Below the pieces are notes generated by a model, which saw only the letters and a program-made list of their open reading frames with translations, was not told where the DNA came from and made no database searches. This document shows positions 1-64,000 of a DNA stretch of 64,000 bases, piece after piece. The translations under genes were made by a program, and so were the position numbers. Numbering within the stretch: position 1 is the stretch's first letter; the number at the start of each line of letters is the position of its first letter. This DNA comes from Clostridiaceae bacterium HFYG-1003 (GTDB lineage Bacteria; Bacillota; Clostridia; Clostridiales; Clostridiaceae), in assembly GCA_024579835.1 (NCBI GenBank), contig CP102060.1, forward strand, positions 2,455,558-2,519,557. Direction: 5' to 3'.

Positions 1-154
1 TATATAATAAGTCAGGAATGAGAAGTTGTCAACCACTAATTTCAGGAAATCTAAAAAAACCGCAGAAAAGCTCAGAAGCTCCTGCATCCGCAAGGACACA
101 GGAACCGTCAAATGATCCGCTTGATGGGTTCAGCGAAGATCCGATGACTGGGAA

Positions 155-1375
155 TTATGACCCTTCCAGCTCCCGGACTTCATCAAAGGTGCGGGTGCGC
201 ACGTAGAACAAGATCCCGTTGGCAACCATAGCGACCCCGGACAGCAGGAACCAGCGGTCGATTCCGATCACCTCGCTGACCGGACCGGCAATCAGCAGCC
301 CTACCGGCATGGACAGGGTCATCAGCATCATAATCAGGGAAAATACTTTCCCCATCATATCCGGAGCGATGGTTTCCTGAATATAAGCCATCAGGGGAAC
401 GTTGATGAAGGAACCGGAGAAGCCCATGACCAGGCAGCACACGACAAAGAGCCAGAATTTATCAGGATTCACCGCCCCGCTGGTCCAGGCACCCAGGCCC
501 ATTACGGTGATGGCCATCGATACCATGAGGAAGCGTTTTTTCAGTCCGCCCCACACACCGAGAAGGAGTGAGGATACCAGCAGACCACCGGCAAAAAACA
601 ATTCAACCAGGCTGTTGTGCCAGGCATTCCCCTGGAAATGTGTCCGAACCAGCAGCGGGAACAGGGATCCCAGCGGCATATAGAGAATGTTCAGCAGAAG
701 CATCGGCAGAAATACCGCCATCAGCGCTTTGTTTTCCCGGACTGCCGCAAACCCGGATTTCACATCGGCGAGCATGTCCATGTCTGGCCGGGTCCGCTGT
801 ACATCCGGAATTCGAACGAACATCAGACAGCCCACAGCGAACAGGGCACCCGCGATATCAACCAGCATAATGGCCCAGATGGGCAGGACCGCCATCAGCG
901 CGGCTCCAAGTACAGGCCCCAGCATGTTCGACAGAGAATTGATCAGATTCGCCCACCCGCCCGCTTTCGTTAACATATCAGCGGGAACCAGCGTCGGAAT
1001 TGCCGCCTGCATGGCCGGAGCATGGAATGTATTGCCGGTGCCGCGCAGGAACAGAATCAGATACATGAACCAGACAGGCGGAATTGGCCAGTACCAGAAG
1101 GCAATGCCCAAAATCACGCTGGAGAGCGCGACCATCCCATCCGCCAGCATCATGACGGTGCGGCGGTTCAAACGGTCGATCCAGACCCCGGCAAATGCCC
1201 CGAACATGAGGAACGGCAGCATGGAGACCACCGCCGCGATGGACAGCGTCAGAGCGGACTGAGTCTGAATCGTGAGCCACCAGATGATGGCAAACTGGAC
1301 AGCCGCCGATCCCAATATGGAAAACGCCTGCCCACTGTAAATGATCGCAAATTGCTTTTTCCAATTATTTAACAT
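155..1375 (-). CDS. MFS transporter, drug/macrolide efflux type
   Basis: A 406-residue polytopic membrane protein of the major facilitator superfamily, expected in the cytoplasmic membrane as a proton-driven exporter. About twelve hydrophobic segments are visible, and the loop after the second carries GVWIDRLNRR, the MFS motif A region. The overall style resembles macrolide-efflux (Mef) and enterobactin-exporter type members, but the substrate cannot be read from sequence. The open frame extends 46 codons further upstream; I chose the internal ATG at 1375 because it has AAAGGA about ten bases upstream and because MFS proteins usually begin shortly before the first membrane helix. It lies where spoIIE would be expected by comparison with B. 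subtilis, beyond the tRNA genes. Confidence 0.88.
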   Translation of the reverse strand: MLNNWKKQFAIIYSGQAFSILGSAAVQFAIIWWLTIQTQSALTLSIAAVVSMLPFLMFGAFAGVWIDRLNRRTVMMLADGMVALSSVILGIAFWYWPIPPVWFMYLILFLRGTGNTFHAPAMQAAIPTLVPADMLTKAGGWANLINSLSNMLGPVLGAALMAVLPIWAIMLVDIAGALFAVGCLMFVRIPDVQRTRPDMDMLADVKSGFAAVRENKALMAVFLPMLLLNILYMPLGSLFPLLVRTHFQGNAWHNSLVELFFAGGLLVSSLLLGVWGGLKKRFLMVSMAITVMGLGAWTSGAVNPDKFWLFVVCCLVMGFSGSFINVPLMAYIQETIAPDMMGKVFSLIMMLMTLSMPVGLLIAGPVSEVIGIDRWFLLSGVAMVANGILFYVRTRTFDEVRELEGS

Positions 1376-1579
1376 ACAAGATATCCTTTGCCGTTTGATT
1401 GGTTCTATCTTTAGTTTAACCGACTTTGCGCCATTTGACGAATCTGGATTCATACCAGCGAATAAATCCAGATAGCCGGTAGCTGCAGCTTGTTCTGTGG
1501 GTATCTGACCCAAAGATCTCCTGATTCATCGAAACCACCTCAGCAGGTACCGGTCAGACCTGATAATCGATGCTGCAAT

Positions 1580-1613
1580 AAAAAAGAGATACCAAAAATG
1601 GTATCTCTTTTTT
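1580..1613 (-). terminator. Intrinsic terminator after the tRNA genes
   Basis: A perfect 14-bp inverted repeat (AAAAAAGAGATACC and its complement) around a 6-base loop, with A and T runs on both sides. It lies just downstream of the minus-strand tRNA pair, so it probably ends that transcript. It could work in both directions. Confidence 0.8.
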
Positions 1614-1624
1614 ATCAAATGGAA

Positions 1625-1714
1625 TGGTGCTGAAGACCGGAATCGAACCGGTACGGTGTGTTAGCACCGCAGGATTTTAAGTCCTGTGCGTCTGCCAGTT
1701 TCGCCACTCCAGCA
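1625..1714 (-). tRNA. tRNA-Leu (TAA anticodon)
   Basis: Read on the minus strand this folds as a class II tRNA with a long variable arm. The acceptor arms TGCTGGA and TTCAGCA pair, the CCA end is encoded, the T arm carries GGTTCGATTCC, and the anticodon loop CTTAAAA sits between CAGGA and TCCTG, giving anticodon TAA. It lies four bases from the tRNA-Met gene, so the two are probably co-transcribed. Confidence 0.95.
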
Positions 1715-1718
1715 ATTA

Positions 1719-1795
1719 TGGTAGCGGAAATAGGACTTGAACCTACGACCCTTCGGGTATGAACCGAATGCTCTAGCCAGCTGAGCTATTCCGCC
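1719..1795 (-). tRNA. tRNA-Met (CAT anticodon)
   Basis: On the minus strand the acceptor GGCGGAA pairs with TTCCGCT (one G-U pair), with an encoded CCA. The anticodon loop TTCATAC lies between TTCGG and CCGAA, giving anticodon CAT. The acceptor pairs at its first position, unlike an initiator tRNA, so elongator Met is the best reading. A lysidine-modified Ile tRNA cannot be fully excluded. In B. subtilis a tRNA-Met also follows yabR. Confidence 0.93.
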
Positions 1796-1974
1796 ATATT
1801 CGATCTGCCTTTGATAGCGACAAGATTTATTATAAGGCAGCCCTTTCCCCTTGTCAACAAGATTTCATTGGAAAATCATCCAAATCCGATAAAGTTTTTG
1901 GGGGATCCGGATGCTGACCCTGGATGGGGATCCAGAAACGAAGCGGACGAACTCCTTCATCCGCTTGCTGGTCA

Positions 1975-2502
1975 TCAGCTCTTCTTGCGTTTGACATTTC
2001 CGCCCGGTTCCTGACGGCGCTTGAATTCCGAAAGCTTCTCCTCAGAGTCTTTCTGGAAGCGCGACATCATATCCTCAAAGGACTGGGGTCCTTTTTCCAA
2101 GGCTCTTGGACGACGGTCCCGAGCCCAGTCGTCATCACCGGACCGGTTGTAAGGCTTCTTCTCCGCAGGCGGCCGGGAATCAAAGGTTCTGGGCCGGCCC
2201 GAGGCAGCACCAAAAGACGGTCTCAGAGCGGCCGCTTCGGAGGAAGGCGTTCCTTCCTTAGGCTTTAGATCGGGATTAGCCTGCTTGATGGAAAGGCTGA
2301 TTTTGCCATTGGGTTCGATCTTCAGAACCTTGACTTTCATCTTTTCCCCTTCCTTCAGAAAATCCTTGATATCCTTGACATAGCTGTCTGCCACTTCGGA
2401 TATGTGCACGAGGCCGGTTTTGCCCTCGATGTCCACAAATGCTCCAAAGGTGGTAATGTTGATAATCGTACCTTCCAGAATGGCTCCTGCTTCGATTGCC
2501 AT
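1975..2502 (-). CDS. yabR: S1 RNA-binding domain protein, YabR type
   Basis: A 175-residue protein. Residues 1-75 form one S1 RNA-binding domain (GAILEGTIINITTFGAFVDI, then GLVHISEV and KVKVLKIEPNGKISLS), as in B. subtilis YabR and general stress protein 13, which associate with ribosomes. The rest is a charged, low-complexity Lys/Arg/Ser/Pro tail ending NVKRKKS, probably disordered and RNA-contacting. It sits directly after divIC, as in B. subtilis. Start ATG at 2502. The molecular role of this family is not well established; RNA or ribosome binding is the safe statement. Confidence 0.88.
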   Translation of the reverse strand: MAIEAGAILEGTIINITTFGAFVDIEGKTGLVHISEVADSYVKDIKDFLKEGEKMKVKVLKIEPNGKISLSIKQANPDLKPKEGTPSSEAAALRPSFGAASGRPRTFDSRPPAEKKPYNRSGDDDWARDRRPRALEKGPQSFEDMMSRFQKDSEEKLSEFKRRQEPGGNVKRKKS

Positions 2503-2537
2503 GTTTTTTAAAGATTCCTCCTTGAACCTGTCGTTTG

Positions 2538-2840
2538 CTAGGGGGCGGTGTCTGTGGCAGCCGGGGTGGTCGTTGACGGCATATTGATCACCGGGATCTC
2601 ATCCGGCTTGATCATCTGCAGCCGTTCCCTGGCCTGCTTTTCGATATATTCTGTTGAATTCAGCTGATCGACCTGCTCGAGCAGCCGCTTGTTTTCACCC
2701 TGGACCTCCTTGAGCAGATTCAGCTGCTCTTCCTGCGTGCGGTTAATCCGGTCCATTGTCACCCGTTGATTGGCAAATTGGAACAGAGCAAGGAAAGCCA
2801 GCAGAACCAGGGCAATATGTTTTAATTGCAGTTTTTTCAT
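2538..2840 (-). CDS. divIC: Septum formation initiator, DivIC/FtsB family
   Basis: A 100-residue bitopic membrane protein: short basic N-terminus, one membrane helix (about residues 7-25), then a coiled coil (about 30-65, NRTQEEQLNLLKEVQGENKR) and the family ending YIEKQARERLQMIKPDE. DivIC/FtsB works in the divisome with DivIB/FtsQ and FtsL to activate septal wall synthesis. The C-terminus has a short Thr/Pro/Ala tail. ATG at 2840 has GGGAGGAG upstream. It lies between yabO and yabR as in B. subtilis, except that yabP and yabQ, which separate yabO from divIC there, are absent. Confidence 0.9.
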   Translation of the reverse strand: MKKLQLKHIALVLLAFLALFQFANQRVTMDRINRTQEEQLNLLKEVQGENKRLLEQVDQLNSTEYIEKQARERLQMIKPDEIPVINMPSTTTPAATDTAP

Positions 2841-2951
2841 CGCTCCTCCCTTCCATTCTATTCCATTTTAATATAAACCCCTGGTATTTCAAGAAGAAAT
2901 ATATCTATACAGGAAGAATCCATCTTTTCTGCTGCAACGGTCGACCCTGGT

Positions 2952-3209
2952 TTAGTCGATCTCCGCACCTTCCAGGATTTCGTACAGGGCCGTCGCTTCC
3001 TCTTTCCGGACGGTTTCCCGGATGTCCAGAATACGGGCGCGCACCTTCTTGGAGGCGTATTCAATTTCGATGATGTCATCGGCCTTGACTTCCGCCCCGG
3101 CTTTGGACACTTTGCCATTGATCTTGACCCGACCGGTATCGCAGGCTTCCTTGGCGACCGGGCGCCGCTTGATCAGGCGGGATACTTTCAAATATTTGTC
3201 TAGTCTCAT
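2952..3209 (-). CDS. rqcP: S4-domain RNA-binding protein, YabO/RqcP
   Basis: An 85-residue protein that is almost entirely one S4 domain (MRLDKYLKVSRLIKRR, then GRVKINGKVSKAGAEVKADD). This is the RqcP/YabO family, which binds stalled 50S subunits with RqcH and helps processive alanine tailing in bacterial ribosome-associated quality control; that role is established for B. subtilis, not shown here. I chose ATG at 3209, with GAGAGG six bases upstream, over a TTG two codons earlier. Gene order next to yabN, hup and divIC supports the assignment. Confidence 0.9.
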   Translation of the reverse strand: MRLDKYLKVSRLIKRRPVAKEACDTGRVKINGKVSKAGAEVKADDIIEIEYASKKVRARILDIRETVRKEEATALYEILEGAEID

Positions 3210-3364
3210 GAGCAACCTCTCTTCTTAGCGTGCGCAGCACGGAATCTGCCGGGCCTCCCAGGGCTGCAGGCATTCCGGATACCTGTACCTGGCGGGTTTC
3301 CCAGGCTTCGACTGCTGTGGCCGGCAGTATAGTCGGATTATATCATTATTGCCGGCTGAAAAAA

Positions 3365-3397
3365 AGATAAGGCTCCAACCAGGGAGCCTCGTTATCT
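3365..3397 (-). terminator. Intrinsic terminator of hup
   Basis: Stem of AGATAA plus AGGCTCC paired with GGAGCC plus TTATCT, followed on the minus strand by a run of seven T. It begins only a few bases after the hup stop codon. Confidence 0.85.
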
Positions 3398-3402
3398 GAT
3401 GT

Positions 3403-3708
3403 CTATTTCTTTTTGGATTTCTTCTTCGGGACCGGTTTGTTGACTAAGCCCTTGAAGTCTTTGCCCGGTTTGAACACGGGAACTTTCGATGCCGGAATCT
3501 GAATGGTTTCCTTGGTTCTGGGGTTTCTTCCTTCTCTGGCAGCTCTTTCTCTGACTTCGAAAGTTCCAAAGCCAACGAGTTGAACTTTGTCACCAGCTTC
3601 AAGCGCACCCATAACGGCTTCCTTGAAAGCGTTTAATGCAACTTCAGCTTCTTTCTTGGTCATCTTGCCGGATTCTGCGATTTTGGTGATTAATTCCGCT
3701 TTGTTCAT
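3403..3708 (-). CDS. hup: HU family DNA-binding protein
   Basis: A 101-residue histone-like protein. Residues 1-90 are a full HU/IHF fold (MNKAELITKIAESGKMTKKE) with the family signature around GFGTFEVRERAAREGRNPRT and the DNA-intercalating arm ending IPASKVPVFKPGK. The C-terminus adds a lysine-rich tail (PKKKSKKK), longer than in B. subtilis HBsu. HU bends and compacts DNA as a dimer. A hup gene between yabN and yabO is common in Clostridia. It has its own terminator. Confidence 0.95.
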   Translation of the reverse strand: MNKAELITKIAESGKMTKKEAEVALNAFKEAVMGALEAGDKVQLVGFGTFEVRERAAREGRNPRTKETIQIPASKVPVFKPGKDFKGLVNKPVPKKKSKKK

Positions 3709-3871
3709 TGATTAACCCTCCTCTGAGTATTGGAAATAGCAGATTCTCCGCTATCTATACATATTCTCTATCAAAAAGGGCGTAAAATCCATGATTCGCT
3801 TCACTTTTCACAGATATTTAACAAATGAATCCCACAACCATGCCGATTTCAGCCCCTTTTTGCGACATTTT

Positions 3872-5209
3872 CTAGATTTCGTCGCTTTTCGTCAGGTGTT
3901 TGATCTCCTGCTCCACCCGATGGGTTAGCAGCTCCTCGGGCTGGAAGCCGGCTCCATCGAGGAGCAGCACCGTGTAATAAAGCAATTCCGCCAGGTCCTG
4001 CTCCTCCTCCAGATTCTCGTTCAGAATCCGCCGGATCTGTGCCAGCAGTTCGTCGCGCGACCGTCGGGGGCGACCGTAGGCTTCCGCCTTTTTGGCCACC
4101 TCAGCCGCCCGCATGGTGGCCGGAATGGATTTCGGCAGGGATTTCAGCTTGTCATCCAGACTGACTTCTCCCTTTTCCGTTTTCTTGATCTTTTCCCAGT
4201 TGCTGAGCACTTCCTGGGAGTTTTTCAGATCCAGCGTGCCAAAGACATGGGGATGGCGCGAAATCATCTTGTCGTTCACGCTGCGGATGATATCCAGGAT
4301 GGTAAAATCCCCCTGCTCCTCGGCAATGCGCCCATGGAGCACAACCTGCAGCAGGACATCCCCCAGCTCCTCTTTCATATCTTCCAGGTTGCCCTGGGTA
4401 ATGGCATCCGCCGCTTCATAGGCTTCCTCAATCAGGTAGCGCCGCAGCGATTCATGGGTCTGCTCCCGGTCCCAGGGGCACCCTCCCGGCTCGCGCAGCG
4501 CGTTGATGGTGCGGCGGAAATCCTGGAAGCCCGGCTTGACCGATTCGCGCTCGATAAAAACCGTCGTGAGATGATCCACATCCTCCTGCCGGTCCAGCGC
4601 CCACAGCGGGATGCGCCGCACCGTCTCCTCGCCCTTGATGCCCGCGTTGCGAACATAAATAATCTCCGCTTCATCATCCAGATAGTCAGACAGCGCCAGC
4701 TTGACCTCGGAGGCAATCCGCCGATTGTAGACCTGGGTCACCACGGTGTCCGTGTCTCCCGACAGTCCCTTGTCCCTGAGCTCGGTGGCATCCAGAATCA
4801 GCAGTCCCCGAATCGGATCCCGCCGCAGCACATCCAGGATGGTGTCAATAAAGCTGACTGCCGGATGAACGACATAGGGAATGCCCTCCTGTTCCAGCCT
4901 GCTGATCAGCTCGACCACCGACTGTTCGGCAATCATGGGATTTCCCGGGACGCAGTATGTAAGCTCCGTTCCTTCCCGCCTCCAGGCGGCTATGACCTCC
5001 TCCGCCAGGGAGCGGTAGACTTCCTGGAAGCTGGCGTTCTTTTCGTAGAGGTGATCCAGGCTGGCATAGCGGATGCCCCAGCTGTCCAGAGCCGCCACCG
5101 TGGGATGGATGCGGGTTCGTAGCAGAACCCTGGTCCGTTTCAGCAATTCAAAAGTTTCCATCGTAAGGGAACCGGGATCCCCCGGGCCCAGGCCCGCAAT
5201 GTGTATCAT
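3872..5209 (-). CDS. yabN: Tetrapyrrole methylase-MazG fusion protein, YabN
   Basis: A 445-residue two-domain protein. Residues 1-205 are an SAM-dependent tetrapyrrole (corrin/porphyrin) methylase-like domain with the N-terminal IAGLGPGDPGSLT loop and a second motif CVPGNPMIAE. Residues about 225-440 are a MazG nucleotide pyrophosphohydrolase domain, with metal-binding acidic motifs EEAYEAADA and EELGDVLLQ. MazG hydrolyses nucleoside triphosphates to monophosphates and is seen as a house-cleaning enzyme. The methylase partner's substrate is unknown. ATG at 5209 has AGGAGATGACTT just upstream. The fusion and its neighbours match B. subtilis yabN. Confidence 0.93.
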   Translation of the reverse strand: MIHIAGLGPGDPGSLTMETFELLKRTRVLLRTRIHPTVAALDSWGIRYASLDHLYEKNASFQEVYRSLAEEVIAAWRREGTELTYCVPGNPMIAEQSVVELISRLEQEGIPYVVHPAVSFIDTILDVLRRDPIRGLLILDATELRDKGLSGDTDTVVTQVYNRRIASEVKLALSDYLDDEAEIIYVRNAGIKGEETVRRIPLWALDRQEDVDHLTTVFIERESVKPGFQDFRRTINALREPGGCPWDREQTHESLRRYLIEEAYEAADAITQGNLEDMKEELGDVLLQVVLHGRIAEEQGDFTILDIIRSVNDKMISRHPHVFGTLDLKNSQEVLSNWEKIKKTEKGEVSLDDKLKSLPKSIPATMRAAEVAKKAEAYGRPRRSRDELLAQIRRILNENLEEEQDLAELLYYTVLLLDGAGFQPEELLTHRVEQEIKHLTKSDEI

Positions 5210-5330
5210 AAGTCATCTCCTGTGCAATACAACGTTCAGTCTTGCGATGAACCGCATCCCCTGAAGGGTCATCATCAAGCGTTTCATCCATTTTGATCAG
5301 TTTCAGTATATCAGAGCCGGCGGCAAAAAA

Positions 5331-5368
5331 GCAGGGAAGGACCTCCGCTTTTTCCCGGAGATCCCTGC
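5331..5368 (-). terminator. Intrinsic terminator of the first prsA-like gene
   Basis: Outer stem GCAGGGA/TCCCTGC and inner stem CTCCG/CGGAG, followed on the minus strand by six T. It lies ten bases after the stop codon of the foldase gene. Confidence 0.85.
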
Positions 5369-5378
5369 CATCGATTCA

Positions 5379-6602
5379 TTATTTGGTTGTCGCTGCCGGT
5401 GTCGTGGAACCCGTGGCATCCGGTGTGGTGGAGCCCGCATCCGGTTCAGCCGGTACATCCACATTCATCGGGATTTTCTCCGGGTATTTCTTTACGTCGT
5501 AAGCAGTTTCCCATTCCTTCAGAAGCTCTTCCAGCCGGGCTTGCTTCTTCTCATTGAGAATGTTCATGCGCACATTTTCCTTGACGGTGATTTCCTTGCC
5601 GTTTTCCAGGGGGAGCATATCCGTCAGAGCCAACACCTTGGGCTCAGCCACAACATTCGTGACTTTGATCAGGTGCCAGCCGAAGCTGGTTTTCACCGGT
5701 GCCGATATTTCGCCTTCCTTTAATTTTTTTGCTTCAGCCATGAAATCCGGCGAGAGCTCCTGGTTTTCATAGGGATAGTTGCCCAGCAGGCCGCCCTGGG
5801 TGGCTGTTCCATCCTTGCCATATTCCTTGGCCAGATCCTCGAATTTTGCCCCCTTGTCCAGCTTGGCCTTGGCTTCCTTGGCCTTGGCTTCTGCATCCGC
5901 TGAGTCCGGCTCGCCAAAGAAGATGTGGTAGATCGTCGCTCCGGCGCTCTGGGTATAATTCGTTGCCTTTTCCTCTTCATAGGTTTCATTGATTTCGGCG
6001 TCGGTGACCTGAATGTCCTTGGTCAGTTCCTCCGCCACTTTCTTAAAGCGCAGCGACTTGAGTACTTCCGCCTTGTAGGATTCCGCCGTGAACCCGGCAT
6101 TTTTCAGGATCTGATCAAACTGTTCCTGTCCGCCATAGCTGGCCAGGTTGTCCTTCATGATCTGCTCGTACTTGGCCAGAGCTTCCGCACTGTCGGAGGC
6201 GATCTTCATTTCATCCGCCTTCTTCAGCAGCAGCGCATTGCGCACCAGCTGATCGAGAATGGATGGCTTCTGCTGCTGCAGCGTTGCCAGAGCACCGTCC
6301 ACCATTTCGCTGGTATACTGGGCACGCAGGGAATCCAGCATTTTGTTGAACTCCTCCTCAACCTGACCGGAGGTGATGCTGATGCCCTCGCCTTCTGCCA
6401 GAATGATGGAAGGATCAATCGCCTTGGTAATGACGGCGGGCATGGTGGTTGTGGTGGAAGCCGCCTGACTCTGAGCCGCGGTCGTTTGGCCGGCGTTGCT
6501 GCCCGGGACCGATGTGTTGGACGGGGATGCCGGTGACGGGGCACAGCCTGCGAGAGCACCCAGAATCAGCGCCATGCTGACCAATTGTTTAATACGTTTC
6601 AT
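5379..6602 (-). CDS. prsA: PrsA-like lipoprotein foldase (parvulin PPIase), copy 1
   Basis: A 407-residue secreted lipoprotein. The signal peptide ends at lipobox LAGC (Cys20), followed by a Ser/Thr/Ala-rich linker. Then comes an N-terminal SurA/PrsA-type chaperone segment (about 65-220) and one parvulin peptidyl-prolyl isomerase domain (about 220-320: YHIFFGEPDS, GGLLGNYPYENQELS, FGWHLIKVTNV). It would be anchored to the outer face of the membrane and help fold exported proteins. The C-terminus is Thr/Ala/Pro-rich. A paralog at 7730-8890 shares domain order and many exact motifs. In B. subtilis a foldase gene is not at this spot; in several Clostridia one follows mfd. Confidence 0.92.
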   Translation of the reverse strand: MKRIKQLVSMALILGALAGCAPSPASPSNTSVPGSNAGQTTAAQSQAASTTTTMPAVITKAIDPSIILAEGEGISITSGQVEEEFNKMLDSLRAQYTSEMVDGALATLQQQKPSILDQLVRNALLLKKADEMKIASDSAEALAKYEQIMKDNLASYGGQEQFDQILKNAGFTAESYKAEVLKSLRFKKVAEELTKDIQVTDAEINETYEEEKATNYTQSAGATIYHIFFGEPDSADAEAKAKEAKAKLDKGAKFEDLAKEYGKDGTATQGGLLGNYPYENQELSPDFMAEAKKLKEGEISAPVKTSFGWHLIKVTNVVAEPKVLALTDMLPLENGKEITVKENVRMNILNEKKQARLEELLKEWETAYDVKKYPEKIPMNVDVPAEPDAGSTTPDATGSTTPAATTK

Positions 6603-7224
6603 TGTAATCTCCTGTCGTGGTTTCTTATCGTAGTTTCTTATCGTGGTTTTTCCTGGTAAATGCTGAACCGATACCTCCCTGTCTTAAGGGGACGTCAATC
6701 GAAAGCTTGCGTCATATCAGTTACAAAACAATATGATTATACCCCAGGAAGGGGGTCAAGGGGTTACAAAACAGAATGTATTTCAGGAAAAAACAGCCGA
6801 CCGGATTCTATCCCACTGACCAGGCGGTTTCCGGTCAGCTCCGGTTTTCGCCCCACGAAGGATCTGTTCCCCATGGACAAACCCTTGGTCCCCGCAGTGT
6901 ATTGAGTATATTCCGTCATTGATCATTTTTATGATGGTATATCTGTGCTATGTTTTCTTTAAAACCGGATCGTCATCCAGACAATACCTGCACCGGGCGG
7001 TCTTCCTCCATCGCTCCCGGCGACCGCACGAGACAGCATGAGGAATCCGGATGGTCCGGAACAGGAAGGAGTGAGTCCAATGAAGCAGTAAACCAGACGC
7101 CGAGCATCTCATTGAGGTTGCACTGGGGACAGAATTTTGAGTACGGGATGGGCAGGCAGAAAACATCAGGTTGCTGCCTGCGTTGAATCTTTTCGGCCGA
7201 AACAGGCCGGATGGGAGAAGCGCT
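6603..7224 (+). other. Intergenic stretch with 13-bp repeats and no convincing gene
   Basis: I see no credible coding sequence here. Three copies of a 13-bp unit (TCGTGGTTTCTTA and variants) lie at 6615-6653, directly upstream of the first foldase start. A TATAAT-like -10 for the minus strand is at 6736-6741, but no good -35 is spaced for it. The small frames in this stretch overlap each other and lack ribosome binding sites. Confidence 0.5.
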
Positions 7225-7452
7225 ATGATTAACAAGATATTTCATGGACTCATGTGGGGAATCGTCGGTGTCTACCTGGTCATGAAATTGTATGTGAACC
7301 CTGACGCCTTTACCAGCAGCATCTTTCATCTGATCTCATACACCGTCATCGCTTTGTATGCGATCTATACGGGTTATTCAAAAAAGGAACTGCATGTTCA
7401 GATAATCGGCTTGTTACTGCTTGTTATGGCCGCTGCTGATTTTTGGCTATAA
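7225..7452 (+). CDS. Small integral membrane protein of unknown function
   Basis: A 75-residue hydrophobic protein with about three membrane segments (WGIVGVYLVMKLYV, LISYTVIALYAIYTG, IIGLLLLVMAAADFWL). I do not recognise a family. The frame is open further upstream, but ATG at 7225 is preceded by GGGAGAAG at proper spacing, and a terminator-like hairpin follows the stop codon. It is a plus-strand gene inserted between two paralogous minus-strand foldase genes. Real-gene status rests on the ribosome binding site, hydrophobic pattern and terminator. Confidence 0.6.
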   Translation: MINKIFHGLMWGIVGVYLVMKLYVNPDAFTSSIFHLISYTVIALYAIYTGYSKKELHVQIIGLLLLVMAAADFWL

Positions 7453-7464
7453 ATTCGACGCGAC

Positions 7465-7510
7465 GGTTCCCCCCGGGATGAAGTAACGATGACTCATCCC
7501 TGGGGGAACC
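7465..7510 (+). terminator. Terminator after the small membrane protein gene
   Basis: GGTTCCCCC and GGGATGA pair with TCATCCC and GGGGGAACC around a short loop, followed by a T-rich tail (TTTGCTTT). It lies 13 bases after the stop codon. Confidence 0.65.
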
Positions 7511-7577
7511 TTTGCTTTGAACGGACCGGAGGATCCTGATCCGACCGGTCTTTTCATGGTTTTGATACGACTTAACC

Positions 7578-7605
7578 TTTCATTAACTTCCTTTCATTAA
7601 CTTCC
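7578..7605 (+). repeat. Two tandem copies of a 14-bp unit
   Basis: TTTCATTAACTTCC occurs twice head to tail with no mismatch, in the gap between two converging terminators. Confidence 0.85.
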
Positions 7606-7644
7606 TTTGATGGACCCCCTGGTTGGAGAGCCTTCTGAGGTCAA

Positions 7645-7687
7645 CAAAGGCGGCAGCTGCGAATTCTCTTCGCAGCTGCCGCCTTTG
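7645..7687 (-). terminator. Terminator of the second prsA-like gene
   Basis: A 19-bp inverted repeat (CAAAGGCGGCAGCTGCGAA and its complement) with a 5-base loop, 43 bases downstream of the foldase stop codon on the minus strand. Confidence 0.85.
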
Positions 7688-7729
7688 TGATTATCTGACT
7701 GGCAGGCCAGGATCGGCCTGCTGTTTTAA

Positions 7730-8890
7730 TTACTTCGTTTCCGTGGGAGTGGTGACACCCTGGCTGGTGGGAGCCGGCGTCGTTGTTCCGGGCTGAGTGG
7801 TTTCTGGTTCCGTCTGGTATTCCATGGGGATCCGCTCCGGATAACGCTTGACGTTGTACTGAGCTTCCCATTCATCCAGCAGAGCCGCGACTTTTTCGTT
7901 CTTTTTGCTGCTCTTGAGCGTCGTTTCGATTTCTTCCTTTACCGTCCGCTCCACGCCGTCATCGCCGGTTACCTTATCCGTCAGAACCAGCACCTTGGCT
8001 GCGCTGAGCACATTGGTTACCTTGATCAGATGCCAGCCGAAAGAGGTTTTAACCGGACCGGAAATATGGCCTTCGGTCAGCTTCTTGGCTTCCGCCACAA
8101 AATCGGCACCCAGTTCCTGGGTGTCCCAGGGGAAGGTTCCCAGAAGGCCGCCTTCCTTGGCGGAGTCATCCTGGCCGTACTCTTTGGCAATATCCTCGAA
8201 CTTGGCTCCGCCGTCCAGCTTGGCCTTGGCTTCCTTGGCCTTGGCTTCCGCGCCGGCGTCATCGGGCTTGCCGAAGAAGATATGGTACATGGTCGCACCG
8301 GGCTGCTTGGTATAGGTCGTTGCTTTGTTCTTTTCGTAGTATTCGTTGATTTCCGCCTCAGACACCGTAATGTCCTTGGTGACTTCTTCGAGGAGCTTTT
8401 CCAGGCGCAGGCCCTTTAGAACTTCCTGCTTGTAGGAATCCGCGGTGTAGCCGGCGTTGGACAGCGTCTTGTCATATTCTGCCTGGCTGCCCAGTTCGGC
8501 AACGGCATCCTTGACGATTTTCTCGTATTCCTGAATCATTTCGGGAGAGTCCGTCGGGATCTTGAGCTCATCCGCCTTCTTTACCATCAGCTGATTGCGC
8601 AGCTTGGTATCCATGATCTGAATCTTCTGCTGCTCAAACTGAGCAGCCAGAGACTTCATGGTCTCTTCACCGTACTGAGCCGTCCAGGACACCATCAGCT
8701 TCTCATAATCATCCAGCACTTCTCCCAGGGTGACTTTAATGCCGTCCCCTTCCGCCAGAACAACCCCGCGCTTTTCCGCCTCTTCCCGGGCGATCGCTTC
8801 TTCGGTCTTCACGACCAGGCCGCAGCCGGCAAATACCGACAGGCTCATGCCAACGGCGAGGACCGCCGCAATTTTCTTTAATCCGATCAC
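7730..8890 (-). CDS. prsA: PrsA-like lipoprotein foldase (parvulin PPIase), copy 2
   Basis: A 386-residue lipoprotein paralogous to the gene at 5379-6602: signal peptide with lipobox FAGC, a long charged chaperone region, and a parvulin domain (MYHIFFGKPDDAG, GGLLGTFPWDTQELG, FGWHLIKVTNV). The C-terminus is a Thr/Pro-rich tail. Both copies share an Ala/Lys-rich stretch (AEAKAKEAKAKLD) inside the parvulin domain. The start is GTG at 8890 with AGGAG 11 bases upstream, a slightly long spacing. It lies downstream of mfd on the same strand and has its own terminator. It should act on proteins emerging from Sec at the outer membrane face. Confidence 0.92.
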   Translation of the reverse strand: MIGLKKIAAVLAVGMSLSVFAGCGLVVKTEEAIAREEAEKRGVVLAEGDGIKVTLGEVLDDYEKLMVSWTAQYGEETMKSLAAQFEQQKIQIMDTKLRNQLMVKKADELKIPTDSPEMIQEYEKIVKDAVAELGSQAEYDKTLSNAGYTADSYKQEVLKGLRLEKLLEEVTKDITVSEAEINEYYEKNKATTYTKQPGATMYHIFFGKPDDAGAEAKAKEAKAKLDGGAKFEDIAKEYGQDDSAKEGGLLGTFPWDTQELGADFVAEAKKLTEGHISGPVKTSFGWHLIKVTNVLSAAKVLVLTDKVTGDDGVERTVKEEIETTLKSSKKNEKVAALLDEWEAQYNVKRYPERIPMEYQTEPETTQPGTTTPAPTSQGVTTPTETK

Positions 8891-9054
8891 TATTCTTTAC
8901 ACTCCTAGCATGCCTCTTGACCGAGGCTGATTTTCATTCCGCCGGCACTCCGGCAGATGGACATTTTTTTAACTCAAGGTTCATTATAATCGTTTTTTTG
9001 ACGGGAGGCAACTTTGGACCGTTTCGCCGGACAACCCCGGCAGGGGCTGTCTGA

Positions 9055-12000
9055 CTAGGCTTTGCGCCGCTCCAGCTCCTTCTTCTGCTCTTCTCCCAGT
9101 GCGTCAAACAGCCGTGACAAATCCCGGAGCAGCACATCCCGGGTGGTCCGGTATCGGAACTCGATGACGGGCTTTTCGCCGGCGATAATGGTGCTGCGGT
9201 CACTGTAGGGCGGGTTAGCCAGGACTCCGACATAGGGCGAACGGAAGGCATCGACATTCTGGAAGGTCATCGTGACATAGCTGCCGCGGTCGCGAATCTC
9301 GCTGATGGCAAGGGCTTTTGCCTTGGACCGCAGCAGCGCGACATCCATGAGATTATAGGTGGCATCGGGTATATCCGAGAACCGGTCCTCCAGCTCAGCC
9401 TTGACCTGGAAATAATCCTCCTTGGTCTCAATGGCGGCGATCTTTTTGTACATCTGGATCTTGAGGATCTCATCGGCGATATATTCCCGCGGAATGTAGG
9501 CATCCAGGCGGATGTCCACCACCGTGTCCGGCGCGTCGCCCCGGCTCTGGCCGGTCAGTTTCTTCACCGCCTCATCCAGCATCCGGATGTACAGGTCATA
9601 ACCAACGGCTGCCATGTGTCCGGACTGAGCCTTGCCCATCATATTGCCGGCTCCGCGGATCTCCAGATCGCGCATGGCGATGCGGAAGCCGGAACCCAGC
9701 TCGGTAAAGTCCTTCAGCGCCTTCAGCCGCTTTTCCGCCACCACCGTCAGCACTTTGTCCCGGCGGTAGGTCAGATAGGCATAGGCGATGCGGTTGGTCC
9801 GGCCCACCCGGCCGCGCAGCTGATACAGCTGGGACAGACCCAGCTTGTCTGAGTCATAAATGATGATGGTATTGACATTGGGAATATCCAGGCCCGTTTC
9901 GATGATGGTGGAACTGACCAGCACGTCGAAGCGCCCTTCCATGAAATCCACCATGACATCTTCCAGCTCCCGCTCCGACAGCTGACCGTGGCCAATGCCG
10001 AATTCCACTTCAGGAACCAGCTGCTTGAGGTAGTTGGCCATGCGCTCGATGTCCTGGACGCGGTTATAGACGAAATAGACCTGACCGTTGCGGCTCTTCT
10101 CGCGCAGGATGGCGTCCCGGATCAGCTGCTCGTTGTATTCCACCACATAGGTCTGAATCGGGTAGCGGTCATCCGGCGGCGTTTCAATGAGTGAGATGTC
10201 CCGAATCCCGGTCATGCTCATGTTCAGGGTTCGGGGGATCGGTGTGGCCGACAGGGTCAGCACATCCACCGCCTTTTTCAGTTCCTTGAGCTTTTCCTTG
10301 TGCTTCACGCCAAAGCGCTGCTCCTCGTCAATGATGAGCAGGCCAAGATCTTTGAACTGGACGGCCTTGCCCAGGAGCTTGTGGGTCCCAATGAGAATAT
10401 CCACATTGCCCTCCTTGAGCCGGATGAGAGAATCCCGAACCTGAGCCGCCGTGCGGAAGCGCGACACCATATCGATGTTCATGGCGAACCCTTCAAAGCG
10501 CCGCCGGAAATTATTGTAATGCTGCTCGGCCAGAATCGTGGTGGGTACAAGCACCGCCACCTGCTTGCCGTCCATGACCGCTTTGAAGGCAGCGCGCATG
10601 GCCACTTCCGTTTTGCCGTAGCCGACGTCGCCGCACAGCAGGCGATCCATCACCCGGGGAGACTCCATGTCTTTCTTGATCTCCTCGATGCTGGTCAGCT
10701 GATCCGGTGTTTCATCATACTGGAATTCATCCTCAAACTCCCTCTGCCAGGGCGTGTCCTTGCTGAACTCGTAGCCCCGGACCTGACTGCGCTGAGCGTA
10801 CAGCTCCACAATCTCCTGCGCCACCTGATCCACATTGGCCCGGACCTTGGCCTTCGCCTTGGCCCACTCCTGGCCGCCCAGCCGGGAAACCTTCGGGGCG
10901 GCCGCTTCATTTCCGATGTACTTCTGGATCAGATCCAGCTGGTCGACCGGAATGAACAGCCGGTCATTGCGCTCGTAGCTGATCTCCAGGTAATCCTTGA
11001 CGGCCCCCTGGGTTTCGATCTGCTTCATGCCCTGATAGACGCCGATGCCGTGGTTGACATGAACCACATAGTCGCCCTTCTTCAGGTCATCGTAGGAGTG
11101 GATCTTTTCAATTCCTTTGCCCTTGACGGCCCGGCGCTTCTTTTTCTGAGAAGATTCGCCGAACACCTCGGCATCGGAGATCACCGCCAGGCGGATGTCG
11201 CGGAATTCATAGCCTTTTTTCTGATTGCCGAAGGTGATGACGACTCCGCCCGGGCCGACGGCACCGACGTCATCGCGGTAGATCGCCTCGATTTCGCGGC
11301 CGCGCAGCGTTTCTTCCAGCCGTTCGCCCCGGGGGCGGGTGCCGGACAGAACCACGGTGCGCCACCCGCCCGCTTTGCGGTGGGCGATGTCATCCACCAG
11401 CAGATCCAGCTGACCGTGAAAGTGATAGACCGTATTGCTTTCAAACTGAGCCAGATGCCGGGGTGGCAGCGCCCGATCCGTCTTCATCAGGTCATGGAGC
11501 GACAGTACCGGCCGGTTCAACAGCTGGGTCTGGATCACCTCCGGATCCAGCATGATGCGGGACTGCCCCGCCAGAATCTCTCCCCGGCTCAGAAAGGTTT
11601 CGTACTGTTCCCGGAATTCCAGCGCGGCCGACCCCAGTTTGCCCATGGTGCGGATGGAATCATCCAGCACGACAAAGTGCTCGCCGATATAGTCCAACAG
11701 GCTGGCCGGCTGCTCAAAAAAGTACGGCAGGCAGGAATCGATGGTTTCAAAGCTCCACGTTTCCTCCAGGGCTTCCAGATTCTTCTGCACGATGGCTTTC
11801 AGCTTCTCGAAGGCTTCCGGACCCAGGGCTTTGCGCGCCGCTTTATTCTGGGTCAGTTCCTCCATTTCTTTCCGGATCTGATCGCGCCCGCGCAGCAGCG
11901 ACGGCTTGTCGATGATGATTTCCTTGCTGGGAAAGATCTCGGTTTCGGTGACCGGCTCGATGGAGCGCTGGGTCTCCGGATTGAAGGTCCGGATGGTGTC

Positions 12001-12603
12001 GATCTCGTCGCCGAACAGCTCAATCCGCACCGGGAACGGAGCCACCGGTGAAAAAATATCCATGATGCCACCGCGCTGGGAGAACTGACCGCGCCCTTCC
12101 GTCACTTCCGCCCGCTCGTAGCCGGCTTCGATCAGGCGCTTCGCCAGATGGTCCAGGTCCAGCACGTCTCCGGTTTTAAGGTGAAAGGTATAGCGCTGGA
12201 AGTAGTCCAGCGGCATCCAGGCCGAAAGCAGCGCTTCCACGGAGGCCACGATGATCTTCTTCTGACCTGAGGCAATCTCCCGCAGAACCTTCAGCCGTTC
12301 CCAGCGCAGATCGCCGGACACGGCGTCGGCATCATAGAACACCAGCTCCCGGGCCGGCAGGAAATAGACCTCCAGCTCCCAGAGCAGCAGGTCATCATAG
12401 ATGGCGCGGGCTTCCAGCTCCGACCATGAAAAAATAAACAGCGACTTCTCGGTCGACTGGTAGAGCGCAGACAAAAAGGCGGCCCGGGCGGAATCGGAAA
12501 TTCCGTACACCCCGATCGGATACCGCTTCTCCCGGATTCCCGCACGAACCTGCTCAAAGCCCTGACTCGTCTGAATCAGAGCTTTGATGGCATCCAGCCT
12601 CAT
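9055..12603 (-). CDS. mfd: Transcription-repair coupling factor Mfd
   Basis: An 1182-residue SF2 translocase that removes RNA polymerase stalled at DNA lesions and recruits UvrA. Domain order is canonical: UvrB-like N-terminal module (about 1-350), RNA-polymerase-interacting CarD-like domain (about 503-565, [18 protein letters not shown]), helicase lobes with Walker [10 protein letters not shown] (about 658-666) and Walker B/motif II DEEQ (about 759-762), and a C-terminal TRCF domain (after about 1020). Length matches the family. ATG at 12603 overlaps the pth stop codon (ATGA), with GAGGTGAG upstream, so it is translationally coupled to pth as in the B. subtilis arrangement, although fin, which sits between them there, is absent. 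Confidence 0.97.
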
Positions 12604-13454
12604 GATCTCACCTCGGAGTCCGAATCCGGTTCGGACGGATTCTCGGTCACAGGATCGACTGAGGATGGATTCTTCGGCAGCGGTTTTTGATGCAGCAATT
12701 CTTCCGGGTTACGATCTGCCAATGGCTTATGGGGCAAGACATTCTCCTCGGACGAGCTGTTCAGCGACGCACTGTCCGCAGATGTGCTGCCCGAAGCCGC
12801 ACTCTCCGCAGAGTTGCTGTCCGAAGATGTGCTGTCCGAAGCGGCAGCGCCGGGTTCCCCGGACTCCCTGGGCAGCTTCGGTGCCTTGGGCGGTTTGCCG
12901 GAGGAATTATAGCGGTTCATGGCATCTTCCACGGCACCGGTGACGATGACTTTCACCGCGTCCCGGGCCAGCTGCAGGCCCTCGGTATACAGAGGTTCCT
13001 CCGTGGGCGAGAACTTGCCCAGAACATGGGAGATGACATTGCCGCGGGGGCCACCGACACCGATGCGCAATCGGGTAAAGTCATCGGATCCGGTGAGTCC
13101 GATGATGCTCTTCATGCCGTTGTGGCCGCCGGCGGATCCTTTGACCCGGATCCGGATGGCTCCGGGTTTCAGCGCCATGTCGTCATAGACCACCATCCAC
13201 TCGTCCGGACGCGGTTTGAAGAAGTTCAGGGCGGCCACCACGGCTTCCCCCGACAGGTTCATATAGGTCATGGGCTTGATGAGGACGACCTTTTGGCCGC
13301 CAAGGAATCCCTCCCCCACCATGCTCTTGAATTTGCTCTTATTGATGTCGATATTTGCCTCATCGGCAATGAGGTCCACCAGGTCAAACCCGGCATTGTG
13401 CCGGGTCCGGGCATATTGGGGCCCCGGATTGCCCAGGCCGAAAATGATAAACAA
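12600..13454 (-). CDS. pth: Peptidyl-tRNA hydrolase with a Ser-rich C-terminal tail
   Basis: Residues 1-185 are a complete bacterial Pth: Asn9 in FGLGNPG, catalytic His19 in RTRHNAGFD, MNLSGEAV, Asp in VVYDDMALKPG and GGHNGMKS. The enzyme frees tRNA from dropped-off peptidyl-tRNAs. The start is TTG at 13454, seven bases after a perfect AGGAGG; the longer frame adds residues that family members lack. The protein is 284 residues, against about 190 usual: about 100 extra C-terminal residues are low-complexity, with a Ser/Asp/Ala-rich block built on a 30-bp DNA repeat, then a Pro/Glu-rich end. The tail stays in frame up to the overlap with mfd. Confidence 0.95.
   Translation of the reverse strand: MFIIFGLGNPGPQYARTRHNAGFDLVDLIADEANIDINKSKFKSMVGEGFLGGQKVVLIKPMTYMNLSGEAVVAALNFFKPRPDEWMVVYDDMALKPGAIRIRVKGSAGGHNGMKSIIGLTGSDDFTRLRIGVGGPRGNVISHVLGKFSPTEEPLYTEGLQLARDAVKVIVTGAVEDAMNRYNSSGKPPKAPKLPRESGEPGAAASDSTSSDSNSAESAASGSTSADSASLNSSSEENVLPHKPLADRNPEELLHQKPLPKNPSSVDPVTENPSEPDSDSEVRS
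12769..12828 (-). repeat. Two 30-bp units inside the pth tail
   Basis: Two imperfect 30-bp (ten-codon) units, 12769-12798 and 12799-12828, each built as GCACT(G/C)TCCGCAGA followed by a GCTG(C/T)CCGAAG half, with a partial third copy after 12829. They encode the Ser/Ala/Asp-rich block of the Pth tail. Confidence 0.75.
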
Positions 13455-13480
13455 GCTGATTCCTCCTGACATGGGAAAAA

Positions 13481-13500
13481 CCAAGGAAATCATTCCTTGG
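13481..13500 (-). terminator. Intrinsic terminator of the two-component/HtrA-like operon
   Basis: CCAAGGAA pairs with TTCCTTGG around a 4-base loop, followed on the minus strand by five T. It lies between the stop of the HtrA-like gene and the pth start. Confidence 0.75.
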
Positions 13501-13542
13501 GTATTCCGCGGTTCGGGTCACCGTTTGGGTGCCCGTCTTATT

Positions 13543-14700
13543 CTAATAGATTTTCATGGTAAGGGAAAGAATTTCATTCAGACGCGAGAGTGTCACCTGC
13601 AGGGAATCCCCTGCCTTCTTGCCCTTGAGATAGCTGTCGATGGCCCGCTCCCTGGTGACGGGCTGTCCGTCGATGGTCAGGAGGATATCCGTGGGCTGAA
13701 TTCCCCCGCGCTGGGCGGTGGAGCCTTCTTCCACTTCCAGGACATAAAAGCCGGGCTGCTTCAGGGACGGTACTTCCACCAGATCCCCCTGGACTCCAAA
13801 TTTAACGGCAGAGGCCTCATCCCGCGACAGGATCCGCTCCACCACCCTGGGCAGCTCACTGCCCGGAATCACAGCGGTGTAGGGCGACACGCCCAGACGC
13901 TGGGTCAGCTCACTGGATGCCATGCCCGCCAGCCGTCCCTCCATGGTGACGGCCGCTCCGCCGTCATTGCCCCGGTAGACCGGGGCGGAGGTCAGAAAGA
14001 TCGGCACCTTGGTATCCTCTCCGCCCGAACGGACGGTGTAGAGCGCTTCCCTGGAATGGATCTCGCCCATGGTAAGATTTCCGCTGTCCGGATCTCCCTG
14101 GGGCAGGGCGATCAGGAGAATGGTCTGAGCCAGCGCCGGCTTGACCGGAGTCAGATCCAGCGGCTGTTCCCGGTTTAGCGTCGGAACATCGATCAGACCC
14201 AGTCCGGTGGCTTCGTCCACACCCATGACAATCCCGTTATGGACCTTCAGCCGGTCGGCTTCCTGAATCTGGACATAAACCTCCGTCTGTCCCCGGACGC
14301 TGGCGGCAGGAACCAGGATATAGCCCCGGACTCCATAGATCAGGCCGCTGGACAGCTTATCCGGTTCATTGGCATGCAGGGCCGCCCGGGAGGTCGTAAC
14401 CCCGACCAGATTGCTGGCGAACTTATCATACGCTGCCCGGAAGTTCTCCCGCTCGTAGAAGCGCTTTTCCAGTTCATTGTACTGATTGGATTCTTTTTCC
14501 AGATAATTGTTGGTTTCCGCGATTTTGCGATCCGTATAATTTTTGGTCATCAGCAGGATGACGATGGCAAACAGCAGGACTGAGCCTGCCGCCAGGAGCG
14601 TCAGGATTCCTTTCCGGTGGGTCTGATACCTCAGCTTCTCCCGGTTGGAGATCCGGATATGCCCTTCCTGGACTTCCGGTGCATTCCGATTGTTTTTCAA
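13543..14700 (-). CDS. HtrA-like membrane PDZ protein lacking the catalytic triad
   Basis: A 385-residue protein laid out like a DegP/HtrA family member: cytoplasmic N-terminus, one membrane helix (about 32-52), a short coiled coil (55-85), a trypsin-like fold (about 95-290) and a PDZ domain (about 300-385, GSTAQRGGIQPTDILLTIDG). All three catalytic positions are changed. The usual NNHVV reads PAASV, so His becomes Ala133. The TDLAV position reads TGLGL, so Asp becomes Gly166. The GNSGG motif reads GNDGG, so Ser becomes Asp246. It should therefore be a non-proteolytic binding or sensing protein outside the membrane. It follows the histidine kinase by ten bases, recalling the HtrA gene at the end of walRK operons, and has its own terminator. 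Confidence 0.85.
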   Translation of the reverse strand: MKNNRNAPEVQEGHIRISNREKLRYQTHRKGILTLLAAGSVLLFAIVILLMTKNYTDRKIAETNNYLEKESNQYNELEKRFYERENFRAAYDKFASNLVGVTTSRAALHANEPDKLSSGLIYGVRGYILVPAASVRGQTEVYVQIQEADRLKVHNGIVMGVDEATGLGLIDVPTLNREQPLDLTPVKPALAQTILLIALPQGDPDSGNLTMGEIHSREALYTVRSGGEDTKVPIFLTSAPVYRGNDGGAAVTMEGRLAGMASSELTQRLGVSPYTAVIPGSELPRVVERILSRDEASAVKFGVQGDLVEVPSLKQPGFYVLEVEEGSTAQRGGIQPTDILLTIDGQPVTRERAIDSYLKGKKAGDSLQVTLSRLNEILSLTMKIY

Positions 14701-14710
14701 GGGTCACCTC

Positions 14711-16123
14711 TTATGTTTTGCTCAGGGTAAACTGGAAGACAACACCGGTCTCCCGGTTTTCCACCCAGACGTTCTCCCCGAGCTGGCTCAGGATATTGCG
14801 CACAATGGGAAGTCCCAGTCCCGTGGATTCCTTCTGCGTCCGCGACCGGTCCGCCTTATAGAACCGGGACCAGATGTTCTTCAGATCAGCATCGGAAATT
14901 GGCATGCCGTCGTTGTAGATGGCCACCGTCACTTTCTTGCCCTTCACTTTAGTGGACACTTCAACATGCCCCTCGGCCGGAGAGTGCTTGACGGCATTGT
15001 CCAGGAGGTTGGTGACGACCTGAATCAGGCGGTCGCGGTCGGCCGCGACGTACTGATGCTCGGAATCCAGCGAAATGTCCACCCGAAGTTTCTTATCATT
15101 GATTTTGGTTTCAAACTTGACGATGGAGGCCCGAATGACCTCGTTGAGGTCCACTTCCGTCACATTCATCGAGAACCGGCCGGACTCCATGGCGGACAAA
15201 TCCAACAGATCATTGATGAGCCGGGTCAGACGGTTGATTTCCTCATATACGACATTGAGATAGTAATTCTCCTTGTCCTTGGGAATGATGCCGTCCAGGA
15301 TTCCGGCGACGAAGCCCCGGATCGAGGTGATGGGCGAACGCAGTTCATGGGAAATGTTGCTGATGAAATCCCGCCGGTTCTGGTCCGTGTTCTCAATGGA
15401 TTCCGCCATAAGGTTGAAGGAGTTGGCCAGATTGCCGATTTCATCCTCGGAGGATACCAGGGCCCGCTGGGTGAAGTCGCCCTTGCTCATCTTGTCGGCC
15501 ACGCTGTTCAGTTCATACAGGGGACGAATCAGGATCTGCTGCGCAAAGTAGTAGATCATGAAGATCGAGGCGATCAGCGCCAGGAAGGAACTGATCCAGA
15601 TGATGAAGAAGACCCCTGAAATCTGCTTGCGCAGGACTTCCTCCGGCGTCATGATGACGGCGGCGCCATGGTAGATGCCATCCTTCAGGATGGGCGACAC
15701 ATAGACAAAATACTCTTTCGTGCCATCCGGGCCGGCCAGGCGGGAGATTTCCTGAGCGCCGCCGCTGGCCAGGCGCTCCAGGTTCTCCTGGGGGAACACC
15801 TTGAAAATCCAGTCAGACAACTCTTCCCTAGACACCAAAAACACCATATTGCGCTCATCCAGAACCAGTACCTCTGAATCATTGAGGCCCCGGCCCAAAT
15901 ACTGCAACGTGGTGGTCAGAATGGGCTTTTTGATTTCACTCGCCTTGAACCGCTCTACATTGTACTTAATAAGCTCCGCGGATTCTTCCAGACGGGTTCG
16001 TCTTTCCGAGATGTAGCCCTGCTGCACCCAGACGGAAAGGATCGTTGCGATAATCATGTAGCTGATGGCCAGGATCACAAAGAACGTGGCCACCAGCTTG
16101 AATACGATACTTTTACTTTTCAT
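14711..16123 (-). CDS. Sensor histidine kinase
   Basis: A 470-residue membrane kinase: helix 1 (about 8-30), an extracytoplasmic domain of about 140 residues, helix 2 (about 170-192), HAMP (about 193-245, ending SSEDEIGNLANSFNLMAESI), HisKA with phospho-acceptor His259 in ISNISHELRSP, then HATPase with N-box QVVTNLLDNAVKHSP, G1 YNDGMP and G2 GLGLPIVRN. The layout resembles WalK/PhoR kinases but no PAS domain is visible. It follows its response regulator by nine bases and precedes an HtrA-like gene. The signal is unknown; a cell-envelope signal is a reasonable inference from the operon. Confidence 0.93.
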   Translation of the reverse strand: MKSKSIVFKLVATFFVILAISYMIIATILSVWVQQGYISERRTRLEESAELIKYNVERFKASEIKKPILTTTLQYLGRGLNDSEVLVLDERNMVFLVSREELSDWIFKVFPQENLERLASGGAQEISRLAGPDGTKEYFVYVSPILKDGIYHGAAVIMTPEEVLRKQISGVFFIIWISSFLALIASIFMIYYFAQQILIRPLYELNSVADKMSKGDFTQRALVSSEDEIGNLANSFNLMAESIENTDQNRRDFISNISHELRSPITSIRGFVAGILDGIIPKDKENYYLNVVYEEINRLTRLINDLLDLSAMESGRFSMNVTEVDLNEVIRASIVKFETKINDKKLRVDISLDSEHQYVAADRDRLIQVVTNLLDNAVKHSPAEGHVEVSTKVKGKKVTVAIYNDGMPISDADLKNIWSRFYKADRSRTQKESTGLGLPIVRNILSQLGENVWVENRETGVVFQFTLSKT

Positions 16124-16132
16124 CGGTTTGGT

Positions 16133-16819
16133 TTACTTGACTTCGAACTTGTAACCGACTCCCCAGACTGTTTCCAGCTGCCAGTTCGGGCCGCCGTGCA
16201 GCTTTTCGCGCAGGCGCTTGATGTGGACATCCACCGTGCGGGAATCACCGGGATAGTCATATCCCCAGACTTCGCAGAGCAGCTGTTCCCGGGTGAAGAC
16301 CCGGTTCTTGTTGGAAGCCAGGTGATAGAGCAGTTCAAATTCCTTGGGCGGCATTTTGACGTCGTTGCCGCGATAGGTCACGCTGTAGGAGTTGACATCC
16401 ACGGTCAGTTCCGGGAAATTGAGGACTTCCTTGCCGCCGCCCTCGACATTGAAGCGGCGCATGACGGCCTTGACTCTGGCCACCACTTCCTTCGGTTCGA
16501 AGGGCTTGACCATGTAGTCGTCGGCACCCAGTTCCAGTCCAAGCACCTTGTCAAAGGTCTCGCCTTTGGCCGTGAGCATGATGACGGGTGTTTCGTAGTC
16601 CCGGCGGATCCATTTCAGGACATCGATCCCGTCCACAAAGGGCAGCATGATGTCCAGCAGAACCAGGTCCGGCTTGTAGTCCACGAACACTTCCTGCGCA
16701 GATTTTCCGTCCCCGCAGACCTTCGTATCGTAACCGGAGTTCTGAAGATACATTTTCAGTACTTCGCTGATATTTTCATCGTCATCTACGATCAGAATCT
16801 TTCCAATTTTTCCTTCCAT
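16133..16819 (-). CDS. OmpR/PhoB-family response regulator
   Basis: A 228-residue two-domain regulator. The receiver domain (1-120) has acidic residues 12-14, phospho-acceptor Asp56 in LVLLDIMLP, Thr in MLTAKGE and Lys in YMVKPFEP. The C-terminal winged helix (about 130-228) has the typical PPKEFELLYHLASN, SRTVDVHIKRLREKL and VWGVGYKFE motifs. It should bind DNA as a phosphorylated dimer. The cognate kinase gene follows immediately. Sequence style is close to WalR/PhoP regulators, but the usual walHI genes are not present between the kinase and the HtrA-like gene. Confidence 0.94.
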   Translation of the reverse strand: MEGKIGKILIVDDDENISEVLKMYLQNSGYDTKVCGDGKSAQEVFVDYKPDLVLLDIMLPFVDGIDVLKWIRRDYETPVIMLTAKGETFDKVLGLELGADDYMVKPFEPKEVVARVKAVMRRFNVEGGGKEVLNFPELTVDVNSYSVTYRGNDVKMPPKEFELLYHLASNKNRVFTREQLLCEVWGYDYPGDSRTVDVHIKRLREKLHGGPNWQLETVWGVGYKFEVK

Positions 16820-16969
16820 TCAAATCCTCCTGTGTCCCACAATGGGGATAATGGTTGAAACCAGTTAAGTATATCTTATATGAACGATGCAAAAAAACAG
16901 AATGTTTTCCGCAAAATTTACAGTTCATTCACCAGCGGTGCCCTCGCTTCGGTCAAACAGAGCTTTGGA

Positions 16970-17932
16970 TCAGCTGAAAATTGTCGACACCGGTTCATTC
17001 TCATGCACCCGGTGGATCGCTTCGCTGAACAGATCTACGCAGGACAGAATCCGGAATTTGTCCCGCATCTTTTCCGGCTCCATCCGGATGGTATCCAGCA
17101 GCACCACCTCCGTCAGAGGCGAGTCCTGCAGGCGGTCCGGGGCGTTCCCGGACAGTACTGCATGGGATGCCGCGGCATAGACTTCACGGGCGCCATGCGC
17201 CATGAGGGCGCAGGCTGCATTGGCAATCGTGCCGCCCGTGTCGATCATGTCATCCACCATGACGCAGCGCTTGCCGCTGACATCGCCGATGATGTTCATG
17301 ATTTCCGAAACATTGGGACGGGGCCGCCGTTTATCAATGATGGCAATCGGAGCGCCCAGCCGTTCCGCAAATTTGCGGGTCCGGGTCACCGAGCCAATGT
17401 CCGGTGCCACCAGCACCACATCATCGGCGCGGTAAAAGCCTTTGTCGGTAAAATAGCGGGACAGGATCGGCCCGCCGATCAGATTGTCCATGGGGATGTC
17501 AAAATAGCCCTGAATCTGTTCGGAATGAACATCCATTGTAATGACCCGGTCTGCTCCGGCCTGGGTCAGGAGATTGGCCACCAGCTTGGCGGTAATGGGA
17601 TCCCTGGCTTTGACCTTGCGGTCCTGCCGGGCATAGCCGTAATACGGTATGACCGCATTGATCCGTCCGGCCGAAGCCCGGCGGAAGGCATCGATCATGA
17701 TCAGCAGCTCCATCAGGTGATCATTCACCGGAGTTCGGGTGGACTGGATCACAAAGACATCACAGCCCCGAACGGTTTCACCGATGCTCACCGAGATTTC
17801 TCCGTCACTGAATCGTTCCACCTGGGCAACCCCCAGAGGCACCCCCAGCTTCCGAGCGATTCCCAGCGCCATCTCCGGCTGAGAATTCCCCGAAAAGATC
17901 TTCATACTCTCACACGTCCATGACTGAACCAT
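16970..17932 (-). CDS. prs: Ribose-phosphate pyrophosphokinase
   Basis: A 320-residue PRPP synthetase (ATP plus ribose-5-phosphate to PRPP and AMP), feeding purine, pyrimidine, His, Trp and NAD synthesis. Visible signatures: SDGEISVSIGETVRG, the flexible loop YYGYARQDRK, and the PRPP-binding loop MVDDMIDTGGT. I chose ATG at 17932 because GGGGAGG precedes it; the internal ATG nine codons later has only a weak site. It follows the GlmU-like gene by 30 bases, as in the classic gcaD-prs pair. PurR, encoded nearby, is known to sense PRPP in relatives. Confidence 0.97.
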   Translation of the reverse strand: MVQSWTCESMKIFSGNSQPEMALGIARKLGVPLGVAQVERFSDGEISVSIGETVRGCDVFVIQSTRTPVNDHLMELLIMIDAFRRASAGRINAVIPYYGYARQDRKVKARDPITAKLVANLLTQAGADRVITMDVHSEQIQGYFDIPMDNLIGGPILSRYFTDKGFYRADDVVLVAPDIGSVTRTRKFAERLGAPIAIIDKRRPRPNVSEIMNIIGDVSGKRCVMVDDMIDTGGTIANAACALMAHGAREVYAAASHAVLSGNAPDRLQDSPLTEVVLLDTIRMEPEKMRDKFRILSCVDLFSEAIHRVHENEPVSTIFS

Positions 17933-17962
17933 ACGATCCGCCTCCCCTGCTTTATTCAGGCA

Positions 17963-18682
17963 TCAGTCCTTTTTCAGGCCCTTCTTCTCGACCCAGTGCT
18001 CCTTGATCTCCTGGCGAGCCCGGCCGATGGCCAGGGCGTCTGCCGGAACGTCCTCGGTGATGGTAGAGCCCGCCGCCGTATAGGCGTTGCGGCCGACCCG
18101 CACCGGTGCCACCAGATTGGTGTTGCAGCCGATGAAGGCGTTGTCCTCCACTACGGTCTTGCTTTTCACTCTGCCGTCATAGTTGACAATGACCGTACCG
18201 CAGCCGAAATTGACATGGGAACCGATCTCCGCATCCCCCAGATAGGTCAGATGGGATACCTTGGTGCCGTCCCCGATGGAGGTCTTCTTGATTTCCACAA
18301 AATCACCGATTTTCACATGGGAGCCGATCACAGAGTCCGGCCGGATATACGCAAACGGCCCCACTGTGGTCTCCTCACCGATGGAGGAATCCAGAATCAC
18401 GGATTCCTGAATTTCGCAGTAATTGCCGATTCTGGAATTGCGGATCCGGGTGCCCGGATACAGAATCACCCCTTCGCCGATCACACAGGCGCCCTCGAGG
18501 ATCACCCCGGGATAGATGACGCTGTTCGCTCCGATGACTGATTCCTTTGACAATATGATGTTCTCGGGATCCACAAAAAAGACCCCGTTGTTCTGATGTT
18601 TCTCCACCCGGGCTCTCGCCCCGTCCAGAGCTGTCTTCAGCTCGCGGATTTTTTCCAATGCCTTTTCTGATCCTTGTGCCAT
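17963..18682 (-). CDS. GlmU C-terminal acetyltransferase domain, stand-alone
   Basis: A 239-residue protein matching only the second half of GlmU. Residues 1-33 look like the helical linker. Residues 34-225 are a left-handed beta helix of hexapeptide repeats holding the glucosamine-1-phosphate acetyltransferase site: [14 protein letters not shown] with His144, [29 protein letters not shown] and [14 protein letters not shown]. The uridylyltransferase half (with the LAAGKGTRM-type loop) is missing, and nothing resembling it lies upstream. ATG at 18682 has AGGAGTATCAT upstream, so the start looks genuine rather than a truncation. Position directly before prs matches full-length glmU in Bacilli. 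Another enzyme would have to make UDP-GlcNAc. Confidence 0.88.
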
Positions 18683-18723
18683 ATGATACTCCTGTGTTTC
18701 CTGATAGATTTTATGTCATTCTG

Positions 18724-18799
18724 TTCCAATGCTGATTCTCTATTCCCATGCTGGGACTCTGTTCCCATGCTGGGACTCTGTTCCCATGCCGGTACTCTG
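18724..18799. repeat. Four tandem 19-bp units
   Basis: Consecutive 19-bp units at 18724-18742 (degenerate), 18743-18761, 18762-18780 (identical pair, TTCCCATGCTGGGACTCTG) and 18781-18799 (two changes). They fill much of the 307-base gap upstream of the GlmU-like gene, in which I see no gene. Confidence 0.9.
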
Positions 18800-18989
18800 C
18801 TTCACTGCCGATCCTTTTCTGATCGAAGATTTCTTCTCGGAGCAAGGGGAACATGGTTATCTGAACTGAATCAGACAGAGCCGCCGCCCCTCCTCTTTCT
18901 ATTTTAGACGGAAGCGGCGGTTGTGTAAACTTGTCGGGAGTGGTGCTGTCCTGCCGGAGATCAGGCCCATAAAACCAGTCAGCTCAATC

Positions 18990-19589
18990 TTATTTCCCTG
19001 ACAGGTGAGCCAGCGAGTTCAGGCAGGTGATGCCGCGGCCTTCTTCCAGTGCCACCCATTCATGGATGCCGGTATCCCCGGTAGTCACCCAGACATTGTA
19101 ATCCGCCGGAAGCCTCAGAAAAGCCCGGAAGAGCTGATTGATCATCCCGCCGTGGGTCACCAGCACAACATGGCCCGTCGGATGCTCATACAGGATTCGG
19201 GAGATCACCCGCTCCGCCCGGAAGCGGAATTCCAGACGAGTTTCCTGTCCGTACACCGAATCATGGGCCGGTACATTGGGCACCACGGGATAGCGATGAC
19301 CCACCTCAGTAATCGGCACACCTGCCAGCTGTCCGTTGTTGAACTCCATCAGGTCATCCAGCTCCGTCACCGATCGACCCGCAGCTTCCGAAATGGCCTC
19401 GGCCGTCTGGCGGGCTCGCAGCAGCGGCGAGGAGTACACCGCATCCACCGGATAGGTCCGCGCGATCCAGGCGGCAGCCAGTCTGGCCTGACCCAGTCCT
19501 TTGGCAGTGAGCGGAAAATCCGCCCGGCCTTCACAGACCCGCCGGATATCCGCCTCCGATTCACCATGGCGTATGACAATCAGTTTCAT
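18990..19589 (-). CDS. Histidine phosphatase family protein
   Basis: A 199-residue member of the phosphoglycerate-mutase-like superfamily. The phospho-accepting histidine is in the N-terminal IRHGESE motif, a second conserved basic segment is EGRADFPLTAKG, and the second catalytic His is in LVTHGGMINQL near residue 145. Such small cytosolic enzymes hydrolyse diverse phosphate esters (for example cobalamin or sugar phosphates). The substrate cannot be assigned. It lies between spoVG and the GlmU-like gene on the same strand, but gaps of over 250 bases on both sides suggest it is a separate unit. Confidence 0.88.
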   Translation of the reverse strand: MKLIVIRHGESEADIRRVCEGRADFPLTAKGLGQARLAAAWIARTYPVDAVYSSPLLRARQTAEAISEAAGRSVTELDDLMEFNNGQLAGVPITEVGHRYPVVPNVPAHDSVYGQETRLEFRFRAERVISRILYEHPTGHVVLVTHGGMINQLFRAFLRLPADYNVWVTTGDTGIHEWVALEEGRGITCLNSLAHLSGK

Positions 19590-19800
19590 AGAGACTCACT
19601 TCCTTTCGATGAATACATTGCGCCAGGTCTTTGGGATCCGGAGCCTGCTGCAAACATTCTTCGGTACATCCAAATCCCATTCCAACTTTAGGCTTATTTT
19701 CTGGATCGATTCGCATCGTTCTGGCGATGAAATAATAATATTATACGCTTAATAATTATTTTCATAGAGGTTTCCGTTATTTTCCCACTGCAAATGAAAG

Positions 19801-19831
19801 CTGAGGCAATGCCGCGATGACATTGCCTCAG
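19801..19831 (-). terminator. Terminator of spoVG
   Basis: CTGAGGCAAT pairs perfectly with ATTGCCTCAG around an 11-base loop, 16 bases after the spoVG stop, with a T-rich tail on the minus strand. Confidence 0.75.
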
Positions 19832-19847
19832 TGGATCCCGTTCCGGG

Positions 19848-20189
19848 TTACTGGTATGGATTGGGGGCGCCGACACTGACTTCCGCTTCGGGAAGGTTCA
19901 GGCGGTCGAATCCCGGTTCGTCGTCTGACGGTTCACTCATGATCTTTTCATACTCATCCAGAATAGCGTGCTGTAATTTTTCCCTGGTTTCGGTATTGAT
20001 CGGATGGGCTATATCTTTAAACTCTCCATCCGGTGTCTTTCTCGACGGCATGGCAATAAAAAGGCCGTTCTGGCCCTCGATAACCTTAATGTCATGCACC
20101 ACAAATTCATTCTCGAATGTCACTGAAACGATTGCCTTCATTTTCCCCTCCGAGGCAATCTTCCGTATCCGAACGTCGGTGATCTTCAT
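19848..20189 (-). CDS. spoVG: Septation/regulatory protein SpoVG
   Basis: A 113-residue protein. Residues 1-85 are a full SpoVG domain ([50 protein letters not shown]). SpoVG is a small nucleic-acid-binding regulator, important for sporulation in Bacillus but also conserved in non-sporulating Firmicutes, where it affects envelope and virulence genes. The C-terminal 25 residues are an acidic, variable tail. A good promoter lies about 110 bases upstream. It follows purR as in B. subtilis (yabJ, which lies between them there, is absent). Confidence 0.96.
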
Positions 20190-20302
20190 TGAGTTTCCTC
20201 CTCGCTGTGGTATAAAAAGTCATGTCCCGATTCTTCCACCGGGGGGATCCCTCGCTCCGGATGGAATGATTCTTATTTAAAGAATAGCATGGTAAACGAT
20301 TA

Positions 20303-20331
20303 AATATAAGACTGTTGGCACATTTTTACAA
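20303..20331 (-). promoter_or_regulatory. Sigma-A-type promoter of spoVG
   Basis: On the minus strand TTGTAA (20326-20331), a 17-base spacer and TATATT (20303-20308). It lies in the purR-spoVG gap, about 110 bases before the spoVG start. Confidence 0.6.
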
Positions 20332-20363
20332 TATTAACAATATACGCTTATTTTGTTCATAAT

Positions 20364-21176
20364 CTATAATGAATTTGAATCTTTAATATTAATTTCACCA
20401 TTCGAATCGATACCATAATAATCACAGAAATTCACGAAGGGGACTCCGATGGTCTTTTCCATGTCCTTGGAATCCACCATGACGCCCACGCCGACCAGGC
20501 TGGACTCAAACTCATGGAGCAGGTCAATGATGCCGCGAACCGTGCCGCCGCCTCTCAGAAAATCGTCAATGAATACCAACCGGGAGCCGGCCCGGATGCT
20601 GCGCTTGGACAGGCTCATCACCGAGAGCAGACCTTGATTGCCCGTCAGATAGTTGATGGAAACCGCCGTTCCTTCGGTGATTTTCGTGTTGCGGCGCACC
20701 ACGATCAGATGGATGCCAAGATAGCGCGCCACCTCATAGGCCAGGGGTATGCCCTTGGTTTCCACCGTGATGATGTAGTCGGGTCGGGTCTCCAGGAAGT
20801 GCTGAGCCAGAATGGCTCCGGCCATCCTCACGATGCGGGGATTCTGCATCAGATCGGTTACATAGAGGAAATTACCCGGCACGATCCGGCTGGGATCTTT
20901 CAGGTATTCCAGAAACTCTGTCCGGAATTTCTGACGTTCCTTCTCGGAAACGGTCACCTGATATTTCACTCCGCCGCTGGCGCCTACCAGGGTTTCCACC
21001 CGGCCTTCGCCAAATTTCTCCAGGGTTTCCCGTACAATCAGCAGATCTTCGGAGATCGTCGATTTGGCCGCATGAAACAGATCCGCGAAATAGTTCAGGC
21101 TGTAGATCCGGTTCGGATTTTCAACCAGCGTTTTAGTAATGATCGCCACGCGGGCGGTTCGGGTATGTTTATCCAT
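20364..21176 (-). CDS. purR: Purine operon repressor PurR
   Basis: A 270-residue regulator with an N-terminal winged-helix domain (about 1-72, TARVAIITKTLVENPNRIYS) and a type I phosphoribosyltransferase-like domain (about 75-265) with the PRPP-binding motif VFIDDFLRGGGTVRG. In Bacillus and Lactococcus PurR binds PurBox DNA near purine genes and is released or modulated by PRPP. ATG at 21176. A 22-bp palindrome lies 60 bases upstream and may be its own operator. It precedes spoVG on the same strand, as in B. subtilis. Confidence 0.96.
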   Translation of the reverse strand: MDKHTRTARVAIITKTLVENPNRIYSLNYFADLFHAAKSTISEDLLIVRETLEKFGEGRVETLVGASGGVKYQVTVSEKERQKFRTEFLEYLKDPSRIVPGNFLYVTDLMQNPRIVRMAGAILAQHFLETRPDYIITVETKGIPLAYEVARYLGIHLIVVRRNTKITEGTAVSINYLTGNQGLLSVMSLSKRSIRAGSRLVFIDDFLRGGGTVRGIIDLLHEFESSLVGVGVMVDSKDMEKTIGVPFVNFCDYYGIDSNGEINIKDSNSL

Positions 21177-21236
21177 GATGGAACGCCTCCTCTTTTGTCC
21201 CCATTGTACTTAAAATTCGTACGATACGCAATGAAA

Positions 21237-21258
21237 GGATAACGAATGTTCGTTACCC
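21237..21258. promoter_or_regulatory. 22-bp palindrome upstream of purR, candidate operator
   Basis: GGATAACGAA and TTCGTTACCC flank a 2-base centre, with one mismatch between the arms. The minus strand contains ACGAACATT, close to the core of the PurBox (CCGAACWWT). It lies about 60 bases upstream of the purR start, so autoregulation is plausible but unproven. Confidence 0.5.
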
Positions 21259-21412
21259 TTTCGTGTGCATTATAACGGGACTTCAATAAGACTCCCTGTT
21301 TTTAGTCAGAACATCCCAGGGGCGATGGATCGGCCCTGATGAGCCAGAAGGGAAATCCGTAATTTTTACATACAAAGTCAGTCTTTCCAACCAGCCTTTG
21401 ATCCGGCCCTTT

Positions 21413-22456
21413 TTATTCTTCGTCCAGCGGAACTTTTACGACCCAGCCTGCCGGTCCTTCGATGTCGCCGTACTGAATGCCGACCATCGTATCATAGAGC
21501 TTTTTGGTAACAGGGCCAACTTCTGTCTCAGAATGGAAGACATGGCGCTCTCCCTTATAGTCGATGGCTCCGATGGGGGTGATGACAGCTGCGGTACCGC
21601 AGGCTCCGGCCTCGGCAAACTCATCAAGTCCGTTGATGGGGCAGTCCCGTTCGATGGCGTCCATCCCGAGGTATTCCTTGGCCAGGTGAAGCAGGGAATA
21701 CTTGGTGATGGATGGCAGGATGGACGGGGAATACGGTGTTACAAATTCATTGTTCTTCGTGATGGCAAAGAAGTTGGCTGCACCGACTTCCTCGATCTTG
21801 GTATGGGTTGCCGGATCCAGGTAGATGCAGTCGGCATAGCCCTTGTCCTTGGCCAGTTCGTGGGGCAGCAGGGAAGCTGCGTAGTTTCCGCCGACTTTGG
21901 CTGCGCCGGTTCCAAACGGAGCAGCCCGGTCATAGTCTTCGGAGACCATGAAGTTTACGGGACTCATGCCGCCCTTGAAGTAGGCTCCTACCGGCGTGCA
22001 GAATACTGTGAAGATAAATTCGGGAGCGGATTTCACCCCGATCTGGTCACCGACTCCGAACATGAGCGGTCTTAAATACAGGGAGGCACCGGTGCCATAG
22101 GGCGGAACAAATTCCGCATTGGCGGCTACAACCTTCTTGCAAGCTTCAATGAACTGTTCTTCCGGAAAATGCGGCATCAACAGCCGGTCGCAGCTGGCCA
22201 TCATGCGCTTGGCATTCATGTCCGGCCGGAACAGCTGAATCTCTCCGGACTTGGTGCGATAGGCCTTCATGCCTTCGAAGCACTGCTGCCCGTAGTGGAG
22301 CGCTGTAGATGCTTCTGAAATGTGAACCCGGTTGTCCCCCGTCAACTCACCCTCGTTCCAGGCACCGTCCTTCCAGTGCGCGATGAAGCGCCAGGGTGTC
22401 TTGATATACCCAAAGCCGAGATTGGCCCAGTCAAGGTCCGCAATTTTATGTTTCAT
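21413..22456 (-). CDS. ilvE: Branched-chain amino acid aminotransferase
   Basis: A 347-residue fold-type IV PLP transaminase of the eukaryote-like/long IlvE group (interconverts Leu, Ile, Val and their 2-oxo acids with glutamate). Visible are ALHYGQQCFEGMKAYR, FRPDMNAKRM, the PLP-lysine region GAAKVGGNYAAS and the EVGAANFFAI segment. It is monocistronic, divergent from murC, with GGAGGGAAATC before ATG 22456. With the liv uptake operon at 37.9-42.4 kb it points to active branched-chain amino acid metabolism, in biosynthesis or catabolism. Confidence 0.96.
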   Translation of the reverse strand: MKHKIADLDWANLGFGYIKTPWRFIAHWKDGAWNEGELTGDNRVHISEASTALHYGQQCFEGMKAYRTKSGEIQLFRPDMNAKRMMASCDRLLMPHFPEEQFIEACKKVVAANAEFVPPYGTGASLYLRPLMFGVGDQIGVKSAPEFIFTVFCTPVGAYFKGGMSPVNFMVSEDYDRAAPFGTGAAKVGGNYAASLLPHELAKDKGYADCIYLDPATHTKIEEVGAANFFAITKNNEFVTPYSPSILPSITKYSLLHLAKEYLGMDAIERDCPINGLDEFAEAGACGTAAVITPIGAIDYKGERHVFHSETEVGPVTKKLYDTMVGIQYGDIEGPAGWVVKVPLDEE

Positions 22457-22478
22457 GATTTCCCTCCTAAACAGGTGT

Positions 22479-22510
22479 ATTATATATATGTTAACTTAAA
22501 ACGTTGTCAG
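22479..22510 (-). promoter_or_regulatory. Likely promoter of ilvE
   Basis: On the minus strand CTGACA (22505-22510) is followed by TATATATAAT. The TATAAT at 22479-22484 gives a 20-base spacer; the overlapping TATATA at 22483-22488 gives 16. It lies just upstream of the ilvE ribosome binding site. Confidence 0.45.
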
Positions 22511-22625
22511 ATTACAGTTCAAAGCCAAAAAATCAGAAAACCGAAAGGAATGAATGTCAGCGTCACCTTTCTTGCTATGGCTTTCGCTCTGCATTAAAAT
22601 ATTGATATCGAAGGAGATGATTTTT

Positions 22626-24035
22626 TTGTCATTTGATTTGAAAGAATATAAAGGTAAGAAAGTGCACATCGTCGGAATCGGTGGTTCCATGATGAGCGGA
22701 ATCGCGGGAATTCTGCTGGACAACGGCGTTTCGGTTTCCGGAACCGACCAGGAGGATTCCAAAACCCTGGACTGGGTCCGCAAAAAAGGCGCGTCCGTCA
22801 AAGCCGGCCATCACCGCGATTACGTCTATGATCAGGATCTGGTCGTGTATTCCGCCGCGGTCAAGCCCGACCATCCGGAACTGATCCGGGCCCATGAACT
22901 GAACATCCCCACTATGACCCGCTCCCAGTTTCTGGGCTATCTGATGAAGAACTTCCGGTACTCCGTCGGCATTGCCGGCACCCACGGCAAAACCTCCACC
23001 ACCGCCCTGCTCACCTCCATCACCATGGGAGCGGGCGAGGATCCCACTGTGCTCATCGGGGCGCCGGTGCCGCTTCTGAAGTCCAATTACCGGGTGGGAA
23101 AATCCGAAGTCATGGTCGTGGAATCCTGTGAATATCAGCGATCCTTCCTGGACTTCCCGCCTCACATCGCGGTGCTGCTCAACATTGAGGAAGATCATGT
23201 GGATACCTATAAGGATCTGGACGCCATCAGGGAGGCCTTCCATACCTACGCCTCCAGGGTTCCGGCCGACGGGCTGGTCATTGCCAACGCGGACGACCCC
23301 AACTGCATGGCAGCGGCTGAAGGCATCCAGGCCCCGCTGATGACCTTCGGTCTGGAACAGGGGGATGTCCGGGCCGTCGGCATCACCATGGACAACAAGG
23401 GCTGCGGAACCTTTGATGTGGTCCGGGGCGAAGAGGTGCTGTTCAACCTGCACCTTCCCATTCCCGGCTCCTTCAATATCTACAATACCCTGGCCGCCAC
23501 CTGCGCCGCCCTGGCCCTGGGCATCGAACCGGAGGACATTCGCCGTGGCCTTTTGAGTTATCAGGGAGTCGACCGCCGGCTGCAGGAACTGGGCACCGTC
23601 AACGGCGTCCGCTTCATCGACGACTACGGCCACCATCCGACGGAAGTCCGGGTCACCATCGAAACCGTCCTGCACTACGATTATGAGCGACTCATCGTAC
23701 TGATGCAGCCCCTGACCTATTCCCGGCTGCACCACTTCATGGCTGATTTTGTCCCCCTGTATGACAAGGCCGACCTGTTAATCCTGCTGCCGGTCTATAC
23801 CTCGCGGGAAGTCGACACCGGACTGACCTCGAGCAATGTCCTGGGCGATGCCGTTCGGGCCCGCCACACTGTGGAGTGCATCAATGCCCTGGATTATCAG
23901 GATGCCGCCAACCTGATCCTGCAGCGCGCCAACCCCGGCGACATCGTGCTGTCCATCGGCGGCGGCGAGGGCTACAAGGTTTATGACCTGCTGGCCATCA
24001 ACGAAGAGCTCAAAAAAGCAGGTCCGCGGCGCTAA
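22626..24035 (+). CDS. murC: UDP-N-acetylmuramate--L-alanine ligase
   Basis: A 469-residue Mur ligase joining L-Ala to UDP-MurNAc in the cytosol. Domain order: N-terminal Rossmann domain (HIVGIGGSMMSGIAG), central ATPase with P-loop GIAGTHGKTSTTALLTS and NIEEDHVDTYKD, and a C-terminal domain with DDYGHHPTEV. The start is TTG at 22626, nine bases after AAGGAG; the longer open frame upstream would add a family-foreign hydrophobic segment. It is monocistronic, divergent from ilvE, and ends at a strong terminator. The isolated position away from other mur genes is not unusual for murC in Bacillota. Confidence 0.95.
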   Translation: MSFDLKEYKGKKVHIVGIGGSMMSGIAGILLDNGVSVSGTDQEDSKTLDWVRKKGASVKAGHHRDYVYDQDLVVYSAAVKPDHPELIRAHELNIPTMTRSQFLGYLMKNFRYSVGIAGTHGKTSTTALLTSITMGAGEDPTVLIGAPVPLLKSNYRVGKSEVMVVESCEYQRSFLDFPPHIAVLLNIEEDHVDTYKDLDAIREAFHTYASRVPADGLVIANADDPNCMAAAEGIQAPLMTFGLEQGDVRAVGITMDNKGCGTFDVVRGEEVLFNLHLPIPGSFNIYNTLAATCAALALGIEPEDIRRGLLSYQGVDRRLQELGTVNGVRFIDDYGHHPTEVRVTIETVLHYDYERLIVLMQPLTYSRLHHFMADFVPLYDKADLLILLPVYTSREVDTGLTSSNVLGDAVRARHTVECINALDYQDAANLILQRANPGDIVLSIGGGEGYKVYDLLAINEELKKAGPRR

Positions 24036-24091
24036 CCGGTCTGCTGCTCCCTGCCCAGCAGGGGTGCGCCTGTCCGTTCGTCTGGCGAGAA

Positions 24092-24135
24092 CACCAGTAC
24101 AGAGGATTTTGTGTAATCCTGTACTGGTGCTTTTT
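24092..24135 (+). terminator. Intrinsic terminator of murC
   Basis: CACCAGTACAG pairs with CTGTACTGGTG, extended by AGGAT/ATCC pairing, followed by five T. It lies 56 bases after the murC stop. Confidence 0.85.
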
Positions 24136-24205
24136 GTTGCAACGATTTTCCGGCGCCTATAAGATGATAGTGGTGTCTCAATCAGACCCAAAAGGAGGGA
24201 AACGA

Positions 24206-25933
24206 TTGAAGCGAATTTTTGACATGCTGTTTAAATACTGGAAACAGCTCATCTTCCCCACCGCTGCCCTGTTGGCTACGATCGCCCTGGATTCCGCCAA
24301 CCCGTTTTTAAACCGGATGATCATTGACCGGGCACTGCCCCAGCGTGATCTGAACCTGCTGCTCTGGATCCTGGCCGGACTTCTGGCCGTTACCGCCGGA
24401 CGGGCTGTGCTTGGCTTCTTCAAGGAGTACATCTACGACCGGGTGGGCATCCTGGTGTATCGGGACTTGAAAAAGGTCCTGTTCGACCACATTCAGCAGC
24501 TCCACTTCCAATACTTTGACCGGATCAACACCGGCGAACTGATGTCGCGTCTGGGCGAAGACCTGGAGAACATCTGGCGCAGCCTGGCCTTTGGCTTCCG
24601 CCTGCTGGTGGAACAGGTGCTCTACTTCCTGATCGGTTTTGTCATTCTGGCCAGCATCAACTGGAAGCTGACCCTGATTATCCTTCTGATCATGGCACCC
24701 ATCGGCTTTTTGGCCATGAGCTTTGAAAAGAAGATCGACCGGAACTTCGAGGCGATTTCTGATCAGACCGCCATCTTGAATACCACCGCTCAGGAAAACA
24801 TCGCAGGGGTCCGCCTGGTCAAGGCCTTCGCCCGCGAACGCCACGAAATCCAGAAATTCCTCGGGAAAAACAAGCAGAACTATGACCTGAACAATGAACA
24901 GGCCAAAATTATCGCCGATAACTTTCCGGTGATCGAACTGCTCACCAATCTGGCAGTCATTGCCATGATCGCCATCGGCGCCATCTTTGTGACCCGGGGC
25001 GAGATGTCCCTGGGTTCCCTGGCGGTCTTTTCCGGCTTCATCTGGAATCTGATCTGGCCCCTGCGCGAGCTGGGCTGGCTGATGAACATGGCGGCTCAGT
25101 TCAACGCCTCCGCTAAGAAAATTCTGGCCATTCTCGACACACCGTCCGAGGTGACGGATGAACCCGGGCTGGCGCCCCATACCGTAACCGGCGCGGTGGC
25201 TTTTGACCATGTCAGCTTCTCCTATCAGGAGGAACCGGTTCTGCGCGATGTGTCCTTCCAGGCCCGGCCGGGCGACACCGTCGCCATCATGGGAACCACC
25301 GGATCGGGCAAAAGCTCCCTGACCGCGCTGATCGGACGCTACTACAACCATCAGTCCGGTTCCGTCCTGATCGACGGCATCGACAGCCGCCGGCTCCGCC
25401 TGGATGACCTGCGCGGAGCCATGAGCATCGTACCTCAGGATACCTTCCTGTTTTCGGAATCCATTGAGAACAATCTGAAATTCGCCAATCAGGACGCGAC
25501 GCCGGAAGCGGTCCGGGAAGCCCTGCGCATCGCCCGCGCCGAGTTTGTGTTTGAGCTCGAAGACGGGCTGGACACAGTCATCGGCGAACGCGGCGTCGGA
25601 CTCTCCGGCGGGCAGAAGCAGCGCCTGGCCATCGCCCGGGCGATACTGAAGCAGGCTCCCCTGCTGGTGCTGGATGATGCCACCTCTGCCCTGGACATGG
25701 AAACAGAATACCAGCTCCTGAAGAATCTCAAGGAAGTGGGTCAAAACCGGACGATCTTCATCATTGCCCACCGGATCTCCGCCGTTAAGAACGCCGACCA
25801 GATCCTCTACATGGAGAACGGCCGGGTCGTTGAAGCCGGAACCCACGATGAACTGGTGGCCCTGGGCGGACGCTACTACGAAGTGTACAGCGAACAGTTC
25901 CAGGATTTTGCCAGCCTCAGGGAGGTGGTCTAA
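24206..25933 (+). CDS. ABC exporter half-transporter with degenerate ATPase site
   Basis: A 575-residue type IV ABC exporter half: six-helix membrane domain (about 15-310) then ATPase (about 335-570) with Walker A GTTGSGKSS, signature LSGGQKQRLAIARA and Walker B LLVLDDATSALD. The catalytic Glu after Walker B is Asp here, marking it as the subunit with the degenerate site, like TM287 or BmrC. The start is TTG at 24206 after AAAGGAGGG. It abuts the partner gene with no gap, so the two form a heterodimeric multidrug or lipid exporter. The substrate cannot be read from sequence. Confidence 0.93.
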   Translation: MKRIFDMLFKYWKQLIFPTAALLATIALDSANPFLNRMIIDRALPQRDLNLLLWILAGLLAVTAGRAVLGFFKEYIYDRVGILVYRDLKKVLFDHIQQLHFQYFDRINTGELMSRLGEDLENIWRSLAFGFRLLVEQVLYFLIGFVILASINWKLTLIILLIMAPIGFLAMSFEKKIDRNFEAISDQTAILNTTAQENIAGVRLVKAFARERHEIQKFLGKNKQNYDLNNEQAKIIADNFPVIELLTNLAVIAMIAIGAIFVTRGEMSLGSLAVFSGFIWNLIWPLRELGWLMNMAAQFNASAKKILAILDTPSEVTDEPGLAPHTVTGAVAFDHVSFSYQEEPVLRDVSFQARPGDTVAIMGTTGSGKSSLTALIGRYYNHQSGSVLIDGIDSRRLRLDDLRGAMSIVPQDTFLFSESIENNLKFANQDATPEAVREALRIARAEFVFELEDGLDTVIGERGVGLSGGQKQRLAIARAILKQAPLLVLDDATSALDMETEYQLLKNLKEVGQNRTIFIIAHRISAVKNADQILYMENGRVVEAGTHDELVALGGRYYEVYSEQFQDFASLREVV

Positions 25934-27721
25934 ATGGCGAAAAACATCGTATCCCAGGATGAAAAAATCAATCTGACGGAAAAAAGCTATATCATCCGCC
26001 GTCTCTATACCTACATCCGGCCTTACTGGAAGGCCGTTCTGGTGATCATGGCGCTCATGGTGTTCACCATGCTGGTTGGCCTGATCAATCCGGTCTTTGT
26101 CAAATTCACGGTGGATCAGGCCATTGCCCAGGGCGACACCCAGACCCTGATCCGGCTGGCTCTGGTCATGGCCGTGCTTAATCTGCTGGCCGCCCTGGCC
26201 AGCCGTCAGCGCCTCCTGTCCATGGGCCGGGTTTCGAACAAGATTGTTCTGGACATGCGGGAAGCTCTCTATCGGCACATCCAGCAGCTGTCCTTCGCCT
26301 TTTTCGACTCCCGACCGGTGGGTAAAATCCTGGCGCGGGTCGTGGGCGACATCAACTCCCTGCAGCAGCTGTTCACCAACTCGGTGACCTCGCTGATCCC
26401 TCAGGTGCTCCAGCTGGTGCTGGTCGCCGTCATGATGCTTTTTACCAATGTCTGGCTGGGCCTTGCCACCATGGTGGTCATGCCCCTTCTGGTCTCGGCG
26501 ATCTTCTTCATTGAGATCAAGGCCAGAGTCCGCTGGGGTGAGTGGCGCGGCAAGCGCAGCAACCTCAATGCCTTTACCCATGAGAACTTTTCCGGAATCC
26601 GGGTGGTGCAGGGCTTCCGTCAGGAAGCGGCCACCAGCACCCGACACCTGGACATGGTCACCGAGATGAACGAAAAATTCATGGGGGCCGTCAAGCTCAA
26701 TGACCTGTTCTGGCCCATGGTGGAAATCTCATGGGGCGTCGGCTCCATCGTAGTCTACCTGACCGGAGCGATCCTCTACTGGAGAAATCTGGTCAGCCTG
26801 GGCGATATCTTCGCCTTCACCATGTTCATCGGGCTGTTCTGGCGCCCGGTCATGTTCATCTCCAACTTCTACAACACCCTCATCACCTCCCTGGCCTCCG
26901 CGGAGCGGATCTTTGAAATCCTCGACACCAAGCCCGACATCACGGACCGCGAAGGCGCCGCTGAGATGCCGCAGATCCAGGGCGAAGTCACCTTTGACCA
27001 CGTCAGCTTTGAATACGATCCCCAGGTGCCGGTGCTGCACGACGTATCGTTCACGGTCCGTCCCGGGGAGAGCATCGCCCTGGTCGGCGAGACCGGCGCC
27101 GGCAAGACTACCATCATCAATCTCCTGGCCCGCTTCTATGACCTGTCCGGCGGCCGGATCCTCATTGACGGCCAGGACATCTCCCAGGTCCGCATCGAAA
27201 CCCTGCGCAGCCAGATGGGCATTATGATGCAGGATACCTTCCTCTTCTCCGCCACCATCCGGGAAAATATCCGCTATGGCCGGCTGGACGCCACCGATGA
27301 GGAAATCGAGCGCGCCGCCAAAGCCGTCAATGCCCATGATTTCATCATGAAGCTGGAACAGGGTTACGACACTGAAATCCGCGAACGCGGCTCCCGCCTG
27401 TCCGTTGGCCAGCGTCAGCTCATCTCCTTCGCCCGGGCCCTTTTGGCCAATCCCAGAATCCTGATTCTGGACGAAGCCACCAGCAACATCGATACCCAGA
27501 CCGAGCGGCTGGTCCAGCAGGGCATTCAGCTCCTGCTCAAGGGCCGCACCTCCTTCGTCATAGCCCATCGCCTCTCCACCATCCGCGACTGTGACCGCAT
27601 CCTGGTCATCCACGACGGAGCCATTGTGGAACAGGGCAGCCATGAAGAACTGCTTCAGGCCAAAGGCTACTACTACAAGCTCTACCTCGCCCAATACCGT
27701 TTCCTCAACGAAGGTGCCTGA
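25934..27721 (+). CDS. ABC exporter half-transporter, catalytic partner
   Basis: A 595-residue ABC half-exporter: extended N-terminus, six membrane helices (about 30-330), and an ATPase with Walker A GETGAGKTT, signature LSVGQRQLISFARAL and intact Walker B Glu in ILILDEATSNID. The signature has Val where LSGGQ has Gly. The LSVGQ here and the Asp in the partner both fall in the same, degenerate, nucleotide site of the heterodimer. ATG directly follows the upstream stop codon, with GGGAGGTGG inside the previous gene. A strong terminator follows. Confidence 0.93.
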   Translation: MAKNIVSQDEKINLTEKSYIIRRLYTYIRPYWKAVLVIMALMVFTMLVGLINPVFVKFTVDQAIAQGDTQTLIRLALVMAVLNLLAALASRQRLLSMGRVSNKIVLDMREALYRHIQQLSFAFFDSRPVGKILARVVGDINSLQQLFTNSVTSLIPQVLQLVLVAVMMLFTNVWLGLATMVVMPLLVSAIFFIEIKARVRWGEWRGKRSNLNAFTHENFSGIRVVQGFRQEAATSTRHLDMVTEMNEKFMGAVKLNDLFWPMVEISWGVGSIVVYLTGAILYWRNLVSLGDIFAFTMFIGLFWRPVMFISNFYNTLITSLASAERIFEILDTKPDITDREGAAEMPQIQGEVTFDHVSFEYDPQVPVLHDVSFTVRPGESIALVGETGAGKTTIINLLARFYDLSGGRILIDGQDISQVRIETLRSQMGIMMQDTFLFSATIRENIRYGRLDATDEEIERAAKAVNAHDFIMKLEQGYDTEIRERGSRLSVGQRQLISFARALLANPRILILDEATSNIDTQTERLVQQGIQLLLKGRTSFVIAHRLSTIRDCDRILVIHDGAIVEQGSHEELLQAKGYYYKLYLAQYRFLNEGA

Positions 27722-27770
27722 TGCATTCGACAGGCATCCCTGAGAAAAGACTGAGCCTGGGGCAGCAGGC

Positions 27771-27810
27771 AACCTGATCAGGGCATATTTAACCTGATCA
27801 GGACATATTT
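27771..27810. repeat. Two tandem 20-bp units
   Basis: AACCTGATCAGGGCATATTT (27771-27790) is followed directly by a copy with one change (27791-27810), just before the terminator. Confidence 0.85.
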
Positions 27811-27855
27811 AAAAGGCAAGGTCCCGGAAACCTGGTTTCCGGGACCTTGCCTTTT
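27811..27855. terminator. Bidirectional terminator between the ABC exporter and DUF975 genes
   Basis: An 18-bp perfect stem (GGCAAGGTCCCGGAAACC and complement) with A and T runs on the two sides. It serves the plus-strand ABC genes and probably also the converging DUF975 gene. Confidence 0.9.
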
Positions 27856-27950
27856 TATTGCACTGGTGGCTGAATCATTGGTTCGTTCCCTTGATTCACC
27901 AGATGCCTGCTTCCGTTGAATCTGGGTTGTGACCGATTGGTTCGAGGTTC

Positions 27951-28709
27951 CTAATACTGCGGTGTGGTATCCCTGATCCAGTCATTGAAGATGCCGGCAG
28001 TGGTCTGGGATTCGTAGGCCTTGACGAAGGGCGTGCCCAGTCCGAAGGGGATCGAGCCCAGGATGTACCATCCGATGAAGGACAGCCCCAGAACAAACAG
28101 ACTGGCTTTCTTACCGCTGGTGAGGAGCCGGCTCTGGGCAAAGGCCTCTTCCGTGGGAATCTCGGGATTGCGGCAAAGCAGGTACGGGATCATGCTGTAT
28201 TCGTAGGTCTTGATGATTCCCGGAATGATCAGGAGAAGCGACCACAGGATTATGCGCAGCGTCATGGTAAACATGGTTTTTACGATGTTCAGGTAATGGG
28301 GTGAGCGGAATGCCCACAGCAGTTCCTTGATGTCACCTGGTTCCTGGCCCAGGTCATTGGCTCTGAAATACTGAATCGCACCCAGGGACAGCGGCGCCAG
28401 CACAAAGGCGTTGAATGCCAGTCCAATGGCCATCACGATGAGGAATAGGGGGAGAATGATACCGACCGCCGGGAGAATGTTTTCTCTCAGGAAGTTAGCC
28501 GCTCCGCCATAGGGAATGATTTGCCCGGCCTGGTTCATCATCCGGTCGCCTATATCCGGATCAGCCTGAAAGTTGCGGTTGTTTGTCCGAAAATTAATGA
28601 CATCCTGGCCCGTGCTGATCATGAGAACGACGGCCACCAGGGCAGAGATGAGCCATTTCCCCTTTAAATTAATCTTGGCTCTGGTCTTATAGAAGATCCG
28701 ATCAATCAC
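27951..28709 (-). CDS. DUF975 family integral membrane protein
   Basis: A 252-residue polytopic protein with about five to six hydrophobic segments, matching the DUF975 family style (GDIKELLWAFRSPHYLNIVKTMF, then IPGIIKTYEYSMIPYLLC, and PTEEAFAQSRLLTSGKK). The function of the family is unknown. The start is GTG at 28709, with GGGGTGG seven bases upstream. It is a single-gene unit converging on the ABC exporter genes. Confidence 0.8.
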   Translation of the reverse strand: MIDRIFYKTRAKINLKGKWLISALVAVVLMISTGQDVINFRTNNRNFQADPDIGDRMMNQAGQIIPYGGAANFLRENILPAVGIILPLFLIVMAIGLAFNAFVLAPLSLGAIQYFRANDLGQEPGDIKELLWAFRSPHYLNIVKTMFTMTLRIILWSLLLIIPGIIKTYEYSMIPYLLCRNPEIPTEEAFAQSRLLTSGKKASLFVLGLSFIGWYILGSIPFGLGTPFVKAYESQTTAGIFNDWIRDTTPQY

Positions 28710-29133
28710 TTTATTCCACCCCTTATTATCGATACTTTATATCTAAGCAGCGATGATTGCTGTTCAAAAGTAATTATAACTATCATCAATTAAAAATACA
28801 TGAACTGCAGATTATTTCCACATGAATCCACCCGTTGCCAGGCCGTCGATTCGTCAGGAAATCCCCCTTCCTGTCATTGGTCTGCCCTGGCTGTCTGAAA
28901 AACCGTTGGTTGCGCCTCTGAGTGAAACAGGGCCAGAACGATCTGCGCTATGATCATTCCGGGAATAAACTGATTTTTTTCATTTTTTCATGAAAATCCT
29001 CTGGATCTGTGGTATGGTATAAAAAACGCCTGCTTGCCGGATGCTGATGGATCCCTGGCATGATCTGCACGAAGTTGAGCCTGACCAAATCCTATGATAG
29101 CGACCCGGGCGGCAATACAAGGGGGCATTGAAG
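28710..29133. other. Intergenic stretch without a recognisable gene
   Basis: Between the starts of two divergent membrane-protein genes. The first 100 bases beyond the DUF975 start are AT-rich and probably hold its promoter. I found no convincing coding sequence, RNA or repeat in the remainder. Confidence 0.45.
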
Positions 29134-29391
29134 ATGGATGATGTGAGAAAAACCAATTCAACAAAAGAAAATCTTCTGAAAATCATGCTGATCACCATAA
29201 CTCTGGCAGCAGTGGCCGGATCCCGATTGGGCCTGCTGGACCTTCTGGTGAAGCGGGTTCTGATTGTACTGTCTCTGGGCGGCATGGCGGCTTTGACCAC
29301 CCATCAAAGAATTCGAACGGAAGGCTTCTCCCTCTCGGCCCTCGTTCATCTGGCGGTTTTTCTGGTGCTGGTCGTGCTGTTAGTCCTGTAG
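29134..29391 (+). CDS. Small membrane protein of unknown function
   Basis: An 85-residue protein with a charged N-terminus and about three membrane segments (LLKIMLITITLAAVAG, RVLIVLSLGGMAAL, LVHLAVFLVLVVLLVL). No family recognised. ATG at 29134 is preceded by GGGGG with workable spacing; a TTG two codons earlier is too close to that site. No neighbour suggests a role; it lies alone upstream of the asnS T-box. Confidence 0.55.
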   Translation: MDDVRKTNSTKENLLKIMLITITLAAVAGSRLGLLDLLVKRVLIVLSLGGMAALTTHQRIRTEGFSLSALVHLAVFLVLVVLLVL

Positions 29392-29610
29392 CCTTATAAG
29401 TATTAACCAAGATCAATCCGGTCGTTCCGGAACTCACCCTGACACCAGCCGGAACGGAAGGCTCGCCTTCGATTCCGGCGGGTTTACCGGTGGATCCCAA
29501 CACCTCGGAAATTCCAGCACAGAATTCCAGGCTGTCTTTACAATTAATTTCCATACATTTTCTATTTACAAAGAAATTTCCCTTAGGCGGCAGGATCATT
29601 CTCCGACATC

Positions 29611-29639
29611 TTGATTTCACCTTTTCCCTCATGTATCAT
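29611..29639 (+). promoter_or_regulatory. Sigma-A-type promoter of the asnS leader
   Basis: TTGATT (29611-29616), a 17-base spacer and TATCAT (29634-29639), placing transcription start near 29646, at the beginning of the T-box leader. Confidence 0.6.
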
Positions 29640-29645
29640 AGGTAG

Positions 29646-29888
29646 GAAACCAGATAGCAAATGCGAAGAACGGAACGAGTACGTGAAGTCCTGCCTCCAG
29701 AGAGCCGGCGATGGTGGAATGCCGGCAGCAAGGATCACCGAAAGAACGACCGGGAGCAGCCATTCCGAACCAACAGTAGGTCTGGACGTTCATCACGTTA
29801 CGAGTCAGAGTGGAATGACTTTTTTGTCATTTCAATTGGGTGGTACCACGATCAAATGCTTCGTCCCTTTAGCGGACGGGGCTTTTTT
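29646..29888 (+). ncRNA. T-box riboswitch of asnS
   Basis: A leader that senses uncharged tRNA. It shows the AGAGAG and GGTG stem I apical motifs near 29700-29717, the T-box sequence TGGGTGGTACCACG at 29837-29850, and an intrinsic terminator (29858-29882, nine-bp stem with two G-U pairs, then six T). A stem I loop with AGTA on one side and GAA on the other places AAC (29745-29747), an Asn codon, as specifier, which agrees with the downstream gene. Confidence 0.88.
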
Positions 29889-29965
29889 ATTTGGTCCCGA
29901 CCGTCCATCTGCTAATGATTTTAATCAGATATTTCGGGAAGAATCCCAAACAGGAGGTAAAACTA

Positions 29966-31351
29966 ATGATCAGTGTCAAAGAACTGTATCGCGGCCCGCA
30001 AGAATTTGGCGGCCAGGTCATCGAAGTGTCCGGCTGGATCCGGACCATGCGCGTATCCAAGAATTTCGGGTTCATCGAACTCAACGACGGCACGTTTTTC
30101 AAGAATCTTCAGATTGTATTCGAGGAAGGACTGAACAACTTCGAGGAAGTATCCCGCTTCCCCATTGCCACCGCCATTTCGGTTCGGGGACAGCTGGTGC
30201 TGACGCCGGATTCCAAGCAGCCCTTCGAGCTGAAAGCCGAAAGCATTACCCTCGAAGGTCCGTCCAACTCCGATTACCCCCTGCAGAAGAAACGCCACAG
30301 CTTTGAGTATCTGCGTACCATCGCGCACCTGCGGCCCCGCGGCAATACCTTCAGCGCCCTGTTCCGGGTTCGTTCCCTGGCTGCTTTTGCCATTCACCAG
30401 TTCTTCAACGAGCGGGGCTTTGTCTATGTCCACACCCCGATCATCTCGGGATCCGATGCCGAAGGTGCCGGAGAAATGTTCCGGGTCACCACGCTGGACC
30501 TGGCCAACCTGCCGCAACGGGAAGACGGTTCCCTGGATGCCGCCCAGGACTTTTTCGGCAAGGAAACCAATCTGACCGTATCCGGTCAGCTCCAGGGCGA
30601 AGCTTATGCCCTGGCCTTCCGCAACATCTATACCTTCGGTCCCACCTTCCGGGCGGAAAACTCCAACACCAGCCGGCATGCGGCTGAATTCTGGATGATC
30701 GAGCCGGAGATTGCCTTTGCCGACCTGAAAGACAACATGCAGCTGGCGGAAGACATGCTCAAGTACATCATCAGCTACCTGCTGGAGCACGCCCCCGAAG
30801 AAATGGCCTTCTTCAACCAGTTCGTCGATCAGGGGCTCCTGGAACGGCTGACTACGCTGGTTAACTCCACATTCCGGGAAGTTACCTACACCGAGGCCGT
30901 GGAGCTGCTGCTCAAGAGCGGCCAGGAATTCGAGTTCCCTGTGGAATGGGGCATGGATCTGCAGACGGAGCATGAACGCTATCTGACGGAAGAGATCTTC
31001 AAGGGTCCGATCTTTGTCACCAACTACCCGAAACAGATCAAAGCCTTCTACATGCGCCAAAACGAAGACGGCAGAACCGTGGCCGCCATGGATTGCCTGG
31101 TGCCCGGTGTCGGCGAGATCATCGGCGGATCCCAGCGCGAAGAGCGTTACGATGTCCTGATGGACCGGATCAAGGAACTGGGCCTGAATCCGGAGGATTA
31201 CTGGTGGTACATGGACCTGCGCAAATACGGCTGCGCCAAGCACGCCGGCTACGGCCTGGGCTTTGAGCGCCTCATCATGTATGTCACCGGCATGTCCAAC
31301 ATCCGGGATGTCATTCCCTTCCCCCGCACCGTCGGAAACTGCGAATTCTAA
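29966..31351 (+). CDS. asnS: Asparaginyl-tRNA synthetase
   Basis: A 461-residue class IIb synthetase that charges tRNA-Asn. The N-terminal OB-fold anticodon-binding domain (about 1-105: [20 protein letters not shown]) precedes the class II core with motif 2 [21 protein letters not shown] and motif 3 [13 protein letters not shown]. The [12 protein letters not shown] segment is typical of AsnRS rather than AspRS. ATG at 29966 follows CAGGAGGT; the longer frame reads through the T-box terminator. Expression should rise when tRNA-Asn is uncharged. Confidence 0.97.
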
Positions 31352-31372
31352 TCAATCGGATCCAAACCGGCA

Positions 31373-31406
31373 AAAACCGCCGGAAGCAATCGCTTCCGGC
31401 GGTTTT
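31373..31406 (+). terminator. Intrinsic terminator of asnS
   Basis: A 15-bp perfect stem (AAAACCGCCGGAAGC and complement) with a 4-base loop and terminal T run, 21 bases after the asnS stop. Confidence 0.88.
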
Positions 31407-31591
31407 CAATGTGTTTGGCTGACTGCTTGGATTTCTGCCGGGGCAACCCCGGCAGAAACGCTCCCTGAGAGGATGAGATCGCTTGATCCGTACCTGTCGC
31501 TGAGTCGGAACGGCCCTGAGCCGATCCAACCCCCGGACTCCATAAGATTCATGGGCTGAAATGAAACTATCAGGCTCTTTCACCGGCCGCA

Positions 31592-32431
31592 TCAGGGTCT
31601 CTGCTTGACAAAACCGATGCCGACACTGCCTGCGCCGATGTGGGTGCCGATGATTCCGCCAATTCGGGAAACCTCATAGGGGACATCGGGATACGTCAGC
31701 TTGAATGTCAAAACAACTTCCTCAATGTCCTTGCGATCTCCGGTATAGCCCAGGAACGCCTTGTAACCGGGATCGATCCCATAGGCTGCCACCTGTTCAA
31801 ACAGCATTTTAATCCCTGCCTTATGACCGCGGGCTTTGCCGGCGGTCACCAGGACTCCGTCCTTGAGTTCCACCAGCGGCTTAATGTTGAGCACCGAGCC
31901 AATGGCTGCCAAACTCTTGGGGATGCGCCCGCCCTTCTTGAGGTATTTCAGCGTATCAATCAGACCCACAATGGTTGTTCGATCCAGTAGCCGATTGATC
32001 TCCCGGACGGCTTCTTCCAGCGTCAGTCCGGCATCACGCAGACGTACGGCTTCCGCCACGATGACATTCTGGCTGAGAGTCCCCTGACGGGTATCGATGA
32101 TGGTGACCCGCTCCGGATCTTCCAGCATTTTCTTCGCCAGTTCGGCGGAATTGACGGTGCCGGAGAGTCCGCCGGACAGGGCCAGAACGAGGATCGGCTC
32201 CCCCGGGTATTTCTGATAGAGATCCAAAAAGTCCTGGGGGGAAGGCTGGCTGGTCACCGGCAATTGCTCCGCTTTGGCCAGCTTGTCAAAGAACCGGGTG
32301 ACATCCTCCTCTTCGTGCTGGATGATCACTTCATCGGCAAAGGTGATTTTTAGGTGGGCGATCTCAATCCCAAGTTCTTTCGCCCTGGTCTCTCGGAAAT
32401 CGGATCCGGAATCCGTGATGATCTTAAACAT
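31592..32431 (-). CDS. DegV family fatty-acid-binding protein, copy 1
   Basis: A 279-residue DegV protein: N-terminal FKIITDSGSDF, conserved TSQPSPQDFLDLY, ALSGGLSGTVNSA, IDTRQGTLSQNVIV, LKYLKKGGRIPK and C-terminal GGIIGTHIGAGSVGIGF. DegV/FakB proteins hold a single fatty acid and present it to the FakA kinase for incorporation into phospholipid. It is divergent from a TetR-type gene 160 bases away, which may control it. A second DegV gene lies at 35474-36322; no FakA kinase gene is in the window. Confidence 0.93.
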   Translation of the reverse strand: MFKIITDSGSDFRETRAKELGIEIAHLKITFADEVIIQHEEEDVTRFFDKLAKAEQLPVTSQPSPQDFLDLYQKYPGEPILVLALSGGLSGTVNSAELAKKMLEDPERVTIIDTRQGTLSQNVIVAEAVRLRDAGLTLEEAVREINRLLDRTTIVGLIDTLKYLKKGGRIPKSLAAIGSVLNIKPLVELKDGVLVTAGKARGHKAGIKMLFEQVAAYGIDPGYKAFLGYTGDRKDIEEVVLTFKLTYPDVPYEVSRIGGIIGTHIGAGSVGIGFVKQRP

Positions 32432-32593
32432 GCCTTTCTCCTCTTGCTGCTAAAAACGACTGATGTCGAATTTGCGATATAATACATATTATAGGATTTG
32501 TCCACCGGTTTATCTATGACCAATTTGTTCGAAAGGTATTTTAACAGACGATTATAGAAATTCGTTGATAAATAGTGGTGTATGGGAGGCAGT

Positions 32594-33193
32594 ATGGATC
32601 TGAGAGTAAAGCGAACGCAAAAGAATATCCGGGAAGCATTTATCAGCCTGGCTGAAAAAAAGAAAGTCGAACGGATGACCATCAAGGAACTGGCAGAAAC
32701 TGCCATGATCAACAAGGCGACCTTCTATCTGCATTACCGGGATCTGGAGGATTTCGTCTCCCAGCTGGAGAATGAAGTCATTGATGATATTCTCAGTGAA
32801 ATTGGCCAGGCCGATTCCTTCTTCCGCCGGGTCGATGAATTTTTCGAACGGTTCACCGTTGCTCTGATTCGCAATCAGAAGCTCATGGTGATCCTTTATG
32901 ACAATGACCGGACCAACTCGTTCCAGAACAAGCTGGTGATCAGCCTGCGCGAAAAAATCCTGGCGGAGAACAATCATCTGGAGTTCACCCCGGAAATGAA
33001 CATCATTCTGACCTTCATGCTTCGCGGCGTCATGGATATCAGTCTCTACGAAGAGTTTGAGGATCCGGACGAAGTGTTCCGGGCCCTCTCAAACACCATC
33101 CGTGTGGTCACTGATCACTATCGTGCCCAGGTTCACGCCCGACGCAGGGAAAAAGCCCAGCAGCAGTCCGGGACCGGACGTGCCGATCAGTAA
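32594..33193 (+). CDS. TetR/AcrR family transcriptional regulator
   Basis: A 199-residue regulator: N-terminal helix-turn-helix (about 5-55: RTQKNIREAFISLAEKKK, TIKELAETAMINKATFYLHY) and an all-helical ligand/dimer domain. The YLHYRDLEDF continuation is typical of the TetR subgroup with TetR_C_8-like C-termini, sometimes linked to dihydroxyacetone kinase (DhaS). ATG at 32594 follows GGGAGG; the frame extends four codons upstream. It is divergent from degV, making degV the first candidate target. The C-terminus is Arg/Gln-rich. Confidence 0.9.
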   Translation: MDLRVKRTQKNIREAFISLAEKKKVERMTIKELAETAMINKATFYLHYRDLEDFVSQLENEVIDDILSEIGQADSFFRRVDEFFERFTVALIRNQKLMVILYDNDRTNSFQNKLVISLREKILAENNHLEFTPEMNIILTFMLRGVMDISLYEEFEDPDEVFRALSNTIRVVTDHYRAQVHARRREKAQQQSGTGRADQ

Positions 33194-33564
33194 ATCGAAA
33201 GGATGCGTCTTAAACTCATATCCGAACCGTTTATCCGGGCAAATCATCCGACATCGTCCTTCGAAACGGCTGGGCCGGGTAAATGTGCAACCATCGATCA
33301 GAACAGTGTGTCCACGGAATATGCCCGGGCAGTACAACCAGGGCATCCGTCCAATCAAGCCAAATCGTTGCCGCTGCCCAGGCGCAGCAGGAGACCGGTC
33401 AGCGGTAATACACTGACCGGTCTTCTGTCTTGTGGTGATTGCTCAACGGCATCATTTTTTAGAGGACTGAATGCTCCCTGCTTTCTCAAGCCTTGTTCTG
33501 TTTCGTCACCTTTGGCAGTGGACAGGGAAAGGTTTCAGGGAGAGGTTTCAGGAAATGACCGAAG
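33194..33564 (+). other. Intergenic stretch holding a terminator-like hairpin
   Basis: A perfect inverted repeat AGACCGGTCAG/CTGACCGGTCT at 33392-33423 could end the TetR transcript, though it is 200 bases downstream and its tail is only moderately T-rich. I see no gene in the rest of the stretch. Confidence 0.55.
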
Positions 33565-35019
33565 CTAGCAGCACCTGGTCTGATCGTTATCGCCCTTGCA
33601 GAAATAGTAGAGGGACTGAACCGGAATGCCGGTTGCACCGGCCGGACGGTAGCCGTGGGGCGCGTCGTAGGCTGAAGTTCCGGCGATGTCCAGATGGATC
33701 CATTTCTTGCCTTCGGTGAAGTTCTCCAGGAACAGACCCGCGGTGATGGAACCGGCTCCGCCCTTGACGGAGTTGAGCAGGTCCGCCCGCTTGCCCTTAA
33801 CCATGTCGCGATAGTCGTCATCGGCCGGCAGCTGCCAGACCTTTTCGCCGCCCAGGTCAGATGCCAGCTTGAATTCGTCCATCATCGCCTGATCGTTGGT
33901 GACCGCTCCGGTGTAATGGGACCCCAGGGCGACGATCACGGCGCCGGTCAGAGTGGCCACATCGATGATGCTGGATACATTCTCTTTGGTTGCCGTGTAG
34001 TAAATGGCGTCTGCCAATGTTACCCGCCCCTCGGCATCGGTGTTGCCAATCTCAATGGATTTGCCGGACATGGACCGGATAATGTCTCCGTTCTTGTAGG
34101 CTTCGCCGGAGATCATATTCTCGCAGGCCGCTACAACGGCGGTCACGTTCCGGTTCAGTTTGCTGGCGGCAATGGCTCTCATGGCGCCGATGACGGCTCC
34201 GGCTCCGCCCATGTCGGTATGCATGGCGGCCATGCTGGCAGCCGGCTTCAGAGCATATCCGCCGGAATCATAGGTCAGTCCCTTGCCGACCAGTCCGATG
34301 GTCTCCTGATCCTCGGAGGCACCGCGGTAGCGCATGATGATAAGTTTTGGTTCCCGGGCTGAGCCTCTGGCCACCGCCAGGAATGCAGTCATGCCCAGTG
34401 CTTTGATCTCTTCCAGTCCCTTGACCTCAACTTCAACGCCCAGCGGGGTCAGAGCTTCCTGAGCCGCCTTGGCCAGAGTTTCGGGATAGATCGCTTCCGC
34501 CGGTTCATTCACCAGACTCCGGGTCAGATCAATGCCGTCCAGAATGTTGGAAATCTCCGCCAGGGCGGATGTTACCTTGTCTTCGGTTCCGGCCACGATC
34601 TGGAACGCAACCTCTTCGAGAACCGGCTTCTTCTTTTCCTGGCTCAGATACTTGTCAAACCGATAAGCGGAATGATAGAGTCCCTCGGCCGCTGCTTTTA
34701 CCGCCGTGCGATAGCAGATCTGGGGAAATTTCGGCAGATCAACCGTCACCTGGGTCAGTCTGGCTTTGGCAGCTTCCGTGCCTGCCTTGTAGAAGGACTG
34801 ACGGTATGCCTGGGCATCCAGCTTGTCTGCTTCACCCAGTCCAACCAGCAGCGTGTTGCTGCCGTGAAGCCCCAGGTCGAAGAAAATCTCTCCCTTGGCT
34901 CCGCTGAACAGCTCTCTTTCCTTGAGATAAGCAAACAGCTCTTCCATGCCCTGGGGCACGGTGTCCTTCAGGACCGGAAGAATCCGGGCTTCTCCGATCC
35001 GGCCAATTGAAAACTTCAT
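33565..35019 (-). CDS. pepA: Leucyl aminopeptidase (M17, PepA family)
   Basis: A 484-residue cytosolic di-metal aminopeptidase. The N-terminal macro-like domain (1-165) precedes the catalytic domain, which has GKGLTYDSGGYALKP, MHTDMGGAGAVIG and the diagnostic NTDAEGRVTLADA, containing metal ligands and the catalytic Arg. It trims N-terminal residues, often Leu, from peptides. ATG at 35019 has GAGGTG upstream; the 22 extra upstream codons look non-coding. M17 enzymes usually act as hexamers. No operon partner. Confidence 0.95.
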   Translation of the reverse strand: MKFSIGRIGEARILPVLKDTVPQGMEELFAYLKERELFSGAKGEIFFDLGLHGSNTLLVGLGEADKLDAQAYRQSFYKAGTEAAKARLTQVTVDLPKFPQICYRTAVKAAAEGLYHSAYRFDKYLSQEKKKPVLEEVAFQIVAGTEDKVTSALAEISNILDGIDLTRSLVNEPAEAIYPETLAKAAQEALTPLGVEVEVKGLEEIKALGMTAFLAVARGSAREPKLIIMRYRGASEDQETIGLVGKGLTYDSGGYALKPAASMAAMHTDMGGAGAVIGAMRAIAASKLNRNVTAVVAACENMISGEAYKNGDIIRSMSGKSIEIGNTDAEGRVTLADAIYYTATKENVSSIIDVATLTGAVIVALGSHYTGAVTNDQAMMDEFKLASDLGGEKVWQLPADDDYRDMVKGKRADLLNSVKGGAGSITAGLFLENFTEGKKWIHLDIAGTSAYDAPHGYRPAGATGIPVQSLYYFCKGDNDQTRCC

Positions 35020-35473
35020 ACAACACCTCACTGTGTTTTGCAGACTGGTGCCTGATCCCGGCAGGATGCTCCGAACTTCCCTCAACCGGGGTTCGGCCCG
35101 CCGTCCGCGAAACAGCCTGCAAATATTTTTGACTTACTCTCTAAGTATACTAAAGGCGCCTGGGTTTGCCAGCATACAGTTACCGAAACTATGCTGTAGA
35201 TTGCAGGTGAATCGTGACAGAACCGATTCGAGCATTCGAAGATCGACTGACACACCTTGGAAAGAGAGGAAAGATCACTTGGGCGAGTCCGACTGAGTAA
35301 AAACCGCGAATACGCTCGGTTACAATCTGTTTGCGTAAAATTTTCTTTACTATGACACGAACCTTCGCTAATATTGGATTATAAGCAATTACATGGTCCT
35401 AGTGTCTATTCGCACTACTGCTAACAACCGGCCAACGGCTGACAAAAGAAAATAAACGTAACGGAGTATGATT
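35020..35473. other. Intergenic region between divergent pepA and degV
   Basis: Presumably holds both promoters, the part near degV being AT-rich. I could not settle on a -35/-10 pair and saw no gene, RNA or repeat. Confidence 0.4.
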
Positions 35474-36322
35474 ATGGAAAAGATTGGTATTATTACGGAC
35501 AGCGCCTGCGACTTAAGGCCTCATCAGTACGACCCGGCCCTCGTCCGGATCCTTCCTCTGAAGATCGCCTTCTCAGACGGAGAATACAAGGACGGAGTCA
35601 CCATCTCCGCCGAAGAAACTTACCGGCGCATGGACACCGAAGTTCCAAAAACCAGCCTTCCCGAAGGCTCCGATATGGATACCGCTCTGAACTATTTTAT
35701 TGACAACGGCTTTACCCACATCATCGGCATTTTCATCTCCTCCGGACTCTCCGGAACCTTCAATGCCTTCCAGCAGTTCCAGGAAGATTTCAAGGATCGT
35801 CTGGTGATTGAAAGCATTGACACCAAGACCCTCTCCATGGGTGAAGGCATCATGATCCGCATGGCGGAACAGATGATCCGGGACGGAGCCTCCTTTGACG
35901 AGATCGTGCGGCAGGTTCGGGCAAAACGCGAAAAAATTGAAGTCTATTTTGTTCTGGATACGCTGGAGTATCTGATCAAGGGCGGCCGCATCGGAAAAGT
36001 ATCCGGAACCATCGGTCAGCTGCTCAACATCCGGCCGGTCATTCATGTCAATGAAGAGGGCATCTACCATACGGTGGATAAGGCCCGCGGCAAGAAGCAG
36101 GCACTTCAGAAGATGCTGGGAATTCTGGAGAGCCAGCACCTGAAGGAAAACGGGGCCAATGTCTATGTCATGCATGGCGGCGTCCCGGCAGAGGGCGAAG
36201 AAGTCTTAGCCCAGGTCCGGAAGCTTGCAGGGATCAAAGAATCCTATTCCGATCAGCTCACCCCTTCCCTCAGTGTTCATACCGGAAAAGGACTCATCGG
36301 GTTGATCATCGAGGAACTCTGA
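35474..36322 (+). CDS. DegV family fatty-acid-binding protein, copy 2
   Basis: A 282-residue DegV protein: IGIITDSACDL, TSLPEGSDMDTALNYF, FISSGLSGTFNAFQQF, IDTKTLSMGEGIMI, LEYLIKGGRIGKVSG and a C-terminal SLSVHTGKGLIGLIIEEL. As a FakB-type carrier it would bind one acyl chain for phosphorylation by FakA. ATG at 35474 has CGGAG seven bases upstream; an ATG two codons earlier is too close to that site. Its stop overlaps the start of a PadR-like gene (TGATG), so the two are translationally coupled. Confidence 0.93.
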   Translation: MEKIGIITDSACDLRPHQYDPALVRILPLKIAFSDGEYKDGVTISAEETYRRMDTEVPKTSLPEGSDMDTALNYFIDNGFTHIIGIFISSGLSGTFNAFQQFQEDFKDRLVIESIDTKTLSMGEGIMIRMAEQMIRDGASFDEIVRQVRAKREKIEVYFVLDTLEYLIKGGRIGKVSGTIGQLLNIRPVIHVNEEGIYHTVDKARGKKQALQKMLGILESQHLKENGANVYVMHGGVPAEGEEVLAQVRKLAGIKESYSDQLTPSLSVHTGKGLIGLIIEEL

Positions 36323-36795
36323 TGGACAAGTCAATCAAGGAAATGGAGAAGGAACTCCATGAGGAATACAAACGAAAGCTCAATCTCCTGAAAAAAGTCA
36401 AAGCCGAAAAGGAAGCCGTAGGACAGGTCTTTACCAAGGGCATTCTGCCCATCTACGTGTTCTACATCCTGACCCTTGGCCCCGCCAACGGAAACGATAT
36501 TGCCAACCAGATCGCAGCCCATACCAAGGGCCACTGGGCTCCCTCCACGGGAGGCATCTATCCCCTGCTCAAGAAGATGGAAAAGCAGGGTTACGTGGAA
36601 GGTGTCGTATCCGAAGAGGGCCGGCTGCAGAAAATCTATACGCTGACCCCCCAGGGCTGGGAAGAATACGACCGAAAAAAAGAACTGCTCTTCGATAAAA
36701 TCCATGACGCCCTGGAAGTCTTCCGCTCCGTCGCAAAGGAAATCTATGGCGTGAATGACGCCCATGCCCTGGGTCTGGAACCGGAGAACCGGTAA
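36322..36795 (+). CDS. PadR-like winged-helix transcriptional regulator
   Basis: A 157-residue protein with a charged helical N-terminal extension (1-40), a PadR winged-helix domain (about 41-112: GILPIYVFYILTLGPANGNDIA, then STGGIYPLLKKMEKQGYVEG) and a short helical C-terminus. PadR proteins are dimeric repressors of detoxification, membrane or metabolic genes. Overlap with degV suggests it controls or responds to fatty-acid supply, which is inference. The long Lys/Glu-rich N-terminus before the winged helix is less common in the family. Confidence 0.88.
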   Translation: MDKSIKEMEKELHEEYKRKLNLLKKVKAEKEAVGQVFTKGILPIYVFYILTLGPANGNDIANQIAAHTKGHWAPSTGGIYPLLKKMEKQGYVEGVVSEEGRLQKIYTLTPQGWEEYDRKKELLFDKIHDALEVFRSVAKEIYGVNDAHALGLEPENR

Positions 36796-36850
36796 TTCCA
36801 GTTTCCGTCAGGTCCTGATTCATTGAATTGCTCCGTGCAGGATCTAGACA

Positions 36851-36910
36851 AGATCCACTTGTTATTCAACGAAGATCCACTTATTATTCACAGAAGATCC
36901 AAGTAAATAC
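36851..36910. repeat. Tandem 22-bp units downstream of padR
   Basis: Units at 36851-36872 and 36873-36894 differ at few positions (AGATCCACTT(G/A)TTATTCA core), with a partial third unit from 36895. Confidence 0.8.
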
Positions 36911-36914
36911 CATG

Positions 36915-36942
36915 AAGCAGACGATCCCCGGATCGTCTGCTT
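36915..36942 (+). terminator. Terminator of the degV-padR operon
   Basis: AGCAGACGATCC pairs with GGATCGTCTGCT around a 2-base centre, followed by TTGTTATTTC. It lies 120 bases after the padR stop. Confidence 0.65.
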
Positions 36943-37011
36943 GTTATTTCAAAGTTTCTTTTCTTGCCCGGATCGCGATTCCTGACCCCCATCGCACTTT
37001 CTGGGACTCCT

Positions 37012-37119
37012 GACTTCTTTCTTTTGGCCGGGACGCCCGACTTCTTTCTTCTGCCCGAAACGTCCAACTACTTTCTTTTGCCTGGAACGTCCAACTACTT
37101 TCTTCTGCCCGAAACATCT
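37012..37119. repeat. Four tandem 27-bp units
   Basis: Units at 37012-37038, 37039-37065, 37066-37092 and 37093-37119, consensus RACTWCTTTCTTYTGCCYG then GAACGTCC. The spacing is exact. Read in frame the plus strand would give a nine-residue repeat like (D/N)(F/Y)FLLPETS, but no ribosome binding site or conserved frame supports a gene. Confidence 0.9.
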
Positions 37120-37528
37120 AAGTGCAACCACCGGGTGCTGTATCGGTCACTGATTCTCCGAGGGCGAGGCACGTTTCATCAGGGTTACTTCAGCTCGCAG
37201 GTAGAGGATTTCTCTTCAAATAACGTCCTTTCCTGCGAGTCGGATCATACAATTCCGATATGACTTAATAAGTTGTATGTTTATGCAAGCGGAAATCTTG
37301 CGTCGAAATAACGATTTTTCTCTTTGGCAGCTCTCATAATGAACATATTTTATTAAATCCAGTGATTTTTATGATTCGAGAGTGGTTCTTCGCCTTTTTT
37401 TAATCATTCAATAAATGTGTTCTTTTTGTAAACGTATCATCAGTCACTTGCTAAAATTATCGGTACTTCAGCAGTTCATTATTCGTTTGATATCAAGACT
37501 TCTTTTGAAATACACATCTAATTTCTGA
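37120..37528. other. AT-rich intergenic stretch with no gene seen
   Basis: Part of a 1.1-kb gap between padR and livJ. After the 27-bp repeats the DNA becomes clearly more AT-rich than its neighbours (about 37260-37560) up to the liv promoter. I see no coding sequence or RNA signature here. Confidence 0.45.
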
Positions 37529-37558
37529 TTGACAGTTCAGTTAGTACAGTGTTAATAT
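37529..37558 (+). promoter_or_regulatory. Sigma-A-type promoter of the liv leader
   Basis: A consensus -35 TTGACA (37529-37534), an 18-base spacer and TAATAT (37553-37558). Transcription would start near 37565, at the 5' end of the T-box leader. Confidence 0.65.
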
Positions 37559-37564
37559 CCATTC

Positions 37565-37849
37565 ATCACATCAAGTGAATGCATATCATACAGTGCCTTG
37601 ACGAAAAACGACTGCACAACAGATCCATCCCCAGAGATCCGGAGAAGCTGAAAACCGGAGGTGGCTCGTGCTGTTCGATCCTTTCCGAGCCGTTCGGCTG
37701 AACCTTCAGTAAGCTGAACCGTCCGCCCCCGTTACCGGGCAGGGTTTGCCTGAACCCGTAAAGGCAGTTGCGGTGACGCAGCTGCAGCCTTAGAGTGGTA
37801 CCGTGTTAAAAGCACCTCTATGCCGTGTATTCCGGATAGAGGTTTTTTT
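37565..37849 (+). ncRNA. T-box riboswitch of the livJHMGF operon
   Basis: A tRNA-sensing leader. It has a stem I apical region (AGAGATCCGG, then GCTG), the T-box sequence AGAGTGGTACCGTG at 37792-37805, and a terminator (ACCTCTAT/ATAGAGGT, 37814-37843, then seven T). Pairing of AACAG with CTGTT and CCATC with GGTGG leaves an internal loop CTCGTG. The specifier would be CTC (37665-37667, Leu) or GTG (Val), both branched-chain codons that agree with the transporter downstream. Confidence 0.82.
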
Positions 37850-37887
37850 ATACCCAAGTCAAAAAAAATGAATCGGAGGAACAACCA

Positions 37888-39045
37888 ATGAAAAAAAGTC
37901 TGAAAACTCTTGTTGCCGTAGTCCTTTCCACCATGACCCTGGCCGCCTGCTCAAGCGGAACCGCCGCAAGCTCCACGGTAAAGCTCGGACTCAACTACGA
38001 ACTGTCCGGTGATGTCTCAACCTATGGCGCCGGCCTGGTTCAGGGCATTGAAATGGCCGTGGCTGAAATCAACGCTGCCGGCGGCGTGCTGGGCAAGCAA
38101 ATCGAACTGGTCAAAGCGGACAACAAGTCCCAGACCGATGAAGCAGCCAATGTCTCGGCCCGCCTTGCCACCCGCGACAAAGTCGTCGCCATCCTGGGCC
38201 CTGCCACTTCCGGCAACGTCAAAGCTGCCCTGCCGGCTGCTCAGGAAAATAAAGTTCCTCTGATCTCAGCTTCCGCAACCGCTGATGACGTAACCCTGGA
38301 TTCCAACGGCAAGGTTCGCGAATATGTCTTCAAGACCTGCTTCAGCGATTCCTTCCAGGGCGTCACCATGGCCAACTTCGCGTTCAATGAACTGAAATTC
38401 ACCAAAGCCGCCATCCTGCGCGACAATACCTCGGATTACTCCAAGGGTCTGACCAAAAGCTTCACCGAGACCTTCACCAAGCTGGGCGGATCCATTGTCG
38501 GCGAGCAGGCTTACCAGGCCAAGGATTCCGACTTCAAAACCCTTTTGACCTCCATCAAGGCGGCAAATCCGGAAGTCCTCTTCGTACCGGGCTACTATGA
38601 GGAAGTCGGACTGATCATCAAGCAGGCCAGAGAACTGGGACTGAACGTACCGGTCCTGGGCGCGGATGGATTCGATTCCCCCAAGCTCCTCGAAATCGCC
38701 GGAGCTCAGGCGCTGGAGAACGTCTACTACTCCAACCACTACACCTCCAGCGATACCACCCCGGAAGTTGTCAAGTTCAAGGAAGCCTTCAACAAAAAGA
38801 ACGGCAAGGACCCCGATGCCTTCAACGCGCTGGGTTATGACATGGCCTACATGGTCGCAGACGCCATCAAGCGGGCCGGCGCAGCCGATCCCGTCAAGCT
38901 TAAGGATGCTCTGGCTGCCACCAAGGATTTCAAGGGCATCACCGGCAATCTGACCATGGATGCTTTCCACAACCCGATCAAAGCCGTTACCATCCTGAAA
39001 GTAGAGAACGGCGTTCCCACCTATTTCCTGAAACAGCAGCCTTAA
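37888..39045 (+). CDS. livJ: Branched-chain amino acid ABC transporter, substrate-binding lipoprotein
   Basis: A 385-residue lipoprotein: signal peptide ending in lipobox LAAC (Cys20), then a periplasmic-binding-protein type I fold with LGLNYELSGDVSTYGAG, GIEMAVAEINAAGGVLGKQIEL and ILGPATSGNVKAA, all typical of LivJ/LivK. Tethered outside the membrane, it would hand Leu, Ile or Val to LivHM. ATG at 37888 follows CGGAGGAAC. First gene of a five-gene operon behind a T-box, so synthesis should rise when the sensed tRNA is uncharged. Exact ligand preference is not readable. Confidence 0.94.
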   Translation: MKKSLKTLVAVVLSTMTLAACSSGTAASSTVKLGLNYELSGDVSTYGAGLVQGIEMAVAEINAAGGVLGKQIELVKADNKSQTDEAANVSARLATRDKVVAILGPATSGNVKAALPAAQENKVPLISASATADDVTLDSNGKVREYVFKTCFSDSFQGVTMANFAFNELKFTKAAILRDNTSDYSKGLTKSFTETFTKLGGSIVGEQAYQAKDSDFKTLLTSIKAANPEVLFVPGYYEEVGLIIKQARELGLNVPVLGADGFDSPKLLEIAGAQALENVYYSNHYTSSDTTPEVVKFKEAFNKKNGKDPDAFNALGYDMAYMVADAIKRAGAADPVKLKDALAATKDFKGITGNLTMDAFHNPIKAVTILKVENGVPTYFLKQQP

Positions 39046-39136
39046 ACCGGCCGCAGCCCTGACAGAATAAACACATGACCGATGCGGCTTATAACAGAAA
39101 CACAGTCCCGCATGACGAAGACGGAGGTAAACCAAA

Positions 39137-40021
39137 ATGGAACAATTGATACAGCAGCTGGTCAACGGGATTTCCCTGGGCAGCATCTATGCCCTGATCG
39201 CGCTGGGCTACACCATGGTCTATGGGATCATCAACCTGATCAACTTCGCTCACGGGGAAGTTCTGATGGTGGGTGCCTACATCGGGTTTGCCCTGACCGG
39301 AATCTTTTCCCTGCCCTTTCTGCCGGCTCTTTTGATCTCCATGCTCGTATGCGGCACCCTGGGCGTTCTGATTGAACGCGTGGCCTATAAGCCGCTGCGC
39401 GGCGGCTCCCGGATATCAGCCCTGATCACCGCCATCGCGGTCTCCCTGTTCCTGCAGTACGGCATGATGTACTTTGTCGGTCCCGAAAGCCGGACCTACC
39501 AGGATGTCCTCCCCGCTGCCCAGCTCAATGTTCTGGGCAGCGGAGCGGTCATCGACATCAAGAGTCTCTATATCATTGGAATCACGCTGCTGCTCATGCT
39601 GCTGTTAACCTACGTCACGAACCGGACCAAGGTCGGCAAGTCCATGCGGGCTCTGGCTCAGGACAAGGATGCCGCGGAACTGATGGGCATCAATGTCAGC
39701 CAGACGATCTCCATCACGTTCTTCATCGGTTCGGCTCTGGCGGGAGCAGCCGGCGTTCTCATCGGCGTTTATTACAGCACCCTGAATCCGCTCATGGGCG
39801 CGACACCCGGACTCAAAGCCTTTGTATCCGCCGTCATCGGCGGCATCGGCGTGATCCCCGGGGCCGTCTTCGGCGGATTCTTCCTGGGCCTGGTCGAGAC
39901 CACGGTCAGCGCTTCCGGCTTCTCCCTGTTCAAGGATGCCGTCGCCTTCCTGATCCTGATTCTGGTGCTGCTCATTAAACCCAACGGCCTGCTGGGCTTC
40001 CAGCACAGTGAAAAGGTATAG
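39137..40021 (+). CDS. livH: Branched-chain amino acid ABC transporter permease LivH
   Basis: A 294-residue membrane protein with about eight helices, starting with the family-typical LVNGISLGSIYALIALGYTMVYGIINLINFAHGEVLMVGAY. The conserved EAA-like loop (MRALAQDKDAAELMGINVSQ) for docking the ATPases is near residue 170. It pairs with LivM to form the import channel. ATG at 39137 has GGAGGTAAACC upstream. It lies 91 bases after livJ. Confidence 0.95.
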   Translation: MEQLIQQLVNGISLGSIYALIALGYTMVYGIINLINFAHGEVLMVGAYIGFALTGIFSLPFLPALLISMLVCGTLGVLIERVAYKPLRGGSRISALITAIAVSLFLQYGMMYFVGPESRTYQDVLPAAQLNVLGSGAVIDIKSLYIIGITLLLMLLLTYVTNRTKVGKSMRALAQDKDAAELMGINVSQTISITFFIGSALAGAAGVLIGVYYSTLNPLMGATPGLKAFVSAVIGGIGVIPGAVFGGFFLGLVETTVSASGFSLFKDAVAFLILILVLLIKPNGLLGFQHSEKV

Positions 40022-40029
40022 GTGATTCC

Positions 40030-40953
40030 ATGAAACAGCTTATCAATCGAACAAACCTGATCCGGACCGGCGGAGTGCTGGCGATCTATCTCGCCGTGTT
40101 TCTCCTGATGCAGGTCGGAATCATCGACTCTTATCTTTTCCTGAATCTGGTGACGATCGGGATCAATATCATCCTGGCTGTCAGCCTGAACCTGATTACG
40201 GGTTATACCGGACAGTTCTCCCTGGGTCACGCGTCGTTCATGGCCATCGGCGCATATACCTCCGGCATCCTTACCGCCCGCCTGGACCTTCCGTTCATTG
40301 TCGGAGTTCTGGGTGCGGCGGTCATGGCGGCGTTGGCCGGTGTTCTCATCGGCGCCCCGACGCTTCGGCTGAAAGGCGATTATCTGGCCATTGCCACCCT
40401 TGGCTTTGGCGAAATCGTCCGGATCATCGGCCTGAACTGGGAATATGCCGGAGGCGCCATGGGGCTCAACGACATTCCTCGCTACACCACTTGGACCTGG
40501 CTGTTTGCCTTAACGGTGCTGACGGTTGTCGTCATCTCCAATTTCATTCATTCCCGCCACGGCCGTGCCGTCATTTCCATCCGCGAGGATGAGATCGCCT
40601 CGTCTTCCATGGGGGTCAATACCAGCTTCTACAAAGTTCTGGTCTTTTCCCTGGGAGCCCTGTTTGCCGGCGTCGCCGGCGCGCTGTACGCCAACTATTT
40701 CTATTTCATCAAACCCTCCTCCTTCGGCTTCATGCGTTCCATCGATATCCTGGTGTTTGTGGTCATGGGAGGACTGGGCAGCATCCGCGGCTCCATCGTC
40801 AGCGCCATAGCCCTCACCCTGATCTCCCTGTCGCTGCAGGGAATCCCCGAACTGCGCATGGTGCTCTACGCGGTCATCCTGTTCATCATGATGGTGTACA
40901 AGCCGCAGCGGCTCCTGGGACGGTTCCGCACACTGATTAAGAAGGAGGCCTGA
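40030..40953 (+). CDS. livM: Branched-chain amino acid ABC transporter permease LivM
   Basis: A 307-residue permease with about nine to ten helices: NLITGYTGQFSLGHASFMAIGAY, GAPTLRLKGDYLAIATLGFGEI, and the coupling loop GRAVISIREDEIASSSMGVN. These are hallmarks of LivM. It starts nine bases after the livH stop (AGGTGATTCC ribosome site) and forms the heterodimeric channel with LivH. Confidence 0.95.
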   Translation: MKQLINRTNLIRTGGVLAIYLAVFLLMQVGIIDSYLFLNLVTIGINIILAVSLNLITGYTGQFSLGHASFMAIGAYTSGILTARLDLPFIVGVLGAAVMAALAGVLIGAPTLRLKGDYLAIATLGFGEIVRIIGLNWEYAGGAMGLNDIPRYTTWTWLFALTVLTVVVISNFIHSRHGRAVISIREDEIASSSMGVNTSFYKVLVFSLGALFAGVAGALYANYFYFIKPSSFGFMRSIDILVFVVMGGLGSIRGSIVSAIALTLISLSLQGIPELRMVLYAVILFIMMVYKPQRLLGRFRTLIKKEA

Positions 40954-40957
40954 TTCC

Positions 40958-41746
40958 ATGGATATACTGCACGTTAAGAACCTTACGAAATTTTTCGGCG
41001 GCGTCAAGGCCGTTCAGGGAATCGACCTGACCATCGCCCAGCACCAGATCACCGGCATCATCGGACCCAACGGGGCCGGCAAGACCACTTTCTTCAACCT
41101 GCTGACCGGCATTTACGCTCCCTCATCCGGCGAAATCACTTATCACCTGGCGGAAACCGTCGGTTCCCGCCAGCTCAAGCCGCAAAAAATGGCCGCCTAC
41201 GGCGTGGCCCGGACCTTCCAGAACATCCGGCTGTTCAAGGACATGACCGTCAGCGACAATGTGCTGCTCGGCTGCCACTGCGGCATCCACTACGGCCTGA
41301 TCCCCTCCCTGCTGCGGCTGCCGCCGTATTTTCAAGGTGAGGACGAGGCCCGCGAGAAAGTGACTGAACTCCTGACCATCTTCAACCTGTATGATCTGCG
41401 TGATGAAAAAGCCCGCAATCTGTCCTACGGCGACCAGCGCAAAGTTGAAATCGCCCGGGCTCTGGCCTCGAATCCGAAGGTTCTGCTCCTGGATGAACCT
41501 GCGGCAGGCATGAACCCCCGCGAGACGCATGAGCTGACCCGGCTGATCCAGTGGATCAAGGACCGCTTCCAGCTGACCATCATCCTGATTGAGCACGACA
41601 TGTCCCTGGTCATGAATCTGTGCGACCGCCTCTACGTGTTCGACTACGGCCACCTCATTGCGCAGGGCACGCCGGAGCAGGTCCAGCAGGATGAAAAAGT
41701 CATTCAGGCTTATCTGGGAGGTGATTACATTGCTAAAGCTAACTGA
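40958..41746 (+). CDS. livG: Branched-chain amino acid ABC transporter ATPase LivG
   Basis: A 262-residue ATPase: Walker A GPNGAGKTT, Q-loop region VARTFQNIRLFKDMTV, signature LSYGDQRKVEIARAL, Walker B VLLLDEPAAGMNP and switch His in IEHDMSLV. The LSYGD signature and AAGMNP are characteristic of LivG. It starts four bases after livM and overlaps livF by 17 bases. Confidence 0.96.
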   Translation: MDILHVKNLTKFFGGVKAVQGIDLTIAQHQITGIIGPNGAGKTTFFNLLTGIYAPSSGEITYHLAETVGSRQLKPQKMAAYGVARTFQNIRLFKDMTVSDNVLLGCHCGIHYGLIPSLLRLPPYFQGEDEAREKVTELLTIFNLYDLRDEKARNLSYGDQRKVEIARALASNPKVLLLDEPAAGMNPRETHELTRLIQWIKDRFQLTIILIEHDMSLVMNLCDRLYVFDYGHLIAQGTPEQVQQDEKVIQAYLGGDYIAKAN

Positions 41747-42434
41747 TCTGTCCGTTCATTACGGGGCGATCCAGGCCCTCAAGGGCATTACCCTGACCGT
41801 CGGGGAAGGCGAAATCGTCTCCCTGATCGGAGCCAACGGATCCGGCAAGACCACCACGCTGCGGACCATCTCCGGCCTGGAAAAGAAAAGCGGCGGAACC
41901 CTGGAGTTCCTGGACAAAGATCTCTCCCGGATGGCAGCCAGTGACATCGTGCGGGCCGGCATCTCCCATGTCCCGGAGGGACGGCGGGTATTCCCCCGCA
42001 TGAGTGTCTTTGAGAACATGGAACTAGGTGCCATCACCCGCACGGACAAAACCGCGGTGGAACAGGATTTTGAGCACTGCTTCGAACTCTTCCCCCGGCT
42101 GAGGGAACGCCGCCAGCAGATGGCAGGCACCCTGTCCGGCGGCGAGCAGCAGATGCTGGCGATTGCCCGCGGCCTGCTCTCCCGGCCCAAGCTGCTGCTG
42201 CTGGATGAACCCTCCATGGGGCTGGCTCCCCTGATTGTGGAAGAAATCTTCCAGATCCTCCACGACATCAACCAGTCTGGCACCACGATCCTCCTGGTGG
42301 AGCAGAATGCCAGCCTGGCGCTGAGCTTCTCCCATCGCAGCTACATCCTGAAAAACGGCCGGATTGACCTGGAAGGCCCGTCCCAGGAACTGCGCCACAA
42401 CGATGAAGTGAAAAAAGCCTATCTGGGGGGCTAG
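41730..42434 (+). CDS. livF: Branched-chain amino acid ABC transporter ATPase LivF
   Basis: A 234-residue ATPase: Walker A GANGSGKTT, Q-loop HVPEGRRVFPRMSV, signature LSGGEQQMLAIARGL, Walker B LLLDEPSMGLAP and switch region LVEQNASLAL. HVPEGRRVFP and SMGLAP identify LivF. I chose TTG at 41730, which follows GGGAGGTGA by normal spacing inside the end of livG, so the two are translationally coupled. The operon ends at a strong hairpin. Confidence 0.95.
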   Translation: MLKLTDLSVHYGAIQALKGITLTVGEGEIVSLIGANGSGKTTTLRTISGLEKKSGGTLEFLDKDLSRMAASDIVRAGISHVPEGRRVFPRMSVFENMELGAITRTDKTAVEQDFEHCFELFPRLRERRQQMAGTLSGGEQQMLAIARGLLSRPKLLLLDEPSMGLAPLIVEEIFQILHDINQSGTTILLVEQNASLALSFSHRSYILKNGRIDLEGPSQELRHNDEVKKAYLGG

Positions 42435-42467
42435 CCGGTTATCCGGCAAGCTCAGCCAACTTACATG

Positions 42468-42503
42468 AAAAAGCGATCCGACCATTTGGTCGGATCGCTT
42501 TTT
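42468..42503. terminator. Bidirectional terminator between liv operon and Na/Pi transporter
   Basis: A 17-bp perfect stem (AAAAAGCGATCCGACCA and complement) with a 2-base centre and A/T runs on both ends, placed between two converging genes. Confidence 0.9.
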
Positions 42504-42538
42504 CGCGTTTTACGTTTTTTTATAATGGATCTCTTCGC

Positions 42539-44155
42539 TTAGGCTGAAACCACCTCATCCTGAATATGAGCAATGGTATCGGCAATGTTCTTGGAGTGAT
42601 CCCCGACGCGTTCCATGTTGGACAGCAGATCCAGGAACAGGATACTGGCCAGCGGAGTGCACTGTCCGGCGTTGAGCCGGCGGATGTGGGTGTCGCGGTA
42701 TTCTTTCTGGAGATCATCGATGCGTTTTTCCATCTGGACAATGGACAGCGCTTTCTTCGGATCATTGGTGCGGTAGCTTTCAATGGCGGTATCAAGCGCC
42801 AGGATGGTGTAGTTGTAGATATTGGCCAGTTCGACCTTGGCCGTTTCGGAGATCGCGACATTTTTCCGATGCTTCTCTTCGGCCAGTTCAAGGATATTTT
42901 CCGCATGGTCGCCAATGCGCTCAATGTCATTGATCACATGATAGGTATCGCCGATCCGGGCAAATTCATTGATGTCCAGATCGCTGCCCGAGAGCTTGAC
43001 CATAAACTCCGTGATGATTTCGGTCAGCGTATTGATGCGCTGCTCATTCTGATAGATCTCATCCATTTTGGCCAGATCATTGCTGACAAAGGCATCGATG
43101 GCCATCTGGAAGTTCTTCTTGGCCAGTTCGGCCATTTTCACCGTTTCCTTGATGACCTGGCCTTCCGCAATACTTGGCGTCTGCAGCAGGCGGCGGTCCA
43201 GGATCTCGGACGGTTTTTCCTCCTCCGGTCCAACGATGGCGGCGGACAGACGGATCAGGACATTGGCAAAGGGCAGCAGCAGAAGGGTATTAAGCGTATT
43301 GAAAATCAGATGAATGAAGGAGATCTCCAGTGTCACACTGCCTGGCGAGATGATCTTCACCGCCTGAATCAGAAGCGGTCCCAGCGGCAGGAACACGACC
43401 GTTCCAATCACGTTGAAGAGCAGATGGATGACAGCGGCCCGCTTGGCCGTCTTATTGGCCGTGATGGAGGACAGCAGCGCTGTAATGCAGGTTCCGATGT
43501 TCGCGCCCAGAATGATCGGGAATGCGACCTCAATGGATATGCTCCCGGTTTTGGTCAGGGCAATCAGTATTCCGGTGGAGGCTGAGCTGGACTGAACCAG
43601 CAGCGTAATGCCAAGACCGATCAGAATTCCCAGGTACCAGCGATGTCCAATTTCTACGATGAGAGTCCGGAACGCCTGAGAATCTTTCAGGGGCGCCATG
43701 GCTCCGCTCATGGTTTCCATGCCCAGCAGCAGGATTCCGAAACCGAGAAGGATCATGGCCAGGTCCCGTCGTTTCTTGGCCCGGGAGAACAGCACCAGGA
43801 CCGTTCCGACAAACAGCAGAATGGGTACCATCGCATCAACATCAAAGGTAACCAGGAAGGCCGTGACTGTCGTACCGATGTTCGCGCCCATGATGATGCC
43901 GGTGGCCTGAACCAGATTCAGGATGCCGGAGTTGACGAAGCCAACCACCATGACGGTAGTAGCCGAGCTGGATTGTATAATCGCCGTAACAGCAGCACCG
44001 ACGGCGACCGCGCTGATCGGATTGCTGGTAACTTTCTCCAGGATGAATTTCAATTTATTGCCGGCGGCGCTTTCCAGACCGTCGCCCATCATTTTCATGC
44101 CATACAGGAACAGCCCCAAACCACCGAGCAGCCAGATAATCATATTAATGTCCAA
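42539..44155 (-). CDS. Na/Pi cotransporter family protein with PhoU-like domain
   Basis: A 538-residue protein. The membrane half (about 1-310) holds the two inverted Na/Pi-cotransporter repeats with the QSSSATT and QSSSAST signatures that mark substrate-binding hairpins, with GANIGTT and GANIGTC partners. The C-terminal half (about 330-538) is a PhoU-like helical bundle with ERIGDHAENI and ERVGDHSKNI. It should import phosphate with sodium, the PhoU part probably acting in control. The start is TTG at 44155 after GTGGAGG; an ATG four codons later is too far from that site. Single gene. Confidence 0.93.
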   Translation of the reverse strand: MDINMIIWLLGGLGLFLYGMKMMGDGLESAAGNKLKFILEKVTSNPISAVAVGAAVTAIIQSSSATTVMVVGFVNSGILNLVQATGIIMGANIGTTVTAFLVTFDVDAMVPILLFVGTVLVLFSRAKKRRDLAMILLGFGILLLGMETMSGAMAPLKDSQAFRTLIVEIGHRWYLGILIGLGITLLVQSSSASTGILIALTKTGSISIEVAFPIILGANIGTCITALLSSITANKTAKRAAVIHLLFNVIGTVVFLPLGPLLIQAVKIISPGSVTLEISFIHLIFNTLNTLLLLPFANVLIRLSAAIVGPEEEKPSEILDRRLLQTPSIAEGQVIKETVKMAELAKKNFQMAIDAFVSNDLAKMDEIYQNEQRINTLTEIITEFMVKLSGSDLDINEFARIGDTYHVINDIERIGDHAENILELAEEKHRKNVAISETAKVELANIYNYTILALDTAIESYRTNDPKKALSIVQMEKRIDDLQKEYRDTHIRRLNAGQCTPLASILFLDLLSNMERVGDHSKNIADTIAHIQDEVVSA

Positions 44156-44638
44156 TGTAGTATTCCTCCACGAAATTTTTCCCTTTTCTATCATACAGAA
44201 AAATTACTGAATGTTAACATTGATTCACCAAACTTAACCTTGATTTAACAATGCCCGATTTCATCATATCACAATGGCAAATGACCTGCATTTAAATCTT
44301 CGGATTCAAAAAAAGCCAGTCTAATTATTGAATATGTTTTCACAAATAGTCGGATTCGCTGTTGATTTTGCATAAATCCGCCATATTGCCACATTGTAAA
44401 TATTTACACGGAAAAATTCGTTAAATAACATTCAGGCCCGGAACGGTTCATCGACTCATTGGTGCCGACCGCCCGTTCAGGACCTGAATCATGGGATGTC
44501 TGAACTTTCTCTATCTCTTCATGAAACATGAAGCGAAGGTTTTGCAGAGGCGGCGGCTCCTCCCGGACGTACCGGCACAGGGTCATGCCGAACTACGGAT
44601 TCCCGAGACTCTGGCACTTCTTCGCTGAGCGCCTGCTG
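44156..44638. other. AT-rich intergenic stretch, no gene seen
   Basis: The part near the transporter (44160-44410) is AT-rich and likely carries its promoter. The rest lies just downstream of the Mrp gene stop. One 60-codon frame exists on the minus strand, but it has no family features or ribosome binding site. Confidence 0.45.
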
Positions 44639-45532
44639 TTAGAACAGCGGAATTGATTTCTTCTTATTGGCCTTGTTGCGAGCCATGATCTCTTCCTCAT
44701 CGGAGAGGAAGGCTTCCATTAGCACATCATATTCCGGATTGCCGTGAGCATACTGCTCGGCCTGACCCTCCTCCAGGTATCTGGTGAAGGCGGGATCCAG
44801 CGGCAGTTCGCACAGCAGCTCCAGGCCCATATCCTCCGCGACCTGGGAGGAGGGGTTCTGACTGAAGATATAGTGCTTCTTTGAGCATTCGTCGCACTTG
44901 AAGTAAGCCATGTTCTGGATGACTCCCTTGATCGGAATCTCCCGGGTTTTGATCATGTTGACAATCTTGTTGACGATCATGGTCACCATGTTCTGCGGCG
45001 TGGAGACGACCACAAAGTAATCTACCGGGAACTGAGTCATGATGGAAATGGCGACATCTCCGGTGCCGGGGGGCATGTCAATGAGCAGGTAGTCCAGCTC
45101 GCCCCATTCGGTCTCCTGAAACAGCTGCACCAGCGCGTTGGACAGGATGGGTCCGCGCCACATCACCGGCTGTTCCTCCTCGATCAGGAAGTTCATGGAC
45201 TGGAGCCGGATGCCCAGGCGCGACACCATGGGCGCCATCATCATTACCTCCGGGTCCTCGGTCGGGATGTAACCCGAGCGTCCCTGCTCGACACCAAAGA
45301 ATCGCGGAATGGAAGGTCCCGTAATGTCGGCATCCAGGACACCGACGGATTTGCCCAGCTTCGTCAGGGCAACGGCCAAAAGTCCGGTGACGCTGGATTT
45401 TCCAACGCCTCCTTTCCCCGAGATCACGCCTACGACGTGCTTAATTTTTCCGAATTTCGGCTTAAGCAGTTCACAGGGCTTGTCCTTGAGGCAGTTCGGC
45501 TTCATGGCACAGGTATTGCAAGTAGTCGGCAT
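44639..45532 (-). CDS. Mrp/Nbp35-type P-loop ATPase (Fe-S carrier)
   Basis: A 297-residue ATPase of the Mrp/Nbp35/ApbC family, which assembles or transfers Fe-S clusters. Residues 35-45 hold the deviant Walker A GKGGVGKSSV, followed by DADITGPSIPRFFG and the Walker B-like LLIDMPPGTGD. The conserved CXXC for the bridging cluster is in FKCDECSK near residue 220. Unusually for plain Mrp, the N-terminus has four Cys (CX2CX5CX5C, residues 5-20), which recalls the extra cluster of Nbp35. The C-terminus is Lys-rich. Single gene. Confidence 0.93.
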   Translation of the reverse strand: MPTTCNTCAMKPNCLKDKPCELLKPKFGKIKHVVGVISGKGGVGKSSVTGLLAVALTKLGKSVGVLDADITGPSIPRFFGVEQGRSGYIPTEDPEVMMMAPMVSRLGIRLQSMNFLIEEEQPVMWRGPILSNALVQLFQETEWGELDYLLIDMPPGTGDVAISIMTQFPVDYFVVVSTPQNMVTMIVNKIVNMIKTREIPIKGVIQNMAYFKCDECSKKHYIFSQNPSSQVAEDMGLELLCELPLDPAFTRYLEEGQAEQYAHGNPEYDVLMEAFLSDEEEIMARNKANKKKSIPLF

Positions 45533-45561
45533 ATCGATGTTCTCCTTGATGATTGAAATTG

Positions 45562-45650
45562 AGGGGGCTGTGCCCCCTGGGTCAAAATTGAAATAATGGG
45601 GGCTGTGCCCTCAGGGGCAGATGATGGAACTGACGGGGGCTGCGCCCCAT
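45562..45650. repeat. Three GGGGGCTGTGCCCC-type hairpin units
   Basis: Short palindromes at 45562-45576 (GGGGGCTGTGCCCCC), 45597-45609 and 45634-45647 (GGGGGCTGCGCCCC), spaced about 36 bases apart, with AATTGA repeated in the spacers of the first two. They lie directly upstream of the Mrp start. Confidence 0.75.
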
Positions 45651-45725
45651 TGGTTCTATGATTGAGCTGGCTTACGGCTTACACCAACGCCGGGTTCCGG
45701 CGCGAGGGCAGCTCTTGGGTACAGC

Positions 45726-46529
45726 TTAGAATCCTTCCGGCAACTCATCCGACACCTGGGTCGTCCAGGCCTCGTTGGCGTAGCTGGCGAGGATATAGTA
45801 GCGGATGGTCTTCTTGTTGATGTTGTCCCGGACTTCCACCAGGGCTTTGTAGAGGTTGGTCTTATAGCCCCTGGTCCGGATGTTCATCACTACGTCCGTT
45901 TCCCGGTCGGAATAGACCGGGTGGATGCCCAGACCGTTAAGTTCCAGGTTGAAATCCAGGATTTCGTAGGACATCTGGAATTTGAGCATTTCCTTGTCTT
46001 CATTGATCATGATGCCCAGCGACCGGTCCGGAAAGTCTTCTCGGACCTTGCGCGCCGCTTCCAGGATCGAGCCGTAATAGCCCTGGAAGAAGTCCTGCGG
46101 CTTGCGCAGGGCAAACAGGTTCTTGATCAGGCTGGCATCAATGCGGTTGAGTACCAGGTAGACCTTGTCGTCGTTATAGAAGTTCCCGCCGTCTTCCTGG
46201 GTTCCGACGCCGGAGGTGTAGTAGAACTTGCGCACTTCATTGTCATAGGTCGTAAATTCAAAAATGTAGTCCGGTTCCATGGTGTTGGTCTCTTCCATCG
46301 GCATGGCGGCAGCCAGGGACTCATGGAGCTCCCGGATCGTATCCGCGTCGGTGACCACAAAGCGAAAGCCGATGTCGCGGGTGCTCTGGACCACGATCTT
46401 GGCCAGATTTTCGGGTGTCACCCACTTGAAGTCCTCATTCTGATAGGTCAGCTTCAGCAGCGAGGTGCAGCCTGACAGGGTCAGGACAAAGACCAGTGCC
46501 AGCAAAAGGCTTCTATTGATTTTCTTCAT
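45726..46529 (-). CDS. Putative lipoprotein of unknown function
   Basis: A 267-residue protein with a clear lipoprotein signal (basic MKKINR, hydrophobic core, lipobox LSGC at Cys20). The mature part is mixed alpha/beta with no family I recognise; it contains [17 protein letters not shown], a segment seen in DUF5301-like extracellular proteins, but I do not press that. Its start lies inside the end of rsmA (17-base overlap), so it is translated from the rnmV-rsmA transcript. It should be anchored outside the membrane. Confidence 0.75.
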
Positions 46530-47364
46530 GACCCAACCGCTCCTTTATCTCATCGCTGAGCCGGGCGAATTCTTCAATCGTCAGGGTCTCGCCCCGCCGT
46601 CCCGGATCGATGCCGGCTGCGGCAAAAGAGTCGGCCATGATGACCGGATCAATGCCCATAGGTTTCAGGGTGTTGTGCAGGGTCTTGCGCCGCATGGCAA
46701 AGCTCTGGCGCACCAGCTGGAAGAACAGCTGCTCATCCTTGGGGGCAACCCGCCTCTGGCTGCGGCGATCCAGCCGGATGACCAGCGAATCCACCTTAGG
46801 CTGAGGAATGAAGGAGACCGGCGTGACCAGGCGGATCAGTTCCGTATCGGCATAATAGGATATCAGCACCGACAGCGAGCCATAGTCCTTGGTCCCCGGC
46901 CCGGCGTTCAGACGCATGGCCACTTCCTTCTGAATCATAATGGTAATGCTCTGCCAGGGGAAATCCTCTTCCAGCAGGCGCAGCAGGATGGGAGTCGTCA
47001 CGTAGTACGGCAGATTGGCCACGACTTTCACCGGAGCTCCCTGCGTCAGCGCCTTCAGATCCGTCTTGAGGACATCGCCTTCAATCAGCCGGAAGTTGTC
47101 ATAGTTTTTCAGTTCTTCCTTCAGAATCGGGATCAGAGCCGAATCAATTTCGACGGCAGTTACCTGACCGGCTGCCTCGAGCAGTGCCCGGGTCAGCGTG
47201 CCGACACCCGGTCCGATCTCGATGACATGATCTGCCTTCGTTATGTTGGATCCCTCGATGATATCTCGTACCACGGTGGGATCCACCAAAAAATTCTGGC
47301 CCAGCGATTTGGTAAATCGAAAGCCATATTTTTTGACCAGTTCTTTTGTATTTAATCGTTCCAT
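46513..47364 (-). CDS. rsmA: 16S rRNA dimethyladenosine transferase RsmA (KsgA)
   Basis: A 283-residue SAM-dependent methyltransferase that dimethylates two adjacent adenosines in helix 45 of 16S rRNA. Visible are [14 protein letters not shown], the SAM loop [15 protein letters not shown], the acidic end of strand 2 VEIDSALIP, and catalytic [11 protein letters not shown]. The C-terminal domain carries [14 protein letters not shown]. It follows rnmV by 12 bases, the conserved Bacillota order, and overlaps the lipoprotein gene downstream. Confidence 0.97.
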
Positions 47365-47376
47365 AGATACTCCTGT

Positions 47377-47919
47377 TTATTGATCTCCGGACAAGGTGCC
47401 GGCGACCCGTTCGAATTCTTCCCGGCTGATGCCGTAATTGTTCAGTCTGGACAAAAGCGTTGAGGCACTGCCATAGCCGACGCCCAGCTTTTTGCCCAGC
47501 GCTTCGCGCCGCTTCTTTGAATCGGCCCGCCCCATCAGGCCATGGGCCATCAGATCCCGGGTCGTGAACTCCTCGCGCGCTTCGCAGGTCGAGGCATGGG
47601 CAGTAGCCAGCGCCCGCCGGATGCTCTCCGGATTGGCGTTTTCCACACCGATATCGCCTTTTCTGGTGCCTTCTTCGCGCATGATATAGGCATGCCGGAC
47701 TCCGGGACAAAGGGCTTCGATGCGCCGCCGGATCGTTTCTCCCGCATGATCGGGATCCGTCAGTACAATGACGCCCCGCTCCCTGCCGGCTTTCTGAATC
47801 CGCCGGATCGTTTCGCCCGTGATGCCAAACCCGTGGACCGCGATCACCTCTGCCTCAACGGCCTGTTTTACGGCAGTCACATCGTCCCGGCCTTCCACCA
47901 CAATGATTTCTTTGATCAT
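47377..47919 (-). CDS. rnmV: Ribonuclease M5
   Basis: A 180-residue enzyme that trims both sides of 5S rRNA precursors. A Toprim domain fills the N-terminal half: VVEGRDDVTAVKQAV and VLTDPDHAGETIRRRI carry the catalytic Glu and DxD-type acids. The C-terminal part (GLMGRADSKKRREALGKKLG) is the conserved DUF4093 segment of RNase M5. ATG at 47919 was preferred to a start 19 codons earlier; GGAAGCAGG lies just upstream. An insertion sequence sits 88 bases upstream of the start. Confidence 0.95.
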   Translation of the reverse strand: MIKEIIVVEGRDDVTAVKQAVEAEVIAVHGFGITGETIRRIQKAGRERGVIVLTDPDHAGETIRRRIEALCPGVRHAYIMREEGTRKGDIGVENANPESIRRALATAHASTCEAREEFTTRDLMAHGLMGRADSKKRREALGKKLGVGYGSASTLLSRLNNYGISREEFERVAGTLSGDQ

Positions 47920-47950
47920 ATCCTGCTTCCTTTCCCAAAGTCTCCTATTT

Positions 47951-47980
47951 ATTATAGCGGATTTTTCCCTGCCCACACAA
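47951..47980 (-). promoter_or_regulatory. Candidate promoter of rnmV-rsmA-lipoprotein operon
   Basis: On the minus strand TTGTGT (47975-47980), an 18-base spacer and a perfect TATAAT (47951-47956). It lies between the insertion sequence and rnmV, so these genes can still be transcribed despite the insertion. Confidence 0.6.
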
Positions 47981-47998
47981 AAAATCGCAGTCGTCTCT

Positions 47999-48007
47999 CC
48001 TCCGGTC
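47999..48007. repeat. Left 9-bp target-site duplication
   Basis: CCTCCGGTC immediately outside the left inverted repeat; the identical nonamer is found immediately outside the right end at 50189-50197. Confidence 0.92.
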
Positions 48008-48039
48008 TAGGATAAACGCATCAATTAGCCTTCATTTTA

Positions 48040-48073
48040 ACCGACAAATGACTTCCCCTTGTTATTTGTCGGT
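48040..48073 (+). terminator. Hairpin inside the left end of the insertion sequence
   Basis: ACCGACAAAT pairs with ATTTGTCGGT around a 14-base loop, followed by a T run. Placed before the first gene, it would stop transcription entering from outside, a known way elements avoid activation by neighbours. Confidence 0.7.
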
Positions 48074-48088
48074 TTTTAGCACATAATT

Positions 48089-48109
48089 GTATTACATACT
48101 ATGTAATAC
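48089..48109. promoter_or_regulatory. Operator-like palindrome before the insertion sequence genes
   Basis: GTATTACAT and ATGTAATAC, nine-bp perfect arms around ACT, lying eight bases before AAAGGTGGTG and the first start codon. Its place at the likely promoter suggests a binding site for a repressor, possibly the element's own first protein. Confidence 0.55.
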
Positions 48110-48125
48110 AAAAGGTGGTGAAGGC

Positions 48126-48752
48126 ATGGCTGATTATCCCGATTGGGTGCTTAAACATAAGAAACCAGGTACCTACATCAACGTCGTCAAAGGTAAGTAC
48201 TATCTGTATGCCGCCCATTCGGAGCGGATCAAAGGTACAGACAAAGTTCGGCGGGTCAGTGATGGTTATCTGGGTCGGATCACTGAGGAAGATGGCTTGA
48301 TCCCGCCCAAGGACAAAGTGAATGAGCCACCGGTTGTTTTGGAGTTTGGCATGTCCACAACGGTTCTTACCATCTGCGAGAACATCCACAAAGGCCTGCG
48401 CCGTACTTTCACCAAAGCTGGTGACCTGGTCATGGCAGCATCCATCCTCTCGTTTTTGTATGGAACTTACGACTCTCTTCTGTTCAAACAATCCTATCTA
48501 TCCAGGCGCTTCCCAGACCTTGATTTTGACGCGGTTCTGACAAAGCCCCAAGAGTTTGGGATCCAGCGGAGTCAATTGATGATCCGGGACACAATGGCTA
48601 GACACTTTGGTGAGGATCTTCCAACCGTGATGCTCCTTTTTCCTCTGGTCTACATGGTCAGCATCAATGACCGGGTTTACCGTTCCGCGGAACCCGAGGT
48701 CACCAGACAACTACGATTGAAATATAACTTGAAGTGGGAGGACCAGCTATGA
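48126..48752 (+). CDS. Accessory protein of the insertion sequence, unknown function
   Basis: A 208-residue protein encoded inside the mobile element. Residues 1-75 (HKKPGTYINVVKGKYYLYAA, then KVRRVSDGYLGRI) resemble the short beta-rich N-terminal segment found in some IS4/IS1634-type transposases. The rest is mostly helical with no catalytic DDE motif that I can see. ATG at 48126 follows AAAGGTGGTG. Its stop overlaps the transposase start (ATGA), so both are made together. It may help DNA-end binding or regulate transposition, but that is a guess from position. Confidence 0.8.
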   Translation: MADYPDWVLKHKKPGTYINVVKGKYYLYAAHSERIKGTDKVRRVSDGYLGRITEEDGLIPPKDKVNEPPVVLEFGMSTTVLTICENIHKGLRRTFTKAGDLVMAASILSFLYGTYDSLLFKQSYLSRRFPDLDFDAVLTKPQEFGIQRSQLMIRDTMARHFGEDLPTVMLLFPLVYMVSINDRVYRSAEPEVTRQLRLKYNLKWEDQL

Positions 48753-50047
48753 GCAAGATTTGCAGACCCATCCTGGAATACCGGGAAGTCATCAAAGCCA
48801 CCGGCATAACCATTGACGAGTACACCCCTCCCCAAAAGATCATGAAGCGTTTTATTCGCCTGTTCCGGGAGATCGAAGATGTCAGGATCCAGGCGATGAC
48901 CGACTACCCGCTCGAGGAGATCCTGGTGATCGCCTTTCTGGCGGTGCTTGGCAATGCCTCGAGTTGGAATGAGATCGAGCGGTTTGGCAATGCCAAGCAC
49001 AAGTGGCTGAAAAAATTCCTGAAGCTGAACAATGGGATTCCTTCTCATGACACGTTTCGCCGGGTCTTCTCACTGATTGCCTCGGAGCAGCTGGAAAAGG
49101 CTACTGTACTGTTTCTAATGGAGAATATGGCTGTCCTCAGGAAGTCTTTGGGCATCAAATCATCGGTACGTCAACTGTGCATTGATGGGAAAGAAGAACG
49201 CGGTACGGGACGCAAAGCCGGTACTGATCAGGAGATCCGTAATCTGCAGACTCTGCATATCTACGATGCCTCCAATGGCGTCTGCATAGTCTCTCATCAG
49301 ATCGACAGCAAAACCAATGAGATCCCCGCTGCCCAGGAAGCACTCAAAATGCTCCAACTCAAAAATGCCATCGTCACCTTTGATGCTCTGCACACGCAGA
49401 CCAAAACCATCGGAATCATCATGGAGCGAGGCGGAAACTATGTTGGTGCCCTGAAGGGTAATCAGGGAAAATTGGCACTGGCTGCCGCTGAATCCTTCAC
49501 GGAGAAGAATAAAGTCAGAATTCGAAAAGCTGGAAAGAATTATTACGAGACCACTGAAAAATCTCACAGTCAGATTGAAACCAGGCAGTTCTATATGACC
49601 AAGGCCATTGATCTGGATAAGGAGTGGCAGGGGCTTCGTAATTTCATCTGTTACGAGAAAAGGATATTCAGCACAATAACCGGCAAAGAGAGCACTGAAA
49701 TCCGATACTATATCACCAGTCTCAATGATGTTGAACTCGGCGGAGACGCGATCCGGGGGCATTGGAGTGTGGAAAACCAGCTGCACTGGCATCTGGACTA
49801 TACCTTCCACGAAGACGACAACACGACAGTGGATCGACAGGCGTTCACCAATTTGAGCATCCTCAATAAGATGGCCTTGTCCCTGTTCAAACTGGTCCAG
49901 CCACTGATGAAAAAGAACAGCAGTATCCGGCTGATCCGGAAGGATTTCTCCTGGGGATTCGAAGATAATCTGGCTAAGCTGCTCAATTCCTTTGACGAGA
50001 ATGTCTTGAAAAACGCTTTAGAAAATGCAAATTTGAATAGAAAATAG
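48749..50047 (+). CDS. ISAs1 family transposase
   Basis: A 432-residue DDE transposase. The N-terminal family segment (YPLEEILVIAFLAVLGNASSWNEI..., IPSHDTFRRVFSL) is followed by the catalytic core: first Asp in CIDGKEERG, second in IVTFDALHTQT, and the Glu in HWSVENQLHWHLDYTFHEDD, the exact style of ISAs1 members. No frameshift or stop is visible and all three acidic residues are present. ATG at 48749 has GGGAGGACC upstream and overlaps the stop of the accessory gene. Confidence 0.95.
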   Translation: MSKICRPILEYREVIKATGITIDEYTPPQKIMKRFIRLFREIEDVRIQAMTDYPLEEILVIAFLAVLGNASSWNEIERFGNAKHKWLKKFLKLNNGIPSHDTFRRVFSLIASEQLEKATVLFLMENMAVLRKSLGIKSSVRQLCIDGKEERGTGRKAGTDQEIRNLQTLHIYDASNGVCIVSHQIDSKTNEIPAAQEALKMLQLKNAIVTFDALHTQTKTIGIIMERGGNYVGALKGNQGKLALAAAESFTEKNKVRIRKAGKNYYETTEKSHSQIETRQFYMTKAIDLDKEWQGLRNFICYEKRIFSTITGKESTEIRYYITSLNDVELGGDAIRGHWSVENQLHWHLDYTFHEDDNTTVDRQAFTNLSILNKMALSLFKLVQPLMKKNSSIRLIRKDFSWGFEDNLAKLLNSFDENVLKNALENANLNRK

Positions 50048-50109
50048 GGATCTTGGAGAAAGCGACAAAAACCTTGGGGAAAGTGCGCTCCAAAATCACC
50101 TTTCAAGCT

Positions 50110-50149
50110 GAAACTGTCCCCTGGCCTGTAATGGCCAGGGGACAGTTTC
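50110..50149. terminator. Hairpin inside the right end of the insertion sequence
   Basis: A 17-bp perfect stem (GAAACTGTCCCCTGGCC and complement) with a 6-base loop, 62 bases after the transposase stop. It should end the transposase transcript and shield it from opposing transcription. Confidence 0.8.
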
Positions 50150-50188
50150 CTTTAAGGTTATGTTGTTTGAATTGATGCGTTTGTCCTA

Positions 50189-50197
50189 CCTCCGGTC
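50189..50197. repeat. Right 9-bp target-site duplication
   Basis: CCTCCGGTC directly outside the right inverted repeat, identical to 47999-48007. Confidence 0.92.
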
Positions 50198-50256
50198 AGA
50201 CAATTTCAATTCTGACAGGCAGCCTCTCCCTCCTGACCGGGTCAGACGAAAAATAA

Positions 50257-50284
50257 CCGGGCAGCGGCGGTGAGCCGTGCCCGG
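50257..50284 (-). terminator. Terminator of yabE
   Basis: CCGGGCA pairs with TGCCCGG, with a tail TTATTTTTCG on the minus strand, 15 bases after the yabE stop. Confidence 0.65.
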
Positions 50285-50298
50285 ATAGCTGATCTTTC

Positions 50299-51393
50299 CT
50301 ATTTGACGTAGCCTTTGATTTTCTTCAAGCCCATGTTGTTTACTCTGGCCAGGTAGGTGCTGTTTGATTCTCCGCTTCTTCTGGGGATGAACACATCCAG
50401 GCGGGTGGAGCTGTAGAAGTTGCTGCCGCCGCGATCCTTGACGGTAAAGGTGCCCCAGCCGGAGAGATAGATTTTCTTTCCCAGCGAGTAGTAGTTGGAA
50501 GCTACCATGCCGTAGCGCAGGCTTTCACCGGTCGCTGTAATGGTATATCCGCCATTCTCGGAAGGCAGATTGGTGTAGAAGGACAGCGTGAAGGTCTTCC
50601 AGTTCTTGTCGGAATCAGAATCGGTATCGGTAGTGCTGACCTTTTTCGCCACCGGTTTTTTAACTTCCGGCGCTTTCCTGACTTTGACGACCGGCTTCTT
50701 TTCCACTGCGACGGTTTTTTTGACCACCACCGGTTCCTTGGTTCCCACCAGGATGGTCTCGGCAACGGGCAGGCTTTCCACATAATCTGAGAGAATTTCT
50801 TCGCCTGTCAGCTGGCCATCCACATATACCATGCGGCGGGTAGAAATCCGTTGTCCCATCTGGCCGGAACGCTCAACCTTTTCTTCGCCTTTGGGAAGAT
50901 CCGCGGTCTGTACTCTGGTCTGGCCGTAGGCCACCGGAATGACTTTGGTCTGTTCCATGATTCGAACTCGCGACAGGATGAGTTTCATGCCCTCGGTGAC
51001 CGGGGCAGTGAGTTCAGAACTGAGGCGGTCATGCTCGCCTCGGCTGAGGTTCATTTCCTTCAGCAGGGCTGCCACGTTGTCTGCCTGTGTGACTCTCTCA
51101 TACAGAAGACCGTCGGCCATGACGCTGACGTTTCTCGCTTTTTCTATCATAATATGGTCGGTCTGGTGCAGCTGATCCGTCAGGGCGACATTCAGTTCGT
51201 CCTGCGGTCCTACTTTTACGCCGATTTCTTCCAGCAGTTCTCCGACCCGATCCTTTGAAGTGAAATAAGTACGGGATGTTCCATTGACATCGACCTGAAC
51301 CCGATTCACCTGATTGTAGGGAACCTGAGTTGAGGTGATCATCAAGCCGGCGGACAGCGCCAGGCTGGTGGTGATCTTTAGGATATGTATCAA
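50299..51393 (-). CDS. yabE: YabE-like G5 and 3D domain cell-wall protein
   Basis: A 364-residue secreted protein. A signal-anchor helix (about 4-22) is followed by two DUF348 ubiquitin-like repeats (about 33-125), a G5 domain (about 140-212: VEKVERSGQMGQRISTRRMV), a Lys/Val/Pro-rich linker, and a C-terminal 3D domain (about 275-350), with the Asp-rich KDRGG and RLDVFIPRR regions. The family includes Rpf-like or lytic-transglycosylase-like wall enzymes. The start is TTG at 51393 after GGAGG. It sits between tatD and rnmV as in B. subtilis. Peptidoglycan remodelling is the expected role. Confidence 0.93.
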   Translation of the reverse strand: MIHILKITTSLALSAGLMITSTQVPYNQVNRVQVDVNGTSRTYFTSKDRVGELLEEIGVKVGPQDELNVALTDQLHQTDHIMIEKARNVSVMADGLLYERVTQADNVAALLKEMNLSRGEHDRLSSELTAPVTEGMKLILSRVRIMEQTKVIPVAYGQTRVQTADLPKGEEKVERSGQMGQRISTRRMVYVDGQLTGEEILSDYVESLPVAETILVGTKEPVVVKKTVAVEKKPVVKVRKAPEVKKPVAKKVSTTDTDSDSDKNWKTFTLSFYTNLPSENGGYTITATGESLRYGMVASNYYSLGKKIYLSGWGTFTVKDRGGSNFYSSTRLDVFIPRRSGESNSTYLARVNNMGLKKIKGYVK

Positions 51394-51504
51394 GGGGATT
51401 TACCTCCATAGTGAACAGTTTTTTCTGTTTCTGTCTCTATTTTTGCGTGCCGTTTTTCGACGGCTACAAGAATTCATTATAGGGAACACGCCTTGATCCG
51501 TCAA

Positions 51505-51548
51505 AAAAACAGGAAAAACCATTGGTGTACCTGGGTTTCTCCTGTTTT
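51505..51548 (-). terminator. Terminator of tatD
   Basis: AAAACAGGA pairs with TCCTGTTTT, extended by an AAACC/GGTTT pairing, and followed on the minus strand by seven T. It lies in the tatD-yabE gap. Confidence 0.75.
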
Positions 51549-51614
51549 CCGACTCTATTTATGAATAAATTGTTAACTAAAAATTGAGGCTTCTTTACAA
51601 CTTTCTTTATTTAA

Positions 51615-52385
51615 TCAGGTTGTCATTCCGAAAAACCGCAGGGCGTTGTCATGCAGGATTCGGGCCGTTTCATCCACAGCCAGCCCTTTGATTGCGGCAA
51701 TGGCCTCGATGACATAGGGGATATAGTCGCTGCGGTTACGCTTGCCGCGGTATGGGACCGGGGTCAGGTACGGCGCGTCCGTTTCGGTCAGCAGGTACTC
51801 CAGGGGCGTTTCGCGGATGACTTCCGGCAGCTTTTTGGCATTCTTGAAGGTGGCCACCCCGCCGATTCCCAGGAAGATGCCTTGGCGGACAGCAAGCTCT
51901 GCGATCTCGGGCGAACCGGAAAAGCTGTGCAGCACAAACTTCAGGTCCCGGTGCTGTTCCAGAAGATCCATGATGTCCCCATAGGCATCGCGAACATGCA
52001 GTATGACTGGCTTTGCGGCTTCCCGAGCCAGTTCGAACTGACGAACCAGGATCTCCTTTTGCCACTCCCGGGAAGGATTGTCTTCCCAGTAATAGTCCAG
52101 TCCGATTTCCCCGACTGCCACCACCCGATCATGCCGAAGCAGCTCCCGGAGTCTTTGCTCCACTTCATCCGTGTAGTCGCGCCCGTCTGAGGGATGAATG
52201 CCCAGGGCCGCATAGACAAACGGATACTCCTGCGCCAGATGTAAAGTCCGCTCCACCGATGCCCAGGAAGAGGCGCAGTTAACCACATGGGTCACGCCCT
52301 GGCGGTGAATTTCCGAGAGTACCACCGGACGATCTTCCTCATAGGCTTCATCATCATAATGGGCGTGTGTATCAAAAATTTTCAT
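51615..52385 (-). CDS. tatD: TatD family metal-dependent hydrolase
   Basis: A 256-residue TIM-barrel hydrolase: metal ligands in FDTHAHYDDEAY (His6, His8), GEIGLDYYW (Glu), ILHVRDAYGD (His), VLHSFSG (His) and TETDAPYLTP (Asp). TatD enzymes are 3'-5' nucleases for DNA or RNA ends, and the bacillary YabD is of this type. ATG at 52385 with GGAGACAAC upstream. Located between metS and yabE, its conserved neighbours, though here metS is four kilobases away because several genes lie in between. Confidence 0.95.
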   Translation of the reverse strand: MKIFDTHAHYDDEAYEEDRPVVLSEIHRQGVTHVVNCASSWASVERTLHLAQEYPFVYAALGIHPSDGRDYTDEVEQRLRELLRHDRVVAVGEIGLDYYWEDNPSREWQKEILVRQFELAREAAKPVILHVRDAYGDIMDLLEQHRDLKFVLHSFSGSPEIAELAVRQGIFLGIGGVATFKNAKKLPEVIRETPLEYLLTETDAPYLTPVPYRGKRNRSDYIPYVIEAIAAIKGLAVDETARILHDNALRFFGMTT

Positions 52386-52410
52386 AAGTTGTCTCCTTTA
52401 CAGTGATGAA

Positions 52411-52428
52411 CGAATTGTAAACAATTCG
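52411..52428. promoter_or_regulatory. Perfect 18-bp palindrome between tatD and the Crp/Fnr gene
   Basis: CGAATTGT and ACAATTCG flank AA. It lies 25 bases upstream of tatD and 245 bases from the Crp/Fnr start. It looks like an operator; it is not the classic Fnr box (TTGAT-N4-ATCAA). Confidence 0.45.
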
Positions 52429-52671
52429 ACCACTTTGTTCATTTATTGTTCATAATATCAGATCCGTTGCTGATATATGGCCATTTCTGTCAGTTTTAAA
52501 GTTTTCTTCACACCTGTTAATTTTGTTTTTCCAGTTATGCCAATGCAAATTCCATCCCAATCGCCATGCGGTCTCCGCTCATTCCGCCCCGAAAAGGTTC
52601 TTACATTATTCTTACAACAAAATGAATCGGTTCTGCTATGATAGGAATAACCAGACAGGAGGACTTACAAA

Positions 52672-53355
52672 TTGATCACCGACTACTTGGACGTAATCAT
52701 CTCTCTGCCGCTGTTCCAGACCTTTACCAGGGATGCCCTGCGCAGCTGGCTGAATCTATACAATTATAGCATAGCAGAATTCCCCCCCGGCTCGACCATC
52801 TTCAATGAGGGGGAAGAGTGCCGCTCCATCTTCGTCATCCTATCGGGAACAGTCCTGATCCAGAAGATTGATTCCTCGGGGCGCTACTTCAATGTCGGGG
52901 AAGCGGCCGTCGGAGAAATCATGGGCTCCAATGTCATGTTTTCGGATCATACATTTTACCCGCTTTCCACCACCGCCATTACCAATGTGAAGCTTCTGTC
53001 CCTGCCCAGGGAGCTTGTCATCAAGCTTTGTCAGGTCAATGTCCATTTTCTGGAGTCCCTGCTCCGGATTTCTTCCGGCAAAGCCTTTCTGCTGACCAAG
53101 CGGCTGAATGAAGTCACGGTTCAGACCCTGAAGCAGAACATTGCCCGGTTCCTGCTGAAAGAAGCAGACGCCCAGGACACTGCGCTGATCACCCTGCCCT
53201 TCACCAAGAAGGAGTGGGCCGACCTGCTGGGTGTCCAGCGGCCGTCCCTGCAGCGCGAGCTCAAGCGCCTGGAAGAACTGGAATGCATCATTGTCCGCCG
53301 CGATCAGATCCAGCTCCTGGATGAGGACCTCCTGCAGCGGCTGGCTGATGAATAG
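52672..53355 (+). CDS. Crp/Fnr family transcriptional regulator
   Basis: A 227-residue regulator: cyclic-nucleotide-binding-like beta barrel (about 15-125: FPPGSTIFNEGEECRSIFVILSG, GEIMGSNVMFSD), dimer helix, and a Crp-type helix-turn-helix (about 175-220: FTKKEWADLLGVQRPSLQREL). The N-terminus has no Cys cluster, so it is not an Fe-S Fnr. The effector is unknown. The start is TTG at 52672 after AGGAGG. The PfkB gene downstream is on the same strand but 255 bases away. Confidence 0.92.
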   Translation: MITDYLDVIISLPLFQTFTRDALRSWLNLYNYSIAEFPPGSTIFNEGEECRSIFVILSGTVLIQKIDSSGRYFNVGEAAVGEIMGSNVMFSDHTFYPLSTTAITNVKLLSLPRELVIKLCQVNVHFLESLLRISSGKAFLLTKRLNEVTVQTLKQNIARFLLKEADAQDTALITLPFTKKEWADLLGVQRPSLQRELKRLEELECIIVRRDQIQLLDEDLLQRLADE

Positions 53356-53425
53356 CCCGCTCCGATCATCATCGCTGGAATCAGTCCTGAACATCTCATC
53401 CCAGACCCGGATAATACGAAGTCAG

Positions 53426-53469
53426 ACTTGAATAAAACTTGAATAAAACTTGAATAAAACTTAAATCAG
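53426..53469. repeat. Tandem 11-bp units
   Basis: ACTTGAATAAA repeated exactly three times (53426-53458) followed by a degenerate fourth copy (to 53469), between the Crp/Fnr and PfkB genes. The 11-bp period is close to one DNA turn. Confidence 0.9.
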
Positions 53470-53610
53470 ACCAGAATCAGACATCACAACCACCTGGCAG
53501 CCATTCCGCATTCAGCGCCCGGTCAGCAGGACCGGTCAATCCCTGGAAATGAACCAGATCCGAACTTGAGAAACGCTCTGATCGAAATCAACCGTACGAG
53601 GGGGGGTATC

Positions 53611-54486
53611 ATGGCAGACATTTTGGTTATGGGAGGCGCCTCCTATGACACGATTATCCAGCTTCCAAAAAATCCCGTCACCAAAGGGACATATTACGCA
53701 AAGGACGCCTATGACCGCTGCGGCTCCACCGGCATTGCCAAGGCAGTCGCCCTGCAGAAACTGGGGGCCAGTGTAACCTTGCACACCCTGCTGGGCGAAG
53801 ACCTGGAAGGACAGGCCATCACAAAGCACCTGCGGCAATGCGGCATCCATCTGGTGACAGACCCGGACCCGTCCGGGACTGAGCTTCACTTCAATCTGCT
53901 GGATGAAGAGGGGGAGCGGATCACGATCCTGCTGCCCCGGGGCAGGGACCACCGCCGGATCAACGAAGTCCGTCTGCGCCGGCTGATTGCCGACGCCCAG
54001 CTGGTTGTCCTGAATATTCTGGAATATAACCAGCCCCTGATTCCTCTGCTGGAGGGCAAGGAGGTCTGGACCGACCTGCAGGATTATGTGGAGCAGGATC
54101 CCTACTATACGCCGTTCATTGAGGCATCGCAGGTCATTTTTCTATCCTCCGACCGACTGACCGATTACCGCGCCACCATGCGCCGGCTCGGTCAGGGGGG
54201 AAAGCTCATCGTGGCCACCCACGGCAAGGAAGGCTCCACCGCATTCTGGAATCACCGCTTCTATGAGCAGAGCGCCCATGATTTTCATCTGGTGGATTCC
54301 GAAGGCGCCGGTGACAACTACTTTGCCGGATTCCTGGTGGAGTATCTCAAGAAGCAAAATCTGGAACGTTCCCTCATGATGGCCTCCGTCGCCGGCGGCC
54401 TCTCCATCGAAACGAAGGAGCTGGTTCCGTCCGACCTGACCTACGATATGCTGGTCAGCACCATGATCCGGAAGGGCATCCGCTGA
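53611..54486 (+). CDS. PfkB family carbohydrate kinase
   Basis: A 291-residue ribokinase-like sugar or nucleoside kinase: N-terminal ILVMGGASYDTIIQ, GSTGIAKAVALQKLGASVTL, and the C-terminal signature with catalytic Asp in DSEGAGDNYFAGFL. ATP and sugar-lid regions are intact. The substrate (ribose, fructose, a nucleoside or other) cannot be assigned. ATG at 53611 follows a GGGGGG-rich site; the frame extends 15 codons upstream. It ends at a strong terminator. Confidence 0.92.
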   Translation: MADILVMGGASYDTIIQLPKNPVTKGTYYAKDAYDRCGSTGIAKAVALQKLGASVTLHTLLGEDLEGQAITKHLRQCGIHLVTDPDPSGTELHFNLLDEEGERITILLPRGRDHRRINEVRLRRLIADAQLVVLNILEYNQPLIPLLEGKEVWTDLQDYVEQDPYYTPFIEASQVIFLSSDRLTDYRATMRRLGQGGKLIVATHGKEGSTAFWNHRFYEQSAHDFHLVDSEGAGDNYFAGFLVEYLKKQNLERSLMMASVAGGLSIETKELVPSDLTYDMLVSTMIRKGIR

Positions 54487-54540
54487 CGACGTCAGCTGAC
54501 GGCATCCGCGTTCTGACATCAAAATTGCATCCGAACCCCT

Positions 54541-54580
54541 GAAAAACGGAAGAAGGCCGCGCGGCCTTCTTCCGTTTTTC
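54541..54580. terminator. Bidirectional terminator, 40-bp perfect palindrome
   Basis: GAAAAACGGAAGAAGGCCGC followed directly by its exact complement. A and T runs at both ends serve the plus-strand PfkB gene and the converging minus-strand membrane protein gene. Confidence 0.92.
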
Positions 54581-54654
54581 ATTGTTATTGTGCCGCAGAC
54601 CTGAGCCGCAGACCGGGATCGATTTTCCCGAGTCTGGCTTTGCTGGGCTTTCGC

Positions 54655-55620
54655 TTATCGGACCCGGCCATACCGGGAACCCTTGTAGATGGCAGTTGCT
54701 GACTCAGCCAGTGTGACAATCAGAATGACCGCCGTGATTCCGGCAATCAGGCGCTGGAAAGAAAACGGCACGTAGCGCTCGAAATTCAGCAGCAGCTCCG
54801 GATGATAGAGGCTCATCCGGGTGATGGTGAAGACAATGATCAGAGCAGACACGATATTCAGCGCCGAGGTGACCAGTGCCAGCGGCAGAGTCCACCGTCC
54901 TTTTACCAGCTTCATCAGTTCGATCAGGATGTTCAGGGCAAAGACCGCCAGCAGCATGTTCTTGAAGGGAGCCAGTCCCTGATCGCTCAATAGCGGTGTG
55001 AACCCGGTGGCCGGTTTCAAGCTTTGGTAGACGCCCAGTTTTTCTGCCGAAACATAGAGCAATGGAACAAAGACGGCCGTCAGGATTAAGGCAACAATGG
55101 GTTCGGACTTGGGAATCAACGCTTTTTTCTCTGGCAGATCCGGCAGTTTTGCCGGGTCAAAGACCGACTTATTCTCCGCCTCGTTCAGAGAAACCTCGTT
55201 GTATTCCAGCAGGGCGAAAATACCGGTCACCCAGGCAGCGCCCTGCAGCACTGCTGAGAACACCGCGCTCAGGTAGTCCGCGACCATGAGCCCCATGGTC
55301 TGCGGGGCAAAGATCAGGCGAATCATGGTGGCAATGGAAATTCCCAGGAAAATAGCACCGGACACAATTTTCAGCACCATCAGGTATTTGTCAAAGTACG
55401 CCGGCCCGATGAGGAAGCGCTGGCGGCCACGGTAGTGGTCGGCCTGACCGGCTGGATCACCAAGCTCGCGCAGAACCAGATCAATCCGGGCTTCTTCGGA
55501 CAGAGCCGGATCCAGCTCGGTCATTTTCTTTTGAATCAGTTCCCGCAAGTCCCGTTCGGTTTCTCCTCGCAGTTTGTCCGGAAGGCGCTTCAGGACTTCA
55601 TGGATGTACCGGTCAATCAT
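54655..55620 (-). CDS. HAAS-type membrane protein of unknown function
   Basis: A 321-residue protein. Residues 1-65 (MIDRYIHEVLKRLPDKLRGE, LVLRELGDPAGQADHYRG) match the HAAS helical signalling domain, which in other Bacillota often works with PadR-type regulators. The rest has about six to seven membrane helices. No enzymatic motif is visible. A PadR gene occurs at 36322 but is far away. Single gene, convergent with PfkB. Confidence 0.75.
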   Translation of the reverse strand: MIDRYIHEVLKRLPDKLRGETERDLRELIQKKMTELDPALSEEARIDLVLRELGDPAGQADHYRGRQRFLIGPAYFDKYLMVLKIVSGAIFLGISIATMIRLIFAPQTMGLMVADYLSAVFSAVLQGAAWVTGIFALLEYNEVSLNEAENKSVFDPAKLPDLPEKKALIPKSEPIVALILTAVFVPLLYVSAEKLGVYQSLKPATGFTPLLSDQGLAPFKNMLLAVFALNILIELMKLVKGRWTLPLALVTSALNIVSALIIVFTITRMSLYHPELLLNFERYVPFSFQRLIAGITAVILIVTLAESATAIYKGSRYGRVR

Positions 55621-56058
55621 GTGGATTCCCCCTCAACACATTACAGTGTAAATTCCAGGCGATGAACTGTGAAGCCTCACCCCCGGGGTCAGACGCTTCG
55701 CCTGCTCTCAATTCATTCATACTCCCGGGCACGAAACTTGTCAATGGACAGTTTCTGTCGCTTCCCGGATTGATCGAAGAAGCGGACTTCCTCACCGGGA
55801 TCTGAAAGATGGCACTGCCGAGGCACTGTCAAAGCACTGCCGAAGAACTGCCAAAGCACTATTCCATCATATTGTGCCCGGATCCAGAATCTGGGAAAAG
55901 GCCAAAAAGCGCCCGTCCCCGGTCTGATTCGGCGAATCGGACCGGGGACGGGTGATCTGAGGGGCATGGAACGCCTGTTTCTGCGCTCCCTGGCAGTCAG
56001 TGTGTCGTATTGCCGTCAGGCTGTCGCATTGTTGACAGACTGTCATATAACTCCCGGA
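55621..56058. other. Intergenic stretch with a 22-bp tandem repeat and terminator
   Basis: No gene seen. Two imperfect 22-bp units (55811-55832, 55833-55854; each itself two GCACTG(C/T)C-like halves) and the terminator at 55912-55952 are the only structures. Confidence 0.6.
55912..55952 (-). terminator. Terminator of the metS-GNAT transcript
   Basis: A 13-bp stem CCCGTCCCCGGTC/GACCGGGGACGGG extended by GATTC/GAATC, with a T run on the minus strand, about 105 bases after the GNAT stop. Confidence 0.75.
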
Positions 56059-56553
56059 TTATATCCCACCCTTTGGGTTCACCTTGTGGTAGGCCCGACG
56101 GTGATCTCCGTCGGGGAGTGTGACTCGTCCGACATAGGTAAAGCCTTCCCGTTCCAGGAGCCGGCGCATGATGGCATTGGCTTCGTGGGTATCGATGCGC
56201 AGGCTGTCGGTCTGGGTCATGGCCCAGGCGATGACTTCCCGCAGTACACCTTTGGCGCCGTAGGCTCCGATGCGGTGAATCACCCGATAGGGCTCCTCGT
56301 TGAGCCAGGTCCCCTCCAGAGTGGCATAGGCTTCCTCGGGTCCTTCGGTGAAGGCAAATCCGCCGACCAGCTGATCCCCCTCCAGCACTTTATAGAGCTG
56401 TCCCCGGGCGATATCTTCCAGCAGCAGCTCCGGGGCAGGATGCCCCTCCCTCCACTGCGTCGGATTTCCGCTCTCGCGCATGAGACGCCGGGCATGATCA
56501 TAGATCACTGCCAGTTGGGGCAGATCCCGGATTTCCGCTTTTAAGATCTTCAT
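56059..56553 (-). CDS. GNAT family N-acetyltransferase
   Basis: A 164-residue acetyl-CoA-dependent acyltransferase with the GNAT fold: N-terminal MKILKAEIRDLPQLAVIYDHARR, beta-strand LVGGFAFTEG, the acetyl-CoA loop region GAYGAKGVLREVIAWA (atypical of the Q/RxxGxG motif), and the C-terminal EREGFTYVGRV. The substrate is unknown. ATG at 56553 follows GAGGAGGTG; the upstream extension overlaps metS and looks non-coding. It lies 62 bases after metS and is probably co-transcribed under the metS T-box. Confidence 0.88.
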   Translation of the reverse strand: MKILKAEIRDLPQLAVIYDHARRLMRESGNPTQWREGHPAPELLLEDIARGQLYKVLEGDQLVGGFAFTEGPEEAYATLEGTWLNEEPYRVIHRIGAYGAKGVLREVIAWAMTQTDSLRIDTHEANAIMRRLLEREGFTYVGRVTLPDGDHRRAYHKVNPKGGI

Positions 56554-56615
56554 ACGGCACCTCCTCGTGCTCTGTCTGCCGCTGCAGGGGGTCTCATCCC
56601 CCTGCCCGGTCGGCA

Positions 56616-58559
56616 TCAGCGAACGGTACTGCCGGATGGAAGGTCGCCCACCGGGCTGACCAGGTAAAGTGCGGTGTCCTCCTCATCAGCGGCCGACAGG
56701 ATCATGCCCTGGGAATCCTGTCCCATGAGCTTGGCTGGCTTTAAGTTGGCTACGACGATGACCGTCTTGCCCACGAGCTCTTCGGGTTCATAGAACTGAG
56801 CGATGCCCGAGAGGATCTGTCGCTCCTCGCTCCCCAGCTGAACCTTGAGCTTGAGCAGCTTCTTTGATTTCTTGACCTTTTCGCAGGCCAGGACTTTGGC
56901 CAGGCGCAAGTCGATCTTCTCAAAGTCTTCATAGCTGATCTCCGGCTTAAGCGGCGCCATGGCCGGCAGGACTTCGGTCTGGGGCAGGCTCTGCAGTCTC
57001 AGGGCTTCCAATTCCTCCAGCTTCTTCTCCACATCGATGCGGGGGAAAATTACTTGTCCTTTTGCCACGCTGTCCCCGGCCTGGATTCCGCCGAAGGAGT
57101 CCAGGGACCCAAATCCGGTGACTGAACTGTTGATCTGGCTCAGCACCTTGCCTGAGGTTTCCGGCAGGAAGGGCTCCAGCGCCACGGCAATGAAGCGCAG
57201 GGATTCCAGCAGGTTGTATAGAACCGTGCCCAGCCGTCCCTTCTGCGATTCCTCGCGGGCCAGAACCCAGGGCATGGTCTCATCAATGTACTTGTTGGCG
57301 CGGCCGATCAGTGCCCAGATCTGAGACAGGGCTTCCGGAATCCGCAGATCGTCCATGGCTTCCTCCAGCTTCGCCGGCAAAGCCAGGGCTGTTTCAATCA
57401 GGTTCGCGTCAAACTCTCCCGGCGTGTCGGGAACGGGCACTACGGATCCGAAATACTTCTCCACCATGGATACGGTCCGGGACAGCAGGTTGCCCAGGTC
57501 ATTGGCCAGATCCGAGTTGATCTTGCGGATGAAGGATTCATTGGTGAAATTTCCGTCCGAGCCGAACGGGATCTCGCTGAGCAGGTAATACCGGATCGGA
57601 TCTACTCCGAAGTGCTCCGCCAGAACCACCGGGTCCACAATATTGCCCTTAGACTTGCTCATCTTGTCATTGTTGAACATGAGCCAGCCGTGGCCGTAGA
57701 CTTTTTCAGGCAGCGGCACATCCAGGGCCATGAGCATGATGGGCCAGTAGATCGTATGGAAGCGGATAATATCCTTGCCGACCAGGTGCAGATCGGCCGG
57801 CCAGAACTTCTCCACGTCGTGATATTCGTCATTGAGATAGCCCAGGGCGGTCAGGTAGTTCGACAGCGCGTCGATCCAGACGTAGATAACGTGCTTTTCA
57901 TCAAAGGGAACCTTGATGCCCCAGTCAAAGCTGGTGCGCGATACGGCCAGATCCTGCAGTCCGGGCTTGAGGAAGTTATTGAGCATTTCATTCTTGCGCG
58001 ATTCCGGCTGGATGAAATCCGGATGATCCTCAATGTACTGGATCAGGCGGTCAGCGTACTTGCTCATCCGGAAGAAGTAGGACTCTTCCTTGGCCCGCTC
58101 CAGCGCGCGGCCGCAGTCCGGACAGGTATGGTTTTCCCCGACCTGGGTCTCGGTCCAGAACGCTTCATCCGGCGTGCAGTACCAGCCTTCGTACTCGGAC
58201 TTGTAGATGTCGCCCTGATCGTAGAGCTTCTGGAAGATGGCCTGAACCGACTTGACGTGATAGTCATCGGTGGTCCGGATGAACCGGTCATAGGAAATGT
58301 TCATGGTTTCCCAGAGGGCCTTGATGCCGTCGACAATCTGGTCGACATACTTGATCGGTGTGACGCCCTTTTCTTCCGCGATGCGCTGGATCTTCTGCCC
58401 GTGTTCGTCCGTTCCGGTCAGGAACAGAACCTCATGGCCGGTCAGGCGCTTGTACCGGGCCAGGGCGTCCGCGGCCACCGTGGTGTAAGTGTTGCCGATG
58501 TGCAGGTTGGCTGACGGGTAGTAAATGGGGGTTGTAATGTAGTAGGGTTTCTTGCTCAT
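56616..58559 (-). CDS. metS: Methionyl-tRNA synthetase with C-terminal tRNA-binding domain
   Basis: A 647-residue class Ia synthetase. The Rossmann core has HIGN (in ANLHIGNTYTTV), a zinc-binding insertion with CPDC, and KMSKS at NDKMSKSKGN. A helical anticodon domain follows, then a C-terminal EMAP/Trbp111-like tRNA-binding OB domain (about 540-647: DLRLAKVLACEKVKKSKKLLKLKVQLG). It charges tRNA-Met and initiator tRNA. ATG at 58559 has AAGGAGACC. A T-box leader lies upstream, a control type also known for metS in Clostridia. It marks the abrB-proximal end of the syntenic block. Confidence 0.97.
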   Translation of the reverse strand: MSKKPYYITTPIYYPSANLHIGNTYTTVAADALARYKRLTGHEVLFLTGTDEHGQKIQRIAEEKGVTPIKYVDQIVDGIKALWETMNISYDRFIRTTDDYHVKSVQAIFQKLYDQGDIYKSEYEGWYCTPDEAFWTETQVGENHTCPDCGRALERAKEESYFFRMSKYADRLIQYIEDHPDFIQPESRKNEMLNNFLKPGLQDLAVSRTSFDWGIKVPFDEKHVIYVWIDALSNYLTALGYLNDEYHDVEKFWPADLHLVGKDIIRFHTIYWPIMLMALDVPLPEKVYGHGWLMFNNDKMSKSKGNIVDPVVLAEHFGVDPIRYYLLSEIPFGSDGNFTNESFIRKINSDLANDLGNLLSRTVSMVEKYFGSVVPVPDTPGEFDANLIETALALPAKLEEAMDDLRIPEALSQIWALIGRANKYIDETMPWVLAREESQKGRLGTVLYNLLESLRFIAVALEPFLPETSGKVLSQINSSVTGFGSLDSFGGIQAGDSVAKGQVIFPRIDVEKKLEELEALRLQSLPQTEVLPAMAPLKPEISYEDFEKIDLRLAKVLACEKVKKSKKLLKLKVQLGSEERQILSGIAQFYEPEELVGKTVIVVANLKPAKLMGQDSQGMILSAADEEDTALYLVSPVGDLPSGSTVR

Positions 58560-58625
58560 CTTGATGGTCTCCTTGTCAGACCGGAATGATCCGGCTTATT
58601 GCGGTTTGCTGGATGGAAAAAACGA

Positions 58626-58885
58626 AAAATCTCCGGGACAAAAAGTCCCGGAGACGCGAATACGTGATACCACTCCGTTTCACGGCCCTCTCGCGAGCAG
58701 CCGCCTCTGGGGGTCGATCGATCAACCCCTCGGACCGTTAACGCAGTCCCTGCGTGCTCCCTACTGACTGGTTTCAGGAGTCAGCACTCCGGGGCCATGT
58801 TCATCCTGCGTCCGCCGGCAGCTTTCACCATGATCTGCCTCGCTGTTATACTGACCTTCAGAATTACTCTTCCCTTCTTCGTGCA
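58626..58885 (-). ncRNA. T-box riboswitch of metS
   Basis: On the minus strand: stem I with a GGCAG/CTGCC hairpin carrying GGTG, the specifier-loop pair AGTA and GAAC, then ATG (complement of 58796-58798), a Met codon, as specifier. The T-box sequence GGAGTGGTATCACG is at about 58664-58677, and the terminator CTCCGGGAC/GTCCCGGAG at 58631-58653 is followed by five T. The specifier agrees with the downstream gene. Confidence 0.87.
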
Positions 58886-58891
58886 TAGTTT

Positions 58892-58920
58892 ATCATAGCA
58901 AAAGAATGGAATGGATTCAA
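58892..58920 (-). promoter_or_regulatory. Sigma-A-type promoter of the metS leader
   Basis: On the minus strand TTGAAT (58915-58920), a 17-base spacer and TATGAT (58892-58897), just upstream of the T-box leader. Confidence 0.65.
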
Positions 58921-58968
58921 GGGCTGCGGGTCGGACCGGAACGTTCCGTACCAGCCGAGTCTGTTTCC

Positions 58969-60210
58969 TTAGCGGGCCAGAATGCGTTCGATCTCCTCGA
59001 CGTCGCGGGGAATGTCGAAGGACAGATTCTCCATGCCGGTTTCCGTGACCAGGACATCATCCTCGATCCGGATGCCAATGCCCTCTTCCGGAATGTAGAG
59101 ACCGGGTTCAACGGTAAGCACCATGCCGGGGGCCAGATCCTGATCGCGGGATCCCACGTCATGGGTATCCAGGCCGAGATAGTGGCTGACGCCGTGGAAG
59201 TAATACTTGGAGACGCCGGAAGCATCCTCGATCAGACCGATGCGGACCAGCTCTTCGGCATAGGTCTCCCGCACGATCTCATTCAGGCGCTTAAAGGGCA
59301 CACCGGGCTTGATGGCGGCAAACACGCGCTCCATGGCCAGCCGGACAATCTGATAGAGTTCTTTCTGACGGTCGGAGAACTTGCCGTTGATGGGGAACGT
59401 CCGGGAAATATCGGCACTGTAGGAGTTCCACTGGGCTCCCAGGTCCAGCAGCAGCAGATCGCCGTTCTGGATGGGCTGATCATTGTTGACGTAATGGAGC
59501 ACGGCGGCGTTTTTTCCGCCGGCACAGATGGTCTTGAAGGCGAAATCCTTCACTCCATTCTTCTTCAGGATGTAGTCAAACTCCGCTTCCATCTCATATT
59601 CGTAGGCACCGGGGCGACGGTTCTTCCAGAGGTTCAGGATGCCATCGCGGGTGATTTCGATGCCGCGGCGGATCTGAGCAACTTCCTCAGGGCTCTTGAA
59701 CACACGCAGTGCCGCGATCTGGGGATAGATGTTGCCGATGCTGACATGGGGATAGGACTCCTTCAGCTTACGGGCATATTGTCCGCCGGCGGAGTAATCC
59801 GCCTCAAAGGAATCCTTCTCCAGATCAAAGAACAGGGTCCGGATCGAACCGGACTGGATTTTCTGATGCAGGAAGCCGTTGAACTCATCGATAAATCGAA
59901 TCTCCCGGATGCCGGAAACCTCCGATGCTTTCTCCGGGGCGATGGTTTCCCCGTTCCACTTGGCCTTCAGCTCGTCATAGCGCTGAATGAACAGCGTTTC
60001 TTTCGTTTCGGCTTCGGTTTTCTCCAGGAACAGGATGACCTGTTCCTCGGCGATGCCGGTAAGGTACAGGAAATTGCGATTGGGGGCATAGGGGAACTTC
60101 TCATCCGCGGTTTTCTTCAGCGCCTGGCCGCTGAACAGCGCCACTGCCGAACCGGTTTCAATCCGTTCCGCTAATTTTCTGCGATTTTCTACATACAAGT
60201 CTTTGGTCAT
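58969..60210 (-). CDS. pepP: Xaa-Pro aminopeptidase (M24B)
   Basis: A 413-residue aminopeptidase that removes N-terminal residues before proline. An N-terminal creatinase-like domain (1-165) precedes the pita-bread fold with the five metal ligands: Asp in LLLDLGAQWNSYSADISR (two), His in HGVSHYLGLDTHDVG, Glu in LTVEPGLYIPEEG and Glu in IRIEDDVLVT. Length is right for a full PepP. Single gene upstream of the metS promoter. With PepA it gives the cell general peptide turnover. Confidence 0.95.
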   Translation of the reverse strand: MTKDLYVENRRKLAERIETGSAVALFSGQALKKTADEKFPYAPNRNFLYLTGIAEEQVILFLEKTEAETKETLFIQRYDELKAKWNGETIAPEKASEVSGIREIRFIDEFNGFLHQKIQSGSIRTLFFDLEKDSFEADYSAGGQYARKLKESYPHVSIGNIYPQIAALRVFKSPEEVAQIRRGIEITRDGILNLWKNRRPGAYEYEMEAEFDYILKKNGVKDFAFKTICAGGKNAAVLHYVNNDQPIQNGDLLLLDLGAQWNSYSADISRTFPINGKFSDRQKELYQIVRLAMERVFAAIKPGVPFKRLNEIVRETYAEELVRIGLIEDASGVSKYYFHGVSHYLGLDTHDVGSRDQDLAPGMVLTVEPGLYIPEEGIGIRIEDDVLVTETGMENLSFDIPRDVEEIERILAR

Positions 60211-60414
60211 ACAGCACTCTCCTCTATATTTCTATCATTATTCTATCACCGTTCCCCGGCCAGTGGTCAATTAATAACAAGCTCTGAACATTTTATAAAA
60301 GGTTTTCAGAAAAAGCCCAAAGCCCATCCCGCTCCTGTACACTGAAAATAATCGGAGGATCTTCATGAATAGATAGGATCCCATCACAATAGACAACATA
60401 TTGGAGGATAATTT

Positions 60415-61140
60415 ATGGAACTGTTTGAAATGTTATTAAAAGGATTCGGCCAGGGACAGCAGTCCCAGCAGCAGCCCCAGCAGGAATACTACGATCAGCA
60501 GGAAGCACTGAGACAGCAGCAGCAGTATCAGAACCTGCAGCGTGATATGCAGAACCAGTATCAGGGCGGTTATCAGGCCCCCAGCCAGGACCAGTTCTTC
60601 AGCGGCGACCTGGGAGAAATTGCCGGCAAGCTCGGAGTTTCCCCGGACAAAGTCCAGCAGATCATTAAAATGGCACTCCCCCTGATCATGGGTCAGCTCG
60701 GCCAGAATGTTGAGAGCGATGACGGCGCCCGCTCGCTGTCCGACGCCCTCCAGAATCATGCCAACCGGCAGTACCGTTCGACTCAGGATATCGATGAACA
60801 GGACGGCAAAGGCATTCTTGGCCACATCTTTGGCGACAACGCCACCGACCGCGTGTCCGAACGCATCGGACAGGAAGCCGGTGTTGACAAGAACAACACC
60901 ATGAAGATCCTGACCATGCTTGCCCCTCTGGCTCTGGCCTTCCTGGCGCGCAAGAAGCAGAACGAACATCTGGATGAGCGCGGCGTCAAGGATCTGACCA
61001 GACGCTACTCGGATGAAATCAACGACCGTACCGGAGGAAGCCTCTATGACGCACTGCGACAGCTGCCCGAGGAAGAACCCCAGCAGCAGGCTCCGGGCGG
61101 ACTGCTCGGCAGCATTCTCGGCGGTCTGTTCGGCAACTAG
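60415..61140 (+). CDS. DUF937 family protein with Gln-rich N-terminus
   Basis: A 241-residue protein. Residues 15-65 are a low-complexity Gln/Tyr-rich segment (QGQQSQQQPQQEYYDQQEAL). Residues 65-180 match DUF937 (LGEIAGKLGVSPDKVQQIIKMALPLIMGQL, GKGILGHIFGD). The C-terminus ends in a Gly/Leu-rich amphipathic stretch (GGLLGSILGGLFGN). No function is known; the family is predicted soluble and sometimes linked to stress. ATG at 60415 with GGAGGATAA. A terminator follows. Confidence 0.85.
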   Translation: MELFEMLLKGFGQGQQSQQQPQQEYYDQQEALRQQQQYQNLQRDMQNQYQGGYQAPSQDQFFSGDLGEIAGKLGVSPDKVQQIIKMALPLIMGQLGQNVESDDGARSLSDALQNHANRQYRSTQDIDEQDGKGILGHIFGDNATDRVSERIGQEAGVDKNNTMKILTMLAPLALAFLARKKQNEHLDERGVKDLTRRYSDEINDRTGGSLYDALRQLPEEEPQQQAPGGLLGSILGGLFGN

Positions 61141-61209
61141 CCCATAAAGGGACATCCGTGCTCCCAGAAGCTTACCCGCTCTGAATATACAATACAAGAT
61201 CCCTTCTTT

Positions 61210-61236
61210 ACCAGGCGGATTCCGCCTGGTTTTTTT
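61210..61236 (+). terminator. Terminator of the DUF937 gene
   Basis: ACCAGGCGGA pairs with TCCGCCTGGT across a single central base (a functional loop would open two or three pairs), followed by seven T, 69 bases after the stop. Confidence 0.85.
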
Positions 61237-61359
61237 ATGGTGCCTGCCAAAATGGCTGAACAGCCTCCCCATATGACGCCAGACTGACCCGTCCGCTGTT
61301 CCAGTCGCTACTTGCGCTCAGGCCGGAACTCAAAATGCGGCATCCTCCGTCTGGGTGTC

Positions 61360-61400
61360 AAAACACCCGGATCCTCCTGGCAGGAAGATCCGGGTGTTTT
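61360..61400 (-). terminator. Terminator of the kbl-tdh-ACT operon
   Basis: AAAACACCCGGATC pairs with GATCCGGGTGTTTT around a short loop. On the minus strand it follows the ACT gene by 58 bases; T/A runs on both sides allow use in both directions. Confidence 0.8.
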
Positions 61401-61458
61401 ATTTAACTGCTGCCTTTGGGGCGTTCGGACAGTTCCGGTGATTCTCGAATTCGACAGC

Positions 61459-61896
61459 CTACTCCATGGCGGAGATATCTGCCTCCAGGACATACTCCTC
61501 CAGGAGAAGCTTGTCGATCAGGTCCTTAATGTCGATGGACATGTCGGAGATGTCGACCGTCATGGTAACCATGGCCGCATCATTGATCGGAACGCCCTGG
61601 TTGATCGTGAGGATGTTGGCCTGATTGCCCGCCATCAGGTCGAGGACTTTGGACAGAGCTCCCGGCTTGTGATCCAGCAGGATCGAGATGGAGGCCTTTC
61701 GACCCCGGCTCATCTCGGAGAGCAGGAAGACATTATCCTTGTATTTGTAAAAAACGCTGCGCGAGATGCCTGCCTTTTTCACCCCTTCGGTGATGTCCTT
61801 CACCTTGCGGGTCGCCAGCAGAGTCTTGACTTCGATGATCTTACCGAAGATCTCCGGCAGTACGGTTCCGTTGACGATGAAAAACTGATCTTTCAT
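61459..61896 (-). CDS. ACT domain protein (PheB/UPF0735 type)
   Basis: A 145-residue protein: an N-terminal helical segment (20-65) with KDITEGVKKAGISRSVFYKY, resembling a helix-turn-helix, and a C-terminal ACT domain (about 70-145: SILLDHKPGALSKVLDLMA). This matches the UPF0735/PheB family, small amino-acid-sensing proteins often beside amino-acid metabolism genes. Its ribosome site (AAGGA) lies inside the end of tdh, four bases away, so it is co-translated. It may sense threonine or glycine, which is inference from position. Confidence 0.9.
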   Translation of the reverse strand: MKDQFFIVNGTVLPEIFGKIIEVKTLLATRKVKDITEGVKKAGISRSVFYKYKDNVFLLSEMSRGRKASISILLDHKPGALSKVLDLMAGNQANILTINQGVPINDAAMVTMTVDISDMSIDIKDLIDKLLLEEYVLEADISAME

Positions 61897-61900
61897 CCCA

Positions 61901-62860
61901 TCAGTCCTTGATGTTCAGTTTGATTCTCAATTTCTCCAGCATGTCGGTGGTCATCTTCGCCAGATCGTAGTCGGCCTTGAAGCCCCATTCTTCCCGGGCA
62001 CTGGTGACATCGATGGAATCCGGCCAGGAATCGGCAATGGCCTGGCGGACCGGATCCACATTGTAGTGCATGGTGAAGTCCGGAATGTGCTTTTTGATCT
62101 CGGCTGCCACATGTTCCGGCGCAAAGCTCATGGCGGAGATGTTGAACGCGTTGCGGTGGATGAGTCTGGCCGGATCCGCTTCCATGAGCTGGATGATGGC
62201 ATTGAGGGCGTCAGGCATGTACATCATGTCCATGTAGGTGCCTTCCTGAATGAAGCTGGTATAAGAATGATTTTTCAGGGCTTCATAATAGATGTCAACC
62301 GCGTAGTCGGTGGTTCCGCCGCCGGGCAGCGCGACATTGGAAATGAGGCCGGGGAAGCGGACACCGCGGGTGTCGACGCCATACTTTTTAAAGTAGTAGT
62401 CACACAGCAGCTCGCCGGATACCTTGGTAACTCCGTACATTGTCGCCGGACGCTGCAGGGTGTCCTGCGGCGTGTTCACCTTGGGGGTGCTGGGTCCGAA
62501 GGCGCCGATGGAGGACGGGGTGAAGAAATGGAGGTTCTTCTCCCGGGCCAGTTCCAGCGCGTTGACCAGACCGCCCATGTTGATGGTCCACGCCAGCTGG
62601 GGCTTGGCTTCAGCAACTGCCGACAGCAGAGCCGCCAGGTGGATCAGGGTGTCCGGATTGTGCTTCTGCACGATCTCGGCCATCATTTTGGGGTCCGTCA
62701 CATCGAGAATCTCGAAGGGTCCGCCGGTGCAGGCGATATTGCTTTCATCCCGCCGGATATCCGTGGCGATGACTTCGTCGGTTCCGTATACTTCTCTTAA
62801 TTTTCCTACCAGTTCAGATCCGATCTGTCCGAGGGATCCGGTCACTAAAATTTTCTTCAT
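61901..62860 (-). CDS. tdh: L-threonine 3-dehydrogenase, NAD-epimerase (SDR) type
   Basis: A 319-residue extended SDR protein: NAD loop [23 protein letters not shown] with the catalytic Tyr/Lys pair, and [22 protein letters not shown], typical of the short-chain threonine dehydrogenases of Flavobacterium and others. It oxidises L-threonine to 2-amino-3-ketobutyrate, which the neighbouring Kbl cleaves. Co-transcribed with kbl (24-base gap) and the ACT protein. The operon context makes this assignment strong over generic sugar epimerase. Confidence 0.92.
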
Positions 62861-62884
62861 ATAGTCTGCTCGTTTTTCAGGATT

Positions 62885-64000
62885 CTACTTCAGAATCCCT
62901 AATTCCTTTCCAACTTTTTCGTAGATTGCCAGGGCTTCATCCAACATTTCCTTCGTGTGAGCGGCGGTGGGCATATTGCGCACCCGTCCGGTTCCCAGCG
63001 GTACCGTGGGGAATACGATGGATTTGCAGTATACGCCTTCTTCAAAGAGCTTTCTGGAGAATTCCTGAGTCAGCTTCTCATCGCCGATGATGCAGGGCGT
63101 AATCGGTGTTTCGGATTTCCCGATGTTGTAGCCAAGCTTTTTGAGTCCGGCCTTCAGATAGCGGCCATTTTCCCAAAGTCTGTCATGATACTCTTCCGAT
63201 TCCATCAGCATGGTAATGGCTTCCTTGGCTGCGGCAGCGGCTCCGGGAGTCAGCGAGGTGGAGAACAGGAACGGTCTGGCCCGGACTTTCAGCCAGTCAA
63301 TGAGATCGCGGGTTCCCGCCACATATCCGCCGACCACTCCAATGGCCTTGCTCAGAGTTCCGATTTGGAAATCGATCTCCTTTGACAGGCCGAAATGGTG
63401 CACAGTGCCGGCGCCTTTGCCCATGACACCTGATCCGTGAGCATCGTCCACGTAGGTAATGAGGTCAAATTCCTTGGCGATCTCGACGATTTCCGGCAGC
63501 TTGGCCACATCTCCGTCCATGGAGAAGACACCGTCGGTAATGAACATGATCTTCTTGTAGAGGCCTGACTCTTTGGCAGCTTTGGCCTGAGCTCTCAGAT
63601 CTTCCATATCCGAGTGCTTGACGCGGATGATCTTGGCTCTGGACAGGCGGCAGCCGTCAATGATGGACGCATGGTTGAGCTCATCGGACAGGATGGCATC
63701 ATCTTTGTCCATTACAGCGGAAATAGCGCCCATGTTGCAGTTGAATCCGGACTGGAAGGCGATGGCAGCTTCCGTATGCTTGAATTCCGCCAGCTTTTCT
63801 TCCAGTTCCCGGTGAATGGCCATGGTACCGTTGATGGTCCGAACCGCTCCTGCACCCACACCGTATTTGGCGGTGGCATCGTTGGCAGCCTGGATCAGCC
63901 GCTCGTGAGTGGCAAAACCAAGATAGTTATTCGAAGAAAGATTGACCAGGCGCTTGCCTTCGATGGTAATCTCCGGTCCGTTTGCGCCATCAAGGATATT
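62885..64000 (-). CDS. kbl: Glycine C-acetyltransferase (2-amino-3-ketobutyrate CoA ligase), partial
   Basis: 372 codons are visible, and the 5' end lies beyond the window (about 20-25 residues missing). A PLP-dependent alpha-oxoamine synthase: [21 protein letters not shown]-like loop, [22 protein letters not shown] with the PLP Asp/His, and the Schiff-base Lys in [13 protein letters not shown]. It converts 2-amino-3-ketobutyrate plus CoA to glycine plus acetyl-CoA. First visible gene of the kbl-tdh-ACT operon, a threonine-to-glycine route. Confidence 0.95.

Follow-up and report, generated by a model that had tools for sequence, protein, structure and literature searches.

The insertion element described here carries, ahead of its transposase gene, a second gene whose product is probably a DNA-binding domain captured from an IS1634-family transposase, which acts, likely as a dimer, to repress its own operon and not as a helper that binds the element ends. 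The element is 2,181 bp long and occupies positions 48008–50188 of the window (the whole 64,000-nucleotide stretch of Clostridiaceae bacterium HFYG-1003 DNA that was analysed), with both genes enclosed in 19-bp inverted repeats that differ by a single mismatch. Its features are as follows:

47999–48007, no strand: target-site duplication CCTCCGGTC, left copy, abutting the left end
48008–48026, plus strand: left terminal inverted repeat TAGGATAAACGCATCAATT, with near-identical ends in L016
48039–48074, plus strand: terminator-like stem-loop and trailing TTTTT close to the left end (folding energy −19.5 kcal/mol, z −7.8)
48059–48087, plus strand: best promoter-like match, TTGTTA-17-CATAAT, touching the palindrome (9/12, a consensus match only)
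48087–48111, plus strand: palindrome TTGTATTACATAcTATGTAATACAA, the putative operator to which the accessory protein would bind, with a 21–22-nt block conserved in L016 and L017
48126–48752, plus strand: accessory gene, 208 aa, by homology an IS1634-type N-terminal domain without the catalytic domain
48749–50047, plus strand: ISAs1 family transposase, 432 aa, overlapping the accessory gene by ATGA
50110–50149, plus strand: stem-loop with a perfect 17-bp stem close to the right end, by its fold a possible terminator or insulator
50170–50188, minus strand: right terminal inverted repeat AATTGATGCGTTTGTCCTA, an 18/19 match to the left repeat
50189–50197, no strand: target-site duplication CCTCCGGTC, right copy, 9 bp, abutting the right end

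Judged by its sequence, the transposase clearly belongs to ISAs1, matching NF033564 (ISAs1) with an E value of 3e-84 and 282.9 bits (cut-off 70), matching also PF13808 and PF01609, and retaining intact the DDE motifs IDGK, FDAL and HWSVEN, which are conserved across A3. The 19-bp inverted repeats and the 9-bp duplications likewise agree with membership of ISAs1, a family in which duplications measure 8–10 bp. A single gene is usual, though not strictly defining, for ISAs1, and since the window element has two overlapping genes it represents a variant of the family. Single-gene ISAs1 elements (e.g. ISPa60, ISOan1, ISCysp7 and ISAsp2) have in common with it the transposase family, the DDE motifs, inverted repeats of ~20 bp beginning near YAGG and 9-bp duplications, but they are only about 1.2–1.6 kb long compared with its 2,181 bp, and they lack the extra upstream co-oriented gene and the palindrome at its promoter. 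As the sequence-only reading had supposed that known ISAs1 elements generally carry the transposase alone, it fits that no such second gene was present in the other ISAs1 elements examined (nine plasmids and genome G418). Four single-gene ISAs1 copies of equal score were found in G418, and the two that were compared have 1,624 bp in common between different 9-bp duplications.

The host genome (3.43 Mb, one contig) contains two further full-length copies, one at 1893182–1895362 with 0 nucleotide differences from the window element, flanked by the 9-bp duplication GATCAGTTC, and one at 739867–742047 with 2 differences, flanked by TCCCATCGA. All three genomic copies thus have 9-bp duplications, and because these near-identical copies are bounded by different ones, the boundaries of the element, the duplication length and its recent mobility are established. 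The sequence-only reading, which had called the ends and the duplication exact and had proposed a search for other copies in this genome, was borne out on both counts: the repeats match at 18/19 positions with CCTCCGGTC on both sides, and the two additional copies have duplications of their own. The window copy lies in an intergenic gap within 47377–51393, where no flanking gene is broken; the neighbours, named from our own reading of the ORFs, resemble the genes for ribonuclease M5 and for a 3D-domain protein of the YabE type. The copy at 739867–742047 has a further, large transposase-like ORF (L003:3795-5168) beside it. Sequences resembling the inverted repeats at 340231, 824802 and 1320886 of the genome were considered as relicts of the element and rejected, with no ISAs1 remnants nearby.

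The accessory gene, which according to the same reading overlaps the transposase start, does so by ATGA, the coordinates of the two coding sequences (48126–48752 and 48749–50047) being in agreement. Searches with the 208-residue protein gave nothing of weight in Pfam, NCBIfam, PHROGs, PADLOC or PDB, and it matches neither NF033559 nor PF01609, so that the catalytic domain of IS1634 transposases is missing. Its profiles nevertheless match the N-termini of the full-length transposases L015, L021, L030 and L031, of which L021, L030 and L031 were tested and are IS1634 members by NF033559 (3e-30 to 1e-46). By BLASTP the accessory protein is 30% identical to L030 over 167 residues (E 6e-20), both starting with PDWVLKHK, and the homologous region corresponds to the first ~165 residues of the IS1634 transposases. 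In the domain tree the four accessory proteins group as a single clade (94/90), with L030 as the closest neighbour. From this homology and the tree, the accessory gene is recognised as an IS1634-type N-terminal domain without the catalytic part, and since it sits among many IS1634 domains in the unrooted tree we infer that IS1634 was the donor of the domain and not its recipient. An AlphaFold model of low confidence has strands at residues 16–59 and helices at 78–169; fold searches with this mediocre model returned no structure match. The C-terminal part of the protein is poorly conserved.

A complete two-gene element was also found in L016, a Synergistaceae MAG, with CAGGACAAACGCATCAATT ends and 47% identity, no target duplication being visible at its ends. 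In L017, a Clostridiales Family XIII MAG, the accessory gene is accompanied by the left end and by the start of an ISAs1 transposase, broken at the contig end, while L026 (G351) contains a more distant pair, with 27% identity in both proteins, whose right end was looked for and not found. Accessory fragments are represented by L022 (G354), cut at a contig end, and L028 (G159), also cut, which may belong to an IS1634 transposase rather than to the accessory group. Across a phylum sample of 398 genomes, the accessory profile matched in five, one of which (G176) is an IS1634 transposase, and the ISAs1 transposase in nine. Because the pair recurs elsewhere, in one Synergistaceae genome and in other Bacillota genomes, the separate subgroup that had been suggested from the window alone is a real one. 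The opposite outcome, an accessory protein found widely away from transposases, was searched for as well; contig-end fragments aside, it occurred only beside ISAs1 transposases or within IS1634 transposases and never free in another context. The same inverted repeats around a transposase alone were met in no case, although few close sisters exist and the sole relict in the genome lacks its left half. As to the origin of the two-gene arrangement, the accessory tree gives one clade; the transposase tree does not recover a single origin, yet the AU test does not reject it (p 0.21). Among plasmids no relative of the accessory protein merited pursuit, phages gave nothing beyond weak matches to baseplate proteins, and viral contigs gave no match. 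L018 proved a false positive as an accessory relative, and the marginal matches L033 and L034 were set aside.

As would be expected of an autoregulator, a palindrome is present in the element's own promoter region and is kept in relatives. The palindrome TTGTATTACATAcTATGTAATACAA lies 14 nt upstream of the accessory start, and a block TGTATTACATAnTAYGYAATAC is common to the window, L016 and L017, where the stretch from the terminal repeat to this block is poorly conserved; the L016 palindrome is imperfect. L026 and L022 have the palindrome ATGTATAGTATAATATATTATACAT at the same place, and the L028 leader has no significant one. Palindromes were counted in 4/6 accessory leaders versus 3/11 leaders of single-gene ISAs1 elements, a difference that is not significant (p 0.14), the latter three being of a different type (hairpins that are GC-rich or have a long loop, and A/T runs). 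The stem-loop at 48039–48074 was not listed by a simple terminator scan.

The same kind of palindrome precedes IS1634 genes. It was found in 11 of 16 IS1634 leaders with the domain and in 0 of 13 without a detectable domain (Fisher p 1.3e-4), the main sets having been drawn by protein similarity, the samples being small, as in the other leader comparisons, with statistics that ignore kinship, the start codons chosen by rule, possibly wrongly for some controls, and the test designed after the window's palindrome had been seen, with its scoring revised once. With 0/6 in the control leaders of IS256 in addition to the 0/13, chance occurrence in AT-rich leaders was rejected as an explanation for the IS1634 set. 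These palindromes mostly end 9–19 nt before the start codon and often contain TATAAT. The half-site core GTATTAC is common to L030, the nearest IS1634 relative, and the accessory operators. L108, from the window's own genome, and two more IS1634 members with a similar N-terminus all have a palindrome (3/3), which serves only as illustration, since the group was formed after the leaders were seen. L031 and L015, IS1634 members with the domain, have no palindrome and show direct repeats like TTAGGTAT before the start codon. The host genome has 27 IS1634 matches, many of them intact and in several copies.

In IS1634 elements the palindrome half-site recurs within the terminal repeats, slightly inward from a shared CCTGxATTCCCG-type tip by a few bases, as in L108 (operator CACGTTATAATTATAACGTG, end AATTATAACG) and L069 (operator half AATTATACC, end AATTATACCTA); further recurring half-sites are CTCATAACGA (L086) and TTAACCTAC (L103). 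For each element, the match of the ends to its own operator is better than to foreign ones (mean score 17.6 vs 11.5), and 0 of 20,000 permutations were as good. Since every element thus repeats its particular half-site at its ends, the domain is the likely reader of that site, and one sequence-reading domain probably serves both promoter and ends in IS1634, a pattern that is possibly a general rule for the family. A half-site specific to the element, with one copy per end and an inverted pair at the promoter, was seen in L030, L069, L070, L083, L084, L086, L103, L108 and other IS1634 elements. The two-gene ISAs1 elements show no visible half-sites at their ends: in the window and L016, foreign operators fit the ends at least as well as the accessory operator does, and in L017 and L026 the half-site is absent at the left end. 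The separated domain therefore differs from that of the IS1634 (NF033559) transposases, with which it has the N-terminal homology and the promoter palindrome in common, in having no catalytic domain and no half-site at the element's ends; it appears to have kept a visible promoter site and no visible end site. IS1634 elements, moreover, mostly consist of one ORF and make duplications of 5–6 bp (PMC2266710), compared with 9 bp for the window element.

According to the mechanism proposed here, an ISAs1 ancestor would have taken up the 5' portion of a transposase gene of the IS1634 family, comprising the site-specific N-terminal DNA-binding domain together with its palindromic operator and lacking the catalytic domain, and the first gene would now make this domain as a separate protein. 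The accessory protein would bind the palindrome at 48087–48111, probably as a dimer, and repress the accessory–transposase operon, making the supply of transposase self-limiting, with translation of both genes presumably coupled through ATGA. The ISAs1 transposase would recognise its own terminal repeats and insert with 9-bp duplications, and the stem-loop at 48039–48074 would stop transcription entering from outside, leaving the element's own regulated promoter in charge. About as likely as not is the broader view that an ISAs1 lineage adopted the element-specific domain of another family as its operon repressor. In this view the N-domain of each IS1634 element reads one half-site, and the specificities for promoter and ends would evolve jointly as long as the domain stays in the transposase; once separated, it retains the promoter site only.

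The accessory protein might instead join the transpososome and supply contacts to the ends, the target or a partner, a role that the N-domains of IS1634 apparently play in cis. It is a conserved co-translated partner ahead of the transposase, and the homologous IS1634 domain very likely binds ends; we nevertheless consider such a helper unlikely, as single-gene ISAs1 elements move without any such protein (the four copies in G418) and as the ends of the two-gene ISAs1 elements show no operator half-site. The original suggestion of a helper or regulator can hence be narrowed, the palindrome and the IS1634 domain speaking for regulation at the promoter and the missing half-sites against help at the ends. 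It is also possible that the palindrome acts at the level of translation, as a hairpin in the RNA.

In other elements, truncated transposases and their free DNA-binding parts act as inhibitors, and the free N-domain could similarly block resident IS1634 elements, of which the host genome offers 27 matches, or poison transposase complexes. This is highly improbable, given that the IS1634 operator examined in the host genome, that of L108, is unlike the accessory palindrome and that the element has a conserved palindrome of its own. A functionless passenger, i.e. an IS1634 transposase fragment left by nested insertion and deletion, would account for the presence of only the N-terminal part of a transposase and for the poor conservation at its C-terminus; it is hard to reconcile with an intact frame of similar length and ~47% identity across different phyla, first in the operon and preceded by a palindrome, and is very unlikely. 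The autorepressor thus remains the preferred reading; if true, it would show how a simple insertion sequence can gain self-control by adopting a specificity module of another transposase family.

Second genes beside the transposase inside the same ends are known from IS21 (istB) and IS66 (tnpA/tnpB). Unlike these, the accessory protein of the window element appears to derive from the transposase of another family and matches no family model tried. No description of a two-gene ISAs1 element or of the IS1634 half-site rule was found in the open-access papers searched. The half-site rule, a by-product of this analysis, is a sequence-readable and testable prediction of what the little-studied IS1634 transposases bind and may be the more general result.

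The relict in the host genome (L011:4187-7092, G000:C1:1618686-1621591) stems from a related ISAs1 element whose left part is gone, and it is split by an IS21-like pair of transposase and IstB-like genes. Near 7020–7070 of L011 there is a long stem-loop placed much like that at 50110–50149 of the window. Both right-end stem-loops are perfect or near-perfect, and because their stem sequences differ at a similar place, it is suggested that structure rather than sequence is kept at the right end.
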